From: Planctomycetaceae bacterium
GTDB lineage: Bacteria; Planctomycetota; Planctomycetia; Planctomycetales; Planctomycetaceae
Reading direction: 5' to 3'
Assembly (NCBI GenBank): GCA_021732845.1
Contig: JAKFUF010000071.1
Coordinates: 1-64,000 of the forward strand
Length of the DNA: 64,000 nucleotides
A program made the position numbers and the translations under genes. Positions within the stretch are counted from its first letter, which is position 1, and every line of letters begins with the position of its first letter. Positions 1 to 64,000 of this stretch are shown piece after piece. The notes beneath the pieces are model-generated. The model searched no databases. It was not told the origin of the DNA and saw only the letters and a program-made list of their open reading frames with translations.

Positions 1-224
1 GGTCAATCATCTCCCGCTGCTCCCCACCCCGCCTCACGGCGACGCAGTTGCGGTCGACTACAGGATCAAACTTAAACCTCCTGGCTGGGACTTTCACCCG
101 CCGATTCAACAAACGTGCAAGCGCACGAGGGCTCCAGCTCCTGCTGAGCCACGGTGAAGGGTGGGCGCTGCTTGGGTGTGAACGATTCGCAAATGACTCG
201 AAAGTCCTTCGAAAACGCCGGATC

Positions 225-1482
225 GTCTGTTGCCCGCGGCTCTGGACGACCAGAGCCCTCCCGCCACGCCGATCGGCGAATGGAAACAACCGGTTTGTCC
301 CAGCGCATCACCGGACGGCTTGCGCCGTGCCGCTACAAGTGGGCGTAAAGGCGTCTTTTGCTCCGCAAAAGAACGCGAACGTCTGGCGACAATGCCGACA
401 TCGCGAATCCAGAGCCTCCGTGTCTGTCCGCGCCGGACCATGCTCGCGTCCTTTCGCCGAGCGAGAGGCAACACAAAGTAGTCGAGTCACTCCGTGACTC
501 GCATCGTGGCTTCCTCGACGGCTTGCGATTCAGAGACAGCGGCAGGGCACAAGCCCTCTGGTGAGTCTCAAAGTCGCCCAGTCACTCCGGCTGGGTTCGA
601 GTCACGGAGTGACTCGGCAACTTTGCAGTGCCCGAGAGAGGACGACGTTCAGCTTGCGAGTTGCCCGCTGCTCTGGAAGACCAGAGCCCTCCCGCCACGC
701 CGATCGACAAATGGAAGCAACCGGCTTGTCCCAGCGGCTCACCGGACGGCTTGCGCCGTGCCGCTACAAGTGGTCGTACTATAGTCGTTGTCTCCGCAAA
801 ATAACGCAAACGTCTGGCGACAATGCCGACATCGCGAATCTTGAGTCACCGTGTTTGTCCGCGACGGACCATGCCCGCGTCCTTTCGCCGAGCGAGAGGC
901 GACACAAAGTAGCCGAGTCACTCCGTGACTCGCATCGTGGCTTCCTCGACGGCTTGCAATTCACAGACAGGCTGGGCACAAGCCCTCCGATGAGTCTCAA
1001 AGTCGCCCAGTCACTCCGGCTGGGTTCGAGTCACGGAGTGACTCGGCAACGTTGCGGTGCTCGAGAGAGGACGACGTTCAGCTTGCGAGTTGCCCGCTGC
1101 TCTGGAAGACCAGAGCCCTCCCGCCACGCCGATCGACAAATGGAGACAACCGGTTTGTCCCAGCGGCTCACCGGACGGCTTGCGCCGTGCCGCTACAAAT
1201 GAATGGCACAAAGTCGTCTTTTGCTCCGCAACAGAACGCGAAAGTCTGGCGACAATGCCGACAGCTTGAATCCAGAGTCTCCGTGTTGGTCCTCGCCGGA
1301 CCACGCTCGCGTCCTTTCGCCGAGCGAAAGGCAACACAAAGTAGTCGAGTCACTCCGTGACTCGCATCGTGGCTTCCTCGGCGGCTTGCAATTCAGAGAG
1401 AGCGGCAGGGCGCAAGCAAACTGGGGAGTCTCAAAGTCGCCCAGTCACTCCGGATGGGTTCGAGTCACGGAGTGACTCGCCT
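225..1482. repeat. 431-bp tandem repeat array, about three copies
   Basis: Landmark words recur at an almost constant interval. CCGGACGG lies at 311, 742 and 1171, and GAGTCACTCCGTGACTCG lies at 484, 915 and 1347. Each unit holds a hairpin core built from GCTCTGG and CCAGAGC, a GACGGCTTGCGCCGT hairpin, and the palindromic GAGTCACTCCGTGACTC motif. Open frames across the array are low-complexity, change frame between copies and have no ribosome sites, so I read it as non-coding. Bases 1-224 hold only a degenerate partial motif of the same family (CTCCTGCTGAGCCACGGTGA near 137-160). No gene is seen in 1-1599. Confidence 0.9.
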
Positions 1483-1531
1483 ACTTGACCCGGCGTCGCG
1501 AAACGACATAGAAATTCTGTCGTTTTTGTGT

Positions 1532-1560
1532 TTGACATTGACAGAACACTCGGATAATCT
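1532..1560 (+). promoter_or_regulatory. Sigma-70-like promoter of the gene at 1600
   Basis: TTGACA (1532-1537) is followed by exactly 17 bases and TAATCT (1555-1560). It lies in an AT-rich island between the GC-rich repeat array and the ATG at 1600. The paralogous gene at 31554 has the same arrangement, TTGACA-N17-TATCGT, which supports function. Confidence 0.7.
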
Positions 1561-1599
1561 ATTTGATACACGGGTACATTGTGTTTTTTTGGGTGAATT

Positions 1600-2835
1600 A
1601 TGGAAGTTTTTATTCAGGATCCGGTGGCTCCCCAAAGCCCTCCAGGCGTGGCTCCATCCGGCGAGGGGCGGGCGCGGAAGGAGCGGGCGGATTGCAAGGT
1701 GACGGACGAGGGGCTGTACCACGCCATCGTGGCTCATCTCGGCGTGTTGTCTTACGTCGCGATCGCGGTGGGGATCAACCGTTCGGCGCTGTACAAGCGG
1801 ATCGAGCGTGCGCCGGCACTGCAGGCGGCCCGCGATGGGGCGCGGCGGATGCTGTTGTCGCGGGCGACCTACCATTTGCGCAAGGCACTGCACGCGGGGA
1901 TCGACTGGGCGGTCCACTACGTCATGTGCCGTGAATACCAGCTCTGGACGCCATTCAATGAGCCACAGCCGCCGACGGAAGCGCAGGTGAACAGGGCTCC
2001 GCGCGAGCCGAAACTGGAAGAGGCGGAGGAGGTTGAGGAACAACCGGAGCGGGCAGGCAAGTCGCTGCGGCGGCTGATCCGCGCTGTGGAGCGCGGGGAG
2101 CCGTGGGCGGTCAAGTACTGTTTGAATCACCTGGACCCGCGCGGCCGGTATGCGAAGAAGTACCGTGGCCGGAAGGCGGAAGCCACGGTTGGACAGGTTC
2201 GGCCCGAGGCACCGCCGGTGGTTATTGATGAAGTCGCCGCCGAACTGGCGAAGGCGGTCTTTGATGCGGAACGCGGCCGCGGGACAGACCAACGCCAAAA
2301 GCAAGCTGCGCCGCCTGTCTTGGCGTCGGACAACCGACCGGCGGACGAGCCCACAACAGTCGTCGAGACCGCGCAAGAAAACACTTCGCCCGCGCAGGCG
2401 TTGATGTCAGAGGCGGCTTGCCAGGAAGAGGCGATGATCTCTTCGGCACACGAATTACAGTCCGAGATTTTCGCGCCCACCCTCGAGGTGGGATCAGCGC
2501 CCACTGTTTCAATGAACGTTCAGAATCTGAGCCACGAGTTCGCGCCCACCTTGGATGTCGGGTTCGACGACAACTTCACTTCTCGACTGCCGACCGCCGC
2601 ACCGCTGCTCACGGCGACCGCGCCTGAACCGTTCGCGCCCACCCTTGAACCAGCGCCCACTTTGCACGCCGCACCACTTCCAGACAGCGCGCCCACCAAA
2701 CCCGCGAAGTGTTCGCCGTCCCGAAAGCACAAACAACCAAAATCTCAATCCCGCGACCGCACCCGAAAACGGCGCGTGAGGCCACTTTCAACGAAAAAGC
2801 GCAGCCACGTGCGCCGGTCACATTCGAACCCGTAG
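1600..2835 (+). CDS. Helix-turn-helix-like protein of unknown function with APT-repeat tail
   Basis: This is a 411-residue protein. Residues 34-85 look like a helix-turn-helix module: an LYHAIVAHLGVLSYVA helix, then VGINRSALYKRI, then a P.L..AR segment. Two short helical units follow, LRKALHAGIDWAVHYVM near 93-109 and LIRAVERGEPWAVKYCLNHL near 159-178. By eye the pattern resembles phage small-terminase-type DNA-binding proteins (HTH plus a G-WAV-YL helix), but this is inference. Residues from about 290 are Pro/Ala-rich with six in-frame APT units, and the C-terminus is strongly basic (RKRRVRP, KKRSHVRR). The ATG at 1600 lacks a clear Shine-Dalgarno site but sits 40 bases after a good promoter. 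A paralogue lies at 31554. Tandem repeat arrays flank this gene on both sides. Function unknown. Confidence 0.75.
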   Translation: MEVFIQDPVAPQSPPGVAPSGEGRARKERADCKVTDEGLYHAIVAHLGVLSYVAIAVGINRSALYKRIERAPALQAARDGARRMLLSRATYHLRKALHAGIDWAVHYVMCREYQLWTPFNEPQPPTEAQVNRAPREPKLEEAEEVEEQPERAGKSLRRLIRAVERGEPWAVKYCLNHLDPRGRYAKKYRGRKAEATVGQVRPEAPPVVIDEVAAELAKAVFDAERGRGTDQRQKQAAPPVLASDNRPADEPTTVVETAQENTSPAQALMSEAACQEEAMISSAHELQSEIFAPTLEVGSAPTVSMNVQNLSHEFAPTLDVGFDDNFTSRLPTAAPLLTATAPEPFAPTLEPAPTLHAAPLPDSAPTKPAKCSPSRKHKQPKSQSRDRTRKRRVRPLSTKKRSHVRRSHSNP

Positions 2836-2857
2836 GATGGCCTTCCGAGGCCGTCTC
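2832..2857 (+). repeat. Short dispersed hairpin repeat (GTAGGATGG family), copy 1
   Basis: The word GTAGGATGG runs into a stem GGCCT-TCCG-AGGCC and then GTCTC. A second copy at 52995-53019 has GGACT-TCCT-AGTCC, so both sides of the stem changed together. This copy overlaps the stop codon of the preceding gene. Confidence 0.6.
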
Positions 2858-2969
2858 GATGAACGGTTGATGCTCCTTTCGCCCATCGGTTTGGCGAATC
2901 CCAAGTCAATCCATGCATCCAATGTTTTTCGGCCCTCCGGTGAGCCACCACGGGTCGGTCCTCGTTCAC

Positions 2970-3831
2970 CGGACGGCTTGCGCCGTGCCGTTCAAATGGA
3001 ACCCTTCGGAAGAGCCAGATCGTCGGTTGTTCGCGGCTCTGGAGGACCAGAGCCCTCCCGCCGCGCCGGTCGACAAATGCAAACAACCGGATTGTCCCAG
3101 CGTAACGCCGGACGGCTCGCGCCGTGCCGCTCAAATGGAACCCTTCGAAAAGGCCGGATCGCGGGTTGTTCGCGGCTCTGGAGGACCAGAGCCCTCCCGC
3201 CACGCTGGTCGACAAATGCAAACAACCGGGTTGTCCCAGCGTAACACCGGACGGCTTGCGCCGTGCCGCTCAAATGGAACCCTTCGAAAACGCCGGATCG
3301 ACTGTTGTTCGCGGCTCTGGAGGACCAGAGCCCTCCCGCCACGCCGTTCGACAAATGCAAACAACCGGATTGTCCCAGCGTAACACCGGACGGCTTGCGC
3401 CGTGCCGCTCAAATGGAACCCTTCGAAAACGCCGGATCGACTGTTGCTCGCGGCTCTGGAGGACCAGAGCCCTCCCGCCACGCCGTTCGACAAATGCAAA
3501 CAACCAGATTGTCCCAGCGTAACACCGGACGGCTTGCGCCGTGCCGCTCAAATGGAACCCTTCGAAAACGCCGCATCGCGGGTTGCTCGCGGCTCTGGAG
3601 GACCAGAGTCCTCCCGCCACGCTGGTCGACAAATGCAAACAACCGGATTGTCCCAGCGTAACACCGGACGGCTTGCGCCGTGCCGTTCAAATGGAACCCT
3701 TCGGAAGAGCCAGATCGTCGGTTGTTCGCGGCTCTGGAGGACCAGAGCCCGCCCGCCGCGCCGGTCGACAAATGCAAACAACTGGATTGTCCCAGCGTAA
3801 CGCCGGACGGCTTGCGCCGTGCCGCTCAAGA
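2970..3831. repeat. 139-bp tandem repeat array, six full units
   Basis: The word CGGACGG recurs at 2970, 3109, 3248, 3387, 3526, 3665 and 3804, an exact 139-base period. Units differ by a few substitutions only. Each unit carries the perfect hairpin GGCTCTGGAGGACCAGAGCC and a second short hairpin ACGGC-TTGC-GCCGT. The period is not a multiple of three and open frames appear in several frames and on both strands, so coding is unlikely. The unit is related to the core of the 431-bp array upstream of the gene at 1600. No gene is seen between 2836 and 3871. Confidence 0.95.
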
Positions 3832-3871
3832 TGTGAGGCGAAATTGCGCGTCATGGGATCAGCCCCGATCG

Positions 3872-5296
3872 CTACAACTTGCGCACACTCGGGCGCACGT
3901 CCTGCAGGTGAATCCAAATCCAGAAGAGGCCTCCCAGCATGGAAATGGCGCCCGCCAGGGCGAGGCTGCCTTGCCAGCCGAGGTACAGACTGAGAAGCGG
4001 AGTGAAGGTGGGGGCGAGCAGGCCGCCGGCGTTGCCGCCCGCGTTAAGAATGGAACCGGAGAGTGCCGCGCGGTCTTTGCCGATTTCCAGGGCCGTTGTC
4101 CAGAACGAGGCTTCGCACAAGCCCAGCATCGCCATGGAAAGTCCGAAGCCGACAATTGATCCCAGGGGCCACGGGCTGAAAACCGCCAGCATCAACAGAA
4201 GACCACTGATGGTCATTCCGCATAAGGGTGTGATGGCCCGGCCGCGACGGCTGCCGAAAATGGCCTGCATCCGGTCAGCCGAAAGCCCCCCGAACAACAT
4301 GCCGGCCGCCATCGACAGGGTGATGCCCGTTGTCCACAGGCGCGAATCCGGCACACTGTAATGCAGCGTGTTCGTGATGTAGTACTGAGCCCAATTAAAA
4401 AAGAGATACTGAGAATAACTGTAGGCCGCGTAACTCAAGTTGAGCAGGATCATGTTTTTCTCGATCAGCATCGACCAGAATCCGGTCGTGGCTGAGCCGG
4501 CCGGCCGCGCGGGAACGCCGATCGCCGGGTCGCCTGCCTCAATGCAGCGGCGCTCGCTGGAATTGACCGCCGAGTGCTGCGCGGGACGATCCGCTCCGTA
4601 GAATGCCCAAATGAGAGTCAGCAATCCGGTGACGATTCCAGCCACGGCGAGGGCGGACCGCCAGCCACTGGCGTCGCCGAAGAAATGCCTGTCGGAAAGA
4701 AACCCGAAAATGGGAGGCGTGAGTGCCGCCCCGACCACGGCGGCTCCGGTGACGAGCCCGTTGCCCAGTCCGCGCGAGCCATACGGCAGCCAATACGAGA
4801 CGGCGCGGGCGGCACCGGGGTGCATGGGTGCGCCAAACACTCCGAGCAGTCCGCGGATCGCGCAGAGAGCCACGACCATCATGGGCAGCCCGAGCAGGCT
4901 GCCTGCCATTGTGTGGCTGCCGGGCGGAAGCCAGTACCCCACCAGTCCGGTCACGGGGACGAAGACCGCGAAGCCAAAGCCGAGGAACATCAGAGCCCCC
5001 TTGGGGCCGATGCGCTCAATCAGCCACCCGCCGGGAACCATCATCACGGTGTAGATGAGCAGATAGGACGTGTAGACGATCCCCATCTGCGTTTCTGAAA
5101 CATTGTAGTCGTTGATCTCGCGCTCAGGGTTCGTGATGATATGCTCGGTGCCCGCAACGTTGATGCTGTTGCGGTTGAAGTGAAACATGGCCGTCATTGT
5201 CATCAGCAGCAGCAGGATCACCCAGCGGACATTCGTCGGCGGCTCGGCCGCTGCGAGGCGTGCCGCTGAAGAAGAGTCTGCGCCGGATGAAGCCAT
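3872..5296 (-). CDS. MFS transporter, anion:cation symporter-like
   Basis: This is a 474-residue inner-membrane protein with about twelve hydrophobic segments. The N-terminal half (FHFNRNSINVAGTEHI, then VSETQMGIVYTSYLLIYTVM and PGGWLIERIGPKGAL) resembles the ACS branch of the major facilitator superfamily, whose members import sugar acids, sugar phosphates or organic anions. A second loop motif, GGLSADRMQAIFGSRRG, is near residue 345. The substrate cannot be read from sequence. The ATG at 5296 has AGGA nine bases upstream. It is transcribed alone. Its 3' end lies 40 bases from the 139-bp array, and 5297-5578 holds no convincing gene. Confidence 0.85.
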   Translation of the reverse strand: MASSGADSSSAARLAAAEPPTNVRWVILLLLMTMTAMFHFNRNSINVAGTEHIITNPEREINDYNVSETQMGIVYTSYLLIYTVMMVPGGWLIERIGPKGALMFLGFGFAVFVPVTGLVGYWLPPGSHTMAGSLLGLPMMVVALCAIRGLLGVFGAPMHPGAARAVSYWLPYGSRGLGNGLVTGAAVVGAALTPPIFGFLSDRHFFGDASGWRSALAVAGIVTGLLTLIWAFYGADRPAQHSAVNSSERRCIEAGDPAIGVPARPAGSATTGFWSMLIEKNMILLNLSYAAYSYSQYLFFNWAQYYITNTLHYSVPDSRLWTTGITLSMAAGMLFGGLSADRMQAIFGSRRGRAITPLCGMTISGLLLMLAVFSPWPLGSIVGFGLSMAMLGLCEASFWTTALEIGKDRAALSGSILNAGGNAGGLLAPTFTPLLSLYLGWQGSLALAGAISMLGGLFWIWIHLQDVRPSVRKL

Positions 5297-5578
5297 GTTT
5301 GATCCTGAAGAGCCTTGAGGGAGAACTTGGCGATGTCCCGAGGAGTCGCCGACATCGGGAGGATGGCGGCGCGGCAGTGCGGTTTGGCGAGGGCAATGCG
5401 GGGAAACTTGAGAGCGCTGAATGGAGAATAGCCACGGCCCGCACCGCCGTCCACCGGTGTGAAACGGATCGGGGCATGCGAAAGTGCGGCGTCCTCGCCG
5501 GGTGTCTTCCGAACACGGATGGATTGGCCTTTGAGTGCCGAGGCCTGGGCAATTGTCCCAAAAGGCATCCCTGTTTCA

Positions 5579-6667
5579 TCAACAGATCCTCGGAAGCTGT
5601 TCGCCGGACAGCATCGTGACCACCCGTTCGCCGCCAATGACCGACTTGAGAACCACCATCCCAGGATGCTCGGCGACGACGGTGCCAATCTCGGCGGCAT
5701 TGCGGCCGAGTGGGTGTGCCCGCATGGCCGCGAGCACCTGTTGGGCAACGGCTTCTGGAACGACAGCCAGCAGCTTGCCTTCGTTGGCGACAGACAGCGG
5801 GTCGAACCCCAGCATCTCGCAGGCGGCCCGCACCTCGCGGCGGATCGGCAGCCGAGCCTCCTGCAGCTTGATGCCGACGGCTGAAGCCACGGCCAGTTCG
5901 TTCAATGTACTGGAGACCCCACCCCGCGTTGGGTCGCGCATGCAGCGAATCTCGGTGGAGGCCTGAAACATCGCCTCGGCCAGCCCGTTGAGTGCCGCGG
6001 TGTCACTTTCCAAGACCGTTTCGAACTCCAACCCTTCGCGAACCGACATGATGGCAATGCCATGATCGCCGATGGTTCCAGAGAGCAGGATGCGGTCCCC
6101 CGGCCGGGCCTGATGAATCGACAGTTGCCGGCCTGGCGGAACCCAGCCGATGCCGGACGTGGTGATGAACATCCCATCGCCCTGTCCGCGCTCCACCACC
6201 TTGGTGTCGCCCGTCACCATCTGGACTCCGGCTTCAGCACAGGCGTGGCTCATCGACTCCACCACGCGCCGCAGATCAGCCATCGGCAAACCTTCCTCCA
6301 GGATGAAGGCCGCCGAGAGGAATTTGGGAATCGCACCACCCATCGCCAGATCGTTGACCGTCCCGTGAACCGCCAGTTTGCCGATGTCACCACCGGGAAA
6401 GAACAGCGGACGGACGACGAAGGCATCGGTGGTGAAGGCGAGCCGCGGAGCCGGTTGGCCGACGTTCGCAGGAACACATCCCGACAGATCCAGCGTCGCC
6501 TGATCCTCCAGTGCCGAGAGGATCGGGTTACCCCAGGCGGGCAGGAACACGTTTTGGATAAGGTCCGCCGTGAGCCTCCCGCCGCTGCCGTGCCCCAGCA
6601 GAATCTGCTCGTGCCGGGACTGTGGCTGCGGGCAGGTCATGCGGCTGAAGTCCACAGCCTCCGTCAT
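5579..6667 (-). CDS. hypE: HypE, carbamoyl dehydratase for [NiFe] hydrogenase maturation
   Basis: HypE accepts a carbamoyl group from HypF on its C-terminal cysteine and dehydrates it to the cyanide ligand of the hydrogenase active site. The 362-residue protein has the expected GHGSGGRL start region (about residue 26), the AIR-synthase-like segments [14 protein letters not shown] and [20 protein letters not shown], and the C-terminus PRIC, whose last residue is the modified cysteine. Length is normal for the family. Its ATG overlaps the hypD stop codon as ATGA, so the two are translationally coupled. HypF is not in the window. Confidence 0.95.
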
Positions 6668-7791
6668 GACAGCCCCGCGCAGTCGATAAGGATCGGTTCT
6701 GACTGCCGAAACCGACCGTAATTGTGGTAGGCGGCGCAGGCCCCTTCCGAAGAGACCATCGTGGCTCCCAGCGGATGCTCGGGGGTGCAGCTTGTGCCGA
6801 AGGCCGGGCAGTCATGTGGCTTCAGCAACCCCTGCAAGATTGAGCCACTGACGCAGGCTTCCGATTCGCGAACGTCGATGTGGTCCACCGAAAACCGTAG
6901 TTCGGCGTCGAACTCTGCGTAAGCCGGGCTGAGCCGAAAGCCGCTCGCGGGAATGTTGCCAATGCCCCGCCATTTGCGGTCGCCCACCGCGAAGACTTCG
7001 CGAAGAAGTTGTTGTGCCTTCAAACTGCCCTCGCGGCGGACCGCACGGGCGTATTGGTTCTCCACCCCCACCCGCCCGGCTTCGAGCATGCAAAGGCAGT
7101 CGTAAATCCCTTCCAGCAAATCCAGTGGCTCAAACCCCGTGACGACAATCGGAATTTGAAACCGTTCCGCCAGTGGAAGGTACTCTTCATACCCCATCAC
7201 GGAGCAGACATGTCCGGCCCCCAGAAACCCCTGCACCCGGTTATCCGGCGAAGAGAGGATGGCCGTCATGGCCGGTGGGACCAACACATGCGAAACCAGC
7301 ACGGCGAAGTTTTTCAAACCCCGCTTCCGGGCCTGCCAGACGACCATCGCGTTCGCGGGGGCCGTGGTCTCGAAACCGACCGCAAAGAACACCACGCACC
7401 GCCCCGGATTGGTTTCGGCGATTTTCAGACAATCCAGCGGCGAATAAATGACACGGACATCACCGCCACGGGCCTTGACGGTCAGCAGATCGGACTGGCT
7501 GCCGGGGACCCGCAGCATGTCTCCGTAAGAGCAGAAGATCACGTCCGGCCGGCTGGCGATGGCGATCGCCTTGTCGATCAGTTCGAGCGGCGTGACGCAC
7601 ACCGGACAGCCCGGCCCATGCACCAGTTCCACCTGCGGCGGCAGCAGCTCATCAATGCCATACTTGACGATCGTATGCGTCTGCCCGCCGCAGACCTCCA
7701 TGATCGTCCACGGCCGCGTCACAACCTGACGGATTGCCTGCTGAAGTTTTTGGGCCGCGGCCGGATCACGGTATTCGTCCTGGAACTTCAT
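6664..7791 (-). CDS. hypD: HypD, Fe-S scaffold for [NiFe] hydrogenase Fe(CN)2CO assembly
   Basis: HypD carries a [4Fe-4S] cluster and, with HypC, holds the iron that receives CN and CO ligands. The 375-residue sequence shows the family motifs in order: MEVCGGQTH near residue 32, [10 protein letters not shown] near 80, [21 protein letters not shown] near 158, and the C-terminal [20 protein letters not shown] region. All the key cysteines appear present. It overlaps hypC by four bases upstream and hypE by four bases downstream, forming a compact hypCDE operon. Confidence 0.96.
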
Positions 7792-8126
7792 GGGGCCTCC
7801 TGCGGCGCTGTTGGCGTTGGAGCGTCCGTTTCGCAGGGTGCCGCGCCGTTCACCGTTTGCACCGACTCGTCTTCGTCTGTTCCGGCGGCTTCGAGTTCCT
7901 GCAGTTCGTTCATCTGCTCCAGGAAGGCGAACACCTGCTTCGCTTCGGCCTCGTCAATGACCTGCAGGGCGAACCCCACATGCACGATCACGAAATCGCC
8001 GACGCGAGCTTCGGGCGTGTGTTCCAGACAAACGCGTTTGAACACGCCGCCGAAGTCGACCTTGCCCATGAGCATGTCATGCTCGGAATAGGTCTCGATC
8101 ACTTCGCCCGGAATGCCCAGACACAT
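7788..8126 (-). CDS. hypC: HypC, hydrogenase assembly chaperone
   Basis: This is a 112-residue protein starting MCLGIPG, where Cys2 is the residue that binds the iron in HypC/HybG chaperones. [14 protein letters not shown] and the following DEAEA segment are typical. The last 30 residues form an acidic and Ala/Pro-rich tail (TPTAPQEAP end) beyond the usual 75-90 residue family length. It leads the hypCDE operon. The 139 bases upstream, up to the stop of the DUF1501 gene, contain an inverted repeat, so hypCDE may have its own promoter. Confidence 0.95.
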
Positions 8127-8187
8127 CCATTCGCTCCTCAGGGGACAATGAAGAGTGAATGATGGCGAATTGATGCACGCTCAGCCA

Positions 8188-8263
8188 GCCCGTAGTGTCG
8201 GCTTCAGCCGACGCCCAGACACGGCAGCCAACCCATAGTGTCGGCTGAAGCCGACGCTACGGG
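8188..8263. repeat. Inverted repeat of the GTGTCGGCTTCAGCCGAC family
   Basis: Two arms of 23 bases (8188-8210 and 8241-8263) are complementary with one mismatch. Each arm also contains its own CGGCTTCAGCCG palindrome. It sits between a DUF1501 stop and hypC, where it could act as an attenuator or terminator. A degenerate relative (GACTGAAGTCGAC) occurs near 37170-37205. Confidence 0.75.
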
Positions 8264-8265
8264 GA

Positions 8266-9696
8266 TTACCACAACGCCGTCACTGGATGTCCGTCTTCCA
8301 CGACGGACGTCGGCCGGTTCTCGGGATTGGTGACCCGCAGCTCCGGGTCGATGCCCAGGGCGTGGTAGATCGTGGCGGCGAGGTCTTCCGGGGACACGGA
8401 TTTTTCCACACCGTAGGCGGCGTCTTTATCGGACCGGCCGTAAGTGGTGCCACCAACGACTCCACCGCCCGCGACCATCGTCGAGAACAGCGTGCTCCAG
8501 TGGTCGCGGCCCCAGTTGGAATTGGCCCGCGGCGTGCGGCCCATTTCGCCCGTCGCCACGACCAGCGTCTCCTTCAACAGGCCGCGCTGGTCGAGGTCTT
8601 CCAAGAGCGCCGAGCAGGCCTGGTCGAATGAGGGCAGCAGGTGTTGTTTGACATCGTCGCTGTTGCGGTGCGAATCCCAGCTATAGCCGTCAATCGCATC
8701 GTAATGGACGGTGACGAACCGCGTGCCGGCTTCCACCAGCCGCCGCGCCATCAGCGCCGCCTGACCCAGCAGGTGGCGGCCGTAACGGTCGCGCAGGGCG
8801 GCAGGCTCGCGGGTGATGTTCAGCGCTTCGCGGGTTTTCGTCGAGGCGATGAGTCCCAGGGCCCGCTCTTGGAAGGCGCTGTAACTCGTCGTCGCCTTGG
8901 TCCGCTCCAACTGCTGGCGGGCCACGTCGAACTGTTCCATCAGCGACCGCCGGCGGTTGAGCCGGTCCAGCGTCAAATCCTGGCCCTGCGCCATTCCGGC
9001 AATCTGAAACGTCAGCTCGTCGTCGGTGCAGACGCGCCAATACGGGTTGTCGGTGAGCGACTTCTTGTCGATCTGAGTGGTCAGCGGGTTATACCGCCGC
9101 CCCATCCAGCCGGCATGTTCGCCCGGCCGGGGATACTGGCCAGCCTGTTCGATGCGGCCCAGGGAATTGGGGATCACCATGTAGGCGGGAAATTCGCGCT
9201 CCAGCCCATACTGTTCCTGAGACAGGTACTCGACAATGGAGCCGATGGAGGGCCAGTCTTTGGGGGTGGGGGTGAAGCCCCCGCCGATAGGAATGTGCCA
9301 GCGGTGGCCGGTTTGCATGTAATGCGCGCCGCCACTGTGGTCATTGAAGTTGTGCGTCATCGTCCGGATGACGCTGAATTTGTCGGAATTTTGTGCGAGT
9401 CCTGGCAGATGTTCACAGATCCGCAGGTCGGGCGTGTGGCTTGCGATCGGCTTGAACGGACCGCGAATCTGCTCCGTCGCGTCCGGCTTCATGTCGAAGG
9501 TTTCGAGCTGGCTCGGGCCGCCAAACAGGTTGATGAAGATCACATGCCTGGCATTGGGGGCACCAGTCTGCCCGTGGCTCTCGGCCGCCAGCAGTCGCGG
9601 CAGTGACAGGCCAAACATTCCCGCACCCACGCCCAGCATCTTCCGGCGGCTGACGCCATCGCAGGCTCTCGCGGCATTTCCCAGGATTGTCAGCAT
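8266..9696 (-). CDS. DUF1501 domain protein, Tat-exported
   Basis: This is a 476-residue member of the DUF1501 family, an alkaline-phosphatase/sulfatase-like fold that is greatly expanded in planctomycetes and mostly uncharacterised. The N-terminus has a twin-arginine-type leader (SRRKMLGVGAGMFGLSLP, then AAES). Family segments are visible: HVIFINLFGGPSQLETFDMK, HSGGAHYMQTGH, VTVHYDAIDGYSWDSH and TGEMGRTPR. The usual partner in planctomycetes is a DUF1549/DUF1553 cytochrome-like protein. Here it instead follows a sodium:solute symporter by three bases, suggesting cotranscription. Substrate unknown. Confidence 0.9.
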   Translation of the reverse strand: MLTILGNAARACDGVSRRKMLGVGAGMFGLSLPRLLAAESHGQTGAPNARHVIFINLFGGPSQLETFDMKPDATEQIRGPFKPIASHTPDLRICEHLPGLAQNSDKFSVIRTMTHNFNDHSGGAHYMQTGHRWHIPIGGGFTPTPKDWPSIGSIVEYLSQEQYGLEREFPAYMVIPNSLGRIEQAGQYPRPGEHAGWMGRRYNPLTTQIDKKSLTDNPYWRVCTDDELTFQIAGMAQGQDLTLDRLNRRRSLMEQFDVARQQLERTKATTSYSAFQERALGLIASTKTREALNITREPAALRDRYGRHLLGQAALMARRLVEAGTRFVTVHYDAIDGYSWDSHRNSDDVKQHLLPSFDQACSALLEDLDQRGLLKETLVVATGEMGRTPRANSNWGRDHWSTLFSTMVAGGGVVGGTTYGRSDKDAAYGVEKSVSPEDLAATIYHALGIDPELRVTNPENRPTSVVEDGHPVTALW

Positions 9697-9699
9697 GAT

Positions 9700-11217
9700 T
9701 CAAATCTCCTGCACGGAGGTGGACACTGCATTGCGGTTCTTGGGAGTCACCAGACTCACCAATGAACCGAGGAGCACGCCAACCAGCAGCGAACTGGGCA
9801 TGATCCACACCCGGCTGGCATGCGGGTTGACGGTGTATCCCAGATTGAGTGCTGTGGAGATTTCCGCGGCGTAGGCCACGAAGACGGCCGTCGCGAGGCT
9901 CCCGACCAGGCCGAACCAGGCACCAATGGGCGTGGCCCAGCGGACGAACAACGCCAGAAAGAACAGTCCGAACAGTGGGGCCGTGAAGAGGTTGATGAGT
10001 TTGAAGCAGAGGTCGGTAATGTTGCCCTTCACAACCATCACGACCAGGCTGAGCAGCACCGTGATCGTCGAAATGCCCCAGGTCAGCAGCTTCAGCCGCA
10101 TCACGGCCGCCGACCCTGCCGGCACCGGACCGTTCGAGAGAAAATCCCGCTCGATGACGCCGCAGGTGGAATTGAGCCCCGAGGAGAGACTGGACATCGC
10201 CGCGGCCAGGACCGCCGCCAGCACCAGACCGCCAAGTCCGGGCGGCATTTCCGTCATGAAAAACGTCGTGAACAGTTTGTCGCTGGCGTTGGCGTAGGTC
10301 TCGCTTCCGGAAAACGGCGGATGGTTGCGATAGAAACCCAGCAGCGCCACACCAGTAATTGCGAGCAGGGTCGAAACCGAAACATCCGTGATTTGGGAAA
10401 TGAGCAGCGTTTTGCGGGCCGCCGCTGCGTCGCGCGTCGAAAGAAACCGTTGGATCGACATCTGGTCGGAGCCGTTGGTGCAAACGTACCAGAGCGTGGT
10501 GGAGATCATCAGCATGGCGAAAGGGGCATGGGCGTTGTAGTCAAAGCCCCAGCTTGGTTCCGCCCAATGCTCGGGCCAGGTGTGTGGCCACCACGCCGAC
10601 ACACCGCCCATGCGCACGGTGATCACCAGAATGGTGACGACCGCCCCTGCCAGCATGGTCAAGGACTGGATCGCGTCGGTCGTGACCACCGCTTTGAAGC
10701 CACCCTCGGACGAGTAAACCGCGGTGACGATGCCCAGCGCGATCGACAACAGCGGGGTCCACTGGGGATCGAGTTTGAACAACGGCACCAGGACTTTGTC
10801 GCTGGTGGTATAGAGAATGGTGGCCATCCACCCGAACCGCAGCAGCAGAAACATGGCGGCACCCGCCTGACGGATGCTCCTGCCCAGCCGGTTTTCCAAA
10901 ATCTCATAGGCACTGGTGACCGACTGCCGCATGATCAGCGGTATCAACCCGAACCCCACAATCCAGAAGATCAAAGGGTGGGCAAGTGCCTGCAGCGACA
11001 TCATCGGGCCAAAGGCGATCATCTCGCCGGGATTGGCCAGGTAGGAGAGGGTGCTGACCAATGTCGCGAAGAGGGACAGTCCCAGCATGATCGGCGACAT
11101 CCGCCGCCCGCCGAGCAGGTAGTCGTCCGCCGACCGGTTCCGCCAGGAGTACCAGGCCCCGACACCGATCATCAGCAGGCCGTAAGCCGCCAGGACAACC
11201 CAGTCCAACCCAGACAT
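9700..11217 (-). CDS. Sodium:solute symporter (SSS family)
   Basis: This is a 505-residue membrane protein with about 13 hydrophobic helices. The N-terminal SADDYLLGGRRMSPIMLGLSL and the downstream SGLNSTCGVIERDF region (residues about 350-365) are typical of SSS transporters, which couple sodium entry to uptake of sugars, sialic acid, carboxylates or similar solutes. I chose the ATG at 11217 because GGGAG lies seven bases upstream. A TTG 21 bases earlier has no ribosome site. It forms an operon with the DUF1501 gene and is divergent from a GntR regulator that probably controls it. Confidence 0.9.
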   Translation of the reverse strand: MSGLDWVVLAAYGLLMIGVGAWYSWRNRSADDYLLGGRRMSPIMLGLSLFATLVSTLSYLANPGEMIAFGPMMSLQALAHPLIFWIVGFGLIPLIMRQSVTSAYEILENRLGRSIRQAGAAMFLLLRFGWMATILYTTSDKVLVPLFKLDPQWTPLLSIALGIVTAVYSSEGGFKAVVTTDAIQSLTMLAGAVVTILVITVRMGGVSAWWPHTWPEHWAEPSWGFDYNAHAPFAMLMISTTLWYVCTNGSDQMSIQRFLSTRDAAAARKTLLISQITDVSVSTLLAITGVALLGFYRNHPPFSGSETYANASDKLFTTFFMTEMPPGLGGLVLAAVLAAAMSSLSSGLNSTCGVIERDFLSNGPVPAGSAAVMRLKLLTWGISTITVLLSLVVMVVKGNITDLCFKLINLFTAPLFGLFFLALFVRWATPIGAWFGLVGSLATAVFVAYAAEISTALNLGYTVNPHASRVWIMPSSLLVGVLLGSLVSLVTPKNRNAVSTSVQEI

Positions 11218-11265
11218 GCAGCACTCCCGTGAGTTCAAAGCTGCCGGTGCGTGTTGTCACGCGAT

Positions 11266-11284
11266 GAATAAATACTACTTATTC
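11266..11284. promoter_or_regulatory. Candidate operator palindrome for the GntR regulator
   Basis: GAATAAATACTACTTATTC is a 19-base palindrome with nine-base arms and one mismatch, in the AT-rich gap between the divergent symporter operon and the GntR-family gene. Position and symmetry fit a dimeric GntR/FadR site. Binding is inferred. Confidence 0.5.
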
Positions 11285-11341
11285 GGGAAATCGTCGTCAA
11301 CCAAACTTTAACACACATGGAGGGATAAATATGATGTTTGC

Positions 11342-12043
11342 ATGCCAGTGATCCTTCGCGCTCCGTCGCAGGCGAATGAACTCGCCGAAAAACTCCGCCA
11401 GCGGATCCAATCCGAGCATCTGGCGGACGGCACATTTTTCATGACGGAGGCCCAGTTGGCCTCCGAATATGATGTCTCGCATACTGTTGCCCGTGAAGCG
11501 GTGGGCCGCCTCAAGGCGCTGGGGATTCTCGAAGGACGAAAGCGGAAGGGGCTGTACATCCGGCATCCAGACCCGCTGGCACTGCTGTCGGACAGCCTGC
11601 CGTCACTCGTGGCTTCCCCGGATGACTGGCGCGAACTGGCGCAACTGCGCTACGCTTTGGAGGTCGGGGCGATCGAATTGGCGATCCGCGAGGCGACGGA
11701 GGCGCAGCTTGAAGGCCTGACAGACGTGATGCAGGAAATGGAACTGGCGCTGCGTGAAGACACTCAGGCACCGCGGGCCATTGCCCTTGACCTGGAGTTT
11801 CACGCGAGGCTGCTGCGGATGACCGGTTCACGGCTCATCGCGGGAATGCAGCAAGTCCTGGTGCAGTTTTTTCAGATCGCCCCGCACAGCGAAAAATCCG
11901 CCGCCAGCGCCGAACGCATCATCTGGGAACATCGCGAACTGCTGGCCGCGATTCGTGCCCGCGACGTGGAACGCGCCCGGGCGATGATTCGAGTGCAGTA
12001 TCAGTCGACGCTGCAAATTCCCGATTCAGACCGCGCGGGCTGA
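11342..12043 (+). CDS. GntR-family transcriptional regulator (FadR/FCD type)
   Basis: This is a 233-residue protein. Residues 10-75 form a winged helix (MTEAQLASEYDVSHTVAREAVGRLKALGILE), and residues about 85-225 form an all-helical FCD ligand-binding domain with the conserved LDLEFHARLL and a late EHRELLAAIRARD segment that usually supply metal or effector ligands. FCD regulators typically respond to a small carboxylate or sugar acid. It is divergent from the symporter/DUF1501 operon and likely regulates it. GGAGG lies 18 bases before the ATG, next to a tiny frame starting at 11331. The 3' end overlaps the convergent glycosyltransferase by 18 bases. Confidence 0.9.
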   Translation: MPVILRAPSQANELAEKLRQRIQSEHLADGTFFMTEAQLASEYDVSHTVAREAVGRLKALGILEGRKRKGLYIRHPDPLALLSDSLPSLVASPDDWRELAQLRYALEVGAIELAIREATEAQLEGLTDVMQEMELALREDTQAPRAIALDLEFHARLLRMTGSRLIAGMQQVLVQFFQIAPHSEKSAASAERIIWEHRELLAAIRARDVERARAMIRVQYQSTLQIPDSDRAG

Positions 12044-13297
12044 CGGCTCCACCATGCAGTTCGGCGCGGGAGCAGGTCGATTTTCGATGACTGTCCGGGT
12101 GGCTGACTCCAGCCGGTAGCGGATGCCACGCCACACGATGATCTGCCCCACGCCCGCACTGGCGATGAGCAGACAGTTGCCTGTCGCGATCAGTGGCCAA
12201 CCCCAAGTCATCAGCCGTTCTGTCCGGCGGATGACTGAGGTTTGTGTATTCAGAAAGGGACGGACAGCGGCGGAGGAAATAGACATCCGCAGGGCCGTGA
12301 GTCCGTAAATCGCCGTCGTCAGCAGCGCGGGAATTCTCCAGTCCGCGCCCGAGACCAACCAAGTTGCGGTCAGGGCCACCGCGGACCACAACGCCAGATT
12401 GGTGAACACGCCCGTCCAGAACGCGGCATGCCAGCACCGTGGCAGACAGACGCGCACAATCAAGAACTGCCGCCGTACGAACTCCGCCATCCCTCGCCAT
12501 GTGGTGTCGGCTGGCGAAGTCACCAAACAGTGTGGTTCATACCCCACGCGCAGCCCCGAGTTCCAGACGCGGCTCGAGATTGGCAAATCCTCGGTGATTG
12601 CCCCCTGCCACGCCTGGGGAAAACCCAGCTCGCGAAACGTCGACTTGCGAATCGCCCACGAGCCACCCCAGACGAGGTTGTGCTTGTGCGGACCCATGAT
12701 GTTCGTGACCAGCGCGTTGATCGCCGACAGCATCAGATTCGGCAAGGTCGGTGCGACCGGCGCATACCACCTGTATCCGGTGCTCACCCCGACATTTCGC
12801 GCCTGAAGCCGCGCGACCAGCCGCCTGAGCCACTGAGGGTTTGGATGGGCATCCGAATCGACAAAGGCCAGCACCTCGGTGTCGTGTGGCACCACACTGG
12901 TGGCCCGCATCAGGTTGTGAACCTTTTGCCCGCAGCCCTGCGCCAATCCAGCCACGATCACGCGCGACGGCTGCCGCACGAACTCCCGGCACACCCGTTC
13001 GATCACCGTCAGTGCCGGATCCGTCGCCGATTCCACGATGAAACACAGTTCGTACGGCCCATACTCCTGCCGGAACAGCGCCCGCAGATGCTCATCCAAC
13101 TCCAGGTCGACCCCCTTGCAGGGAACGAACAACGTCACCCGCGGAGGGTCACTCGACGCCAAAAAGGCGTCCTTGTCGGCAGCCTTCAGCCGCCCACGGT
13201 GAAACCGCCGGTGCTCATAGGCATGGACCAGCATCAGCAGAGCCTGAGCGACTCCGAGACTGGCCAAGCCCAGGCAAATCAGACTGAGGATGTCCAT
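12026..13297 (-). CDS. Glycosyltransferase family 2/21, ceramide-glucosyltransferase-like
   Basis: This is a 423-residue membrane enzyme. An N-terminal membrane segment (residues 1-25) precedes a GT-A catalytic domain. VTLFVPCKGVD is near residue 54, the metal-binding VDSDAHP near 146, GGSWAIRKSTF and TEDLPISSR near 210-240, and RRQFLIVR near 277 corresponds to the Q/R-XX-R-W-type acceptor motif. Two or three C-terminal membrane helices follow. This layout resembles GT21 ceramide glucosyltransferases and the hopanoid enzyme HpnI. The acceptor is not determinable, but a lipid is likely. The gene is followed upstream by an SDR gene on the same strand. Confidence 0.85.
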   Translation of the reverse strand: MDILSLICLGLASLGVAQALLMLVHAYEHRRFHRGRLKAADKDAFLASSDPPRVTLFVPCKGVDLELDEHLRALFRQEYGPYELCFIVESATDPALTVIERVCREFVRQPSRVIVAGLAQGCGQKVHNLMRATSVVPHDTEVLAFVDSDAHPNPQWLRRLVARLQARNVGVSTGYRWYAPVAPTLPNLMLSAINALVTNIMGPHKHNLVWGGSWAIRKSTFRELGFPQAWQGAITEDLPISSRVWNSGLRVGYEPHCLVTSPADTTWRGMAEFVRRQFLIVRVCLPRCWHAAFWTGVFTNLALWSAVALTATWLVSGADWRIPALLTTAIYGLTALRMSISSAAVRPFLNTQTSVIRRTERLMTWGWPLIATGNCLLIASAGVGQIIVWRGIRYRLESATRTVIENRPAPAPNCMVEPSARAV

Positions 13298-13444
13298 GGA
13301 GGGGATTTTCGATTCTCGAAGGAGGATTTTCGATTGGTGCGTGCCGAATCACCCAGTGAGGGATTCCGAACGGCGTCCCTGACTTTGGCTCTGCTGGTCC
13401 AGGACATTGAATCTTGATCCACAATCTCGAACCTGAAATACCAC

Positions 13445-14296
13445 TTACGCCGCTCGGCGCATGCGCCTGCGTTGCGTGGCCCGGGAGGCCTTGCCGCCAT
13501 CGCGGAAGCGAGCCACGGCGTCCAGAATCCATGGGGCGAGCGTGCGGGTGTAGTACAGGGCATAGGCCAGCGGGGTGACGAGCGCCAGTTGCTGGTTGCG
13601 CCGGATGGCGCTTATGGCGCGGTTGGCGACAGTTTCCGGAGTGGTACAGAGCCACGCGGGAACGGAGGGTGGGGCGCGACCGGGAAAATCCGTCTCCGCC
13701 GCCTTGAACAAGTTGGTGTCCACGAAGCCGGGGCACAACGCACTGACCCCTACTCCGTACGGGCGACACTCGGCCCGCAGCGCCTCGCTGAACCCCACCA
13801 GCCCGAATTTCGTGGTGCAGTAGCCCGTGAGGCCTCCGCTGCCGACGGTGCCGAACATGCTGGCCACATTGAGGATGTGGGAATCTGGCCGCGTCAGCAT
13901 GCGGGGCAGCAGCTCCCGCACAAATTGAATCGGGGCCAGCAGGTTGATCGCCAGCAGCCACTCCCATTGCGGGTCGGTCATCTGAATCGTGGGGCCGTAA
14001 TAGGCGACGCCGGCATTGTTGACCAGCAGGTCGACATGGTCCCAGTGGTTCAAGACTTCGTTGATGCTGGCGGTGATCTGCCGGGACTGAGCCACATCGC
14101 ACCGGCTGCCCGTGGCTTCGGCTCCGAGTTGTCGGGCCTCGTCCACCACGGCCTGCAACCGCGTGGAATCAATGTCCAGCAGATGCAGGCGGGCTCCCTC
14201 GCGCGCCAACCGCAGGGCAATGGCCCGGCCAATCCCCGATGCCGCCCCGGTCACCAGGGCGTTTTTCCCGGCAATGACCTTCATAAGGGTGCGCAT
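13445..14296 (-). CDS. Short-chain dehydrogenase/reductase
   Basis: This is a 283-residue classical SDR. The nucleotide-binding TGAASGIG is near residue 17, NNAG near 93, a serine in LNVASMFGTVG near 142, and the catalytic YCTTK near 158. LLDIDSTRL after beta-2 has an aspartate, suggesting NAD(H) preference over NADP(H), though this is weak. The C-terminal 50 residues end in a basic RRRMRRAA tail after a hydrophobic stretch, as in membrane-associated lipid-modifying SDRs. The substrate is unknown. Clustering with a lipid-type glycosyltransferase hints at lipid metabolism. Confidence 0.85.
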   Translation of the reverse strand: MRTLMKVIAGKNALVTGAASGIGRAIALRLAREGARLHLLDIDSTRLQAVVDEARQLGAEATGSRCDVAQSRQITASINEVLNHWDHVDLLVNNAGVAYYGPTIQMTDPQWEWLLAINLLAPIQFVRELLPRMLTRPDSHILNVASMFGTVGSGGLTGYCTTKFGLVGFSEALRAECRPYGVGVSALCPGFVDTNLFKAAETDFPGRAPPSVPAWLCTTPETVANRAISAIRRNQQLALVTPLAYALYYTRTLAPWILDAVARFRDGGKASRATQRRRMRRAA

Positions 14297-14454
14297 CCTG
14301 CGACGGTGGGTGATTCAATTGGCGTGCTGGATCCATCCAGCCCCACAAGATTCCGGGACTGCCGGAAGCTTGCGATCTAAAACAGCGGGAACATATCCCC
14401 CTTCCTGAAAACGGTCAACGGCGCGCGTCCAATCGACGGGCCAGCACGCGCCGC

Positions 14455-16389
14455 CTACTCCGTCATTTCCAAAAACGGATCGAGGCCCATTTTCCGGTAC
14501 ATCTCGTTGCGTTCCTTCTCGGCCTTCAACAGATCCTTGCGCTGACGGGCGTGAAGCTTTTCCAACTGCTTTTGCGTGCGGGCGAAGAAGCGGACCCAGG
14601 TGGCAGGCAGTTCGCCGTTGGAATTGGTCGTGGCTTTCTCGCGGATCCGTCCCAGCCGCCGCTGATCGAGACAGCGGAGCAGTTCGTCTTCGAGCGAGAG
14701 GAAGAATTGAAAGGTTCCCGGGTCGCCCTGGCGGGCGGCACGACCGATAAGCTGGCGGTCGATCCTCGCCGAGCTGTGCATTTCCGTGGCGATGACATGC
14801 AGGCCGCCCAGTTGGCGGACATGGTCTTCAAGTTCAATGTCAGTCCCTCGGCCGGCCATGTTGGTGGCGATGGTCACCCGGCCCGGTTCGCCCGCCTGCC
14901 GGACGATGTCGGCCTCTTCCTTGTGGAAGCGGGCGTTGAGGATCTGATGTGCCACCTGGCGCTCGGTCAACAGTCTGCCGAGCGTTTCGGAACGATCCAC
15001 GGAGGGCGTCCCCACCAGCACCGCGCGGCCGGCCTGCTGCAGTTTGAGGATTTCGTCAGCCACCACTTCCATCTTTCGCTGCAAGGTCTTGAACACGCGC
15101 GGCGGCAGGCCGCGGCGGATGCAGGGGCGATGCGTGGGGATGACGGTGGTCTTCAAGTGGAACGTGCGGCGCAGCTCCCGCTGCACCTGCACGGCGGTGC
15201 CAGACATCCCGGCCAGGTGCGCGTAGTGCTTGAAAAAACTCTGCACCGTGATCCGCGCCGCCTGACCCGTGGCTGCCGTGATCGGCACCCGTTCCTTGGC
15301 CTCCATCGCCTGGTGCAGGCCGTCCTGCCACTTGCGGCCGTCCATCATGCGCCCGGTCGACTCGTCGACGATCACAATCTTGTTGTCGACGATGACGTAG
15401 TCGCGGTCGCGATGAAAACCAAACCGGGCGACCAATGCCCGCTCGACCTGCTCGAACATTTTCGGCATGTCGATGCTGTCGAGCAGCGTCGGCTTCTGCA
15501 TCAGCGTGATCCGCCGGCAGCCCGGATCGGTCAAATAGGCAGTGCGCTTCTCAGGTTCGTAAATGAAGTCTGCGTCGGGCTTCAGCGTGAGCACCACACG
15601 GTCGCTCCAGCGGTACAGCGTCACGGTGGCTGGATCATTCGGCTGGTTCAGCGCGATGATCAACGGCGTGCGGGCCTCGTCGACGAGGATGCTGTCGGCT
15701 TCGTCGATCAGGGCGAAGAAGTGCCCGCGCTGCACCGCGCCAGTGTCTCGGCCCGCACCGCCAAACAGCGTCGCGCCATAATCGGCCCCCTCGGCGTCCG
15801 CGCCGCGCTTCAGGCGGTCGCGGAGAAAATCGAAGCCGAATTCCTTGGCGGTGCCGTAGGTGATGTCCTTGGCATACGCCGCGCGGCGGTCGCCGTCCTG
15901 CATGTTGTCTTGAATGCAGCCAGTGGTCAGTCCCAGCTTGGCATACACCTTGCCCATCTGTTCGGCGTCGCGGCGGGCGAGGTAGTCATTCACGGTGATG
16001 ACGTGCGTTCCCAGCCCCGGCAGGCTGTAGAGAAACGCCGCCAAGGTGGCGGTCAGCGTTTTGCCTTCGCCGGTCTGCATCTCGGCCATGCCGCCTTCGA
16101 ACAGCGCCATGCCGCCCATCAACTGGACCGGATAATGCATGAACCCCAAGGCCCGCTTGGCGGCTTCGCGTGCCAGGGCAAAGGCTTCGGGCAGCAGCGA
16201 ATCGAGCGTGACCCCCGACTTGGCTCGCCAACGGATGTCGCGTCCCTGTTTGATCAGATCCTCGTCGGAGAGATCTCCCAGCTTCTGGCCGAGGTAGTCA
16301 ATCTGTGCGACACGCCCGCGCCACCGCGACAGCCGGGCCTTCGATGGCCGCCCGCCAGTTTTCAGCAGGTGAAAGATCCGTCCCAGCAC
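14455..16389 (-). CDS. Short SecA-like preprotein translocase ATPase
   Basis: SecA drives protein export through SecYEG by ATP hydrolysis. This 644-residue protein starts at a GTG and keeps the motor: MQTGEGKTLTA (Walker A) near residue 104, LIDEADSILVDEARTPLI near 225, a preprotein cross-linking region, MAGRGTDIEL and the RIDRQLIGRAARQGDPG motif near 545. It stops shortly after a helical-scaffold-like segment (EKLHARQRKDLLKAEKERNEMY). The helical wing domain and the C-terminal zinc-binding linker of typical 850-950 residue SecA are absent. It is probably a second SecA, with the housekeeping gene elsewhere. It is encoded alone on the minus strand. Confidence 0.9.
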   Translation of the reverse strand: MLGRIFHLLKTGGRPSKARLSRWRGRVAQIDYLGQKLGDLSDEDLIKQGRDIRWRAKSGVTLDSLLPEAFALAREAAKRALGFMHYPVQLMGGMALFEGGMAEMQTGEGKTLTATLAAFLYSLPGLGTHVITVNDYLARRDAEQMGKVYAKLGLTTGCIQDNMQDGDRRAAYAKDITYGTAKEFGFDFLRDRLKRGADAEGADYGATLFGGAGRDTGAVQRGHFFALIDEADSILVDEARTPLIIALNQPNDPATVTLYRWSDRVVLTLKPDADFIYEPEKRTAYLTDPGCRRITLMQKPTLLDSIDMPKMFEQVERALVARFGFHRDRDYVIVDNKIVIVDESTGRMMDGRKWQDGLHQAMEAKERVPITAATGQAARITVQSFFKHYAHLAGMSGTAVQVQRELRRTFHLKTTVIPTHRPCIRRGLPPRVFKTLQRKMEVVADEILKLQQAGRAVLVGTPSVDRSETLGRLLTERQVAHQILNARFHKEEADIVRQAGEPGRVTIATNMAGRGTDIELEDHVRQLGGLHVIATEMHSSARIDRQLIGRAARQGDPGTFQFFLSLEDELLRCLDQRRLGRIREKATTNSNGELPATWVRFFARTQKQLEKLHARQRKDLLKAEKERNEMYRKMGLDPFLEMTE

Positions 16390-16480
16390 GCCACGCCCCA
16401 GTCCAATAAAGTCGATCGGAACCGCAACCCGTACAATTTTACCGGTGGCTCAGATTGTGAAAACCCCGGTCTGGCGGACT

Positions 16481-17713
16481 TCACTGCGACGTCACCGTCC
16501 ATTGTCCATCCAGCCGAATGGCCCCCTGGGAGAAGCCAGGCCGGGGCAGCACTTCGAACCCTGCCACGGAATGGGCCAGGGCGAGAATCTGCGAGCCGGT
16601 GCTGTCGGTGATGGTCGCCGTGACCCGGTAGCCGGCGGTCGTAAATGGGCATTCCCACAACAGTTGCACCTGTCCTGCACCCTGCACGCGGCCGGTGTGG
16701 AAGCCACTGGCGTCGGTGCTGCAATGGGCCATGTACAGGCCGTCTTCGCGGTAGATGGCCAGGCCAAATATCGGCCGGTCGAGCGGATGCGTGCTGCGGT
16801 AGGTCAGTCGAATCGTCACCATCTCGCCGGTGTGAAACTCGAGTTGCTCGCGTCCCGATTCGCCCAGAACATCGACAGACGAGATCTCGACGGCTGTCGC
16901 CGCGGACGCGCCATCGGCGTTTTGACCGTTCGCTCCCTCCGGCCGCGCGGATGCGGCAGGCTCCTGCTGATCGCCTTCCAGGTAGGTGTCGAGGGTTTGT
17001 TGAATCGGACCGTCAGCCACGAGGCGTCCACCGCGCAACAGCAGGCCCCGCTGGCAGACGCGGGTGAGGTCGCTGAGATGATGCGACACGACGACGAGTG
17101 TCGCCCCCTGCTGGGCCAGTTCCCGCACCCGCGCGGCACTGCGGCGTTGAAACTGCAGGTCGCCAACCCCCATCACCTCGTCCAGCAGCAGGAGGTCGGG
17201 CTCCAGGGCCATGGCGATGCTGAACGCCAGCCGCAGCCGCATACCAAACGAATACTGCCGCATCGGGGCATGGACAAAGTCCTGCAACTCGGCAAACCCA
17301 AAGATCTCATCCAGCTTCCGTTTGACCTCTGTGCGCGACATCCCCAGCAACTGGGCATTGAGAAACGTGTTGTCGTAAGCGGTCAACTCGTCATAGAACC
17401 CGCTGCCCAGCTCCAGCACGGCCGCCATCCGGCCCGCCGAACGAACCCGTCCGGACGACGGCACCGTGACGCCAGTGAGGATCCGCAGCAGGGTGCTTTT
17501 GCCGGTGCCGTTGGGACCAATCAGCCCCACGGTTTCGCCCGGCTCGATCCGGAAGCTCACATCCTCCAGAGCCGTCAGTTGCCGGCCGCGGTCCGCCTTG
17601 CGAAACAGCGATGGAATCGCCCGCAGCGAAAACACAGAGCGTGGCTCACCCAGCCGATAGATCTTCGTGACATGCTCGGCCTCCAGTGATCCTCCGCATG
17701 CGGGCATTCCCAT
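16481..17713 (-). CDS. ABC transporter ATPase, Wzt-like polysaccharide exporter
   Basis: This is a 410-residue protein. The ATPase domain covers about residues 10-245, with Walker A GPNGTGKST near 68, the relaxed signature YSFGMRLRL near 155 typical of O-antigen/teichoic-acid export ATPases, and Walker B LLLLDEVMGVGD near 175. Residues about 270-400 form a beta-rich Wzt-C-like carbohydrate-binding domain. It would energise export of a polysaccharide across the inner membrane. The usual membrane permease partner is not adjacent. AAGGA lies six bases before the ATG at 17713. The 315 bases upstream (17714-18028) hold no gene, only a short GAACCCC microrepeat. Confidence 0.88.
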   Translation of the reverse strand: MGMPACGGSLEAEHVTKIYRLGEPRSVFSLRAIPSLFRKADRGRQLTALEDVSFRIEPGETVGLIGPNGTGKSTLLRILTGVTVPSSGRVRSAGRMAAVLELGSGFYDELTAYDNTFLNAQLLGMSRTEVKRKLDEIFGFAELQDFVHAPMRQYSFGMRLRLAFSIAMALEPDLLLLDEVMGVGDLQFQRRSAARVRELAQQGATLVVVSHHLSDLTRVCQRGLLLRGGRLVADGPIQQTLDTYLEGDQQEPAASARPEGANGQNADGASAATAVEISSVDVLGESGREQLEFHTGEMVTIRLTYRSTHPLDRPIFGLAIYREDGLYMAHCSTDASGFHTGRVQGAGQVQLLWECPFTTAGYRVTATITDSTGSQILALAHSVAGFEVLPRPGFSQGAIRLDGQWTVTSQ

Positions 17714-18028
17714 CTCAATCCTTTAAAGGCAGTTTGCGTCGTCGGTGGCATTCATGTCGTAATGATGTGTGAGGAGCATGGGCAGGATGGCCGGCCCAAT
17801 CCGGAATTGATCCCGCACTCGTTCCCGAGAGCTTTCGCGGGCGAGATTCCGTTCACCTCTTCTTTTATCCACGAAAGGAGCGAAAAGCACGAAAGACCGA
17901 ACCCCGAACCCCGAATCACTCGCTCCGTGGAGTGCTTCTCATCTTGCGTTGAGGTCGGCCATTCTTGTTGGCTGAGGCGTGTTGTAACGCGATTGTTGCC
18001 GTACATTCCATGAATGCTCTCGTTGCGG

Positions 18029-18730
18029 TCAGTTCTCGACCTGCGAGTACACATACAGCATCTCCCGCGCGATCTGGGCACATCGCTCATCGTAGGTGGC
18101 CGCCTCAGCCGGGGTGGAATCCGCGACCTTGGGATCCTCGAACGGAACGGCGACACGCAGGGCGGCGCCCTCCACGACCGGGCAGGCCTTGTCAGCCTGC
18201 GAGCAGGTCAGCACCGCACAGAAATCCTGTTTGGGATTGGGCGGATCCTTGTAGACCTTCGAGTGGCAAATCAACGGGTCGCCCGTTTCCTGAAACCTTA
18301 CGGCGAACTGGGGGTTCTTCCCCTCCTCGGCAATCTCGATTTTGAAGCCGGCCCGCTGCAGCGCGGCGACCGCCCGAGGATTGAATGCCGTGGCTTCCGT
18401 TCCTCCCGAAAAAAACTCGCCCCCCTTCACGCCATAATGCCGGGCCGCTGCCGCTGCCCAAATCTGCGACATGTGGCTCCGCCGGGAATTGTGCGTGCAG
18501 ATAAACGTCAATCGTGCGGGCTGTCCCGCCTGGGTTCTCTCCTGCACGTACTTCGCGATCTTTTCAAGCTGAACCTTGCGCTCCTTGGAAATCTGGTCAA
18601 ACTCCCTGACGCGTGCCTCCACGAAGGAGTGAAGGCTGGGCAGCAGAACTGCTTGTTTGGCCTCCTCGGCGGTACCGAAAGCCAAAAGTCCAAAAATGAG
18701 ATATGCCCCAATTGGCATCGCGATTCGCAT
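18029..18730 (-). CDS. Exported arsenate-reductase/LMW-phosphatase-like protein
   Basis: This is a 233-residue protein. An N-terminal signal peptide (MRIAMPIGAYLIFGLLAFGTA) precedes a charged helix and an ArsC/low-molecular-weight phosphatase domain from about residue 70. The phosphate-binding loop is CTHNSRRS, matching CX5R-S. The later LTCSQADKACP segment matches the redox cysteine region of thioredoxin-coupled ArsC. A periplasmic location is odd for arsenate reductase because the thioredoxin pool is cytoplasmic. It may instead be a protein phosphatase-like or redox protein. The start at 18730 has GGAG eight bases upstream; an ATG ten codons earlier does not. Confidence 0.8.
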   Translation of the reverse strand: MRIAMPIGAYLIFGLLAFGTAEEAKQAVLLPSLHSFVEARVREFDQISKERKVQLEKIAKYVQERTQAGQPARLTFICTHNSRRSHMSQIWAAAAARHYGVKGGEFFSGGTEATAFNPRAVAALQRAGFKIEIAEEGKNPQFAVRFQETGDPLICHSKVYKDPPNPKQDFCAVLTCSQADKACPVVEGAALRVAVPFEDPKVADSTPAEAATYDERCAQIAREMLYVYSQVEN

Positions 18731-18769
18731 GAGATTTCTCCAGTTGCATGTTGGTGACACGGTCTCACG

Positions 18770-19405
18770 CTATGCATCGCACTGCACATCGTCCCAGGGA
18801 CCACCAAAACTGAGCCACTCGAACGCATATTCGCGTTGAAAAAGCACGGAAGGCTGCAGATCAATTGGTACCAGATGCGACTGGGTGCGACAAATCCTGC
18901 AGTACTGGCACCACAAGTCATAATGGCGATCGACTTCCGCGAGCAGCACTCCCGGCGGTCGCAGTTTACTGGATGCCAGAAACGGTTCGATGTCCGAGCC
19001 GAGTGCGGGTATGAGCTCATCGCAAAGGCGGCGCGTGTCGCACTGACGAGTCGGGAGGCCGAGTTCGTCCACCTTGCCGACAATCCACAGCAAAGTCCAT
19101 TCAGCTTCCTGTCGCCATCGCAGGCGATTCCAGTCCTCTGGAGACAGCGAATTGGGATCCAGCAAAAAAGCCTGCTCCCTTGGGCTGACTTGGTCCCAAA
19201 TGCCCTGTTCGTGATACCAATCCATCACTGGACCTGCATCAACGTCAGAGGCCACCGCAACGACGCCTTGCAAGATCACAGCTCTCGTTGCAATTTGGCG
19301 AGCGGTTTTTGCGCACGGCTCATCATACCCTTCGACGGGCTCCGGTGTTGGAGCCACCGAAATGTGATGTGACAGTGCCCAGGCTGCGGTTGTCAGCGGT
19401 TCCAT
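18770..19405 (-). CDS. DUF4272 domain protein
   Basis: This is a 211-residue soluble protein. The pattern of an early ILQGVVAVAS helix, SPREQAFLLDPNSLSPEDWNRL, the W-R-QEAEWTLLWIVGKVDEL helix and the end FEWLSFGGPWDDVQCD matches DUF4272, a family of unknown role often found near stress or toxin-type genes. There is no signal peptide or membrane segment. It is adjacent to, and in the same direction as, the exported ArsC-like gene (39 bases apart), but a functional link is not evident. Confidence 0.75.
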   Translation of the reverse strand: MEPLTTAAWALSHHISVAPTPEPVEGYDEPCAKTARQIATRAVILQGVVAVASDVDAGPVMDWYHEQGIWDQVSPREQAFLLDPNSLSPEDWNRLRWRQEAEWTLLWIVGKVDELGLPTRQCDTRRLCDELIPALGSDIEPFLASSKLRPPGVLLAEVDRHYDLWCQYCRICRTQSHLVPIDLQPSVLFQREYAFEWLSFGGPWDDVQCDA

Positions 19406-19420
19406 ATCCCGGTCAATCCG

Positions 19421-19930
19421 TCAATTCGATCCCGAGGAACCCGACGAACTCGATTCCCCTTCCGCCGCAGCGGCCGCTTCCTGCGCGGCCAAGGCATCGA
19501 CGAAGATTTGCGGATCGCGGACGAGGCGCGTCAGGGAGAATTTGGCTCCCGCGGCACTCGTGGCTCCCGGATGTTCCACCGTCACCTGGACCGTGAAGAG
19601 CTGGTCATTCAGACCCGGCAGCAGGGTTACGGAATAGGTCCACGCCGGGTCATCCTCGAACGGCGCGCCGCTCACATTCTGAAATGGGAGGGCTCCGGCA
19701 ATGACTTCGCCGAGCTTGGACTCGCAGCGGAAGACAGCTTCTGTACGGAGCTTCGACTGGACCGCGCCGCGCATGCCGTTGTACAGCAACTGACTGAGGG
19801 CGGCGAGCGCACCGACGAAGATCGCCAGGGCCAGCAGGACTTCAAACAACGACAACCCATGCCGGGTTGAGCCACGCGTGTGGTGGAACCGGCGGTGTTT
19901 GGCTGTGCTGTGCCGCAGGATGGGTTTCAT
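19421..19930 (-). CDS. gspI: Type II secretion pseudopilin, GspI-like
   Basis: This is a 169-residue minor pseudopilin candidate. The prepilin-like segment RHGLSLFEVLLALAIFVGAL has the G-L-S-L-F-E pattern with glutamate at +5 followed by a long hydrophobic helix. The C-terminus is Ala/Glu/Ser-rich and ends in a Ser/Gly run. Minor pseudopilins cap the type II pseudopilus in the periplasm. The true start is the ATG at 19930, which overlaps the gspH-like stop as ATGA. The longer upstream frame lies inside that gene. It is the last gene of the operon. Confidence 0.8.
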   Translation of the reverse strand: MKPILRHSTAKHRRFHHTRGSTRHGLSLFEVLLALAIFVGALAALSQLLYNGMRGAVQSKLRTEAVFRCESKLGEVIAGALPFQNVSGAPFEDDPAWTYSVTLLPGLNDQLFTVQVTVEHPGATSAAGAKFSLTRLVRDPQIFVDALAAQEAAAAAEGESSSSGSSGSN

Positions 19931-20526
19931 TTCTTGGCACCCCGTTTGATCTGCGAGACCGACACGGCACCGGTCAGCCCGCGGACCGTGAACCGCACCT
20001 CGAAGTTGCGGGTGTCGAACACGATCAGTTCGCCGTCCGTGCCGGTGCCGTCCGGATAGAACAGCACCGGGCTGGACCAAGCCACGGCCTCCAGAAAGCG
20101 GGCGTCTTCCAGCCCATCGAACGAGTTGGGTGGCAGCCGCGTGCCGCCCTTCGTCGTCCATTGACCGGGGTCGAACTGCAGCCCGGCGGGAATCTCGCCG
20201 GAGTACCGGTAGGGCGGTGGCGACTGGGGGGCGCTGCCGGCCGTGCCGATCTCGGCTTCGGGAATGACCACGAATTTGCGGCCGTTCGGTTCAAAGCGAA
20301 ACTGGTAGGTCATTCCGTCGCGCGCGGCACGGACCCGCGCGGTTGAGAGCCGTGTCTGCACCATTTCCGAGGCATGCAGCAGGTTCTGGTCCTGGGCCAG
20401 CCGCATCAGCGCGGGGTACACCATAGCCAGAGCGACCACCAGCACGCCCAGCACCAGCAGCATCTCCATGAGCGTGAAGCCCCGGCGCTGTCTGGAACGG
20501 ATCGCGTGCTGCGGGCCGGCCTGCAT
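19927..20526 (-). CDS. gspH: Type II secretion pseudopilin, GspH/FimT-like
   Basis: This is a 199-residue protein. The prepilin cleavage motif is RRGFTLMEMLLVLGVLVVAL, with Phe at +1 and Glu at +5 after the glycine. A globular domain follows, with SARVRAARDGMTYQFRFEPNGRKF typical of GspH/FimT pseudopilins. It is longer than most GspH proteins. It lies two bases after gspG and overlaps the next pseudopilin by four bases, so translation is coupled. Confidence 0.85.
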   Translation of the reverse strand: MQAGPQHAIRSRQRRGFTLMEMLLVLGVLVVALAMVYPALMRLAQDQNLLHASEMVQTRLSTARVRAARDGMTYQFRFEPNGRKFVVIPEAEIGTAGSAPQSPPPYRYSGEIPAGLQFDPGQWTTKGGTRLPPNSFDGLEDARFLEAVAWSSPVLFYPDGTGTDGELIVFDTRNFEVRFTVRGLTGAVSVSQIKRGAKK

Positions 20527-20528
20527 GC

Positions 20529-20978
20529 TTACAGCCTTCGCTGCCAGTTGGAAATGTCGTCTTCCGTGCCATCAACCTTATCCGGACCCCACGACCAGAT
20601 GTCAGGCTTGTCCTGGTTGTGTTGGCCGGGGTTGGCGTACTGAATTGGGTTCTTCCACGGATCGAGTGGCATCTCCATGGTGTTCTTGAGGTACGGCCCC
20701 TTCCAGCCGGCGTCGTTCCCGTTGGAAGAAATGAGGACCATGACGCCCTCCTGCGTTGAGGGATACAGCCCCTCATGATCAACGGCGTACAGGTCGAGGG
20801 CGTTTTCGAGCCCCTTGATGCTGCCCTGCGCCGCCTGAATATTGGCCTTCTTTTGCTGTCCCAGCAACTGGGGCACGACCATCGCCATGATGACCCCGAG
20901 GATGGCCAGCACCAGCAGCACTTCCATCAGGGTGAAACCGCTTCGTTTTGCCGTCTGCCGCGTGCGCCTGGTTTTCAT
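20529..20978 (-). CDS. gspG: Type II secretion major pseudopilin GspG
   Basis: This is a 149-residue protein with the motif KRSGFTLMEVLLVLAILGVI, cleaved by prepilin peptidase before Phe, with Glu at +5. The C-terminal region has the GspG-specific PLDPWKNPIQYANPGQHN and DIWSWGPDKVDGTEDDISNW segments, which include the acidic residues that bind calcium in GspG. It forms the shaft of the type II pseudopilus. AGGAG lies about eight bases before the ATG. The gap to gspF (123 bases) contains a large hairpin repeat. Confidence 0.95.
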   Translation of the reverse strand: MKTRRTRQTAKRSGFTLMEVLLVLAILGVIMAMVVPQLLGQQKKANIQAAQGSIKGLENALDLYAVDHEGLYPSTQEGVMVLISSNGNDAGWKGPYLKNTMEMPLDPWKNPIQYANPGQHNQDKPDIWSWGPDKVDGTEDDISNWQRRL

Positions 20979-21037
20979 GGGTGATCTCCTTCGCTGTTTG
21001 ACCCGACTGCAATTGAAGACTGAAATTCAAACGAATT

Positions 21038-21094
21038 AAAGTTGCCGAGTCACTCCGTGACTCGCTTCCGGTCACGGAGTGACCGGTCAACTTT
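21038..21094. repeat. Hairpin repeat (AGTCACTCCGTGACT family) between gspF and gspG
   Basis: AAAGTTG and CAACTTT bound a near-perfect inverted repeat whose arms are GAGTCACTCCGTGACTCG and CGGTCACGGAGTGACCGG. Each arm is itself palindromic. The same AGTCACTCCGTGACT word recurs three times in the 431-bp array at 484, 915 and 1347, so this is a dispersed repeat family. Its position inside an operon may affect readthrough or RNA stability. Confidence 0.8.
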
Positions 21095-21101
21095 CAACAT
21101 T

Positions 21102-22313
21102 TTACGACATCGCGCTGGCCCCTTGAAAGACCGGCATCAGCAGGGCGACGACCACGAACAGGATCATGACGGCCATGACCATCAGCATCACCGGTTCGAG
21201 CATCCGGACGAACAGGTCGAGCTGCCGGTGGGTCCGGCGTTCGAGGTTGTCGGAGATGTCCAGCAGCACCTGTTCCAAATTGTTCGCCTCTTCACCCACG
21301 GAAATCATCTCGACCACTTCCTGCGAGAACTGGCCGCTGCTGGCCAGGGGGCGGGCGAGCGATTTTCCGGCGGTGATATTGTCGGCCGCATGCGAGATGG
21401 CCGCGCTGAGGACTTTGTTGCCGGTGGCATCTTTGGCAATCCGCAGAGCATTGAGCAATGGGACGCCGTTTTTGAGCATCGTTCCCAGAATGCGGCAGAA
21501 CCGCGAGGTGGCCAGGTTCTTGATGATCGGACCGAGGCCCACCATTTTGAGCCGCCAGGTGTCATACAGCATCCGCCCACTTTCGGACTGGAGCCACGTC
21601 CAGCCCCACCAGATCAGCCCGACAATGCCGAGGGCGACCCACAGCCCATAATGCTGGAGAAAATCGCTCATTCCCATCAGCACGGTGGTGGCCAGCGGCA
21701 GCTCGCCGAGTTCCTTTTGTCGCTCGAAGATTGGGGCAAACTTGGGAACGAAAAACACCAGCATCGCGATGACAACAATGAAGCCCACGCCCAGCAAGAA
21801 CAGCGGATAGACCAGTGCGCCAACCACGCGGCCCTTCAGGTCTTCTTCGTGTTCGGTAAAGAGCGCCACGCGCTTCAGCACGTCTTCCAGAAAGCCGCCC
21901 TCTTCACCGGCGCGGACCATGCTCACGGCCAGTTCGCTGAAGGCCCGCGGATGCCGTCGCATCGCCTCGGCCAGCCGGGTGCCGTCGGCCACCTGCGCGC
22001 GGACATCCTGCAGGACGGCCGACAGGGCAGGCTGCGTCGCCTGGCGTTCCAGCAGTTCCAGCGACCGCAGCAGCGGGACGCCGGAATGCAGCAGGTCGCC
22101 CATTTGGGAATAGAACGTCGCCAGCTTCGCCGCTGAGACCCGCTTGCCGATTGCCTTCTGCCGCGTCTGCGATGCGTCGGCCATCACGATCCGCGTGGGA
22201 AACAACGACTTCCCCGCCAGCGAACTGAGCGCCTGCTGCTCACTGTCCGCCGTCAGCGTCCCGGTGACTTCAGCACCAGAGATTTCGCGCGCGCGATATT
22301 CGTATTCAGGCAT
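21102..22313 (-). CDS. gspF: Type II secretion inner-membrane protein GspF
   Basis: This is a 403-residue platform protein that couples the ATPase GspE to pseudopilus assembly. The N-terminus (MPEYEYRAREISGAEVTGTL) is the usual GspF start. Two tandem T2SSF domains are present. The first includes FYSQMGDLLHSGVPLLRSLELLE and VRAGEEGGFLEDVL, and the second FCRILGTMLKNGVPLLNALRIA and ISVGEEANNLEQVLLDI. There are three main membrane spans near 175, 225 and 375. I use the ATG at 22313; the longer frame begins at a TTG inside an ATGACAA repeat. Neither start has a clear ribosome site. Confidence 0.92.
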   Translation of the reverse strand: MPEYEYRAREISGAEVTGTLTADSEQQALSSLAGKSLFPTRIVMADASQTRQKAIGKRVSAAKLATFYSQMGDLLHSGVPLLRSLELLERQATQPALSAVLQDVRAQVADGTRLAEAMRRHPRAFSELAVSMVRAGEEGGFLEDVLKRVALFTEHEEDLKGRVVGALVYPLFLLGVGFIVVIAMLVFFVPKFAPIFERQKELGELPLATTVLMGMSDFLQHYGLWVALGIVGLIWWGWTWLQSESGRMLYDTWRLKMVGLGPIIKNLATSRFCRILGTMLKNGVPLLNALRIAKDATGNKVLSAAISHAADNITAGKSLARPLASSGQFSQEVVEMISVGEEANNLEQVLLDISDNLERRTHRQLDLFVRMLEPVMLMVMAVMILFVVVALLMPVFQGASAMS

Positions 22314-22322
22314 GGGAGGAGG

Positions 22323-22497
22323 AATGACAAATGACAAATGACAAATGACAAATTGGCGATTCGTAGGTCATGGTCTCAACGAACTCTCACGTGATGTCAA
22401 CAACGGGCTATGGATCTTGATCTTTAATCGGTCTTGTTAGCGCTGGCAACAAAACCAACAAGCGACCGTTTTGTCATTTGTCATTTTGTCATTTGGA
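22323..22497. repeat. Inverted-repeat element with ATGACAA ends, copy 1
   Basis: Four tandem ATGACAA heptamers (from 22324) face TTTGTCATTTGTCATTTTGTC (22470-22490) about 150 bases away, giving a small element with heptamer-repeat inverted ends. A related element lies at 46930-47131, sharing the ends plus an adjacent GGCG.TTCGT segment. A lone right end lies at 58713-58744. It fills the gspF-gspE gap. Confidence 0.7.
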
Positions 22498-22499
22498 TT

Positions 22500-24179
22500 T
22501 CAGCGTATATCGCCCTTCGTCATCCGGTTCACTTCCTCCACGCTCGTGATCCCCTGGCGGACCTTGTCCCAGCCGTTCATGCGGAGGGTGGTCATGCCCT
22601 GGGCGAGGCCGTACTCTTTGATCTTGCCCGCGCTGGCCTGTTCGATGCATAGTTGCCGCGCGCCGGCGTCGGTGCGGAGCAGTTCATAAATGCCGATTCG
22701 GCCACTATACCCGGTGTCGCGACACGTGCGGCAACCCACTGGCTTGAAAATTTCCGCGGGCCACGGCTTTGGGAAGTCATCCGGCAGGTCGCCCGGTCCC
22801 GGCTTGAAAGGCTGCTTGCACAGCTTACAGAGCACGCGGACGAGCCGCTGCGCCAGAATGCCTTCAATCGTGCTGGCGACCAGATAGGGTTCGACGCCCA
22901 TGTCCACCAGTCGGGTGAAGGCACCGGCGGTGTCGTTGGTGTGGAGCGTGCTGAACACCAGGTGGCCCGTCAGCGAGGCCTGAATCGCGCTGTTGGCGGT
23001 TTCGCTGTCACGAATTTCGCCGATCAGGATCACATCCGGGTCGTGACGCAGGATGCTGCGGAGGCCGGCGGCGAAGGTCAGGCCGATTTTCGAATGCACC
23101 TGGATCTGGCTGATGCCGTCCATGTGATATTCGACCGGGTCCTCGACCGTGATGATCTTGACCTCGGGGCTCTTGATCTCGTTGAGGGCACTGTACAGCG
23201 TGGTCGTTTTACCCGAGCCGGTGGGACCGGTCACCAGCACGATGCCGTGCGGCAGGTTGATCAGGTCAAAGAACGTGGCTGCCATGTCCGTGGGCAGGCC
23301 GACGTTCTTCAGGTTGAACACCATCCGGCTCTTGTCGAGCAGACGCATGACGATTCCCTCGCCATGCAGCATCGGGATGATCGACACGCGGACATCGATC
23401 TCGCGGCCCTGGACCCGGAGCTTGATGCGGCCGTCCTGCGGCAGGCGTTTCTCGGCGATGTTCAGCCGCGCCATGATCTTCAGGCGGCTGATGATGGCTG
23501 CCGAGAATTGGTTGATCTCCGGCGGGACCGGCTGAACCCGCAGCACGCCGTCGATGCGGTAGCGGATCATCAGCCCCTTTTCCTGGGGCTCCAGATGCAC
23601 GTCGCTCGACTTCTGATTCAGGGCTTCGATCAGCAGTTCGTTAACCAGGCGGACCACCGAGGCGGCCTGCGCCATTTCGGCCAGTTCGCCCTCCTGAGCT
23701 TCGATCCCTTCCAGCAGTTCGATGTCTTCTTCTGACCGCTGCGCGACCAGCTCGCCGATGGTGTCGCCACCGACCCCCAGCCGCTCCTTGATCAGCCGCA
23801 CGATGTCTTCGCGGCGGGCCAGCACCGGTTCAAGATGGAACCCCGAGAGGGATCCGAGTTCGTCCAGCGATTCGAGGTCGAATGGGTCGCTGGTGGCCAT
23901 CACCACGCTGCCGTTCCGCCGCCGGATGGGAAACAGCGCGTGGCGGAAGATTTCGCGGGCAGGGAAGTGACCGAGCAGTTCGGGGTCAACATCGACCTGG
24001 CCCAGTTCGACGTACCGCATCCCCAGTTCTTCGCCGATCGCCTGCAGGGCCGCCTCTTCCGAGAGGAACCCAAGTTCGACGAGGGAATGGTCCAGCCGCT
24101 TGCCCGCCTGCTGCAGGCCACGTTGAATCTGGTCGCGGCTCACAAGGCCGCGGGACAATAAAAGTTCGCCAATGTCCAT
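22500..24179 (-). CDS. gspE: Type II secretion ATPase GspE
   Basis: This is a 559-residue cytoplasmic ATPase. An N-terminal MshEN-like domain ([20 protein letters not shown] to about residue 150) precedes the secretion ATPase. It has [20 protein letters not shown] near 190, Walker [18 protein letters not shown] near 320, the Asp box ITVEDPVEY, Walker [17 protein letters not shown] near 383 and the His box [13 protein letters not shown] zinc-binding CKLC...CRTC module is near 455-495. It powers pseudopilus assembly with GspF. Confidence 0.95.
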
Positions 24180-24311
24180 AGGGATCTAACGCATCGCCGA
24201 AGACTGAGAATCACCCGGCGGCACTGCCCTCAGGACAACGGTCGGGATCATCTCTCCGTGAAACAAAGACGCACGTCAAAGGTTGGATGTTCCATGCCCA
24301 TCTGTCGAGTT

Positions 24312-24470
24312 CGAAAATTTGCTGACCGTCACCCTTCTTGGGGATGAATCTGGCTGGCAGCTTCGAGACCGGATTTTAGACAGGATGAGAGGGATGAGAG
24401 AGGATAAGAAAGGATGCTGTCATTGAAGGCTGATCCTTTCACATCCTCATTCATCCTGTCCGAACTTCCA
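24312..24470. repeat. Dispersed GGATG-rich repeat, copy 1 (gspE-gspD gap)
   Basis: A segment from CTGACCGTCAC through AGAAAGGATG to TCATTGAA is shared with 61626-61770 at clearly homologous but diverged level. This copy also has a terminal inverted repeat, GACAGGATGA facing TTCATCCTGTC. No open frame is convincing. It occupies most of the 24180-24506 gap. Confidence 0.65.
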
Positions 24471-24506
24471 CCCAACCATCAAGGGAAGGGCCTGAACCGA
24501 CTGGGA

Positions 24507-27500
24507 CTAGTTCCCGCCGCGACCACGGCCACCGCGGCCTCCATCACCGCCACCGTTCGGTCCGCCAAATCCGCCACTGCCAAATCCACCGCGGCCCCCG
24601 AAGCCACTCGATCCAGGCGCACCAAAGTTTCCGAAGCTGCCTCGGCCACTTCCACCCGGCGTTAAACCTCCACCGCCTGGTGTGAACCCGCCCGGATTAA
24701 ACCCACCCGGGAATCCGCCCCCACCGAACGACGGGAACGACGGAGTAGAATTGCCACTACCACCGGTTGCTGGTGCCGAAGCACCGCCGGTGCTGCTGAC
24801 TTTGACCTTCCCCAGCAGCGACTGCAGGGCCGACTGCACCACCGCTGAATTGCCCGTTTTGAGATTCACGACCTGCACCGTCGGCTGGGCATCGTAGGCC
24901 ATCTGGTCCACAGACTTGACGAGTGCCTCGACCTGCCGGAACAGCGGATCTGCGGCGGAAACAATCAGCGTGTTCGTTTGCGTGTCGGCACTGATGGTCA
25001 TCTCAATGCCCTTCTTCTTACCGCCCCCGGCGCCACCCATCAGCATCGCCAGGGGGTTGAAGCCGCCTCCCCCACCTCGACTGCCGGCACCAGCCGCAGC
25101 CGCCAGCGGGTTCTCGCCTTCCAGTTGTTCCTTGTAGACATCCTCGACGATCGTTTTGACCTTGGTCACGTCAGTGTGCTGAACCACGATCGGCCGTGGG
25201 ACGCGGTCCTTCAGGGTTTCTGGAAGCTCCGCAGAGTCCAGCACCCGCAGCATCTCCTCGATCTGCTTCAACTGCTGATCGGTGCCGCTGACATACAGCG
25301 CGTTCGAGCGTGGCTCAGCAATGATCCGCAACGGACTGCCCCCAGAACTGAGCGAGTTCAAGCCGGTCACATCCATCAGCCCGGAGCCGAGCGACGAAAA
25401 GCTGCTGGACACACTGCCCAAAAGCGTGCTGCCGGTATCCGACTTGGAAACTGATCCCGAAGGAAACAACTGGCCCAGCAGGGTCGCCGTTTCGTTGGCG
25501 TCCGCCGAGCGCAGGTAAAACACGGTCCAGTGTGGCTCGCCATCACCGCCGACGGCCTTGTTGAGCATCTCCAGCATTTCTTCGGCGCGGTTCAAGGCAT
25601 CCATGTCATCGGAGGAGATGATCAGTTTCCCACCGAACACAGTGACATTGAGCGGCTTCTTGGCAGCATTTGTCTGGTCATTACTGGAATTCGCCGCTTC
25701 TGGTGCGGGTTTTGATTCGGTCGCCGCGTTCTTGTCGCTGGCGGCGTCATCGGTGTCATCCACATTCTCATTCTGCTCTTTCAGAGCCTCATCCAGCGCC
25801 TTCAACAGGTCGCCCTCGTCCTCCTCTTCATTCTCTTCCAGCTCTTCGTCGCCCTTCGCGTCCGCGACCTTGGCGGCGGGCGTGGTCCCGGAGCGGCTGC
25901 CAGAAGTGGAGGTCTTCTGGACCTTTGAAGTCACTGGCGGCTTTTCCAATTCGGTCTCGGTTTCGGGCTCCACCAGCGGCTGTGGCATCTTCTGCCGCAC
26001 AGTCGGTGTGAGTGCCGGGATGACGGTCTTGATGATGGGCCGGTCGGACTCCATCTGCCCGAACATCTTTTCGAGCATCGACACCATCTGCTGCGGATCG
26101 TTGCCGTTCAGCGGAATGGTGCGCACCGGTCCGCCGCCAGAACGGTCAGCCATGGTGGCCATATTGCCATCCTCGCCCATTTCCGACAGGAGCTTCCGAA
26201 TCTGCATCACCTGTTCTGGCGTTCCCCGGACAAGCAGTCGCCGACCGAGGGCATCGGCTTCGATGCTTGGTGGATCAACGCGATTCGTGGAGAACAGGCT
26301 GCGAATCGAAGTGGTCACAGCCACGGGATCTTGCTTCTTCAGTGGGATGACCACCACGCTGCCGGTGTTTTCTTCGCCATCCAACTGGGTAATGATGCCC
26401 CGCACCTGGGCCTGCTCATCGGGAACGGCATACACACTGAGTCGCCGGGCCTTCACGTCTTCCGTGATCTGCAGGCCCGGAATAATGGCATTCAGGTTGT
26501 TGATCACGACCTGGAGGTCGGCGTTCTGGAGCGCATAGACCTCAAGCTGCGGGATGTTCATGGACCGCGACCGCGGCCCGTCAACGCTTTCCACATCGAT
26601 CGTCTTGATCGCCGTGCCGATGATCGCCAGATCGGTCGCCGAGGCTGTGACCAACAGACTGTTGGTGCGAATGTCGATCGCCAGTTGGACCTTTTCCTTC
26701 ACGGGTGCCACGGCAGGAGCTGCCGGCACTGGTTGCTGCGTCTGCGGTGCTTGACTACCCCTGTCTCCGCCCCGACCGAAGTCTCCCCGGCCTCCGCCGG
26801 AATCCCCACGTCCGAAATCGCCCCGACCGCCAAACCCCTGCCCACCAAAACTCTGACCCCCAAATCCGCCGAAGCGAGGATCTCCACCGCCCCAGCGGCT
26901 GCCGGTAAACGGCTGCGGTGCGGTTGGTTGGGCCGCGGCGGCCTGAGCCACGACGCCTGCGCGGCCACGCGGAGCCAGTCCGAACAAGTCGCGAATGATC
27001 TTGTCCGCTTCAGAAGCGGTGATGTGCTTGAGCGGGAAGACCTTGATGCCGGGGACATTCGCCTCGGCAATCGCGCCGTTCTCGGACAACAGGCGGACAA
27101 TCCGCTGCAGGTTGCTGCCGATATCGGTGATCACCACCCGGTTGTACTTGGAAACTGTCCCGATCTTCCCCTGCGGCCCCAGCATGTCGCGGATTTCTTC
27201 GACAGCGCCGGCAGCGTCGAACCCTTCCAGAGACATCACAATCTGCAGCAGCTCGTTTTTGCCGTGCTTGGGCAGATCTTCGACCGCCACTTCCGGGATC
27301 AGGTTTGGCGGGATCGGGTTGTCGATGTTCAGCACCACCAAGAACCGGTCGCGTTTGACCAGCAGGTAACCCTTTTGGAGCAGGTATCCGTTGAGGATGT
27401 CCAGAGCTTCGGTCGGGGTGTACCGTGCCTTGTCGTAATAGTTGAACGTCCCAGGCGGCACGACAGTCAGGTCGAGGCTCAGCTCGGCCTCGTCCGCAAA

Positions 27501-28424
27501 CCGCTGCAACACCTTGTCCCAAGGCGCGAAACGGAAGTTGAATACCAGGGATTTTTCGACACCCGGGGTGGCCTTGGGCGCATCTTTGGATTCCGTGAAG
27601 TCTGCTACGACCGCACCCTTCGGAGCCTCGGGCTGAACGGGAGCCTCTGGTCGGGAAGGCTCGGTTTTGGGAGCCTCGACCTTCGGAACATCAGTTTTGG
27701 CGGCCTCTGTCTTGGCCGGATCGGCCGCAGCCACGAGTTCGACCGGCTTCGGACCCAGTTTGGCTTCCCAAGCTTTGACCTGCTCGGGAGCCAGCACCGC
27801 CATGACGAGCTTGTCACGGTCTTCGATGATCTTCTGCATGCCCTTTTTCCGCTCGTCTTCCGGCAGACGTCGACCAAACAACTCCCCAAATTTCGGATAG
27901 GTGTCGGTGCGGATCTTGTTGAGCTTCTCCTTCTGTTCGTCGGTAATCTTGAGTTCGACGATAACTGCATCACGGGCCAGAGCATCGGTTCCCATGGCAT
28001 GCAGACTCAGCTGCTCGGCGCGCTGAAACTGCTCCGGTGAAATCACAGCCTTGAGCTTGTCTTCCTGAACCTTCCTGGCCGCCTCTATGTCGGCCTTGTT
28101 TTTGTTACGCGCCGCCTCGTCCGAACCTGCGGCGAATCCGGCCCGACGCAAGGTCGTCAGTTCTTCGGTCCAAGCGTCACTGATGGCTTTCGCCTTCGTC
28201 TTTTGGTCATCCGACAGCTTCAACTCTGAGATGCCGGCATCACTGGTGACGATCCCAAACACACCTTCAGGGCGAAATCCACCGCCAGGACCAAAACCCG
28301 GTGCGCCAAAACCGCCCGGCTGAGCATGCGCGACCGAATTCATGCAGCCCGCCACAATCCCAACCGCCGCCACCAGCGTCAGGCACTGCCGGAGCCACAT
28401 TGAAGCGACAAATCGCATATTCAT
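24507..28424 (-). CDS. Secretin N-domain repeat protein, GspD-like, without pore domain
   Basis: This is about 1305 residues. An N-terminal signal (LTLVAAVGIVAGC, possible lipobox, or cleavage after SVAHA) leads to two LTxxQ-like helical units (LKLSDDQKTKAKAI and LKITDEQKEKLNKI, residues about 50-190) resembling Spy/CpxP or planctomycete helical repeats. An STN/N0-like domain then starts near VFNFRFAPWDKVLQRFADEA, followed by several secretin N1-type domains separated by Gly-rich linkers. The end is a long Gly/Pro/Phe-rich tail. I do not see the C-terminal secretin beta-barrel region with its usual PxLGxIPxxG-type motifs. It leads the gsp operon, so it likely serves as the periplasmic part of the secretion channel. 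The start at 28424 or 28418 is uncertain. Confidence 0.85.
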   Translation of the reverse strand: MNMRFVASMWLRQCLTLVAAVGIVAGCMNSVAHAQPGGFGAPGFGPGGGFRPEGVFGIVTSDAGISELKLSDDQKTKAKAISDAWTEELTTLRRAGFAAGSDEAARNKNKADIEAARKVQEDKLKAVISPEQFQRAEQLSLHAMGTDALARDAVIVELKITDEQKEKLNKIRTDTYPKFGELFGRRLPEDERKKGMQKIIEDRDKLVMAVLAPEQVKAWEAKLGPKPVELVAAADPAKTEAAKTDVPKVEAPKTEPSRPEAPVQPEAPKGAVVADFTESKDAPKATPGVEKSLVFNFRFAPWDKVLQRFADEAELSLDLTVVPPGTFNYYDKARYTPTEALDILNGYLLQKGYLLVKRDRFLVVLNIDNPIPPNLIPEVAVEDLPKHGKNELLQIVMSLEGFDAAGAVEEIRDMLGPQGKIGTVSKYNRVVITDIGSNLQRIVRLLSENGAIAEANVPGIKVFPLKHITASEADKIIRDLFGLAPRGRAGVVAQAAAAQPTAPQPFTGSRWGGGDPRFGGFGGQSFGGQGFGGRGDFGRGDSGGGRGDFGRGGDRGSQAPQTQQPVPAAPAVAPVKEKVQLAIDIRTNSLLVTASATDLAIIGTAIKTIDVESVDGPRSRSMNIPQLEVYALQNADLQVVINNLNAIIPGLQITEDVKARRLSVYAVPDEQAQVRGIITQLDGEENTGSVVVIPLKKQDPVAVTTSIRSLFSTNRVDPPSIEADALGRRLLVRGTPEQVMQIRKLLSEMGEDGNMATMADRSGGGPVRTIPLNGNDPQQMVSMLEKMFGQMESDRPIIKTVIPALTPTVRQKMPQPLVEPETETELEKPPVTSKVQKTSTSGSRSGTTPAAKVADAKGDEELEENEEEDEGDLLKALDEALKEQNENVDDTDDAASDKNAATESKPAPEAANSSNDQTNAAKKPLNVTVFGGKLIISSDDMDALNRAEEMLEMLNKAVGGDGEPHWTVFYLRSADANETATLLGQLFPSGSVSKSDTGSTLLGSVSSSFSSLGSGLMDVTGLNSLSSGGSPLRIIAEPRSNALYVSGTDQQLKQIEEMLRVLDSAELPETLKDRVPRPIVVQHTDVTKVKTIVEDVYKEQLEGENPLAAAAGAGSRGGGGGFNPLAMLMGGAGGGKKKGIEMTISADTQTNTLIVSAADPLFRQVEALVKSVDQMAYDAQPTVQVVNLKTGNSAVVQSALQSLLGKVKVSSTGGASAPATGGSGNSTPSFPSFGGGGFPGGFNPGGFTPGGGGLTPGGSGRGSFGNFGAPGSSGFGGRGGFGSGGFGGPNGGGDGGRGGRGRGGN

Positions 28425-28926
28425 GTCCGTACGCCAGTGGGCGAAAGGTGAGAGCATCTTGGTGTGGGCTTCGGCACCCTGGAATTCAGCCATTAAATTC
28501 GGTGGGGCAGGGATTTCGGGATGAATCGGGGATTTCCATGCTAGCTTGCGGCGTCAAGCCGCCACAAGCGGAATTGCCAAAACTAACGGCATTTCGGAAC
28601 AAGCTTAGCACGCGAATTGGCCATCATGAGAAGTGACCGCAAGCGGCCGGGGAGTTACACTTTCTTCACGCTGGCGACAAACGTACAGGATTTACCTCGG
28701 AACACGACCATTGGTTTCAACTTCTCGGCTCGCACCGTATAAGTTGCCGTCCTGAACAGCACGGCCTTGGGGAGGGCAGAAGCTTGGTGACGGTCACTGA
28801 GCAATTCCGCTGCGGTTTTTCTGCAAAAGCTGCAGTTTGAGTCGCATTTCGATCAGCCGGCCTGCCTACCAGAATCAACGCCCAGGCCGTAACCCCAGTC
28901 TTGATTGAGAGATCAGAGCAATTCCG
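28425..28926. other. Non-coding divergent region between gspD and prenyltransferase-fold gene
   Basis: About 500 bases without a convincing gene. It holds a small GCGGC-GTCAA-GCCGC hairpin near 28550 and the word GAGCAATTCCG twice (28798 and 28915). It must contain the promoters of both divergent operons, but no clear consensus was found. Confidence 0.5.
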
Positions 28927-29859
28927 ATGGAACCGTACCTGCTCCGCCTGGGTGAGCGTCTGGTCTCCGGTCTCGCCGGAATGCCGCCCGAAACGCAAGT
29001 CAGGCACCGCCAGTTCATTCTCAGACAACAGAATCCTGACGGAGGATTTTCCGGCCGCGAAGGTGGCTCAGACCTCTATTACACCGGCTTCGCGGTCCGT
29101 GGTTTGAGCCTGCTGGGGGGGCTGGAGGGGTCCGAATGCGCCCGCCTTGCTGAATATCTCGCCAGTCAGTCCCGTGCGCAGTTGACGGTGATCGACCTCG
29201 TGAGCTGGCTGTATTCGTCGCTGATGGTGCAGACCTGGTCGGGAACCGATGTGCTGGCAGGGTTTGCGACCGATTGGCCCACCCGCCTGGCGGAAATCTT
29301 CGAGAGTTTCCGTACCCGAGATGGCGGGTACGCAAAAACCCATGAGGGTGCGGCCGGCAGCACCTATCATTCGTTTCTGATCACGACGTGCTACGAACTG
29401 ATTGGACAGCAGCAGCCACACCCCAAGCGGCTGATCCAGTTCGTGTACGACCGCCAGCGGGAAGACGGTGGCTTCGTGGAAATCGCTCCCATGAAACGGT
29501 CGGGAACGAACCCCACGGCCGCCGCCGTCGCCATTTTGAAAATCCTCGGCGGTCTCGACGAGGAACTCAAAGCCGACATTCTGGCGTTTCTCCAGGAGGC
29601 TCGCAGCTCTGAAGGCGGATTCCAAGCCAATACCCGCGTCCCCTTCGCCGACAGCCTGTCGACGTTCACCGGCCTGCTGACTTTGCAGGATCTGAACGGC
29701 CCGTCGTTGATCTCGACTGCGGCACTCAATGGGTTCATCAACCAGCTTGAATCCCCCGACGGCGGCTTCCGCGGAGCCCTGTGGGATCAGGGAACCGATG
29801 TGGAATATACATTTTATGCGCTGGGGGTTCGCGGACTTGCGGGAACAGGAGCCACATGA
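28927..29859 (+). CDS. Prenyltransferase/squalene-oxidase repeat protein
   Basis: This is a 310-residue soluble protein built from alpha-alpha barrel repeats. QNPDGGFSGREGGSDLYYT is near residue 38, FRTRDGGYAKTHEGAAGSTYHS near 125, DRQREDGGFVEI near 177, RSSEGGFQANTRVPFADS near 226, and LESPDGGFRGALWDQGTDVEYT near 275. The repeats resemble the beta subunit of protein geranylgeranyltransferases. The Asp/Cys/His zinc triad of the eukaryotic enzymes is not obvious, so catalysis is uncertain. It ends in ATGA, shared with the start of the aldo/keto reductase, so the two genes are translationally coupled. Confidence 0.8.
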   Translation: MEPYLLRLGERLVSGLAGMPPETQVRHRQFILRQQNPDGGFSGREGGSDLYYTGFAVRGLSLLGGLEGSECARLAEYLASQSRAQLTVIDLVSWLYSSLMVQTWSGTDVLAGFATDWPTRLAEIFESFRTRDGGYAKTHEGAAGSTYHSFLITTCYELIGQQQPHPKRLIQFVYDRQREDGGFVEIAPMKRSGTNPTAAAVAILKILGGLDEELKADILAFLQEARSSEGGFQANTRVPFADSLSTFTGLLTLQDLNGPSLISTAALNGFINQLESPDGGFRGALWDQGTDVEYTFYALGVRGLAGTGAT

Positions 29860-30848
29860 TGTCACTGCGGCCATTGGGTCAAACCGGCATCCACGTCAGC
29901 GACATATGCATCGGCTGCTGGGCCATCGGCGGACCGTTTTACGACCGCGGCGGCTGGATGGGCTATGGCACCATTGACGAGGCGGAGGCCGTCGCCTGCC
30001 TGCACCGCGCCCTGGACATGGGGGTCAACTTCTTTGACACATCCGACGTTTACGGCTGCGGGCAGAGCGAACGACTGCTCGGCCAGGCGTTTGGCAACCG
30101 CCCGGAGGTGGTGATCTCTGACAAGTTCGGCTTTGTGTTCGATGAAGCTACCCGCACCGTCACCGGCCAGGATGCCAGCCCAGCGGCGATCCGCCGCTCG
30201 CTCGACGCCAGCTTGAAGCGGCTGCAGCGCGAGCAGATCGACCTCTATGCACTCCAACTCTGGGACTATCCGCTGCCACAACCCGGTGGCCCCACCACGG
30301 GGACGGCGGCCGAAGTGTTCGACACGCTGGACGACCTGGTGGCGGAGGGGAAGATCCGTGGCTACTGCTGGCTGACCGATGATTTGGACCGCGTCCGATA
30401 TGCCACCAGCCGCCGCCATTGCGGTGGTGCCCCGCAGTTGTTGAACCTGCTGGAATCGAATCCGAAACTCATCGAGTTGTGTGCCGGGAAGAATCTTCCG
30501 GCGCTCTGCCGCCGGCCACTGTGCATGGGACTGCTGAGCGGTAAGTTCACGGCCGATTCGCAGTTCGCCGACAACGACATGCGGAAGCGGTTTGGCTGGA
30601 ACCTGCAATCCGGCAAACAAGCCACGTGGCTCAAACAGCTCGCGGCGGTGCGGGAAGTACTCACCCGCCACGGCCGCACCGTGGCTCAAGGCTCGCTCGC
30701 CTGGATCTGGGCCCGCAGCCCACTGGCCATCCCCTGTCCCGGATTCAAGAACCTGGCGCAACTGGAAGAAAACGTCCGCGCCCGCCAGTTCGGCCCGCTT
30801 TCGGGGGACGAGATGCGGGAGATTGAGCGGTTGCTACAGCGGGCGTAG
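29856..30848 (+). CDS. Aldo/keto reductase
   Basis: This is a 330-residue NAD(P)H-dependent oxidoreductase with the aldo/keto reductase TIM barrel. RPLGQTGIHVSDICIGCWAIGG is at the start, GVNFFDTSDVYGCGQSERLLG near 58 contains the catalytic Asp and Tyr, and SDKFGF near 88 holds the catalytic Lys. The C-terminal IPCPGFKNLAQLEENVRA is the cofactor-binding segment. The ATG at 29856 overlaps the previous stop and has GGAG four bases upstream. The substrate is unknown. Confidence 0.9.
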   Translation: MMSLRPLGQTGIHVSDICIGCWAIGGPFYDRGGWMGYGTIDEAEAVACLHRALDMGVNFFDTSDVYGCGQSERLLGQAFGNRPEVVISDKFGFVFDEATRTVTGQDASPAAIRRSLDASLKRLQREQIDLYALQLWDYPLPQPGGPTTGTAAEVFDTLDDLVAEGKIRGYCWLTDDLDRVRYATSRRHCGGAPQLLNLLESNPKLIELCAGKNLPALCRRPLCMGLLSGKFTADSQFADNDMRKRFGWNLQSGKQATWLKQLAAVREVLTRHGRTVAQGSLAWIWARSPLAIPCPGFKNLAQLEENVRARQFGPLSGDEMREIERLLQRA

Positions 30849-30853
30849 GCGGA

Positions 30854-31261
30854 TTATCGGTGAGCCATTCGGTTGAACAGCACCAGAATGCAGGGTCCAC
30901 CCCAGAGCAAATTCATCCCAAACTCTTCCGCCAATGCGACGGCTTTCGGGCTCTCGGCCCCTGGCTGCATCCAGACGTGTTTAATTCCCAACCGCCCGGC
31001 ATCGGCCACGATCGATTCCGTGACCACTGGTGGAGTGATGATGCTGATCCCATGCACCGGCTCCGGCAGTGACGACAGGTTGGGATAGGCCTTCAAACCT
31101 TCGACGCTGTCGCAGTGCGGATTGACGGGATAAGCTGGCCGATTGTTCCGCACATAGGCCCGCAGCACCATGTTGCCGTATTTGGGCCGGTCGCGCGAGG
31201 CTCCCAAGACTGCATGCGGACCACCGTCGAAGAACGCTTCGATTTGTTCCTGTTCGGACAT
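30854..31261 (-). CDS. CoA-binding domain protein (YccU-like)
   Basis: This is a 135-residue Rossmann-fold protein of the CoA-binding family. AVLGASRDRPKYGNMVLRAY has the nucleotide-binding turn, followed by PVNPHCDSVEGLKAYPNLSSLPEPVHGISIITPP and GIKHVWMQPGAESPKAVALAEEFG. Members are similar to the N-terminal domain of succinyl-CoA synthetase alpha, but the role of the stand-alone protein is unsettled. I chose the ATG at 31261 because GGAG precedes it by eight bases. It converges with the aldo/keto reductase gene. Confidence 0.85.
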   Translation of the reverse strand: MSEQEQIEAFFDGGPHAVLGASRDRPKYGNMVLRAYVRNNRPAYPVNPHCDSVEGLKAYPNLSSLPEPVHGISIITPPVVTESIVADAGRLGIKHVWMQPGAESPKAVALAEEFGMNLLWGGPCILVLFNRMAHR

Positions 31262-31493
31262 GGTGGCTCTCCGTGGCTTGGCTGGCAAGGGCAACTCCTT
31301 CGCCATTCTATACAAGCCGGTCGTCGGTGGGTTCCTGCGAATCTCGGTGGCTGCACCTTCTGCCAGCCAGAATCTCGGCGATCATCTCGCGAACCTCAGT
31401 GTGAGGTGTCCCGTCTGCCGCGTTTCATCACCCTCGCAATGACACAGACTACATATATATGTCGCATTTGTAGTAAAACTTTATACTTTTCTA

Positions 31494-31522
31494 TTGACAT
31501 CTGCCATGAACATTCGTATCGT
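31494..31522 (+). promoter_or_regulatory. Sigma-70-like promoter of the gene at 31554
   Basis: TTGACA (31494-31499), a 17-base spacer and TATCGT (31517-31522) lie in an AT-rich island. Architecture and distance to the ATG (about 32 bases) match the promoter of its paralogue at 1600. Confidence 0.65.
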
Positions 31523-31553
31523 GCTGTGATGTGATCGTCAGTATATTATCACA

Positions 31554-33281
31554 ATGGGCATGAAAATGGGTGTCTTCAGCGTTGTTGACGGGGCGGGCGT
31601 GGGGCGTGAGGTTGCAGCTAATAATCGGCAGGCTGGGGCTGGCCCTTCGGTGACGGAGGATCAGTTGTTTGAGGCGATTTGTCAGAATTTTGGGGTGCTG
31701 GCCTGCGCCGCCATCCATGCGGGGCTGACCCTGGCATCGCTGGTGCAGCGAGTGGCTCGCTCGAAGCGGCTGCGGACGTGGCGGGATGCCGCGCGGAGCG
31801 TGATGATCCACCATGCCAATGAGCGGCTGCAAGAGGCGGTGGCCGTGGGAGAGGTGTGGGCGCTACAGTTTTGTGCGCGGGCCGGCGTGAAGACCGGTGT
31901 TACGGCAGTCGCGGGAAAGTCATCGGAAGTGCTGTCGTTTTCCTCGCATCGCGTGGCTCAACCGGTGGCGCAGGGTGAGCCACAGCCGGATTTGGCGGTG
32001 GCACTGAGCAAGCGGTTGGTCGTCGCACTGGACCGCGGCGAGCCGTGGGCGGTGATGTACTGCTTGAGCCACCTGGACCCCGAGGGACCGTTTTTCGCCA
32101 AGTGCCGCCGTGGCTGGCAGCACGACCTGTGGGTGGAGCAGCTCGTCGCCGCTCCGATGGTCACGGTGAGTGCGGTAGAACCTGGTGATTGCGAGGTTGT
32201 GGATGCGATGGAAGTGTTGGAGGGGCGTGGGGATGCTGAGCCACGGTTGATGGTTGACGAGGGATTGGACGGTGCCGGGGCAGCGCCGCCTGTCGATCAG
32301 AAGTCGGAGCAAACCTCTACGACGAGCTCTGCGCCCCCTGTCACGGGAACGGTCGCGTTGGCCCCAACCAACGATACCGCGCCCCCTATCCGCACTCGTA
32401 GTGTGGCCTTAAGTCCACACCCAAGTTGTCAGCCCCTCGCGGCCACTTCGGCTCAAGCCGAAGCCACGAAAGCAACCTGCCTCGCGCCCCCTATCTGTTG
32501 CGGCCAGTTTGAGCGTCGGTCGTGCCTGTCTGCCGGCGGATCAGGAGTCGGTACCAGAGGAGCGCCGCCTGTCAGCGCCCGTTGTGCGCTTCTTTCATGC
32601 CGGGGTCATAGAAACGGGTCGGTCACTCCAGTCATGTCGTGTCAACAATTGACTTCCCGAAGCTCAATCCATTGTCGCCTGCAGCCTTTCCCGTGCCGCA
32701 TCAGCCCACGGGCCGCGCTGGTCGAAACCCAGATAGGTAGCCCAGTGCGATTTGGCTTCGTCCGTTCGTCCGAGTTGCTGCAGCGCGTCGGCCAGATGAA
32801 AGTGGGCGTCGGGGTAGTCGGGGTGGATCGACAGCGCGGTCTCGAATGCGTCCGCAGCGGCGTGCCAGTCTTCCAGTTCTCCGGCGACGCAGCCCATTTG
32901 GGTCCAGGCTTCGACATAGTCCGGGGCGAGTTCCACAGTGATGGCGTACCGCTCCAGCGCGCCGTGTGGGTTGTGCATCCGGTACAGCGTTTCTGCCAGG
33001 TGAAAGTTCAACTCCGGATGTGCGGGGTTGAGCCTCAAGGCTCGACGATAGGCGGCTGCCGCGGCGTCCATGTCGCCCAATTCTGTCAGCCGCCGCGCCT
33101 CGACGGCCTCCTCTTCCACTGTGGCTTGTCGGGGGGCGGGTTGCGGGAACGCGATCGAAGCCACGTTGGCGTGCTCGGCCAGTCCTTCTTCCGTCTCGTG
33201 ACTTTCAAAATCCAGCAGCCGCTGTCCGGTGGTCGTCGTCAACCGCCCGGCCGGATCGCGATAACCGAGTCCGGCAGTTGA
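31554..33281 (+). CDS. Paralogue of the helix-turn-helix protein at 1600; 3' end uncertain
   Basis: Residues 32-110 (VTEDQLFEAICQNFGVLACAA, then RTWRDAARSVMIHHANERLQEAVAVGEVWALQF) align with the HTH and G-WAV region of the protein at 1600. LVVALDRGEPWAVMYCLSHLDPEG near 152-176 matches its second helix unit almost exactly. A Pro-rich tail with five in-frame APPV/APPI units extends to about base 32575. Beyond about 32640 the frame is antisense to the BRCT-MerR-TPR gene and reads like shadow sequence, so an original stop may have been lost and the real protein may end earlier. The ATG lacks a ribosome site; two more ATGs follow within five codons. Function unknown. Confidence 0.65.
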   Translation: MGMKMGVFSVVDGAGVGREVAANNRQAGAGPSVTEDQLFEAICQNFGVLACAAIHAGLTLASLVQRVARSKRLRTWRDAARSVMIHHANERLQEAVAVGEVWALQFCARAGVKTGVTAVAGKSSEVLSFSSHRVAQPVAQGEPQPDLAVALSKRLVVALDRGEPWAVMYCLSHLDPEGPFFAKCRRGWQHDLWVEQLVAAPMVTVSAVEPGDCEVVDAMEVLEGRGDAEPRLMVDEGLDGAGAAPPVDQKSEQTSTTSSAPPVTGTVALAPTNDTAPPIRTRSVALSPHPSCQPLAATSAQAEATKATCLAPPICCGQFERRSCLSAGGSGVGTRGAPPVSARCALLSCRGHRNGSVTPVMSCQQLTSRSSIHCRLQPFPCRISPRAALVETQIGSPVRFGFVRSSELLQRVGQMKVGVGVVGVDRQRGLECVRSGVPVFQFSGDAAHLGPGFDIVRGEFHSDGVPLQRAVWVVHPVQRFCQVKVQLRMCGVEPQGSTIGGCRGVHVAQFCQPPRLDGLLFHCGLSGGGLRERDRSHVGVLGQSFFRLVTFKIQQPLSGGRRQPPGRIAITESGS

Positions 33282-33899
33282 TGCCAGAATTTCCAACTGG
33301 GCCAGCGGTCTTTCGACACTTCCCAACACGCTTTCCAGCCTGCGCAGGCTGGTTTCAATCTCGCGGCGAGAGACGCCCGCCTCCAGCAGTTCCGAGAGCC
33401 TGCGGGCACCGGCGACTTCTTGGTAGTCGAAGTAGGGCAGTCGATAGAGCCGCTGCACCGGGCGAATCAGCCCCGACCGTTCCCAGCCCCGGATCATGGT
33501 CACCGACACGCCAAGCATCTGGCTGAGCATGGCGGGCGTGTACCGCCGCTGCACACCAGCCTGAGATTCCCGCAGCCCAAGAAATCCGAGCCACTCCGAT
33601 TCGCGGACGATCCGCAGCGGCAACCCTTCCTGCTGGTGCTTCTGGGCCTGTTGAAACTTCACCGCCGTATGCCCATCCGCCTCCAGCGGCCAGCCCTCTT
33701 CACCCACGACCAAGAGCGTCGTCTGCCGCGTCACATGCTCGCCCGCCTGTCCTCCCGCCTCTTCGACCAGCGTCTGCGCCTGCCGGTGCGTCATCGACGC
33801 CAGCACCCCCGTAAAGGCGACCCGCTCGCCGGCCAATGGCCGGGTGCTGTCATCCGGCGTGGGATCGGGGTGGCTCAATGTGACGCTTGGATCGGACAT
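32664..33899 (-). CDS. BRCT - MerR-type HTH - TPR protein
   Basis: This 411-residue protein has three parts. Residues about 22-105 look like a BRCT domain (LAGERVAFTGVLASMTHRQAQTLVEEAGG, then TTLLVVGEEG), as in DNA ligase and replication factors. Residues about 117-190 look like a MerR-type winged helix (YTPAMLSQMLGVSVTMIRGWERSGLI, then PYFDYQEVAGARRLSELLEAG). Residues about 262-405 are TPR repeats (LGDMDAAAAAYRRALRLNPAHPELNFHLAETLY and similar). The combination suggests a regulator or scaffold linking DNA binding to protein-protein contacts, but the role is unknown. I use the ATG at 33899; the longer frame starts at a TTG. Confidence 0.8.
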   Translation of the reverse strand: MSDPSVTLSHPDPTPDDSTRPLAGERVAFTGVLASMTHRQAQTLVEEAGGQAGEHVTRQTTLLVVGEEGWPLEADGHTAVKFQQAQKHQQEGLPLRIVRESEWLGFLGLRESQAGVQRRYTPAMLSQMLGVSVTMIRGWERSGLIRPVQRLYRLPYFDYQEVAGARRLSELLEAGVSRREIETSLRRLESVLGSVERPLAQLEILASTAGLGYRDPAGRLTTTTGQRLLDFESHETEEGLAEHANVASIAFPQPAPRQATVEEEAVEARRLTELGDMDAAAAAYRRALRLNPAHPELNFHLAETLYRMHNPHGALERYAITVELAPDYVEAWTQMGCVAGELEDWHAAADAFETALSIHPDYPDAHFHLADALQQLGRTDEAKSHWATYLGFDQRGPWADAARERLQATMD

Positions 33900-33958
33900 G
33901 AACTGCAATTGAAATTAGAATGGCGACTCTGGGCTACCGCGGATGACTTACTCTATAT

Positions 33959-34234
33959 TCAGTGAAACTTTCGGCGAATTGTCTTCACGATGAGATAAGC
34001 CCAGCCGCCACCCACCAGGCAACCGCCGAATATCTTGTCATTGTCCAACGGCCCTGAAAACGCCTGCAAAACGCAGAACGGACACAAGAACCAGATGAAG
34101 AGAAGGTCAACAAATCGCAACCAGGCCGCGCTGTCCTCAAGCTTTCTGGTACGTACATTCAGGCCTTCCTGAATCTTAATTGGTTCAGGACCGGCATGTC
34201 CGTGCCTTCCAGTAGCTTCATCTGGGCGTGACAT
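33959..34234 (-). CDS. Small membrane protein, unknown
   Basis: This is a 91-residue hypothetical protein. After a charged N-terminus it has two hydrophobic segments, WLRFVDLLFIWFLCPFCVLQ and IFGGCLVGGGWAYLIV, and ends in a basic KTIRRKFH tail. No family is recognised. The start is uncertain (34234, 34252 or 34267), and no clear ribosome site precedes any of them. It lies 40 bases downstream of the macrodomain gene on the same strand and could be cotranscribed. Confidence 0.45.
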   Translation of the reverse strand: MSRPDEATGRHGHAGPEPIKIQEGLNVRTRKLEDSAAWLRFVDLLFIWFLCPFCVLQAFSGPLDNDKIFGGCLVGGGWAYLIVKTIRRKFH

Positions 34235-34274
34235 GGCGAATTTTTTTCCCATCCCGGAATCGTGCAACGCCCTT

Positions 34275-34877
34275 TTAATCCCAAATCATAACATCGCGGT
34301 TGAGCTTGAGGTGTGCCTTCTGTGCTTCACCAAAGTCTGGCGGATAGGTTCCTTCATTCAGCACCACTTCACGGAAGGCCGTCCACATCTGAAGGGCCGC
34401 GGTGTGTGCGTCCAAGGCTCCGCAGCCAGTCCCAAGGCCGGGAATGGCGACGCTCTGGATCGGTGGCGAACCGGAGTGAGCCACTGCGGTGAGCAGGATG
34501 GCTTTCATGGCGAGGTAGGCATTGACGGACTGGCGAAGCCGCATCGGCACACGCATCGTTGGAGCAGAGATCAGCCAGGGCACGGCAGCATCCTCGGTGG
34601 CGATGACCAGCGCCTCGCCGACCAGCAGTTCTCTCAAGGGGCGGGCCGCGATCATCTGTTGCAGTTTTTCCTGCAGTCCCCAGCCAAACCGTTCAGAAAG
34701 TGCCGTGTCCAATCCGCCATCCATGAAACCAAACGAGTTTGCCGGACTCACGACGGCATCCGCCGGAACATGGCAGATATCGCCCTCCAGAATCTCCACA
34801 TTCGACTGTCCGTCGAAATGGCGGTGCCACGCGTCACCGAGGCGGTCATTGCCGTAATGCACCAGCAGCCATTTCAT
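34275..34877 (-). CDS. Macrodomain protein (ADP-ribose binding)
   Basis: This is a 200-residue single macrodomain. VEILEGDICHVPADAVVSPANSFGFMDGGLDTALSERFG contains the usual adenine-pocket Asp and the N-S-F-G-x-M-x-G-G loop, and SVAIPGLGTGCGALD is the phosphate-binding loop. The family binds or hydrolyses ADP-ribose or related metabolites. The sequence resembles the group found in phage and bacterial Appr-1-p-processing proteins. The ATG at 34877 has AGGAG about six bases upstream. Confidence 0.85.
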   Translation of the reverse strand: MKWLLVHYGNDRLGDAWHRHFDGQSNVEILEGDICHVPADAVVSPANSFGFMDGGLDTALSERFGWGLQEKLQQMIAARPLRELLVGEALVIATEDAAVPWLISAPTMRVPMRLRQSVNAYLAMKAILLTAVAHSGSPPIQSVAIPGLGTGCGALDAHTAALQMWTAFREVVLNEGTYPPDFGEAQKAHLKLNRDVMIWD

Positions 34878-34949
34878 TCGCGTCTCCTGTCGTCCGTGAA
34901 GTCAGGCTGGGCTGTTGGTCGCCCAGAATTGGTGCCGATCAGCAGGGCG

Positions 34950-35104
34950 ACGTGGCGGGAGGGCGAAGCTCCTGCTGAGCCGCGGTGAACGGTCGACGCT
35001 GATTCCTCGCACCACGTTTCTCGAAACGTCTTCCTGATTTCTGCCTTAAAGAGCGAGTCATCTGTTGCTCGCGGCTCGGCAGGAGCCTCGCCCTCCCGCC
35101 ACGT
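34950..35104. repeat. Inverted-repeat element of the GGCGGGAGGGCGAAGCTCC family
   Basis: Arms of 41 bases (34950-34990 and 35064-35104) are complementary with about five mismatches, starting ACGTGGCGGGAGGGCGA. A near-identical half arm lies at 57508-57546, and a diverged relative near 111-165. No open frame is present. The element could be a non-autonomous mobile or REP-like repeat. Confidence 0.75.
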
Positions 35105-35129
35105 CGATTGCCAAGTGAAAACGAACCTC

Positions 35130-36236
35130 TCACTCCGCCGTCGCATACCGGTGCGTCGGCACCGGGCGGCCCGGTCGAAAGCTCTGGGTCTGGCGAAACT
35201 CAGCCGTGGCTCCAATCGCGCTGCAGGCATTCTCGACGGCGTCGCGGACCTGCGTTTCCAGAACTGCTGGATCGATCGCCACGCGGGCGTTGAGGATGAG
35301 TTCCAGATCTTTGACCTGACACTTCGACGGCAGCGACAACTCGGGCAACTGGTCGCGGGCGATCAGGTTGGCGACCCCAAAGAATCCTTCCCACAGGCCA
35401 ATCGCCTTGAGGTGCGCCGTCTCCGCTTCGGCGAGTGCCAAAGATTCCTTGAGCCGCCCCACGATGTCCAGGAGCAGCTTGTCGAGATCGAACTCAGCGG
35501 CCGAGGTGACACGGAGGCTGCAGTTAAGCCACCCAAGTTCGGCTTCGCCTTCGGCGTAGATGTCATAGTCGACATCGAGAATCCGCCGTCCGAAGTCGCC
35601 CTCCTGAGCGAGGAGTTCGTACAGCGCTGGGAACCCCGCGCTCGTTTTTGCGGAGATGCGCAACACCGGCCTGCCAGTGAACTCGGCGTCGAGCAGCGAC
35701 GTAATCTCTTCCACTGCATTCGGAGTGAGTTCGTCCATGCGGTTGATCAGGATCGCGTCCGCCTCCTCCAGTTGCTTGCGGAGAATGTACGCTGCCTTGG
35801 GCGAAAAACCGGCCTGAGCCTCGTTCTTCAGCACGCGCGTGCCGTGGCTCGGCTTCAAGATCACACAATACGGAGCGATGGAGAACTCGGCCTCGTACAG
35901 CCGCTTGAGCGGTTGCACGACGGTCGCCACCAAGTCGGTGCAGCTTCCGACCGGTTCCGCCAAAATCACGTCGGGCTTTTGAGCCACGCCAACCCGTTCG
36001 ATGGTCGACATTAGTTCGTTGAAGTTGCAGCAGAAGCAGGATCCGGCCACTTCACCGACCTCAAACCCCTGGGCCCGCAGTGTGTTGGTGTCCACAAGGT
36101 CGGTGGCCTGGTCATTGGTCACGATGCCGACGCGCAGTCCCTGGCCCATGTAGTGCCGCGCCAGCCGGCCGAGCGTCGTCGTCTTCCCGGCACCGAGGAA
36201 GCCACCGACCATGATGAAGCGAATTTTGTGGGCCAT
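35130..36236 (-). CDS. CobW/COG0523-family GTPase
   Basis: This is a 368-residue protein of the G3E P-loop GTPase family, used as metallochaperones or in metal-cofactor assembly. The N-terminus has [10 protein letters not shown] (Walker A, near residue 11), [15 protein letters not shown], and the metal-binding GSCFCC motif near 66. INRMDEL near 165 is the guanine-specificity region. The C-terminal half differs from CobW-C. The metal (Zn, Co, Ni or Fe) cannot be assigned, and no adjacent metal-dependent enzyme is seen. The hyp genes, which would need HypB for nickel, are far away in the window. Confidence 0.85.
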
Positions 36237-36357
36237 GAGAGTCAATCTGTGGGGTTGTTGAGGGTGAACGATTACTATAAGCCACCACCCGCACCGCCGA
36301 AAGCTGCAAGGGGAATCGGACCAGGACTGGCCAGTTTTTCAATTTGATCAATCACGA

Positions 36358-36416
36358 GTAACCCGACGCGTCAGCGAGGGAAGCGACTCCCCTCCCTCGC
36401 TGACGCGTCGGGTTAC
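36358..36416. repeat. Perfect 24-bp inverted repeat hairpin
   Basis: Arms 36358-36381 and 36393-36416 are perfectly complementary and begin GTAACCCGACGCGTCAGC, with an 11-base loop. It stands between divergent genes (cobW-like and Uma2), so it is not a simple terminator. Its strength and perfection suggest a recently moved palindromic repeat. Confidence 0.85.
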
Positions 36417-36498
36417 AAGACGGCTTCGCCATCTTGAAAGACTGGCCAGCCCTGGGATCCAGACTCTCAAACCTCCTTTGAACCCTCTTGGATGACTG

Positions 36499-37116
36499 AT
36501 GGCTGTTTCGCTGGCTGCCCCGTTGTTTACGTCTGGTCCTCCCTCCCTCGCGCGGCTCAAAGTCGAACAGTACGACCAGATGCTGGAACTCGACATCCTG
36601 GAAGAGGGAACGGCACTCGAGCTGATCGACGGGTATCTGCTGGAAAAGGACCGGGCCGACCGCGGCAAGGACCCGCAGCACAAAAACCGGCATTCGCAGG
36701 TGGTCGAGCGGCTCAAGGCCGCGTTGGGTGCCGGCTGCGCCGCCGCAGGCTGGCACGTCCAGCAGCACGAACCGATCGTCGTCTCCCTGTGGAGTGCCCC
36801 CGAACCCGATCTGGCGGTCGTGACCTGTTCGCTCGAGAGCCTGGAACATGTTCCGAACGAAGAGAACCTGGCACTGATTATTGAGGTCTCCAACGGCACC
36901 TTGGATTTTGACCGCCGTGTGCGTGTGCCGCTGTATGCGGCGGCTGGAGTTCCGTTGTGGATCGTGAACCTGGTGGACTCGGCCATTGAAACCTATGGGG
37001 TCGCCGACCGTGAAGCGGCCACTTACGGCAAGCTCGAGGTGCTGCGGCCCGGACAGATGCTACTCTGGGAAGCCGCTTCGCCGCTGGAACTCGCGGTGGC
37101 GGACATTCTGGGATGA
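36499..37116 (+). CDS. Uma2-family (DUF820) putative nuclease
   Basis: This is a 205-residue protein of the Uma2 family, whose fold belongs to the PD-(D/E)XK nuclease superfamily and which is heavily amplified in planctomycetes and cyanobacteria. ELIDGYLLEKD near residue 43, PEPDLAVV near 97 and LALIIEVSNGTLDFDRRVRVPLYAAAGVPLWIVNL near 121-155 are characteristic; the D-L-A-V and I-E-V segments carry the putative catalytic acids. The role in cells is unknown. GGA lies just upstream of the ATG. A second Uma2 gene is at 50874. Confidence 0.88.
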   Translation: MAVSLAAPLFTSGPPSLARLKVEQYDQMLELDILEEGTALELIDGYLLEKDRADRGKDPQHKNRHSQVVERLKAALGAGCAAAGWHVQQHEPIVVSLWSAPEPDLAVVTCSLESLEHVPNEENLALIIEVSNGTLDFDRRVRVPLYAAAGVPLWIVNLVDSAIETYGVADREAATYGKLEVLRPGQMLLWEAASPLELAVADILG

Positions 37117-37287
37117 AGTCCGGGACGCGGCTTCCCACGTGATGTCAAACTATCGGCAACGCGACCTTGGCGTCGACTGAAGTCGACTGAAGTCGACACT
37201 ACGGTTGACGGTTGACGGGGACCGATCCTTCAGTACCATCAGATCAGCAACCGTCACTGCGTTCCAAACTGCGGAATGAGGCCTACT

Positions 37288-38583
37288 ATGGACCGGCGTG
37301 AATTTCTGGGATCGACCACCGTGCTGGGACTGGGTGCGGGTTTGGCCGCAGCGATGCATGTGGGGGAAACCGCCGCAGCGGAAAAGGCACAGACGCCGGT
37401 ACGGATGGCGTTCATGGGCGTGAACGGCCGCGGCAAGGATCTGCTGAAGGGTTTCGTTGGCTTCCCGCAGACCGAAGTGGCCTACATTTGTGATCCTGAC
37501 GCCGCCGTCATCCCCGCCGCCATGAAGGTCGTGTCGGACTCCGGCCGCAAATCGCCGAAAGTCGAAAAAGATTTTCGCGTGGCTCTGGAAGATCCCGAGG
37601 TCGACGTGCTGGTCTGTGCCGCACCCGATCATTGGCATTCGCTGGCCACCATCTGGGCCTGCCAGGCTGGGAAGGACGTGTATGTCGAGAAGCCGGTGTC
37701 GCACAACCCGATCGAAGGCCGGAGGATGGTGCAGGCGGCCCGCAAGTACAACCGCATCGTGCAGGCCGGCACCCAGCGCCGCAGCGCCGCCGACATGCAG
37801 GAGGCGGTGAAAATCGTGCAGAGCGGGAAGCTGGGCGACGTGGCGTTTGTCCGCGCCTGGATTACCAGCCAGCGGCCGAACATCGGGAAGGAGCAGGTCA
37901 CCGCTCCGCCGGAAGATCTCGATTTCGACCTTTGGTGCGGCCCGGCCGCCAACAACGGCTACAAGAAAAACCTCGTCCATTATCACTGGCATTGGCGGTG
38001 GGATTACGGAACCGGCGAGTGCGGCAACAACGGCATCCATGCCATGGATGTCGCCCGCTGGGGCCTGGGTGTCGACGCGCCAGACATCGTCGTCTGCGGC
38101 GGCGGCAAGAACTTCTTCGACGACGATCAGGAAACACCCGACACGCAGCTCGCCACCTTTGAGTGCGGCGGAACCACCCTGCAGTGGGAACATCGCACCT
38201 GGTCGCCACATGGGATCGACAACGAGGCTTTCGGCGTGACCTTCTACGGTTCTGAAGGCACACTGGCAGTACGAAGCCACGGCTGGACGCTTTACGCGAT
38301 GGAGGGCAAGAAGGAAAAGGAAGTCCAGAAGCGCGAACCGGCCGAGTTCGAAAACGCCCACAAGCAGAACTTCTTCGACAGCCTGATCAGCCGCGCGGCA
38401 CCGAATGCCGAAATCGAGATCGCCCACCGCAGCACACAGTTCTGCCAGCTCGCCAACATCGCCTGGCGAACCCGCTCTACCGTGCGGTTCGACGGAGCCA
38501 CGGAAACCATTCTGGGTAACGACGCCGCCACGGCGCTGTTGGGACGTTCGTACCGGAAGGGGTTTGAGCTGCCGACGGTGTGA
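37288..38583 (+). CDS. Gfo/Idh/MocA-family oxidoreductase, Tat-exported
   Basis: This is a 431-residue NAD(P)-dependent oxidoreductase. The twin-arginine leader MDRREFLGSTTVLGLGAGLA is followed by a Rossmann domain (VRMAFMGVNGRGKDLLKG, near residue 40), the conserved VDVLVCAAPDHWHS, and GKDVYVEKPVSHNPIEGRR near 130. The C-terminal domain has WHWRWDYGTGECGNNGIHAMDVARWGL near 235. Exported Gfo/Idh proteins are a planctomycete speciality in sugar and polyol metabolism. I take the ATG at 37288, which has GAGG about eight bases upstream. The upstream 170 bases contain degenerate GACTGAAGTCGAC repeats. Confidence 0.9.
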   Translation: MDRREFLGSTTVLGLGAGLAAAMHVGETAAAEKAQTPVRMAFMGVNGRGKDLLKGFVGFPQTEVAYICDPDAAVIPAAMKVVSDSGRKSPKVEKDFRVALEDPEVDVLVCAAPDHWHSLATIWACQAGKDVYVEKPVSHNPIEGRRMVQAARKYNRIVQAGTQRRSAADMQEAVKIVQSGKLGDVAFVRAWITSQRPNIGKEQVTAPPEDLDFDLWCGPAANNGYKKNLVHYHWHWRWDYGTGECGNNGIHAMDVARWGLGVDAPDIVVCGGGKNFFDDDQETPDTQLATFECGGTTLQWEHRTWSPHGIDNEAFGVTFYGSEGTLAVRSHGWTLYAMEGKKEKEVQKREPAEFENAHKQNFFDSLISRAAPNAEIEIAHRSTQFCQLANIAWRTRSTVRFDGATETILGNDAATALLGRSYRKGFELPTV

Positions 38584-38627
38584 CTCCCGGGACGCCCAAC
38601 ATCATGTTGGCGGTTCCAACAAGCCAA

Positions 38628-38777
38628 TTTCAAATTTCAGATTTCAAATTTCACAGTAAAATACTTTTTCGCGACATCTGGCCTTCCGGGCGAGAGTTAC
38701 GTACTTCGCTGTGGAGGCGTGGCCGATCGTTCGATGTGGTCACACAGACTGTGAAATTTGAAATTTGAGATTTGAAA
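38628..38777. repeat. 150-bp element with 29-bp terminal inverted repeats (TTTCAAATTTC)
   Basis: The left end (38628-38656, starting TTTCAAATTTCAG and ending TTTCACAG) is complementary to the right end (38749-38777) with two mismatches in 29. A diverged copy of the left end plus the adjoining CAGTAAAA..CTTTTTC lies at 57390-57441. There is no coding capacity, so this looks like a miniature inverted-repeat element. A further TCAAATTTGAAATT follows at 38797. Confidence 0.8.
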
Positions 38778-38850
38778 TCAACTTTTGTCGGACACGTCAA
38801 ATTTGAAATTGCGTTAGACCAAAGAACGGACTCAATGTGCCAGATACTGC

Positions 38851-39732
38851 ATGCCCTCTGAGCCACCGGATTCTGCCAGTCCCGGTCGTCTGCTGCGCGG
38901 GATTGGCGGTGAGGCGAAGTGGCCGCTCGCGCTGACCTACACGCTGTTCAACGTCGAGAATCTGCTGCAATTGGCGCAGCCACTGGTGCTGGGGTGGGCG
39001 ATTGACGGGCTCCTCCGCGGAACGCATGCCGGGCTGGGGTGGCTCATCGCGCAGCACCTGAGCCACCTGGCGGTGGGGACGCTGCGGCAGATGTACGACA
39101 CGCGGGTGTTCACCGCGATGCTGACGCGGTTGACGACGCGGCTGGTGCTGGAACAAAGGCAGCAGGGGGTGCCGGTCTCGGTGGTGGCCGCACGATCGGC
39201 GATGTCGCGAGACTTTGTGGACTTCTTTGAACGCGACATCCCGCTGATGGTCAGCGCGGCCTATTCGCTGTGCGGGGCTCTGGTGTTCCTGGCCTTTTAT
39301 GACAGGATGCTGGTTCCGTACTGCATTGTTTTGCTGGTCCCCTGCATGCTGCTCAACCTGCGGTACGGCCGGGTGACGCGGCGGCTCAATGGCCGGCTGC
39401 ACGATGAGTTCGAGCGCGAGATCGACGCCATTGAAGACGGGACCGAACCGATTATCCGGCAGCACTATGCCAACGTTGCGCGCTGGCGGGTCAAACTGTC
39501 CGACAGCGACGCCCGCAACTTCGGCCTGATGGAGCTGTTCGTCCTGGGCCTGATCGCCGCGACGCTATTGCGGTACTGCGCCCCGGGCCGCGGCGCGGTC
39601 TCACCCGGCGATGTCTTTGCCGTCTTCCGCTACATGCTCACCTTCGTCACTGCCCTCGACCGCGTGCCAATGATCGTCATGCAGATCGGCCGTCTGCGCG
39701 ACATCGCGGGCCGGCTGAGTCCGGAACCGTAA
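38851..39732 (+). CDS. ABC transporter six-TM domain protein without ATPase
   Basis: This is a 293-residue membrane protein with about five or six hydrophobic segments. It has the organisation of an exporter-type ABC transmembrane domain, including the QMYDTRVFTAMLTRLTTRLV coupling region and a RLRDI end, but the nucleotide-binding half is absent and none is encoded next to it. Stand-alone domains of this kind form a small recognised family in bacteria. It may pair with an ATPase elsewhere. The substrate is unknown. No Shine-Dalgarno site is seen before the ATG at 38851. Confidence 0.7.
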   Translation: MPSEPPDSASPGRLLRGIGGEAKWPLALTYTLFNVENLLQLAQPLVLGWAIDGLLRGTHAGLGWLIAQHLSHLAVGTLRQMYDTRVFTAMLTRLTTRLVLEQRQQGVPVSVVAARSAMSRDFVDFFERDIPLMVSAAYSLCGALVFLAFYDRMLVPYCIVLLVPCMLLNLRYGRVTRRLNGRLHDEFEREIDAIEDGTEPIIRQHYANVARWRVKLSDSDARNFGLMELFVLGLIAATLLRYCAPGRGAVSPGDVFAVFRYMLTFVTALDRVPMIVMQIGRLRDIAGRLSPEP

Positions 39733-40077
39733 CCGCGCCATTTTCAAAAACTGGAGCCGGCAAGCGAGTTCGTGCCGGCTCATGAAATTGCCCACGAACG
39801 GGCGACCCACCCAAAATCGGCTTACGGCCAGGCCATCATGGTCGCTGGCGACGAATCGTTCACGGACGCTTAGGACCGCGGCAAGAATAACTGTCGATTT
39901 TTGACGAGCCGTACAGCCAATGAGCCGGAGGGCCTTAGCCGGCCTTAGCCCCCGGTTGGAGGATGATCGGAAGACGCCAACGCCACGAACCGGACGCTAA
40001 CGCGTGCCGGCTGATGAATCTGCCCTCAATCGGCGTCCATCCCAAGCAACTTCACCATGTTATTGTTGCCGCGATCC
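39733..40077. other. Intergenic repeat-rich stretch
   Basis: No gene seen. Two related segments, GTGCCGGCTCATGAAATTGCC (39772) and GTGCCGGCTGATGAATCTGCC (40007), each followed by a GGCG word, form a direct repeat. CCGGACGCTAACGCGTGCCGG and a GGCCTTAGCC duplication also occur. This kind of repeat is common in planctomycete spacers. Confidence 0.55.
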
Positions 40078-40677
40078 TTAGTGAACATGGTTGCCTTCGG
40101 GGAATTTGAATTTGGTCTCGGCAAACTCCTTATCGCCGAACTTGATGGGGCCGAAGTGGCCGTCGAACATCTTCACCCCCTTGAGGTCGGCGGCTTCCAG
40201 CGTGAACACCTGGTTGCCAGCTTCGTCCTTTCCCGCCGTGAGCTTGCCGGTCGTGGGTTCGGCGGGCAGCCCTTCCTTTTCCTTGCTGGTCTTGACGGTG
40301 TACACGAGTTCGATCTCTGGCTGCTCGATGGTCAGCGCCTTCTCGGCAGCTCCATCGAGCGGATAGGCCAGCAGTTTGCCATGTTCGGCGTCGAGCACCA
40401 CTTCCACGTGGAACTCTTCATCACCGAGGAGAACCAGCGTCCCATGATGCGGACCATGTTCGGCATGATGGTGGTGGCCAGCGTGCTCGTGTTCGCCGTG
40501 TTCATGGTCCCCGTGGTCGTGATCGTCATGCGTGGCTTCCGTGCCGGAGGTTCCCGCCCCTGAGGTGGGTGCCACCGCAGGTGCAGGGTTGCAGCCGGAG
40601 AAAGTAAAGAGTGCGGCCGAGCCACACATCAGGCAGACGCCCAGAATTCGGGCTCGGAAGAAAGGTGACTCGACCAT
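40078..40677 (-). CDS. Histidine-rich lipoprotein
   Basis: This is a 199-residue protein with a lipoprotein signal (CLMCGSAALFTFSGC, Cys near residue 29). A spacer with about 17 histidines, alternating with Asp/Glu, runs from residue 50 to 80 and probably binds zinc, nickel or copper. The rest is a beta-rich domain (GTLVLLGDEEFHVEVVLDAEHGKLLAYPLDG) and a C-terminal KFKFPEGNHVH with two more histidines. It would be anchored to the outer or inner membrane facing the periplasm. A metal buffering role is inference. GGGAG lies about ten bases before the ATG. Confidence 0.8.
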   Translation of the reverse strand: MVESPFFRARILGVCLMCGSAALFTFSGCNPAPAVAPTSGAGTSGTEATHDDHDHGDHEHGEHEHAGHHHHAEHGPHHGTLVLLGDEEFHVEVVLDAEHGKLLAYPLDGAAEKALTIEQPEIELVYTVKTSKEKEGLPAEPTTGKLTAGKDEAGNQVFTLEAADLKGVKMFDGHFGPIKFGDKEFAETKFKFPEGNHVH

Positions 40678-41556
40678 GAATCATGCTCCCTGAACCCGAA
40701 GCCATACCGGCCGGGTTGTTGCACAAGAGTTGCGAAAACCAGATGGCGGAATCATATCGCACCCGTGAAAGGGAGTGAAGTCCCCGCCTGTCGAAAAACC
40801 GGTTGCAGCACCTTCATTGGATCAGCGTGCCCATGCTGAACGGGACGCCCTCCTATGACGCCTTTGCCATCGAATCGCGTGCGGCCGACTGCACCATGCG
40901 TATTCCAACCTTCCGTACATTCGCGGGCGCACCGTTATGCGCAATCGGAAAGAATGCACCGCGGCGACAAGCCTGCACGGCGGGTGTGCGCCTCTCGTTC
41001 CACCGGCTCCGCGCCCCGAACAAACGCCGCACTTGCCTCACATCCGTCGCATGTCAACTTGCGACTGCGTTTTGATGTCAAGCCGCGCCAATACAACTGA
41101 ACGATTCGGCACTCCCTTCACGCCCCTGCTTTGTCGTGCGCAAATGGAGTGATGAAGCAAGGCAATAACCAGCAATGAGATGCGCGCCACGATTTTGGCG
41201 GCTTGCATAATTCGAAATTTTTGCCCCTTCAGGCACATCGCGTGCAATAGGTCCAAAACATCCAAAGCGAATGCCAAACACAATCGCTGAGCCAGTTCAA
41301 AACGGTTGCATCACTCCGAGTTGAATCTGTGTTCTGGATGTCACTGTTGTTGCAGGCCTCAAGCATCACTTAAGCCACGCAACCAGTGCAGCCGTCTCTC
41401 ACTCCTAGCTAGAGCGGGACGGATCGAGTCGCCCGAGATCTGACGTCGGTTTTGGGCAAATTTGGAGCGTCGCGGGGCTTCGAGGGGCATGGCCTCCCAC
41501 CCGACGGCATCCACTGAAGAAGACACGACTCTCAAACTCTCTCAAGGACTGCACGA
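40678..41556. other. Non-coding stretch upstream of the pilin-like genes
   Basis: About 880 bases without a convincing gene. A segment near 41230 (CAGGCACATCGCGTGCAATAG) resembles one upstream of the second pilin-like gene (GGGCACATCGCGTGCATTGAG near 42360), suggesting that the duplication of the pilin genes included upstream DNA. Confidence 0.5.
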
Positions 41557-41895
41557 ATGCTCACACTGAACGCCCTCCTGAAGGACGAAGCCGGTTTCAT
41601 CGTTTCCGCCGAGCTGGTTCTGGTCGCCACGATCCTCGTGATCGGCCTGATCGTCGGCCTCAGCTCCATCCAGCACGCTATTGTCGCTGAACTGAACGAC
41701 GTTGGCGACGCGTTCGGTGCCCTGACCCAGGGCTACCAGTACGGTGGATTCCGCGCTGTCAAGTCGAACGGTGCTCCCGCTGGTATCAAGGCCATCACCC
41801 AGGGCTCGCTGTTCACCGACACGGCTGATGACTGCGACAACGACCAGTGCTCGCTGTCCTGCGACGCCGCCGCCACCGAAGTGCCCAAGCCGTAA
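41557..41895 (+). CDS. Pilin-like small protein, tandem copy 1
   Basis: This is a 112-residue protein. A short charged leader ends DEAG and is followed by FIVSAELVLVATILVIGLIVGL, a single hydrophobic helix with an early Glu, as in type IV/Flp pilins. The Glu would be at +6 rather than +5 if cleavage follows the Gly. The rest is polar with an Asp/Cys-rich segment, DTADDCDNDQCSLSCD. The same organisation is common in planctomycete small proteins. An AAGGA ribosome site lies in the conserved CTCTCAAGGACT leader. A strong terminator follows. No Tad/Flp assembly genes are nearby. The role is inferred from helix shape only. Confidence 0.75.
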   Translation: MLTLNALLKDEAGFIVSAELVLVATILVIGLIVGLSSIQHAIVAELNDVGDAFGALTQGYQYGGFRAVKSNGAPAGIKAITQGSLFTDTADDCDNDQCSLSCDAAATEVPKP

Positions 41896-41903
41896 TTGCT
41901 GAT

Positions 41904-41947
41904 CAGTTCGGGGCTGGCAGTGCCAGCCCCGAACTGGCTTTTATTGC
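41904..41947 (+). terminator. Rho-independent terminator after pilin-like copy 1
   Basis: Perfect 16-bp stem (41904-41919 with 41921-41936, CAGTTCGGGGCTGGCA and its complement) followed by GCTTTTATTGCTTT. Confidence 0.9.
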
Positions 41948-42680
41948 TTTGATCACTGGTTCCAGATTTGGGCTTCATCCCCAGGAAGTTCAAATCTCGA
42001 CCCAGAGATCTGATCGCGAACCCGTTGGAAGCGATCATGAGAGAGGCTGAAGGCAACGCGGACCGGAGTGTCTGCGTTGTCTTCAGCTATTGAGTCGAAC
42101 CGCAGCTTGTCGCCACCCTGCTGCCCCCCGTTGCCGCCGAATGTTGCCTTGTTGCAACCGCGCGGCAAGACCGCTGTCGTCGTGCTTTTCGTCAATGTCA
42201 GTTGGCGTTTTGCGCAAAGCCGCGCACCAACTGCTTGACAGATTCAGGCTGTGAGGTCCAGTCTGGCAGCAAGCGCATCCATGGTTTTTTGGGTGCAACT
42301 TCTTCTGCGGCAATCTCTTCCCGCAAACGCCAGATTTCTTCTGCTGCGTTTGGCTACGCTCGGGCACATCGCGTGCATTGAGTGCCTCTCGTTCAAGTCG
42401 CAACTCTGCGAATGAATGAATGAAGTGGCCCTGCAACAGTCCAGCAAGGCCTGACAGACACGACCAACATGACCGCGTCCTGCACGATGCAACCGTGGCT
42501 CTGCTGGTCCTGCTGTCGTGGCTAGCCGCGTCGCTCCGGCCGGAGACGCGGGCACCACACGGGATGGAGATGGCAACAACGACTGTCCGCCGTCGCCATT
42601 CGTTAAGGACGACCGGGGAACGGGCTATTCCCCACTCTCAAATCCCCTCTCTCGTGAAAAATCTCTCAAGGACTCAAAGC
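41948..42680. other. Non-coding stretch between the two pilin-like genes
   Basis: About 730 bases; the open frames have no family features or ribosome sites. The 3' part contains the CACATCGCGTGCA word shared with the upstream region of the first copy, and the conserved CTCTCAAGGACT leader just before the second ATG. Confidence 0.5.
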
Positions 42681-43019
42681 ATGCGCACTCTCACCGCTCT
42701 GATCAATGACGAAGCTGGCTTCATCGTTTCCGCCGAACTGGTCCTCGTCGCCACCATCCTCGTCATCGGCCTGGTGGTCGGCCTCAGCTCGATTCAGCAT
42801 GCGATCGTCGCCGAACTCAACGACGTGGCCGACGCCATCGGCTCGATCAACCAGGGTTACAGCTATGGTGGATTCACCGCCGTGAAGTCGAACGGTGCCG
42901 CCGCCGGCATCAAGGCCCGCACCTTCGGTTCGGCCTTCGCGGACACGGCTGATGACTGCGACAACGACCAGTGCAGCATCTCCTGCGACACCCCGGTTGT
43001 CGAAGCTCCGAAGGCCTGA
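42681..43019 (+). CDS. Pilin-like small protein, tandem copy 2
   Basis: This is a 112-residue protein, a close paralogue of the one at 41557 (roughly four of five residues identical by eye, same length). It has the leader NDEAG, the helix FIVSAELVLVATILVIGLVVGL, and the DTADDCDNDQCSISCD segment. The true start is the ATG at 42681, after a CTCTCAAGGACT leader shared with copy 1; the longer upstream frame is not conserved. A second strong hairpin follows. Duplication with separate terminators suggests independent or high expression of an abundant surface component. Confidence 0.75.
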   Translation: MRTLTALINDEAGFIVSAELVLVATILVIGLVVGLSSIQHAIVAELNDVADAIGSINQGYSYGGFTAVKSNGAAAGIKARTFGSAFADTADDCDNDQCSISCDTPVVEAPKA

Positions 43020-43048
43020 TTCATTGGACGCCTGAACTCGAAACATGA

Positions 43049-43089
43049 AACACCGGGGCTCGAATTTCGAGCCCCGGTGTTGTGTTGTT
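43049..43089 (+). terminator. Rho-independent terminator after pilin-like copy 2
   Basis: Perfect 16-bp stem (43049-43064 with 43066-43081, AACACCGGGGCTCGAA and its complement) with a one-base loop, followed by a T-rich GTGTTGTTT. Confidence 0.88.
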
Positions 43090-43109
43090 TGGCCTGGCAA
43101 ACAGTTCGT

Positions 43110-43290
43110 TGCCAATTGCGGATCGACGTGGTGGGAGGATCCTGGTCCTCCAGAGCCGCGGGCAATACATAGGGGACTCGGCTTTTTGGTGCGAATTACG
43201 AGCGATTGCTGAGGAATGCGATCACGCATGCAGCGCGCACCGTTCACCGCGGCCCTGCAGGTGGAGCCCTCCCACCGCGTCGCCCGCTAG
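43110..43290 (-). repeat. Reverse-oriented dispersed copy of the array hairpin family
   Basis: GGTCCTCCAGAGCCGCGGGCAA near 43144 is close to the reverse complement of the TTGCCCGCGGCTCTGG..CCAG core of the arrays at 225-1482 and 2970-3831, in a single diverged copy with a flanking GTTCACCGCGGCCCTGCAGG. It fills much of the 43020-43303 gap. Confidence 0.6.
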
Positions 43291-43303
43291 TCACCACCAC
43301 CGT

Positions 43304-43987
43304 CTACAACTCCGGCCAGTTCCGCCTGGTTCGCGGTGCGGTGAGGATCAACGGTACATGCTTCACCGGGTGATCGACAATGAGCTGGTGCGCGTGCAGG
43401 CAGATGCAGCCTTCAACCGCCACCTTGGAGCCATACTTGCCATCACCCAGAATGGGAAAGCCCGCGTGGGCAAGCTGCACGCGGATCTGGTGCGATCGGC
43501 CGGTGACAGGCCGAACCTCCAGCAGCGCGCGGCGGTGTTGCCGTTCGAGGCAGCGGAAAGTCAACACGCTGTGGCGGGCTTGTGAACGTTCTGTACCGGA
43601 CTGCTGACCGGGTCCGCGAACCACCCGCACCGTATTGGTCTCGGGCTCCTTCAGCAGCCAGTCAATCAACGTCCCCTCGGGGGGAACCTCCCCTTCGACC
43701 AAGGCGTGATAGACCTTTTCGACACTCCCGGTACGAAACTGTTCTGCCAGGCGCCCCGCAGCCTTGCTGGTGCGGGCGAACAGAACGACGCCGGAGACCG
43801 GGCGGTCGAGCCGATGCACAATTCCGACAAACACGTTGCCTGGCTTCTGATATTTGTCGCGCAGGTAGTCTGCCGCCTCTTCGACCAGCGACCTGTCGCC
43901 GGTCACGTCGCCCATCGTCAACATGCCGGCTGGCTTGACCACCGCCAGGCAGTGGTTGTCCTCGTAGAGTACCGCCAACCGGCTCAT
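43304..43987 (-). CDS. RluA-family pseudouridine synthase
   Basis: This is a 227-residue RNA-modifying enzyme. NHCLAVVKPAGMLTM near residue 11 and the catalytic FVGIVHRLDRPVSGVVLFARTSKAA near 54-78 (Asp in HRLDRPVSG) define the RluA family. EVRPVTGRSHQIRVQLAHAGFPILGDGKYGS near 163 is the second motif. There is no N-terminal S4 domain, and the protein is short compared with RluC/RluD. The target uridine (rRNA or tRNA) is not known. Its ATG overlaps the truD stop as TAATG, so it is coupled to truD. Confidence 0.93.
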   Translation of the reverse strand: MSRLAVLYEDNHCLAVVKPAGMLTMGDVTGDRSLVEEAADYLRDKYQKPGNVFVGIVHRLDRPVSGVVLFARTSKAAGRLAEQFRTGSVEKVYHALVEGEVPPEGTLIDWLLKEPETNTVRVVRGPGQQSGTERSQARHSVLTFRCLERQHRRALLEVRPVTGRSHQIRVQLAHAGFPILGDGKYGSKVAVEGCICLHAHQLIVDHPVKHVPLILTAPRTRRNWPEL

Positions 43988-45159
43988 TACGACTCTCCCG
44001 TGATCCGTTTCACGAGAATCGTGGCATAGGCCCCGCGGGGAAGGTCAAACTTTAGGGTCAACTTCTTCTTGCGACTGTACAGTTCGTCTTCGCCCGGATC
44101 GGCCGTCAAGCCACGGACATTGATGATCGCCGCGCGCACCCCTTTGGAAAAGAAGCTGTCGCGCGGGTACTTCGGCCGCATCTTCTGCAGGCTGAGTCCG
44201 TATGGCTCCAGCAGTGCCTCCAGCGGCTGTTCGTAAACCCCCGCCTCGTGCCGCATGCGGGCACAGGGCAGCGGCAGTTCGGCCTCGGTCAGCGTGGGGG
44301 GCAGCGGCGGCAGCGTTTGCCCGGGAACCGACCGCAGGAAGGGAAACGGCCCCATTTTCAGCGGGACATCCACCAGCCGCTCCGGGCATTCCTGGCGCAG
44401 CAGGGTCGCGAGCAGGATGTTCCACAAGTGGCTCTGGAAGGCGGAAAGATAGAGGCCGCGCAGGTCGATATTGAGCCGGGCAAACGCGCCTTTGAAGTCG
44501 CCCGGGCGGTCGGCAAGAAATGTGATCAAACTGCGGCGGTGCGAGCGTTCGAGTGCCGCCTTGCATTCGGGCCACTGGCCCCACATTTCGCGCAGGATCC
44601 GCTTCTGTTCCTTCTCACTCGCGCGGTCATCTTCGTTGGGGTCGGCAAGGGCGAGCCACAGCGCGCGTTCGTAGTCGCCCCGGCACCAGGGGGCGGCGAT
44701 GAATTCACTGGAGAAGCCAACCGAACCAAACCGCTGATCGTCAAAGTAGTTGGGCAGCCCTTCCTGGGCGACCTCTTTGGCGGCGGCGAGCGCGCCTTCC
44801 AGAGCCGGCTCGGTGAGATCGCGGATCACCATCGTAAAGCGGTTGCCCGAGATGTCGTGCGGCCCAAACGCCCTCGGCGCGAAGCCGAGAAAATCGAGCT
44901 GGACGCCCACCTCATGCATATCGCGTCGCGGCCCCTTGTCGATCGTCACATACTGCGTGGTGACGGCGTGCTTGTCCTTCAACCCGCCGTAAGACAGCCG
45001 CGGCCGGTTGATGTTCCATTTGCGGCCGACGACTTCAATCGCTTCGGGTGTCCCAAGCGAGCGTTTGGTCATCCGAAAGAGGGAGAATGGCCCTCCGGTC
45101 GGGGTAAAATCGGTCAATTCATCGACTTGGAAGTCGTCGGGCTGGCACTTGATTTTCAT
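43987..45159 (-). CDS. truD: TruD, tRNA pseudouridine(13) synthase
   Basis: This is a 390-residue enzyme that converts U13 of some tRNAs to pseudouridine. FQVDELTDFTP near the start, the catalytic GLKDKHAVTTQYVTI near 66-80 (Asp in the GLKDKHA motif), GNRFTMVIRDLTE and NYFDDQRFGSVG near 135-147, and an LVDVPLKMGPFP segment within the inserted TRUD domain all match the family. I use the ATG at 45159 (MKIKCQPDDF); the longer frame adds eight unlike residues. It overlaps the downstream RluA-family gene, pairing two unrelated pseudouridine synthases in one operon. Confidence 0.94.
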   Translation of the reverse strand: MKIKCQPDDFQVDELTDFTPTGGPFSLFRMTKRSLGTPEAIEVVGRKWNINRPRLSYGGLKDKHAVTTQYVTIDKGPRRDMHEVGVQLDFLGFAPRAFGPHDISGNRFTMVIRDLTEPALEGALAAAKEVAQEGLPNYFDDQRFGSVGFSSEFIAAPWCRGDYERALWLALADPNEDDRASEKEQKRILREMWGQWPECKAALERSHRRSLITFLADRPGDFKGAFARLNIDLRGLYLSAFQSHLWNILLATLLRQECPERLVDVPLKMGPFPFLRSVPGQTLPPLPPTLTEAELPLPCARMRHEAGVYEQPLEALLEPYGLSLQKMRPKYPRDSFFSKGVRAAIINVRGLTADPGEDELYSRKKKLTLKFDLPRGAYATILVKRITGES

Positions 45160-45320
45160 CAGGACATGATAGCTGGACGGCACGCTGTTCGTACTGTGTC
45201 ATTGGGATTTTGTCATTCCGGGCCTTTCTGCTACAACGCCCCACCTTCGGAAACCGCATAGTACTTGCATGACTTCGACACACCTGCCGGGGTCATACGA
45301 GGCCGTTCAAGGATGAACAG

Positions 45321-46931
45321 ATGTCCGCCCCTCAATCCCGGTGGCAGTGGGCATTGCCCATCATGCTGGTCATGGCCGCGACTGGCTTCGGCGCTTATTC
45401 CGCCGGCCTGCTTCCCAAGCCGGAAACGGCCAGTGTCAACGCGTGGCTCACCAAGGTGCGGGCTTCAATTCCCGCCTTGTCCAGCGGCGACCGGCCACTG
45501 ACTCCACCGGTGCTGACCGGTTCTGGCGCCGAGGAGAAAGCCGCTAGCCCAGAAGTGACTGTGGCGGAGAATGAGCCACGCTTGGCGTCGACCGACCCGT
45601 TCATGGCGAACGCTGGCGAGTTACCAGCCTTGGACCAGCAGGCACCGGAAGAGCCGCCGGCGAACTCCGAACCCGATGCGCAGCCCACCACGGAACCTGA
45701 AGCCCCGGCCACTCTGCCGGAGTTGGATGCAACCGCACCCACCGCACCGGAAATGGCCGACTTGACCGAAGCGGAGCCGGACGGAAGCGAACCGACCGCG
45801 CGTCCGGAGCTTGAAGCCGAGCCCGACATCAACGAGACGCGGCCCCGCGAACCGCGGCGGTTCGCGGCGAAAGTCGATCTTGAAGAGGCCGAGACGGACG
45901 GCGCGCAGGCCCCTGAGACGGATGTCGTCGCCCTGCAGGATGCGCCTCGGGGCCTCGGTGAACTTGAGGAAGAGGAGATGCCACGCCGGCCACTTTCGCC
46001 GATCGACACGGCACCAGTGGTCGACCTGCCCGCCGAAGGCGATGCGGTCCCCGAGGAGCCAGAGGTCGTGGTTCCAAAGAAAACTCTCCCGACAAAGACA
46101 GCCGCACGGCCTGTTCGATCGCAAAACACCGTCAAACGCACCAAGCCGATCCCTGAAGATGCCGAACAGCCGACGGCAACGGCCAAGTCAAAGTTCAAGC
46201 GGTTGTCACCCATCTCGGACATTGAGACCAAGGAACAGCGGGCGCTGCCGCTGCGGGAGATGGCGGAGATCGAAAAACTACGCTCGCTCGGCGACACGTT
46301 TGCCGCGCTTCAAGAGTTGAGCCGCTGGTATTGGCGGCATCCGGAGCAGCGGGCCGAACTCCAGGAGCAGATTGACGAGATGGCGGACGAAGTGTTCTTC
46401 GCGCCGCGCCCGCACTTTCATGCCGAGCATGTCGTGCAGCCGAACGACCGGTTGAGCACGATTGCCCGCAAGTACAATGTCCCGTGGGAATACCTGGCGC
46501 GGGTCAATCGCGTCGATCCAAAAAAGGTGCGGGCGGGACAAAAGCTCAAGGTCGTGGACGGACCGTTTTCGGCCTTCGTTTCCCTCGGCAACTTCGAATT
46601 GATCGTTCACCTCAATGGGGTCTATGTTCACCGCTTCCCCGTGGGGATTGGCAAGGCGGGAAGTTCTCCGCTGGGAACGTTCGCCGTGAAAGAGAAACTT
46701 GTCGACCCGACCTACTACGGAGACGAAGGGGTCATCGCCCACAACGACCCGAAGAACCCATTGGGTGAACGTTGGATCGATATTGGCGACAGCTTTGGAA
46801 TCCACGGCACCATCGAGCCGGACTCCATCGGCAAAGCCGAGTCGAAAGGCTGCATCCGCCTGGCGAACGGCGATGTCGACCAGGTCTACGACCTGCTGTC
46901 AATCGGGTCGCAGGTGACGATCCATAGGTGA
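45321..46931 (+). CDS. LysM and L,D-transpeptidase (YkuD) cell-wall protein
   Basis: This is a 536-residue exported or membrane-anchored protein. An N-terminal membrane segment (WALPIMLVMAATGFGAYSAG) precedes about 270 residues of low-complexity Pro/Glu/Ala/Thr linker. A LysM domain lies near 375-420 (HVVQPNDRLSTIARKYNVPWEYLARVNRV), and a YkuD domain near 425-535 ends in HGTIEPDSIGKAESKGCIRLANGDV with the catalytic His and SxGCIR Cys. YkuD enzymes form 3-3 peptidoglycan cross-links or attach proteins, so it supports a peptidoglycan wall in this organism. AAGGA lies seven bases before the ATG. Confidence 0.9.
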   Translation: MSAPQSRWQWALPIMLVMAATGFGAYSAGLLPKPETASVNAWLTKVRASIPALSSGDRPLTPPVLTGSGAEEKAASPEVTVAENEPRLASTDPFMANAGELPALDQQAPEEPPANSEPDAQPTTEPEAPATLPELDATAPTAPEMADLTEAEPDGSEPTARPELEAEPDINETRPREPRRFAAKVDLEEAETDGAQAPETDVVALQDAPRGLGELEEEEMPRRPLSPIDTAPVVDLPAEGDAVPEEPEVVVPKKTLPTKTAARPVRSQNTVKRTKPIPEDAEQPTATAKSKFKRLSPISDIETKEQRALPLREMAEIEKLRSLGDTFAALQELSRWYWRHPEQRAELQEQIDEMADEVFFAPRPHFHAEHVVQPNDRLSTIARKYNVPWEYLARVNRVDPKKVRAGQKLKVVDGPFSAFVSLGNFELIVHLNGVYVHRFPVGIGKAGSSPLGTFAVKEKLVDPTYYGDEGVIAHNDPKNPLGERWIDIGDSFGIHGTIEPDSIGKAESKGCIRLANGDVDQVYDLLSIGSQVTIHR

Positions 46932-47131
46932 ATGACCAATGAAGCAATGACCAAGGGGATGGAATGACAAATGACAAAGGGGCGGTTCGTGGATGGACGC
47001 GGTCTACGAGGCGGAGGTTGTTTTTTGGGGGCGCTTGGTCGCCGGTGGCGCATCGCGAGGAATTGTCCCTCTGATGCGGCGCGGTAGACAAACGACCAAT
47101 TTGTCATTTGTCATTTCGTCATTTCGTCATT
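46930..47131. repeat. Inverted-repeat element with ATGACAA ends, copy 2
   Basis: AATGACAAATGACAAAGG (46963-46980) on the left faces AATTTGTCATTTGTCATTTC (47098-47117) on the right. Next to the left end, GGGGCGGTTCGTGGA matches TTGGCGATTCGTAGG of the copy at 22323-22497, supporting common origin. It lies between two convergent genes. Confidence 0.7.
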
Positions 47132-47135
47132 CACT

Positions 47136-47831
47136 TCAGATCGACTTCACCGCGCCGCTCAGCTTCACCTTGATCTTGCCGACGTTCTTGTTGTCGGCGG
47201 GAGCGTTGACGCGGAAGAACAGTTTTCCCGTCGAGTCGGGCCTGAAGTCACTGCTCATGACGGGAAACGGCCGGCCAGGCTTGTTCATTTCGTTGACAAT
47301 GACCCCCATCAGACCGCCAGCCGCAACGGAGTTTGACATCTCCTTGTCCACGTCCTGCGTTGGAAAGCCCGTGAAGTCCAGCGTGGTGTTCACCACGAAG
47401 CGATAGGTTCCTTCGACCTCCAGGCGAATCGGCTGGTCCTTGGTGACCATGACTTTGGCGGTCTGCCAGCCCATCGCGGCGTTGATTTCGACCTCAAGAT
47501 CATTGGCCGTCAGCATCTGCTCGTCGATGATCTTGATCTTGGTGAGCGCCGACTCTGAATCCGGCTTGATTTTGACGACAATTTCCAGCAGTTCGCGGGC
47601 CTTTTCGTAGTGCCCGGCATCGAAGTAGTCGCTGGCGAACTGCTCGGTTTCGCGGATGAACGAAGCCTCGACCTGCTTGACTTTGGTGTCAATGGCCTCC
47701 GTGTTCGCGATCGGCTTTTTCTTCTTGTCCACTTTCTTCTTCACCTGGCCATGAACAGCCGTGGTGGAAGCCGACCACATCAGGCCCATGCACGCACACA
47801 ACAGAGACGAGACGACGAGAAACTTGCGCAT
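47136..47831 (-). CDS. Exported protein of unknown function
   Basis: This is a 231-residue protein with a signal peptide (MRKFLVVSSLLCACMGLMWSASTTAVHG). It begins with a Lys-rich stretch and a helical TPR-like segment (YFDAGHYEKARELLEIVVKIKPDSESALTKI). The C-terminal half is beta-rich (VEVNAAMGWQ-like, PIRLEVEGTYRFVVNTTLDFTGFP, GKLFFRVNAPADNKN) and resembles lectin-like or carbohydrate-binding sandwiches attached to planctomycete surface proteins. No family is assigned. The upstream 240 bases hold no gene. Confidence 0.6.
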   Translation of the reverse strand: MRKFLVVSSLLCACMGLMWSASTTAVHGQVKKKVDKKKKPIANTEAIDTKVKQVEASFIRETEQFASDYFDAGHYEKARELLEIVVKIKPDSESALTKIKIIDEQMLTANDLEVEINAAMGWQTAKVMVTKDQPIRLEVEGTYRFVVNTTLDFTGFPTQDVDKEMSNSVAAGGLMGVIVNEMNKPGRPFPVMSSDFRPDSTGKLFFRVNAPADNKNVGKIKVKLSGAVKSI

Positions 47832-48074
47832 GGAACCCTGCCTGCCGCGAACGGGCTGATGGGGACTGACTCTTGAGGATCTTGATTCTTCGAGTGTACC
47901 GAGGAGTGGAGGAATGGCAATTGTCAGGTGACCGGTCGGGCCAAAATTATTAGCGCAATGAATGTTCGGTTTGCTGGAATAATCCCCGCCGGATTTGTCA
48001 CCGCGATAGTGGAGCCAGAAAGAAGCCCTCCGGGCTGAGGCTCCCGACAGCGGTGACAAATCCGGCAAACTGAC

Positions 48075-50447
48075 TCATTCTATTGCGCTGCGGATGGCGC
48101 GCATCAACAGCGGCAGAATGACCAGGTTCCCCACCAGGCCGCCGAGCATGGCAACGCTCACCAGGATGCCGAAATAGACCAGTGGCACAAACTGCGACAG
48201 CGTCAGCACCAAGAACCCGACCACCAGCGCCAGATTGGCGTAAACCAGTGCGCTGCCGACCTCCTGGTTGGTCTCACGGAGTGCCGCATAGAAATCCATC
48301 CCCTGCCGCCGCGCCCGCTTCCACCCCGCCAGATAGTGAATGCTGGAGTCGACCGTGAGCCCCATCGACACGCTGGCGATCATGGCTGTGGCGATGTTGA
48401 TGGGCAGACCGATCCAGCCCATGGTGCCGATCACAATCACAATGGGCAGCAGATTTGGAACCAGGGAGATCAGCCCGATCCAGATGCTCCGGAAGGCGAT
48501 GGACATCATCAGAAAGATCCCGCCGCCCGCAACCGCGAAGCTGACCCACTGGTCATCCAGCAGGCTTGTCGTCAGATAGGCCAGCAGGACAAACAGCCCC
48601 GATGCGGAGGCCGCATCTTCGCCGCTGGCGGGAAACCGCTTGCGGGCGGCCTCCTCCACCTGCCGAATGTCGGCCAGTTTGACTTCGGCGGGCTGCTGTT
48701 CACGCGCCCGCAGCATGATCCGCATCCGCCCCTTCTCACTGTTGTAGAGGCTGCTGGTGAAGTCGGACTGAAACGTTTTGAGCAGCCTGAGTTTGGAACT
48801 CAGCACCTGCTGCTGGGTGAACCCCAGGCCGGGCATGATGTCGAGCCCGTCCGTGAGGGCGATCACCTTGGTCAGCGCCGGCTTGCCTTCCACCCGCATC
48901 GCCCGCAGTTCTGCGGCAAAGTCGCGGACTTCCTCGAGAAACTCCTTGTCCAGTTGTTCTGGAGCGTGAAAACTGACCTCCCACGTTCCCGAGCCACCGA
49001 GGTTCTGCTCCACGAAGTTCAGGGACTGCACGAGCGGGCTCGTTTCACGAAAATTCTTGCTGAAATCCGTCTCGATTCTGAGCCTCGTGAACCCCGCCAG
49101 GGTGAAGATCAGCAACCCGACGCACACCAGCGACAGGGTCCCGGGGTAGCGTTCCACGGCGTCCGTGATGAGGCCAAGGGAGCCTTTGAGCCGCCGCCTA
49201 GCCGGTCCCGATCGTGGGTCGAGGGCCATCCCGCCCATCAAGATCGTGGAGGGAAGCAGTGCCGCACCCGCCACCAGCACCAGCATCGTGGCGACCGCGG
49301 TCATCACGCCAAAGCTGCGGACCGGGTGGATGGCACTGGTGATCTGCGCCCCAAAGCCCGCCGCCGTCGTCAAACAGGTCCACAGGATGGGAATCGCCAG
49401 CGACATCAAAGTCGCCCTCAGGGCGGCCTCGCGCTCCATCCCGCGCCGCGCGGTGCGGAACTGCACTGCCACATGCACCACTGTCGCCACGCCGATGATG
49501 GTCACCAGGGAGGTGAGCATCGAGCTGACCATGCTGAGCTGCATCTGGGCCAGCACCAGCAGCCCCTTCGTCCAGATCAGCGTCACATGGACCAGGAGCA
49601 GTGGCAGGATCACCCAGCGGATGCTGCGGAACAGTACGAGAATGACCAGCATCAGCAGGGCCGAAGAGGCGTATCCCAGCACGGCGCCGTCGACCTCGAC
49701 ATAGTAGAACATCTCGTGGACATGGACCGGTTCGCCCACGACGTAGGTCTCCGTCGGCTGCTTCGCCGCGACCGCCTTGATGAGCGCAATGGTTTTGGCT
49801 CGTGTCACCAGCTTGCCGGCGGCATCACGCGGGGGGGCTGCAGTGCCTTCCCCCTCGGTTTCGGCGTCCGGATCGGCGGGTTTGATGGGAGCCACAGGCT
49901 TGGCGGGATTGAGTTTGCCCTGATCGACAAGTCGCAGGATCACGGCCGTCGTCTGGCGGTCGTCACCCAGGAGCATCCCCCGCATCAACTCCTCGACCTG
50001 GGGCTGCAGGTTTTTGAGCAAAGGCAGTTTGAGAATCCCCAGGGATTTTGACAAACTTTGGACACTGCCTGTCTGGACGCCGGGGATCTCGGCCAAGTCT
50101 TCCGCCAGTTTCCGCATCCGCTCGGTGGCCGGTGCCGACAGTGTGCCGTCAGAGTCAAACAGGTTCGGGTCGCGGTAGGCCACAATCACGAATTCGTCGC
50201 CGCCGAACAGTCCCTTGCTGCGGACATAATCCCGCAGCCGCTGGTTGTCGAGAGAGAACAACGATTCGATCGACTGGTCAAACTGGAGTTGTGACGCGGG
50301 GATCGCCGCGAGCAGCGTCAGCAAAGTCGCTGCCACAAACAGCGGGAACCGCCAGCGAATCAGAAAATCGACAAACCAGACGAGCGCCGGGGACTGCTGC
50401 GTGTTGGCCGCTGGCGGAACTAAGGGCGGGTTGACGGCTTCGGACAT
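48075..50447 (-). CDS. RND superfamily MMPL-type exporter
   Basis: This is a 790-residue inner-membrane protein with two repeats of about six membrane spans and two periplasmic loops. The start, LIRWRFPLFVAATLLTLLAAIPASQLQFDQSI, and the repeat motifs GMEREAALRATLMSLAIPILWTCLTTAAGF near 330 and SMGLTVDSSIHYLAGWKRARRQG near 700 match MMPL/RND exporters that move lipids, hopanoids or siderophore-like compounds. A proline/acid-rich insert near 205-230 is unusual. The start is the ATG at 50447; the longer frame runs into spacer sequence. Substrate unknown. Confidence 0.88.
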   Translation of the reverse strand: MSEAVNPPLVPPAANTQQSPALVWFVDFLIRWRFPLFVAATLLTLLAAIPASQLQFDQSIESLFSLDNQRLRDYVRSKGLFGGDEFVIVAYRDPNLFDSDGTLSAPATERMRKLAEDLAEIPGVQTGSVQSLSKSLGILKLPLLKNLQPQVEELMRGMLLGDDRQTTAVILRLVDQGKLNPAKPVAPIKPADPDAETEGEGTAAPPRDAAGKLVTRAKTIALIKAVAAKQPTETYVVGEPVHVHEMFYYVEVDGAVLGYASSALLMLVILVLFRSIRWVILPLLLVHVTLIWTKGLLVLAQMQLSMVSSMLTSLVTIIGVATVVHVAVQFRTARRGMEREAALRATLMSLAIPILWTCLTTAAGFGAQITSAIHPVRSFGVMTAVATMLVLVAGAALLPSTILMGGMALDPRSGPARRRLKGSLGLITDAVERYPGTLSLVCVGLLIFTLAGFTRLRIETDFSKNFRETSPLVQSLNFVEQNLGGSGTWEVSFHAPEQLDKEFLEEVRDFAAELRAMRVEGKPALTKVIALTDGLDIMPGLGFTQQQVLSSKLRLLKTFQSDFTSSLYNSEKGRMRIMLRAREQQPAEVKLADIRQVEEAARKRFPASGEDAASASGLFVLLAYLTTSLLDDQWVSFAVAGGGIFLMMSIAFRSIWIGLISLVPNLLPIVIVIGTMGWIGLPINIATAMIASVSMGLTVDSSIHYLAGWKRARRQGMDFYAALRETNQEVGSALVYANLALVVGFLVLTLSQFVPLVYFGILVSVAMLGGLVGNLVILPLLMRAIRSAIE

Positions 50448-50873
50448 CGTGGACCCCGGGGCATGATTGCCGGCGAATCTTATAGGCGACGCCTGTTTGT
50501 AGCCAGAGTTGGTTCTCTGCCATCCTGCCATCGGTGCTCCGTGCTCCACAGGCAGCGGGTTGTGGTCGGAGACCACTTGATCAAGAACATGTGAAAGCCA
50601 ACGAGTCCCCTCACACATTCCGATTTCCGATTTCTGGTCTTCGGAATTCCGATGTATCCAAACATGTTAGAATGGGCGGTGACAAGGGCGTTCGCTCCGT
50701 TCGGGGTCGACTTCAGGGAACCATCCGTCAGCGGATATCCAGGGCGTCGTGATGCCTGCAAGTTCAAGCAATTCCGGGACACCGCCAGCGGATCTGGAGC
50801 GAGCGGATCCGCGACAGGTGTCCAGAATCACGCATCGTTGTACAGACCACCCGTGCAACCCACCTGAGTGCAG

Positions 50874-51551
50874 ATGATGTCAACCGCCACGAGAATGCCG
50901 GGATGCTATGTTGAAGACGGCATCGTCTATCCCGATGACGACGGAGTCGAAATGGGAGACAACTCCGCACAAACTGACTGGATCTCTTTCCTGTTGGTGA
51001 ATTTGACGAGCTTTTATGCGGACGATCCGGATGTTGCCGTCATGGCCAATATGAACTGGTACCCGGTGAAGGGCAAAAGCAAGATCTGTCGCGCGCCGGA
51101 TGTCATGGTTGCGTTCGGCCGTTCCAAGGAGTATCGCGGGTCTTACATCCAGTGGACTGAAGACAACATTGCTCCTCAGGTTGTGTTTGAAATCCTCTCG
51201 CCGAGCAATTCAACCAGCGAAATGGCCGAGAAACTCAGCTTCTACGTGCAGTACGAGGTCGAGGAGTTCTACACCCATGACCCAGACACGAACACACTCC
51301 ACGCGTGGATCCGTAAAGGCGGTCAACTGTTGAACGTTCCAACTCAACCGACTTTTGTCAGTCCCCGCATGCAGATCCGCTTTGAGAACACTGCTGACGA
51401 GGGAATGAAGGTCTACCAGCCGGATGGCACAGCCTTTCTCAACCCGGCCGACGCCGTCCGCAGGGCGGCCACTGCCGAATGGAAATTCGAACAAGCGGTT
51501 GTCGAAATTGCAGCCCTGCGCGAGCGGTTGCGCCAAGCGGGACTGGAATGA
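50874..51551 (+). CDS. Uma2-family putative nuclease with C-terminal coiled coil
   Basis: This is a 225-residue second Uma2 protein. YPDDDGVEMGDNSAQTDWISFL near residue 20, RAPDVMVAFG near 74 and PQVVFEILSPSNSTSEMAEKLSFYVQYEVEEFYTHDP near 101-137 carry the acidic residues of the predicted PD-(D/E)XK site. A C-terminal helix (AEWKFEQAVVEIAALRERLRQAG) is a short coiled coil not present in the other copy at 36499. Function unknown; the family is expanded in planctomycetes. No strong ribosome site is visible, and 50448-50873 is spacer. Confidence 0.85.
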   Translation: MMSTATRMPGCYVEDGIVYPDDDGVEMGDNSAQTDWISFLLVNLTSFYADDPDVAVMANMNWYPVKGKSKICRAPDVMVAFGRSKEYRGSYIQWTEDNIAPQVVFEILSPSNSTSEMAEKLSFYVQYEVEEFYTHDPDTNTLHAWIRKGGQLLNVPTQPTFVSPRMQIRFENTADEGMKVYQPDGTAFLNPADAVRRAATAEWKFEQAVVEIAALRERLRQAGLE

Positions 51552-51640
51552 TGTCGCAATGGGCGTCTGCTGACTTTTGAGAACTCCGTCTGCACGGCTT
51601 CCGAGCCTCGCGGGCAAAGATCAACTCTCCGAGTAAGACC

Positions 51641-51970
51641 GTGATCGACCTGCTCTGGACTCACGTCTGGTGGCGCTATCCCCCGCGGCCTGGGTGGGAA
51701 TCACGGCTCTACCACGGGTTCAACCTCGCTGAGGGGGCCGTTTGGTGCGTGTTCGCGGTGCTGGTTCTCGCCCGCTGGTGGCGGCGGCGAAAATCGGCTG
51801 GCGAAATCGGATATGCCACGGCATTTCTGACGTTCGGGCTGACCGACTTCGTCGAAGCCTGGATCTCGACGAGCAGCCTCCTGTGGCTCAAACTCCTCAA
51901 TCTCTTCGTGCTTTTCGCCCTCAGACACCGCGCACTGAGCCACTGGTATCCCGGCAGGCGGCTGTATTGA
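51641..51970 (+). CDS. Small membrane protein, GTG start
   Basis: This is a 109-residue protein with two hydrophobic segments, FNLAEGAVWCVFAVLVLARWW and IGYATAFLTFGLTDFVEAWIS, a third weaker one, SLLWLKLLNLFVLFALRH, and many Trp. No family is recognised. The GTG start (51641) is inferred from the open frame, and no ribosome site was seen. It could be a short integral protein of unknown role. Confidence 0.45.
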   Translation: MIDLLWTHVWWRYPPRPGWESRLYHGFNLAEGAVWCVFAVLVLARWWRRRKSAGEIGYATAFLTFGLTDFVEAWISTSSLLWLKLLNLFVLFALRHRALSHWYPGRRLY

Positions 51971-52113
51971 TGTACCGCACACACCCAAAGCGAAAATCTT
52001 GAATCAAAAATCCAGAATTCACCCCGGTCCAATTCAAGCGACTCTGCCGTCCGTGACGATAGTGAGTACAGGGCAAGATTCTTTTCACCCTGTACCACCG
52101 CGTGGAGTCCAGC

Positions 52114-52983
52114 ATGCGCATTGTGATTCACAGCCTTTTGATCTTTCTCTCGCTGAGCACCATCGCCCTGACCATTCCCCAGTCCGCCGTGGCTGCGTGG
52201 CGGAAGAAGTGCTGCGTGAAGTGCTTTAAAGAAACCTGCTGCTGTCCGCCGGTGTCGGTGGCCCCCGCGATCTGCCCGCCAGCCGTGCAGGTCCAGCAGA
52301 CGGTGACGGCCACGACCCTCAAGCCGGTCATGGAAACGCATTACCTGCAGCGGCCGGTGATGACGACCCGCAACGTTCTCGAAACCCAGTACCGCACCGA
52401 GCAGTACACCGAAACCGTGCCGGTCCAAACGACCGAATGCATCACGGTGGACGAAGGCTGCTACAAGATGGTGTGGGTGCCAAAAATGGTCACCAAGCAG
52501 ATCCCCAAGACCTGCTACCAGCAGCGAACTGCCTGCCGCACCGTCCCCTATCAGGTGACGCGCCAAGTGCAGGAATGCACCACCCGCACCGTCCCGGTGC
52601 AAACGGTCCGCTATGTGCAGGCCGCCGAACAGGTCGCCTGCCCGGTCAACCTCGGTTACCAAAGCACGCCCTACTATCAGGCTTCGCCACCCGTGGCGGC
52701 CCCCTACATCGCTCCCACATGTGCTGCCCCTCCGGGACAGGAAACGTTCGCTCCTGCGGCCCCCGCCGCTCAGGCCGCGCCGCAGTCGATGGCACCGACC
52801 CCCGCCGCGCCGCAGTCGTCCCTGTACAACGGCCCGGCAGCCACGTTGTCGATGAACATCGAACCGGTCCAGCCCCCGCGGTACGCACCGATCTCGGTGG
52901 CTCCGCGGATGGCCGAGGCCTCGCTGACCCGGGCCACCAATGTCCCGACGGCAGCCACGGTCTGGCGGTCGCCACGCCGCTAA
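52114..52983 (+). CDS. Exported Cys-rich repeat protein (YTV-like)
   Basis: This is a 289-residue protein with a signal peptide (MRIVIHSLLIFLSLSTIALTIP, then SAVAAW). Two Cys-rich patches (KKCCVKCFKETCCCPP) are followed by repeated short V-x-Y/V-x-V motifs, e.g. TETVPVQTTECITVDEG, CYKMVWVPKMV, RTVPYQVTRQVQECTTRTV and VQTVRYVQAAEQV. The pattern is like the YTV-type cysteine-rich proteins proposed as planctomycete wall components. The last 100 residues are Pro/Ala-rich. GGAG lies about seven bases before the ATG at 52114. A surface or wall role is inference. Confidence 0.7.
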   Translation: MRIVIHSLLIFLSLSTIALTIPQSAVAAWRKKCCVKCFKETCCCPPVSVAPAICPPAVQVQQTVTATTLKPVMETHYLQRPVMTTRNVLETQYRTEQYTETVPVQTTECITVDEGCYKMVWVPKMVTKQIPKTCYQQRTACRTVPYQVTRQVQECTTRTVPVQTVRYVQAAEQVACPVNLGYQSTPYYQASPPVAAPYIAPTCAAPPGQETFAPAAPAAQAAPQSMAPTPAAPQSSLYNGPAATLSMNIEPVQPPRYAPISVAPRMAEASLTRATNVPTAATVWRSPRR

Positions 52984-52994
52984 GGATTCCCAGC

Positions 52995-53019
52995 GTAGGA
53001 TGGACTTCCTAGTCCGTCC
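52995..53019 (+). repeat. GTAGGATGG hairpin repeat, copy 2
   Basis: GTAGGATGG with stem GGACT-TCCT-AGTCC and GTCCTC, homologous to 2832-2857 with compensating stem changes. Confidence 0.6.
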
Positions 53020-53097
53020 TCGGACGAGTCACGATCATGCGGTTGACCTACGGCCAGAGAAGGCCATGGTAGACGGCAGGACAATCGATTCAGTCAC

Positions 53098-53124
53098 ACA
53101 CCCGGTTTCTTTGGAACCGGGTGT
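53098..53124 (+). promoter_or_regulatory. Hairpin in the leader of the metalloprotease gene
   Basis: Ten-base perfect stem (ACACCCGGTT at 53098-53107 with AACCGGGTGT at 53115-53124) and a seven-base loop, 32 bases before the chosen ATG. It could be a terminator for the upstream gene (no T run) or an mRNA leader structure. Confidence 0.45.
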
Positions 53125-53155
53125 TGTCATATCGCCCAGTCGATTTGGTCTCTTC

Positions 53156-54865
53156 ATGGATCTTCTGATGATCCCCAAGCTTCTGCGGCACTTGTTTGGA
53201 ACTCAACCACGGGCTCGGTCCGGCTGGCAACAGCCGGCTGGATGGGAACAGTTCGAAGAGCGAAAGCTCCTCAGTGCAACGAATTCCGCGGACTTGGAGG
53301 AAGCCGATCAGCCCTGCCAGCCGCTGCTGGATGCTGTGGCCCAAGGCCACAACACCGGTTGTGGATGTCCCATCTGCGCACAAATGGCAGACTTGGCCAA
53401 AGCCGATCCTGTCGCCGCCGCACAGAATTCCAACGTGCCGAACGGTACCAAACACCAGTTGTCGGCCCTTCCAACACTCAGCAGCCTGCCCGGAGCGACG
53501 GCCACCATCTACCTCGATTTCACGGGGCACGATGAAGCGGCCTGGGGCACCTACACCGATGTGCATTCGCCCGTGTTCGATCTCGACGGGGACCTTACGA
53601 CCTACAGCGACCGCGAACTGGCGGTGATCGAGTCGGTCTGGCGGCAGGTGGCCGAAGATTTCTCCCCGTTCAACTTGAACGTCACAACCGTGGCTCCGCC
53701 CAGCTTTGGCGACCACGAAGCGATCCGTGTCGTCATTGGTGGCTCGTCCAGCGACTGGTACGGCTCTCGGGCTGGCGGCGTGGCGTTTGTCGGTTCGTTC
53801 TATAATTCGGGGCCGAACACGGCTTATGTGTTCACCCGCGAACTCTCGGGCAGCGCCAAAAACATCGCCCTGGTCGCCTCACACGAGGCTGGCCACGCCT
53901 TCGGCCTGCAGCATCAAAGCCTGTACGATGCCTCCGGGACGCAGGTCAGTGAACACAATTCGGGCAACGCAGATTGGGCGCCCATCATGGGCACGGCGTA
54001 CGGTGCCACGCGTGGCACCTGGGCTTTAGGCGCTTCTTCCAGTGCAACGACCATTCAGGACGACATGGCCGTCATCGCCGGCCCATGGAACGGCTTTGGC
54101 TATCGCACGGACCAATACCCGAATGATCCGGGCCAGGGGACCCTGCTGACGGGCAGCGTGCTCACGGCTTCCAGTGTGATTGAAACCGCCAGCGATGCCG
54201 ACTGGTTCACGTTCGCCACGACGGGTGGAAATTGGCAGATCAACGTCCATGCCGCCACAGTCGCGCCGAATCTCTTGGGATTCGTGGTCCTGCAGTCGTC
54301 GGATGGAACAATCATCGACACCGCGATTCTCAGTGGCTCAACCACGCTGCACGCCAATCTCGCTCCTGGACTTTATCGCCTGGGGGTGCTGAGCAACGGG
54401 GAATACGGCTCGGCTGGGCAATACTCGTTGACCGCTCAGGCCACGGCTAACTCGGGCGGATTGATTGCCCAGAGCGGGCTGGCGGGAGCCACGCCGGTCA
54501 CCACGAGCATCCCGCTGCCCGCGAACCTGCTTAATGGCAGCCCGCCGGAAACCGGCAGTCTGCGGTTGAACCAGGTGGCTCAATTTGCCGCGCGGTCGCA
54601 CTTGGGCAACATTGAGGTTCCGCGGGGCATCCTCGCACCCGAACCAGAACGGCAGTCGGCTGGCGGTGGTTCAATCGCGCTTCGAGCCGCCCCGCCTCCG
54701 CCAACGGCGAACTCGCGACACACCACGAGACAAGCTGCTCCACAAGCCACCGTGAGGCAGGCCGCCGTGACCCTGGAGAACCCCGATTTCGAGGGGGGTG
54801 ACGAGCAGCCGGTCATCCTCGACCCGATCATTGATGCCGGTCCAAAGATTCATCCGGCGGAATGA
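53156..54865 (+). CDS. Secreted zinc metalloprotease, metzincin type
   Basis: This is a 569-residue protein. A short N-terminus with the planctomycete-type FEERKLLSAT motif (LEPR-like, near residue 36-45) precedes an ATIYLDFTGHDEAAW domain. The zinc site HEAGHAFGLQH lies near 245 (HExxHxxGLxH), with PIMGTAYG about 30 residues later as the Met-turn. A pre-peptidase C-terminal-like domain (ASDADWFTFATTGGNWQINV) follows near 345, and a long linker ends in an acidic tail. It would degrade extracellular or surface protein. I use the ATG at 53156; the frame is open further upstream into spacer. Its 3' end overlaps trmJ by 38 bases in convergent orientation. Confidence 0.85.
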   Translation: MDLLMIPKLLRHLFGTQPRARSGWQQPAGWEQFEERKLLSATNSADLEEADQPCQPLLDAVAQGHNTGCGCPICAQMADLAKADPVAAAQNSNVPNGTKHQLSALPTLSSLPGATATIYLDFTGHDEAAWGTYTDVHSPVFDLDGDLTTYSDRELAVIESVWRQVAEDFSPFNLNVTTVAPPSFGDHEAIRVVIGGSSSDWYGSRAGGVAFVGSFYNSGPNTAYVFTRELSGSAKNIALVASHEAGHAFGLQHQSLYDASGTQVSEHNSGNADWAPIMGTAYGATRGTWALGASSSATTIQDDMAVIAGPWNGFGYRTDQYPNDPGQGTLLTGSVLTASSVIETASDADWFTFATTGGNWQINVHAATVAPNLLGFVVLQSSDGTIIDTAILSGSTTLHANLAPGLYRLGVLSNGEYGSAGQYSLTAQATANSGGLIAQSGLAGATPVTTSIPLPANLLNGSPPETGSLRLNQVAQFAARSHLGNIEVPRGILAPEPERQSAGGGSIALRAAPPPPTANSRHTTRQAAPQATVRQAAVTLENPDFEGGDEQPVILDPIIDAGPKIHPAE

Positions 54866-55592
54866 CTCCGTCCCGGCGCTTTCCCGCGACAAAATCCATC
54901 TGGCTGAGCAGTTTGTGCAGCAGTTGCACATCGCGGCTTTCGAGCGGCAGACGGCTCAGCACGCGGCGAAAGCGGGTGATGAGGTTCTCCATGTTGGACG
55001 ACGGCCGCGTCCCGAGGCGGCCCAGCGTCTCGGCCAGGTGTTCGTAGAACCGCTCCACCTGGACGTTGGTGGCCAGCGACCAGTCAAAGCTGCGCTCTGC
55101 CGGAGCAAGCGAGGCTTGATACACGCTGTAGGCGTAAATCATCACCGACTGGGCCAGGTTGAGCGACTGCGTCGCCGTGGCGGACGGGATCGTGGAATGG
55201 ATCGAGCAGCGTTCCAGTTCCGTGTTGTCGAGCCCCCACGACTCGCGGCCGAACACGATCGCCACCGGTCCATTCGCTGAACGTTCGAGAACGAGCCGCG
55301 CCGCCTCTTCGGGCGTGTACAGCGGTGACAGATGCCGCCTGACGCGGCGGCTGGTGGCGACGGAGAAGACGGTGTCGCCGATCGCCTCATCCAGGCTGGT
55401 CACCACCCGCGCCTCGTTCAGCACTGCAACCGCCGCATGCGCGAGGCGGCTGGCCTCTTCCCCTTTGGCCTCGCACTTGGGATTCACCAGCACCAACTGC
55501 GACAGCCCCATGGTCTGGAGCGCCCGCGCGGCGGAGCCCACGTTTCCCGGGAACTCCGTCTCAACGAGGACAATGCGGATCTGATCCAGCAT
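54828..55592 (-). CDS. trmJ: TrmJ, tRNA/rRNA 2'-O-methyltransferase (SpoU)
   Basis: This is a 254-residue SPOUT enzyme that 2'-O-methylates position 32 of tRNA in characterised TrmJ. The N-terminal IRIVLVETEFPGNVGSAARALQTMGLSQLVLVNP and the knotted motifs AIVFGRESWGLDNTELERC and SATATQSLNLAQSVMIYAY match the family. The C-terminal helix bundle (residues about 170-250) is that of TrmJ. Length is normal. It overlaps the convergent metalloprotease gene. Six bases separate it from the membrane gene at 55599. Confidence 0.9.
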   Translation of the reverse strand: MLDQIRIVLVETEFPGNVGSAARALQTMGLSQLVLVNPKCEAKGEEASRLAHAAVAVLNEARVVTSLDEAIGDTVFSVATSRRVRRHLSPLYTPEEAARLVLERSANGPVAIVFGRESWGLDNTELERCSIHSTIPSATATQSLNLAQSVMIYAYSVYQASLAPAERSFDWSLATNVQVERFYEHLAETLGRLGTRPSSNMENLITRFRRVLSRLPLESRDVQLLHKLLSQMDFVAGKRRDGVIPPDESLDRHQ

Positions 55593-55598
55593 GGTCGG

Positions 55599-56126
55599 TC
55601 AACGCTCACCATCGGCCGGTTGCGAGGCCGCGGCCTTCGCTGGCGCAGCCACGGCCGCCGGCCCCTTCCGCACGCGGAGGAAAGCTGACATGCTGTAAAT
55701 CACCAGAGCCAGCGTCACAATGACAACCATCCATTTGCGCCGGTTTTCGCGCATCTTGGCGAATGCCGGCGAACGGCCGACGAGCGCCGAGGCGATGAAG
55801 AAAATCACGAGTGCCAGCAGGATCTTGGTTCCCATCACCCCGTGGTACAACCCGTCCTTCATCCCGCTGGCGCGGATCGCCATGATTGCGCGGGTGTAGT
55901 TGATCCCGCCGCTGATCAAGAGCACGCCAATGCCGGCATGGACGAACTTTTTCCAGCCCTGCATCAGCCGGGTGCGCAGTTGGTCGTGCTGTTCGTCGGT
56001 CAGCGAGTCGCTCGCCGCCGGCCCAAGCACGAATCGCATGAAAAACACCCCGCCAACGAGCACCGTCGCCGTCGCGACGTGAAGCACGCGGGTGGTGGTA
56101 AACAGCCCCAACTGCAAATCGTCCAT
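55599..56126 (-). CDS. CopD-like four-helix membrane protein
   Basis: This is a 175-residue protein with four hydrophobic segments: TRVLHVATATVLVGGVFFMRFV, KFVHAGIGVLLISGGINYTRAI, ILLALVIFFIASALVG and KWMVVIVTLALVIYSM. The invariant early histidine and glycine pattern matches the CopD/DUF-type membrane family. The C-terminus is Ala/Pro-rich. The role could be copper-related or quinone-related, but this is open. I use the ATG at 56126, the third of three consecutive ATGs, six bases after GGAG. Confidence 0.65.
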   Translation of the reverse strand: MDDLQLGLFTTTRVLHVATATVLVGGVFFMRFVLGPAASDSLTDEQHDQLRTRLMQGWKKFVHAGIGVLLISGGINYTRAIMAIRASGMKDGLYHGVMGTKILLALVIFFIASALVGRSPAFAKMRENRRKWMVVIVTLALVIYSMSAFLRVRKGPAAVAAPAKAAASQPADGER

Positions 56127-56395
56127 CATCATCTCCGGAGTGTACACAGGACCGCCATCGTGCGGTCAGGCACCATCTTAGCCCCACTGGCGGGCGAGTG
56201 CATCTTACGCGGGTCATCCGTCATCCGGGCAGATCCGGCCAATTTTCGACAAATCAGCCGGAACGCGTTAAGGTGCGGTTCGTTCAATTCGTGACGACCG
56301 TGTGTCGCGAAGCTTCGGCGCGCGATGAGTGCCGGTTGTTCTGCTGTGTTTTTGGGGGTGAGACCTCTTCCTTCGCGGGGTCGTTCCTCCGCGCC

Positions 56396-57358
56396 TCACT
56401 CCCCTCCCAGCTTTAGCAGCTTGATCGCGTTCCCGCGATAGATCTTGTACTGCACATCCTCCGGCAGGTTCATCGAATCCAGCAGCGCGAACTGCGGGAT
56501 GTCTTGCTGGGGCATCAGCACGTCGGTGCCGAACAGGAGTTGGTCGGCGTTGCGGATCAGAAACTCGCGACCGAATTCCGGGTCGCGGGCGAGCGCCTTT
56601 TCGCCGCCGGGTTCAGACAGGTCGCAGTACAGGTTCGGGTACTCCTTCATGAGCCGGTCGAGAGCCCCGCCGGGGGTCACCTTCTTGGGGATCTCTGTAT
56701 AGCGGCCGAAGTCCTCAAACGTGGCGTCGCCGCTGATGGAGGCCCAGAAGCCGGCGGCATGCCCGATCAGCGGCAACTTGGGAAAGGCCTTCAACACGTT
56801 TTCCAGCCGCGGCAGGCCCGGCGTGTCCGGGTTGCGGATGTCATCCAGGTGAAACAGGATCGGCAGCCCAACTACGTCGCAGGCCTCATACAATACCATC
56901 TGCTGCGGCGCATCGAACCACAAACCGGTCTTGTGTTCGCCCAGCCCGCGGCAGCCCACGTCCTGATACCGCTTGAGAATGTCGACCATCCCCTTCACGC
57001 CAGCCACATGCCCCGTGCGTTTCCCCGGCTCCGTGACCGCCCGCGGGTCGAGCGACGCGAACGGAATGATTCGCTCCGGGTAATCATGAAAAGCCTCCAG
57101 CGCCGTCGTCACCGGCTGCGTGATCGGTGCCGACTCCGGCGAAATCAACGGCAGCACGCACGCCCTCTCGACGTTGTGCTCGTCCATGAACTTGATCAGC
57201 AACTCCGCCGTCAGCCGCCGGTCGACAAAGAACGCCCCCAAGTGTGTGTGAATGTCGATGTACTTGGGCTTCGCCGGTGCGGCAATGGCGGGGCGCACGC
57301 TGGTCAGCGCGGCGATTGCGGACGCCGCAAGGAAGCCACGGCGTGAGATGTTACTCAT
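56396..57358 (-). CDS. Exported amidohydrolase (TIM barrel)
   Basis: This is a 320-residue protein. A Tat leader (SNISRRGFLAASAIAALTSV, then PAIA) precedes a metal-dependent hydrolase barrel of the amidohydrolase-2 type. YIDIHTHLGAF near 35 gives the H-x-H metal pair, and later ligands are LFHLDDIRNP near 165, IGHAAGFWA near 192 and LLFGTDVLMP near 285. The substrate is unknown; relatives decarboxylate or hydrolyse small acids and lactones. It has a normal length. The 57390-57441 stretch immediately upstream carries a diverged copy of the TTTCAAATTTC repeat. Confidence 0.88.
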   Translation of the reverse strand: MSNISRRGFLAASAIAALTSVRPAIAAPAKPKYIDIHTHLGAFFVDRRLTAELLIKFMDEHNVERACVLPLISPESAPITQPVTTALEAFHDYPERIIPFASLDPRAVTEPGKRTGHVAGVKGMVDILKRYQDVGCRGLGEHKTGLWFDAPQQMVLYEACDVVGLPILFHLDDIRNPDTPGLPRLENVLKAFPKLPLIGHAAGFWASISGDATFEDFGRYTEIPKKVTPGGALDRLMKEYPNLYCDLSEPGGEKALARDPEFGREFLIRNADQLLFGTDVLMPQQDIPQFALLDSMNLPEDVQYKIYRGNAIKLLKLGGE

Positions 57359-57389
57359 TGAACTCTCGGATGGATGCAACTGAAAGGAG

Positions 57390-57441
57390 TTTCAAACTTC
57401 AGAGGCCAGGTTTCAAATTCCACAGTAAAACGACCTTTTTC
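57390..57441. repeat. Half copy of the TTTCAAATTTC element
   Basis: TTTCAAACTTCAG, TTTCAAATTCCACAGTAAAA and CTTTTTC follow the same order as in 38628-38672. Only one end is seen. Confidence 0.55.
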
Positions 57442-57507
57442 AGGCACTGCATCAGAGAACACGAACCACATGCCGGCATGGTGTACTCTCCTTGCTGACT
57501 CGCAGGG

Positions 57508-57546
57508 CGGCGTGGCGGGAGGGCGAAGCTCCTGCTGAGCCGCGGT
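57508..57546. repeat. Half copy of the GGCGGGAGGGCGAAGCTCC repeat
   Basis: A run of about 37 bases is almost identical to 34951-34987 (GGCGGGAGGGCGAAGCTCC then TGCTGAGCCGCGGT). No matching second arm is found nearby. Confidence 0.65.
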
Positions 57547-57629
57547 CACGAGTGCGCTCTGATCCCTTACGCCAATTTCCTCCAAACTCGGGTCAAGGGC
57601 GGGAGCCACGCACTTTCAGTGACCTGCCA

Positions 57630-58502
57630 TCAAAAGCGGCGTCCCGGACGATTGATCTCCAGATCAGGTCGAAGTTTGCGGAGTGCTTCCGTTCCGCTGG
57701 CAGTGAACACCATCGCTGGACGCTCCCCGTATATCAAATAATCGTTCACATCAATGTGACTAAAATCGAGCAGTTTCAAGGATGGCATTTTTGCCAGGAA
57801 TGGCAGGCTGGAATCCGTGAGGCCACAATTTCCGGCGATGTCCAGCGTCTTGATGCCACGGTGCCGGCTGATCAGTTCGACATCCTCGTCGGTCAATTCA
57901 TAGCCATCTCTCTCCACCTGCGAGATGTCGAGCAACTCGAGGTCGGGCTTCTGGATCAAAAGGGTCTGCAGCGTGGCGCGTGACAACTGCAGATTTCGCA
58001 GTCTGACGTTCTTCAGCGAGGGCAATTGACCAAATAAAGGGGTCAAAGTCTCGTCGATGGCACCCCCATCACCATAGATCGAAAATTCCTTGATATGCTT
58101 CAGACCTGCAATTTGCCTCCAGGCCAGCGAATTGGACCGGTTGGAGGTCACATTGAAATGCAGAGTCTCCAACTGCGGTGGCAGGTACGGCCAGGCAGCC
58201 TCATCCACATCTTCAAAGGTGACCGTCTTCAACCCCCGAAGATTTCTGACATGCCGCAGCTCGACCGCATGGGCAGTTCTAAAGAAATAGGCCTCATCGA
58301 CGGTTTGGAACAGTTTGTCATACCACTCCGATTTCAGAAACTCTGAATACGGAGGCGCTTCGGTCGAAAGCCAGACCGAATCGCTGCGCTTGAGGGCAGA
58401 GACAGCGTTATGGTGCCGGAAGAGCACGGTGGCTGGGAAGCCGATGGCCGCACTAACCGCAATCACCACCGTCGTCCAAACCAGTGTGCGACGCGACCGC
58501 AT
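57630..58502 (-). CDS. Leucine-rich-repeat-like membrane-anchored protein
   Basis: This is a 290-residue protein with an N-terminal membrane anchor or signal (TTVVIAVSAAIGFPATVLF). Irregular leucine-rich units follow: LRGLKTVTFEDVDEAAWPYLPPQLETLHF, IAGLKHIKEFSIYG, LPSLKNVRLRNLQLSRATLQTLLIQKPDLELLDIS, HRGIKTLDIAGNCGLTDSSL and MPSLKLLDFSHID. LRR proteins of this type are common in planctomycetes and mediate protein contacts in the periplasm. No catalytic motif is visible. Confidence 0.7.
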   Translation of the reverse strand: MRSRRTLVWTTVVIAVSAAIGFPATVLFRHHNAVSALKRSDSVWLSTEAPPYSEFLKSEWYDKLFQTVDEAYFFRTAHAVELRHVRNLRGLKTVTFEDVDEAAWPYLPPQLETLHFNVTSNRSNSLAWRQIAGLKHIKEFSIYGDGGAIDETLTPLFGQLPSLKNVRLRNLQLSRATLQTLLIQKPDLELLDISQVERDGYELTDEDVELISRHRGIKTLDIAGNCGLTDSSLPFLAKMPSLKLLDFSHIDVNDYLIYGERPAMVFTASGTEALRKLRPDLEINRPGRRF

Positions 58503-58712
58503 GATGGCAGTTTTCCGATGTTCGCGACGTGATCGTCATATGGAGCAGCCGGTCACGCAGAGCACGTCCAATTCACGATATGCGACAGCCCTATGGCTGG
58601 GTAGGCATGCTGGACAAATGCCATCACCCAATAATCCGAATCTTGCGAATAAAATCGGCCTTCAGAACCATACAAAAACGGCCACAGCCCAAACAGCAGC
58701 GCTCATCAACGA

Positions 58713-58744
58713 GTGACCAATTTGTCATTTGTCATTTGTCATTC
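58713..58744. repeat. Lone right end of the ATGACAA element
   Basis: GACCAATTTGTCATTTGTCA and a further TTTGTCATT match the right ends at 22465-22496 and 47092-47117. No left end is found in the 222-base gap. Confidence 0.6.
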
Positions 58745-60803
58745 CCACCACGGTCTTAAACCGCTGCTCCTGCTGCTGCATCAACCGGTCCGTGTCTTCC
58801 TTCAGCAAATACCCCGTGGCTTCCAGTTGTTCACACTGCTTCCGCAACTGCTGCAGGTAGGTCGCGACATCACCATAGCGTTCTTCCAACGACAGCCGCG
58901 GGTCGCCGGTGGAGTCGCGCTGCGCCTTTGTCACCGCGAAGGGGATGTAAGACCCGCCGAGGCTGACGAGGTCATTCACCGCGCCGAACTCCGCGCGGCG
59001 CAGGTTCCAGCCGGTGTGGGTTCCCATCGGCACGGCAACTTCCGGGGGCGACAGGCAACCCAGTTCGTTGCCGTCCGGGGCACAGCGCGGGACCAGCACG
59101 ACGTAGTGACTGCCGGCGGCGGGTGGCTGCACATCGGCGATCCCTTCGCTGACCCACCGCGGTCCAAAATCGAGCAACGACGGCTGCTGGATGATCTTGG
59201 GATAGTTGATGTGGGGAATGCGTGGGAAGGCGGTCGATTCCTGGTCCCAGACTACGAGGTTTTTTGCAGCAATCGTCGGGTAGACGCTGGGCGGCGGAGC
59301 CACGCCGTCTTTCACCCAACGGTCGAGGGCGAGCAGCAGCGAACGAAGGTACGGCTTGTAGTCGCCGGGATTGGCCAGCGTTTGGCCGACGCCCGCGGAA
59401 GGCGGCCATCCCGCCGGGCCATGCTGGGTGCCGCCAAACAGGTAAAGGCGCACGTTTTCCGGCAGGACGAGATCGCGCTGGCCGAGCGGATCGGTGTGGG
59501 TGAGTGAGCCACTGCGCGTCCAGTATTCGCCGGCGGACTGTGTCTGCATCACGCGAGGCATGGTTCCGGACTGGGCCGACTTCTCCAGAATGCCGTCGGT
59601 CCGCCCCGACAGCGGGTCGGTCTCGGTGCTGTAGGCGAAGGGGAAGCGGTCGCCGGGGTAGTCGTGATGGTCATGCTGATTGCAGTGCCGCGTCGGCTGG
59701 GCGAAGCGGACATTGAAGGAGCCCAAGCCGGAGCCCGACACGTGTGGCATGATCCCGTCGAAGACCATGCGGCCGCTCTCGTCGGCATTGAACCCCGAGT
59801 ACACAAACTCACGCAAGAACCGTCCGCTTTGTGAAACGCCAAAGCCCAGGGCGCGGGTGATCGGGGTCTTGCCCGCCGCCACCAGCGGGTTGTTCTGGCC
59901 CGTTCCAAACCGGAAGGCCGAGACCAGATCGCGCACGGCGGCAAAGCCGACACCATGCACCAGCGGATCCTGAGCTTCGTAGATCAGTTCGTAGATCTGA
60001 CCCGGCTCAAAGCCAGCCGGGTATTCCAGCTCCACCTTTGGCAATTGCGACAGGTCATTTGATTGAAAGTCAGGCTGGCCCCCGCTGTTAATGTCGGTGA
60101 CACGAATTCTAAACTTATCCCGTGGAATCGGCTCGCGGGCGTCTGCCGGATAGACGCGGTGCGTCAGCGTGGCGGCTTTCAGACCGGCAGCCGTCTGCCG
60201 GTACGAACCATGATTTTCCCAATGGGTGACGGTCAGCCGCGTTGGCTTGGGGTCGCCCACCTTGCCACCGGGAACGAGTTCGCACCGCACGAGGCCCTTA
60301 ATCGGCCCGTCTTGGGTTTTGGCCACGGGTGCCCGCAGCCGCAGGCGGTCTCCGCCGGGGAGCAGTTCGCCATCCCAACCGCTCCAAACGACGGTGAATC
60401 CATGCCGCATCAGGAAGCCGGTCCCCGGGTCGCCACTGTTGAAGAAGCTCAGTGCCAGCTTGTTGCCGCGGTTGTTCACATCGTACAGCACCGCCCCATT
60501 GGCCTTCGAACGATCAGTTGGCACCAGCAACATCAAATCGGCGGTGAATTCCACCTCACCCTGGGCATTGCGCGGAGCATATTGCAGGTCGACAATCGCC
60601 TTATTCTGCGGCACGGCGGGATCAATTGCGTAGTGAATCTTCCCGGTGATCCGCTCGTACGGACCAACCTCCCCAAATGCCTGGCCGCCCGCGAACGGTT
60701 CGTGGCTCAAGATCTCGAACCGCGTGACTTCCGCCGAGGCCCGGTGGCTCAGGCAGACGCACAGCAGCAGGACGGCGGAGGTGAGCCACGGTTTTTGGGG
60801 CAT
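58725..60803 (-). CDS. Secreted alpha/beta hydrolase domain protein
   Basis: This is a 692-residue protein with a signal peptide (LTSAVLLLCVCLSHRASA). The sequence matches the large alpha/beta-hydrolase family seen in bacterial secreted proteins (VTRFEILSHEPFAGGQAFGEVGPYERITG start; NGAVLYDVNNRGNKLALSFFN near 105; GFGVSQSGRFLREFVYSGFNADESGRMVFDG near 320, where GVSQSGR contains the candidate nucleophile serine). ENVRLYLFGGTQHGPAGWPP near 460 may hold the catalytic histidine. The substrate is unknown. It starts five bases after the stop of the DtxR-like gene, suggesting one transcript. Confidence 0.8.
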   Translation of the reverse strand: MPQKPWLTSAVLLLCVCLSHRASAEVTRFEILSHEPFAGGQAFGEVGPYERITGKIHYAIDPAVPQNKAIVDLQYAPRNAQGEVEFTADLMLLVPTDRSKANGAVLYDVNNRGNKLALSFFNSGDPGTGFLMRHGFTVVWSGWDGELLPGGDRLRLRAPVAKTQDGPIKGLVRCELVPGGKVGDPKPTRLTVTHWENHGSYRQTAAGLKAATLTHRVYPADAREPIPRDKFRIRVTDINSGGQPDFQSNDLSQLPKVELEYPAGFEPGQIYELIYEAQDPLVHGVGFAAVRDLVSAFRFGTGQNNPLVAAGKTPITRALGFGVSQSGRFLREFVYSGFNADESGRMVFDGIMPHVSGSGLGSFNVRFAQPTRHCNQHDHHDYPGDRFPFAYSTETDPLSGRTDGILEKSAQSGTMPRVMQTQSAGEYWTRSGSLTHTDPLGQRDLVLPENVRLYLFGGTQHGPAGWPPSAGVGQTLANPGDYKPYLRSLLLALDRWVKDGVAPPPSVYPTIAAKNLVVWDQESTAFPRIPHINYPKIIQQPSLLDFGPRWVSEGIADVQPPAAGSHYVVLVPRCAPDGNELGCLSPPEVAVPMGTHTGWNLRRAEFGAVNDLVSLGGSYIPFAVTKAQRDSTGDPRLSLEERYGDVATYLQQLRKQCEQLEATGYLLKEDTDRLMQQQEQRFKTVVGMTNDK

Positions 60804-60808
60804 GATTC

Positions 60809-61483
60809 TCAGTCCCGAATTTCAACCATCAAATGTGCCGCCGCCGGCTGTCCGAGCGAAACCTGCCGTTTGCCAATTTTCAGCGTGATGATGCCCGCCG
60901 CGTTCGAGTTCTGTTCGACCTGGGCGGAAGTTCCCAGTTCCATCCCATGATCCGACAGGAACCGCAGGAACTCCGGCTGCTGGTTGACGACCCGCACCAC
61001 CTTGACCCGCATCGGTGGGACGCACTCCGAAAGTGGAATGGCGGCGGCGACCGAGGCGGCATTGCGCATTTCGCCGTCGGCGGAGGGGATCGGGTCGCCA
61101 TGCGGATCGGTCGCCGGGTTGCCGAGATATTCGTCAATGCGGTCGATCAGCGTCTCGCTGACCGCGTGCTCCATCCGCTCGGCCTCTTCGTGGACTTGAT
61201 CCCACGAGAGGTTCAGGGTTCGCACAAGGAATAGCTCGATCAGCCGGTGCCGGCGCAGCACGCGCATGGCGAGGGTCCGGCCAGCGGCAGTCAGGCTCAC
61301 GCCGGAGTACGGCTTGTAGACCGCGAGTTCGGCATCCGACAGAGTCTTGAACATGCTGGTGACGGTGCCCGGCGTCACGCCCAAAATCGCCGCCAACTGG
61401 CCGGTCGAGACCCACTCCGAACCAGTCGCAATGACCAGTTGGAGAGTTGCCTTCAGATAGTTTTCAACGGTGAGGCTGGCCAT
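60809..61483 (-). CDS. DtxR/MntR-family metalloregulator
   Basis: This is a 224-residue iron- or manganese-dependent repressor. VENYLKATLQLVIATGSEWVSTGQLAAILGVTPGTVTSMFKTL near residues 5-47 is the winged helix. A dimerisation domain (HRLIELFLVRTLNLSWDQVHEEAERMEHAVSETLIDRIDEYLG) near 80-123 carries the His/Glu metal ligands, followed by PATDPHGDPIPSADGE. The C-terminal 75 residues are a FeoA/SH3-like domain. It leads the operon with the secreted hydrolase, so it may respond to metals or regulate nearby genes. I use the ATG at 61483; the longer frame is spacer. Confidence 0.9.
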   Translation of the reverse strand: MASLTVENYLKATLQLVIATGSEWVSTGQLAAILGVTPGTVTSMFKTLSDAELAVYKPYSGVSLTAAGRTLAMRVLRRHRLIELFLVRTLNLSWDQVHEEAERMEHAVSETLIDRIDEYLGNPATDPHGDPIPSADGEMRNAASVAAAIPLSECVPPMRVKVVRVVNQQPEFLRFLSDHGMELGTSAQVEQNSNAAGIITLKIGKRQVSLGQPAAAHLMVEIRD

Positions 61484-61983
61484 GGGGACTCGATCATTTG
61501 GCGGGCGGCCATCGTCCGATGATGCGAGCATAGGCACAAGGCGACCGGGAATCCAGACCCCGGGTTGCTGGCGCAATCGAGATGGTGTCCCGCAACTCGT
61601 GCAGGTGCTGCAGATTGTGTTGAATTCCAAATTTCCTGACCGTCACGGATTTTGGGGGCTGGCCGGTCGTCTCGAGTGAGGATTTTGGGACAAGATTGAA
61701 AGGATGAAACAGAATCAGAAAGGATGTTTTCATTGAAAACTGGCACCAACAGATCCTTCCCTGATCCTCCATGGACCACATCCACGCACCCAAATTTCGA
61801 TTTTTTCGGGATGGACAGAAATCAGCGGATTTCTAGAATCCTCGCTCGCTCGGGAAAAGTGGGAGACGGCCCGCACTGTCGCCCACGGTTCTTCGCGATG
61901 ACTGGTTGAGCCCGCACTCCGCCATGCATCGGGATCCATTGATCCGGGGACCAACCTCCCGCAGCGTCAAGGACCCTATTGAC
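61484..61983. other. Divergent spacer containing GGATG repeat copy 2
   Basis: About 500 bases between the DtxR-like gene and the lipoprotein gene. Bases 61626-61770 are homologous to the repeat at 24312-24470 (CTGACCGTCAC, AGAAAGGATG, TCATTGAAA). The rest shows no gene. Confidence 0.6.
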
Positions 61984-62913
61984 ATGCAGAAAACGCTCTG
62001 TGCGTACATCGCCGGAGCCGCGTTCGCGGCTGCCGGCTGCCACGCCTATCAGCCGTACGGCTATGGCTACCCTGGTGCCTACCAGATGCCCTCCTATACC
62101 GACGGCGGTGGCTATGCGGTGGTGCAGCCACAGGGCCTGCAGCCAGCCCCCGCCTGGAATGGCGGTTCGGCGAATTCGAACGCCGACCTGGGGCTGCCGA
62201 CAACAGGCACCGCCGGGCTTCCCCGCGGCAACAACGGCGGAAACCGCAACTACGGCCTGCCGACAACGGCCAATACCCCCCCAGACGACTTGGAAAGCAA
62301 ATCGGCCAACAGCACCCCGCCACGGCCGCCTCGTCCATTGGGAGCCACGGTTCCCAATCCCTCCGATGTGCAGGGGTCTCCCGAGGCTTTGACGGGTGAG
62401 GATGCCGATTCCGTTCCACGGCCCCCGGCATCGCAGACCTCGCTGGGGGGCGATGGGGCAGAGCCGAACGCGCCGTACGACCCGCTCAACAACGGTGACA
62501 ACGAAACGATCGAGCCGATCGAAAAGATGGGCGGGGAGGTCGAATTCCCCGGCCCCAAACGGCTGGGCGCGCTGGAAGAGGACCAGGCTCCGCCCGTCGC
62601 CCGGGCTCCCGCGGGAGGCCCAAACCCGTACAAGTTCGACGCGGAAAACTACTCGTGGCTGCGCGGAGTGGTGGAGCAGGACGAAGAAAATGGCTCGTGG
62701 CGGGTGCGCTACTGTCTCGATGAGAACGTGGACCACTACAACGGGATCCTGACCCTGGCCGACGACGGTGACCTGCTGGCCGCCCTGTTGCCCGGCGATG
62801 TGATCCTCGTCAAGGGAAAGCTCGATCACGCCCATCGCGACCCCCAGAACCGCTCGACGTTCCGCGTCTCCACTGTGTCCAAGCTCAAACCGAGAGGCGC
62901 CGGCCCGCGATAA
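61984..62913 (+). CDS. Lipoprotein of unknown function
   Basis: This is a 309-residue protein with a lipoprotein signal ([18 protein letters not shown]). A Tyr/Gly/Pro-rich segment ([23 protein letters not shown]) is followed by a long low-complexity linker and a C-terminal domain from about residue 215 ([58 protein letters not shown]). The domain resembles a small OB-fold-like module of planctomycete lipoproteins. AAGGA is ten bases before the ATG. No enzyme function is suggested. Confidence 0.7.
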
Positions 62914-62989
62914 CCGTGGCATCTGGTCAACCCACGCGAGCGACATCGGCCATTGCCACCAAGTCACCCGCCGATTGGAGCGAATGCCG

Positions 62990-63412
<423 letters not shown>

Positions 63413-63413
63413 C

Positions 63414-63836
63414 ATGTCTCGACCTCCGGGTGACATTGCCAATGCCATTGATGCGTTTGAGCCGAAAGACGGCAACTGGCTTGAGCTTGATGACCTGCTC
63501 CAAGAACTCTTTCAAAGCGAATGTCCGACGCTCGGTGTTGATGCGTTGCTGCGAGTGTTCGAGAGGTTTCCGGAAGAAGATGGATGCGAAGTCTTCTGGG
63601 GGATTGTTCACGGATTGGAGAGTATTCCAGGCTATGAGGAACGCCTCGTTCAATCTGTTTGTTCGTCCCCTTCCGAGTTTGGACTCATCATGGTCCAAGG
63701 CTTGTTGAATTCGGGCGTTGACGAAGTTGCGGGCGTTGGGCTGCTGGCCTTGCTCGAAACCACCGCCAAGAATGACTCGAGTCCGGACGACATCCGGAGA
63801 ATGGCGGAGCGGTTCCGGGCAAGACACAAGGCGTAG
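63414..63836 (+). CDS. Small acidic protein of unknown function
   Basis: This is a 140-residue acidic, helical protein. Recognisable segments are PKDGNWLELDDLLQELFQSECPTLGVDALLRVFERFPEEDG and LIMVQGLLNSGVDEVAGVGLLALLET, which look like a HEAT-like or immunity-type scaffold. No family is assigned. It follows yjbQ by one base with GGGGAG before the ATG, so it may be cotranscribed. Confidence 0.6.
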   Translation: MSRPPGDIANAIDAFEPKDGNWLELDDLLQELFQSECPTLGVDALLRVFERFPEEDGCEVFWGIVHGLESIPGYEERLVQSVCSSPSEFGLIMVQGLLNSGVDEVAGVGLLALLETTAKNDSSPDDIRRMAERFRARHKA

Positions 63837-63845
63837 TTCTGAAGC

Positions 63846-64000
63846 TTGCACTCAATCTGCCGGCGTTGGCCATGGCGGTCAGCGACCGGCATGCGGGGAT
63901 CCGCGCGGACGGGCTGATTTTGATCTGTCCCTCCGGACGCGGCGACGCCCGGAGGCGGAGTCGGAAATGTGCGGCAACGGCGTCCGCTGGGTGGCGAAGG
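63846..64000 (+). pseudogene. dapF: Remnant of dapF (diaminopimelate epimerase), N-terminally truncated and frameshifted
   Basis: The frame reads PALAMAVSDRHAGIRADGLILICPS, which matches the DapF segment before the first active-site loop. The frame with the active-site cysteine motif ESEMCGNGVRWVAK (63958-63999) is shifted. The usual MxFxKMxGxGNDYV start is absent upstream, where the small acidic gene ends at 63836. A deletion or a sequencing error is possible, and the gene may continue beyond the window. Confidence 0.55.

Follow-up and report, generated by a model that had tools for sequence, protein, structure and literature searches.

The window described here is a stretch of 64,000 nucleotides at the start of contig C34 in a Planctomycetaceae genome of 9.25 Mb (95.7% complete, 262 contigs). 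On its forward strand, an open reading frame with an ATG start (1600-2835) encodes a protein of 411 amino acids, which homology searches and a fold model liken to the DNA-binding small terminase subunit (TerS) of phages. The gene is placed between two tandem arrays, as an earlier note on this DNA had it and as the ORF and Tandem Repeats Finder (TRF) confirm; both arrays are present, but the 431 and 139 bp cited there as array lengths are the lengths of their units. The upstream array (229-1479; unit 431 bp, 2.9 copies, TRF score 2024) holds several hairpin modules, such as GGCTCTGGACGACCAGAGCC (238-257), the type beside which copies of a group II intron sit, and GAGTCACTCCGTGACTC (484-500), the first of six exact copies within the array. 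The downstream array (2967-3829; unit 139 bp, 6.2 copies, TRF score 1474) carries the modules GGCTTGCGCC and GGCTCTGG..CCAGAGCC, and the remaining six TRF rows in the window are short, with scores of 50-62. The contig begins inside a group II intron, the 5' end of which (GTGCG start, reverse-complemented) occupies 1-126 on the reverse strand. Also on the reverse strand, positions 3872-8126 contain an ORF that we take to encode an MFS-type transporter and three ORFs presumably resembling HypE, HypD and HypC of hydrogenase maturation.

Directly upstream of the gene, an AT-rich stretch, a sigma-70 promoter and a leader (1497-1599, forward strand) make up the conserved 5' part of a unit dispersed in this genome, as delimited by a shared left boundary, the upstream DNA and a promoter test (see below). 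The promoter reported earlier is borne out, with the -35 box TTGACA at 1532-1537, a spacer of 17 bp and the -10 box TAATCT at 1555-1560. In most subfamilies of the gene, a GTA(C/T)AT-centred element, noticed by eye and a possible operator, follows the -10 box (for example, window 1559-1582). Within the forward-strand reading frame, the predicted helix-turn-helix (HTH; residues ~30-70) is encoded at 1687-1809 and a first helical hairpin of the TerS oligomerisation type (residues 72-112), recognized in the structure models and by VIA-align, at 1813-1935; a second predicted helical hairpin (residues 149-178; 2044-2133) was not seen in short phage homologues. The two G-WAV-Y helices of the earlier note are located at residues ~100-107 (GIDWAVHY) and 166-173 (GEPWAVKY), and its basic tail corresponds to the C-terminal ~40 residues, which are strongly basic. 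Further along the same strand lie the 12-bp word GCGCCGCCTGTC (2308-2319), read in frame as APPV, and, in the tail-coding part, six in-frame copies of GCGCCCAC[C/T] (2473-2697) that encode an APT motif. The stop codon is overlapped by GTAGGATGGCCTTCCGAGGCCGTC (2832-2855), a sequence resembling GTAG-tagged REPs that is found in several near copies. A second, diverged paralogue of 575 amino acids, with its own promoter, occupies 31554-33281 on the forward strand and contains 12-bp words at 32283, 32331 and 32562.

In the AlphaFold2 prediction of the full protein, a confident HTH (30-70) is followed by a long helical hairpin (72-112), a second hairpin (149-178) and then mostly disorder, and most of the core exceeds pLDDT 90; when the core was modelled by itself, from an alignment that included phage homologues (A4), the mean pLDDT was 91.5. 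Among 214 chains compared by VIA-align, the top match is the TerS of phage Sf6 (Z 6.2, 79 of 93 residues aligned, rmsd 4.1) and the third is the phage protein phBC6A51 (Z 4.9), while Foldseek with the core model returns one and the same phage protein (2ao9) at ranks 1-7 with weak E values of 0.5 to 1.2. We take this 2ao9/phBC6A51-type protein to belong among the TerS proteins. These fold scores against TerS are middling (Z below 8), and the gene context of homologues is the stronger support. For example, L106, the one among the nine profile-A1 homologues whose neighbours were searched with Pfam, lies directly upstream of a large terminase gene, TerL (PF03237/PF04466, E 4e-22). Another homologue (L168), on a phage contig present in IMG/VR and also as an Armatimonadetes MAG contig, is a terminase small subunit by PHROGs (phrog_309/4044, E 4e-11) and precedes TerL. 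The resemblance to phage small terminases proposed earlier is therefore supported by the predicted HTH and hairpin, the Sf6 match and the TerL-adjacent homologues; the window protein itself has no direct match to any TerS family in Pfam or PHROGs. Taken together, the family is most likely derived from a phage small terminase, from which its protein would differ by the extra hairpin and the tail.

Several other searches gave no usable assignment. The Pfam match to P22_Cro (E 0.0037) is below the family cut-off, PHROGs returned nothing useful for the window protein, and a sequence search of the PDB found nothing for the single protein and, with profile A4, HTH regulators or repressors at E 0.1-1. 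With the first structure model, a Foldseek search of the PDB produced two uninformative rows, and VIA-align matched it to TetR-type HTH proteins with Z up to 3.8. The same model yielded weak Foldseek matches in BFVD, several of which are phage HTH or terminase small subunit proteins.

About fifty TerS-like genes, the window gene among them, are scattered through this one genome. A protein search with the 411-aa sequence finds 69 matches there, some being pieces of one gene; about 20 are close (75-96% amino acid identity across 125 residues or more, some truncated where a contig stops), and most of the others are diverged (~31-52% identity) or fragments. Searching the same genome with profile A2 gives 59 matches, and among the family loci examined, 49 genes are 200 aa or longer and intact at the 5' end. 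One group of relatives, ‘WREG’, is small, with 7 matches of which several are fragments. Outside this genome the family is rare. No match at E 0.001 occurs in 39 relatives of the same family or class, and the genus is represented by the source genome alone in the collection searched. Profile A1 matches 9 of 296 other genomes of the class, once each (E 3e-16 to 1e-8), and profile A2 matches one of 391 other genomes in a sample of the phylum; 8-9 candidates were scored per genome in both scans, so copy numbers elsewhere are lower bounds. The nine profile-A1 homologues have open frames of 123-303 aa, five of which were not the frame chosen in the mechanical ORF list. Scans with profile A2 recover one relative among GTDB contigs (L168) and three in IMG/VR, one apparently identical to L168, with the source genome itself possibly left out of both. 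A tblastn search of the core against 50,697 phage records returns nothing at E 0.1, and searches of open-access papers listed no such family.

Near copies of the gene show purifying selection on the folded core and a fast-changing tail. Across 120 aligned pairs of 16 near copies, the median dN/dS is 0.05 for the core (at dS 0.26) and 0.53 for the tail (at dS 0.27), and two diverged subfamilies display weaker core constraint (0.32-0.35). This conclusion relies on the aligned 120-pair comparison and not on the ungapped sum over disjoint closest pairs, the value of which (0.31) includes two of eight pairs that look out of register, and one pair that holds the diverged L018. The promoter is retained as well. 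A TTGAC-N17-19-TANNNT motif lies within 220 bp upstream of 16/16 near genes and of 11/12, 8/9 and 4/5 genes in three other subfamilies, amounting to 39 of 42 genes compared with 5 of 394 control ORFs, which were called mechanically; ORFs under 200 aa or lacking a 5' end were set aside in the promoter and array tests. The fifth subfamily, SGRP, has this promoter in none of its four genes.

Such constraint bears on the idea that the gene is a useless passenger, amplified passively by recombination between REP arrays. Decayed fragments and copies bearing stops or lying in pieces do exist (C183, C198, C42, C220), and contigs end in repeats, observations in favor of that idea, but a core dN/dS of 0.05 across the near-copy pairs and a promoter kept in nearly all genes of four subfamilies render passive amplification extremely improbable.

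What is copied appears to be a compact unit. In 29 of 42 listed near-copy pairs (at least 90% identity over more than 500 bp), the left boundary of the shared DNA falls between -96 and -109 from the start codon; in the other pairs, similarity extends further upstream, into shared arrays. The right boundary lies mostly around the stop codon or up to ~140 bp past it. For instance, three copies (L028, L029 and L030) are 99% identical in different surroundings, with identity stopping at the last GCGCCGCCTGT and the stop codon, and one of the three has a different promoter. By BLAST clustering of neighbours, no protein family recurs at more than seven of the 61 family loci. The largest cluster, with 7 loci, and four 3-locus clusters look, from labels assigned by eye, like ordinary cellular proteins, and one 5-locus cluster is array DNA read as an ORF. 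No transposase domain was noticed in the family protein, and inspection by eye noticed no terminal inverted repeats or target duplications. From the lack of such a domain, of terminal repeats and of a constant neighbour, we infer copying by recombination. In eight diverged loci (L031, L040, L041, L043, L046, L048, L050 and L060), the 3' parts of the ORFs extend into tandem arrays of 171-183 bp; these arrays lengthen the predicted proteins, and some put hairpin words in the coding frame.

The hairpin arrays beside the gene were suggested in the earlier note to be the protein's binding targets. Linkage of family genes to such arrays is real within this genome. The module GAGTCACTCCGTGACTC alone has 295 exact genome occurrences, compared with 0 for the reversed word, and modules are found in 23 of 33 flanks of the near subfamily and in 8/20, 7/18 and 3/8 flanks of three other subfamilies; among control gaps 500 bp or longer, 7 of 106 contain them. 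The MNCQ subfamily has modules in 2/9 flanks, which is not significant against gaps, so that linkage reaches P below 0.05 in four of five subfamilies by this comparison. Measured against control genes, 19 of 346 of which have modules on either side, linkage is seen on at least one side in all five. These statistics leave aside fragment-only loci (L022, L023, L024, L061-L064, L070), the second ORF of L021 and flanks under 300 bases; near copies share ancestry, and their array flanks are therefore not independent.

The linkage was not recovered in other genomes. None of the source genome's modules occurs at 12 homologous loci elsewhere, in a one-sided test that used words from the source genome, and TRF finds only two short arrays there, with units of 20 and 27 bp. 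The expectation that homologues would sit beside hairpin arrays holds beyond controls in the gene's own genome and, for these modules, at 0 of 12 homologous loci outside it. Modules are found, too, in stretches that lack family genes, and diverged subfamilies adjoin different arrays.

A different set of genes appears to account for the modules. The genome contains eight matches to Y1_Tnp (RAYT-type) transposases, five of them over the family cut-off, and modules lie within 1 kb of five of the eight (L249, L065, L067, L251 and L253), compared with 41 of 695 control windows from which family and RAYT stretches were masked (P 5e-5). Three of the module-flanked matches are over the Pfam cut-off (C57, C215, C228) and two are below it (C58, C63); the latter two look like copies of one segment. 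Modules stand on both sides of the match in C58, C63 and C215, and at C215 (L251) the GGCTTGCGCC module recurs at ~83-bp spacing on both sides, whereas the matches in C4, C53 and C233 have no modules within 1 kb. Three of the eight matches (C233, C58 and C63) lie ~1 kb or less from family genes. GTAG-like sequences were also seen by eye. Since the modules are absent from homologous loci and lie near five of eight Y1_Tnp matches, the arrays are best read as REP-type repeats; they are most likely repeats of RAYT transposases and not dedicated targets of the HTH protein.

An evident user of one module is the group II intron. The genome has 34 matches to its 5' end; one is internal, at 91% identity, and at least 32 lie where contigs end. 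Window positions 1-103 match RF02003 at E 0.032, below threshold, and other contigs begin with the intron 3' end, where RF00029 (Intron_gpII, domain V) matches at 54 bits (E 6e-8) in L012 and L155. In 29 of the 30 places fetched from the 34, a GGCTC..GAGCCCTC-type module or a variant directly precedes the intron, a count made with no folding control; at the one remaining place the intron lies within a family gene (C198), with a different predicted hairpin close by. Group IIC introns characteristically have a stem-loop before their insertion site (PMC7923331). One array hairpin is a landing site of this multi-copy intron, which means that the evident user of that hairpin is not the HTH protein. 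The intron is collapsed in the assembly and inserted in two family genes, in C198 and in C32, where the family-gene copy (L019) is cut at the intron 3' end.

Repeats that are missing from the 12 homologous loci, flank Y1 transposases and serve as intron sites are poor candidates for the targets of the HTH protein. Despite the linkage within this genome, the proposal that the arrays are its binding sites is very doubtful, given also the modules that lie apart from family genes, the different arrays beside diverged subfamilies and the non-significant MNCQ flanks. The earlier note was half right: the array linkage is real here and is better explained by REP biology, and the gene is more unusual than was supposed.

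Another recurrent sequence lies inside the gene. The 12-bp word GCGCC[G/C]CCTGTC recurs in tail-coding DNA, where its in-frame reading is APPV, and 96 of the 120 APPV motifs in family ORFs use exactly these codons, compared with ~1% predicted from family codon usage. Genome-wide, the word has 176 occurrences and its reversed form 19. Among 100 genome places listed, all but ~12 lie in or beside family genes or in family tails cut by contig ends, and eight of those ~12 fall in three other ORFs rich in APPV/APPI. In random stretches totalling 800 kb, exact GCGCCGCCTGTC was found four times, every time in two loci (L110 and L147) that both hold family genes. Around 49 family genes (500 bp upstream through 600 bp downstream), all 102 words found lie on the coding strand. 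At least one word is present for 41 of these genes, and of the 90 words within ORFs, 84 are in the APPV frame and six are out of it. The word is missing from the four SGRP genes and from the 12 homologous loci in other genomes. Three ORFs without a recognised HTH (L239:3512-4849, L233:4732-5526 and L238:3641-4591) have many APPV/APPI repeats and contain the word, and an in-frame repeat, ERGTPIAD.EGGASRPSAPG, is common to L238 and L068. These patterns leave three candidate roles for the word: DNA binding site, cassette boundary or protein motif.

We tentatively favor, with somewhat less than even confidence, a genome-specific, TerS-derived family whose product is an oligomeric DNA binder that recognizes its own gene copies, and whose promoter-ORF unit has spread among REP-rich loci. 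An intact copy would consist of a promoter and one ORF, encoding a protein in which an N-terminal HTH is followed by two copies of a TerS-like oligomerisation hairpin and by a basic, disordered tail that changes fast. Copies would persist through selection on the folded core, and the unit was probably copied between intergenic REP-rich loci by recombination. The protein would most likely be an oligomeric, sequence-specific DNA binder recognizing DNA in its own gene copies, with two candidates for the recognized sequence, singly or together: GCGCC[G/C]CCTGTC in the DNA that encodes the tail, and the element that immediately follows the promoter. Such self-recognition could be likened to phage P22, whose packaging site (pac) lies inside the TerS gene (PMC9611059). 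DNA binding would follow from the modelled fold; oligomer formation, self-recognition and the mode of spread are what we infer beyond it. Speaking against this reading, the word is nearly always in the APPV frame and may be a protein motif spread by duplication.

That objection underlies the main rival, in which a family of host adaptors or regulators has expanded, the APPV and APT motifs are docking motifs in a disordered tail, and constant codons reflect recent duplication of tail segments. This is possible, though on balance unlikely. It would account for the 84 of 90 in-frame words, for APPV/APPI repeats in the three ORFs without a recognised HTH, and for the 171-183 bp tandem arrays, mostly multiples of three, that overlap 3' parts of ORFs. 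Near copies are compatible with it too: 52% of their four-fold sites are invariant anyway, and the word is not significantly more synonymously conserved than the rest. Divergent genes tell against it, however. In eleven of them, third-base identity is 0.85 at the first word compared with 0.54 at four-fold positions of the conserved core (P 0.004 by random draws); the near family's second APPV is synonymously fixed while its first varies, and six in-ORF words are out of the APPV frame.

A stronger form of self-recognition would make the gene a self-targeting selfish element without a transposase: a TerS-type ring would recognize the 12-bp word in its own coding DNA, gene and site would multiply as one unit, and tails would be exchanged at the sites, independently of phages. 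We consider this scenario quite unlikely. Dependence on phages is at the heart of yet another reading, in which the copies are minimal packaging parasites, each redirecting the TerL of a helper phage to the surrounding DNA in the manner of a SaPI TerS. SaPI DNA is packaged by a TerS homologue that the SaPIs themselves encode (PMC11921389). A TerS-type core, a strong promoter of its own and possible recognition sites within the gene would suit such a parasite, but PF03237 has no match in the source genome, compared with matches in 6 of 14 control genomes, and the L168 TerL as query finds nothing there (a search with no positive control). BLAST clustering of the 61 family loci likewise reveals no TerL as a recurrent neighbour of family genes and no widely recurrent neighbour of any kind. 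A helper could be an outside phage, and even so we regard packaging parasitism as very improbable.

About fifty dispersed, promoter-bearing TerS-like genes in one genome, with near copies under selection and a recurrent DNA word in their fast-changing tail, would represent either a new chromosomal use of the fold or a new route of spread for a solitary gene. The 12-bp word and the promoter region offer concrete candidate binding targets. The genome also brings together, at the same loci, RAYT-type genes, REP arrays and a group II intron that seeks hairpins.

The locus can be compared with several known systems. The arrays resemble REP/RAYT systems (REPtrons) in their high-copy, dispersed palindromic modules, in their tandem arrangement and in the Y1 genes they flank; this likeness concerns the arrays and not the HTH gene, in whose protein no Y1 domain was found. 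The intron resembles group IIC introns in lying directly after a hairpin in the 5' exon and in its RF00029 match, a comparison that accounts only for where contigs end and for a single use of the hairpins. With SaPI/PICI satellites the family has in common a TerS homologue outside a phage genome, but BLAST clustering finds no satellite-type gene set beside the copies, and no PF03237 TerL is resident. TerS itself is known as a phage packaging factor, usually present as one gene per phage. Its architecture (PMC9611059) runs from an N-terminal HTH through a helical hairpin for oligomerisation to a flexible C-terminal part, and the family protein is predicted to share this order. It differs in having 411 aa rather than the usual 15-21 kDa, in its duplicated hairpin and long, fast-changing basic tail, and in being encoded, within one genome devoid of PF03237 matches to TerL, by about fifty chromosomal copies.
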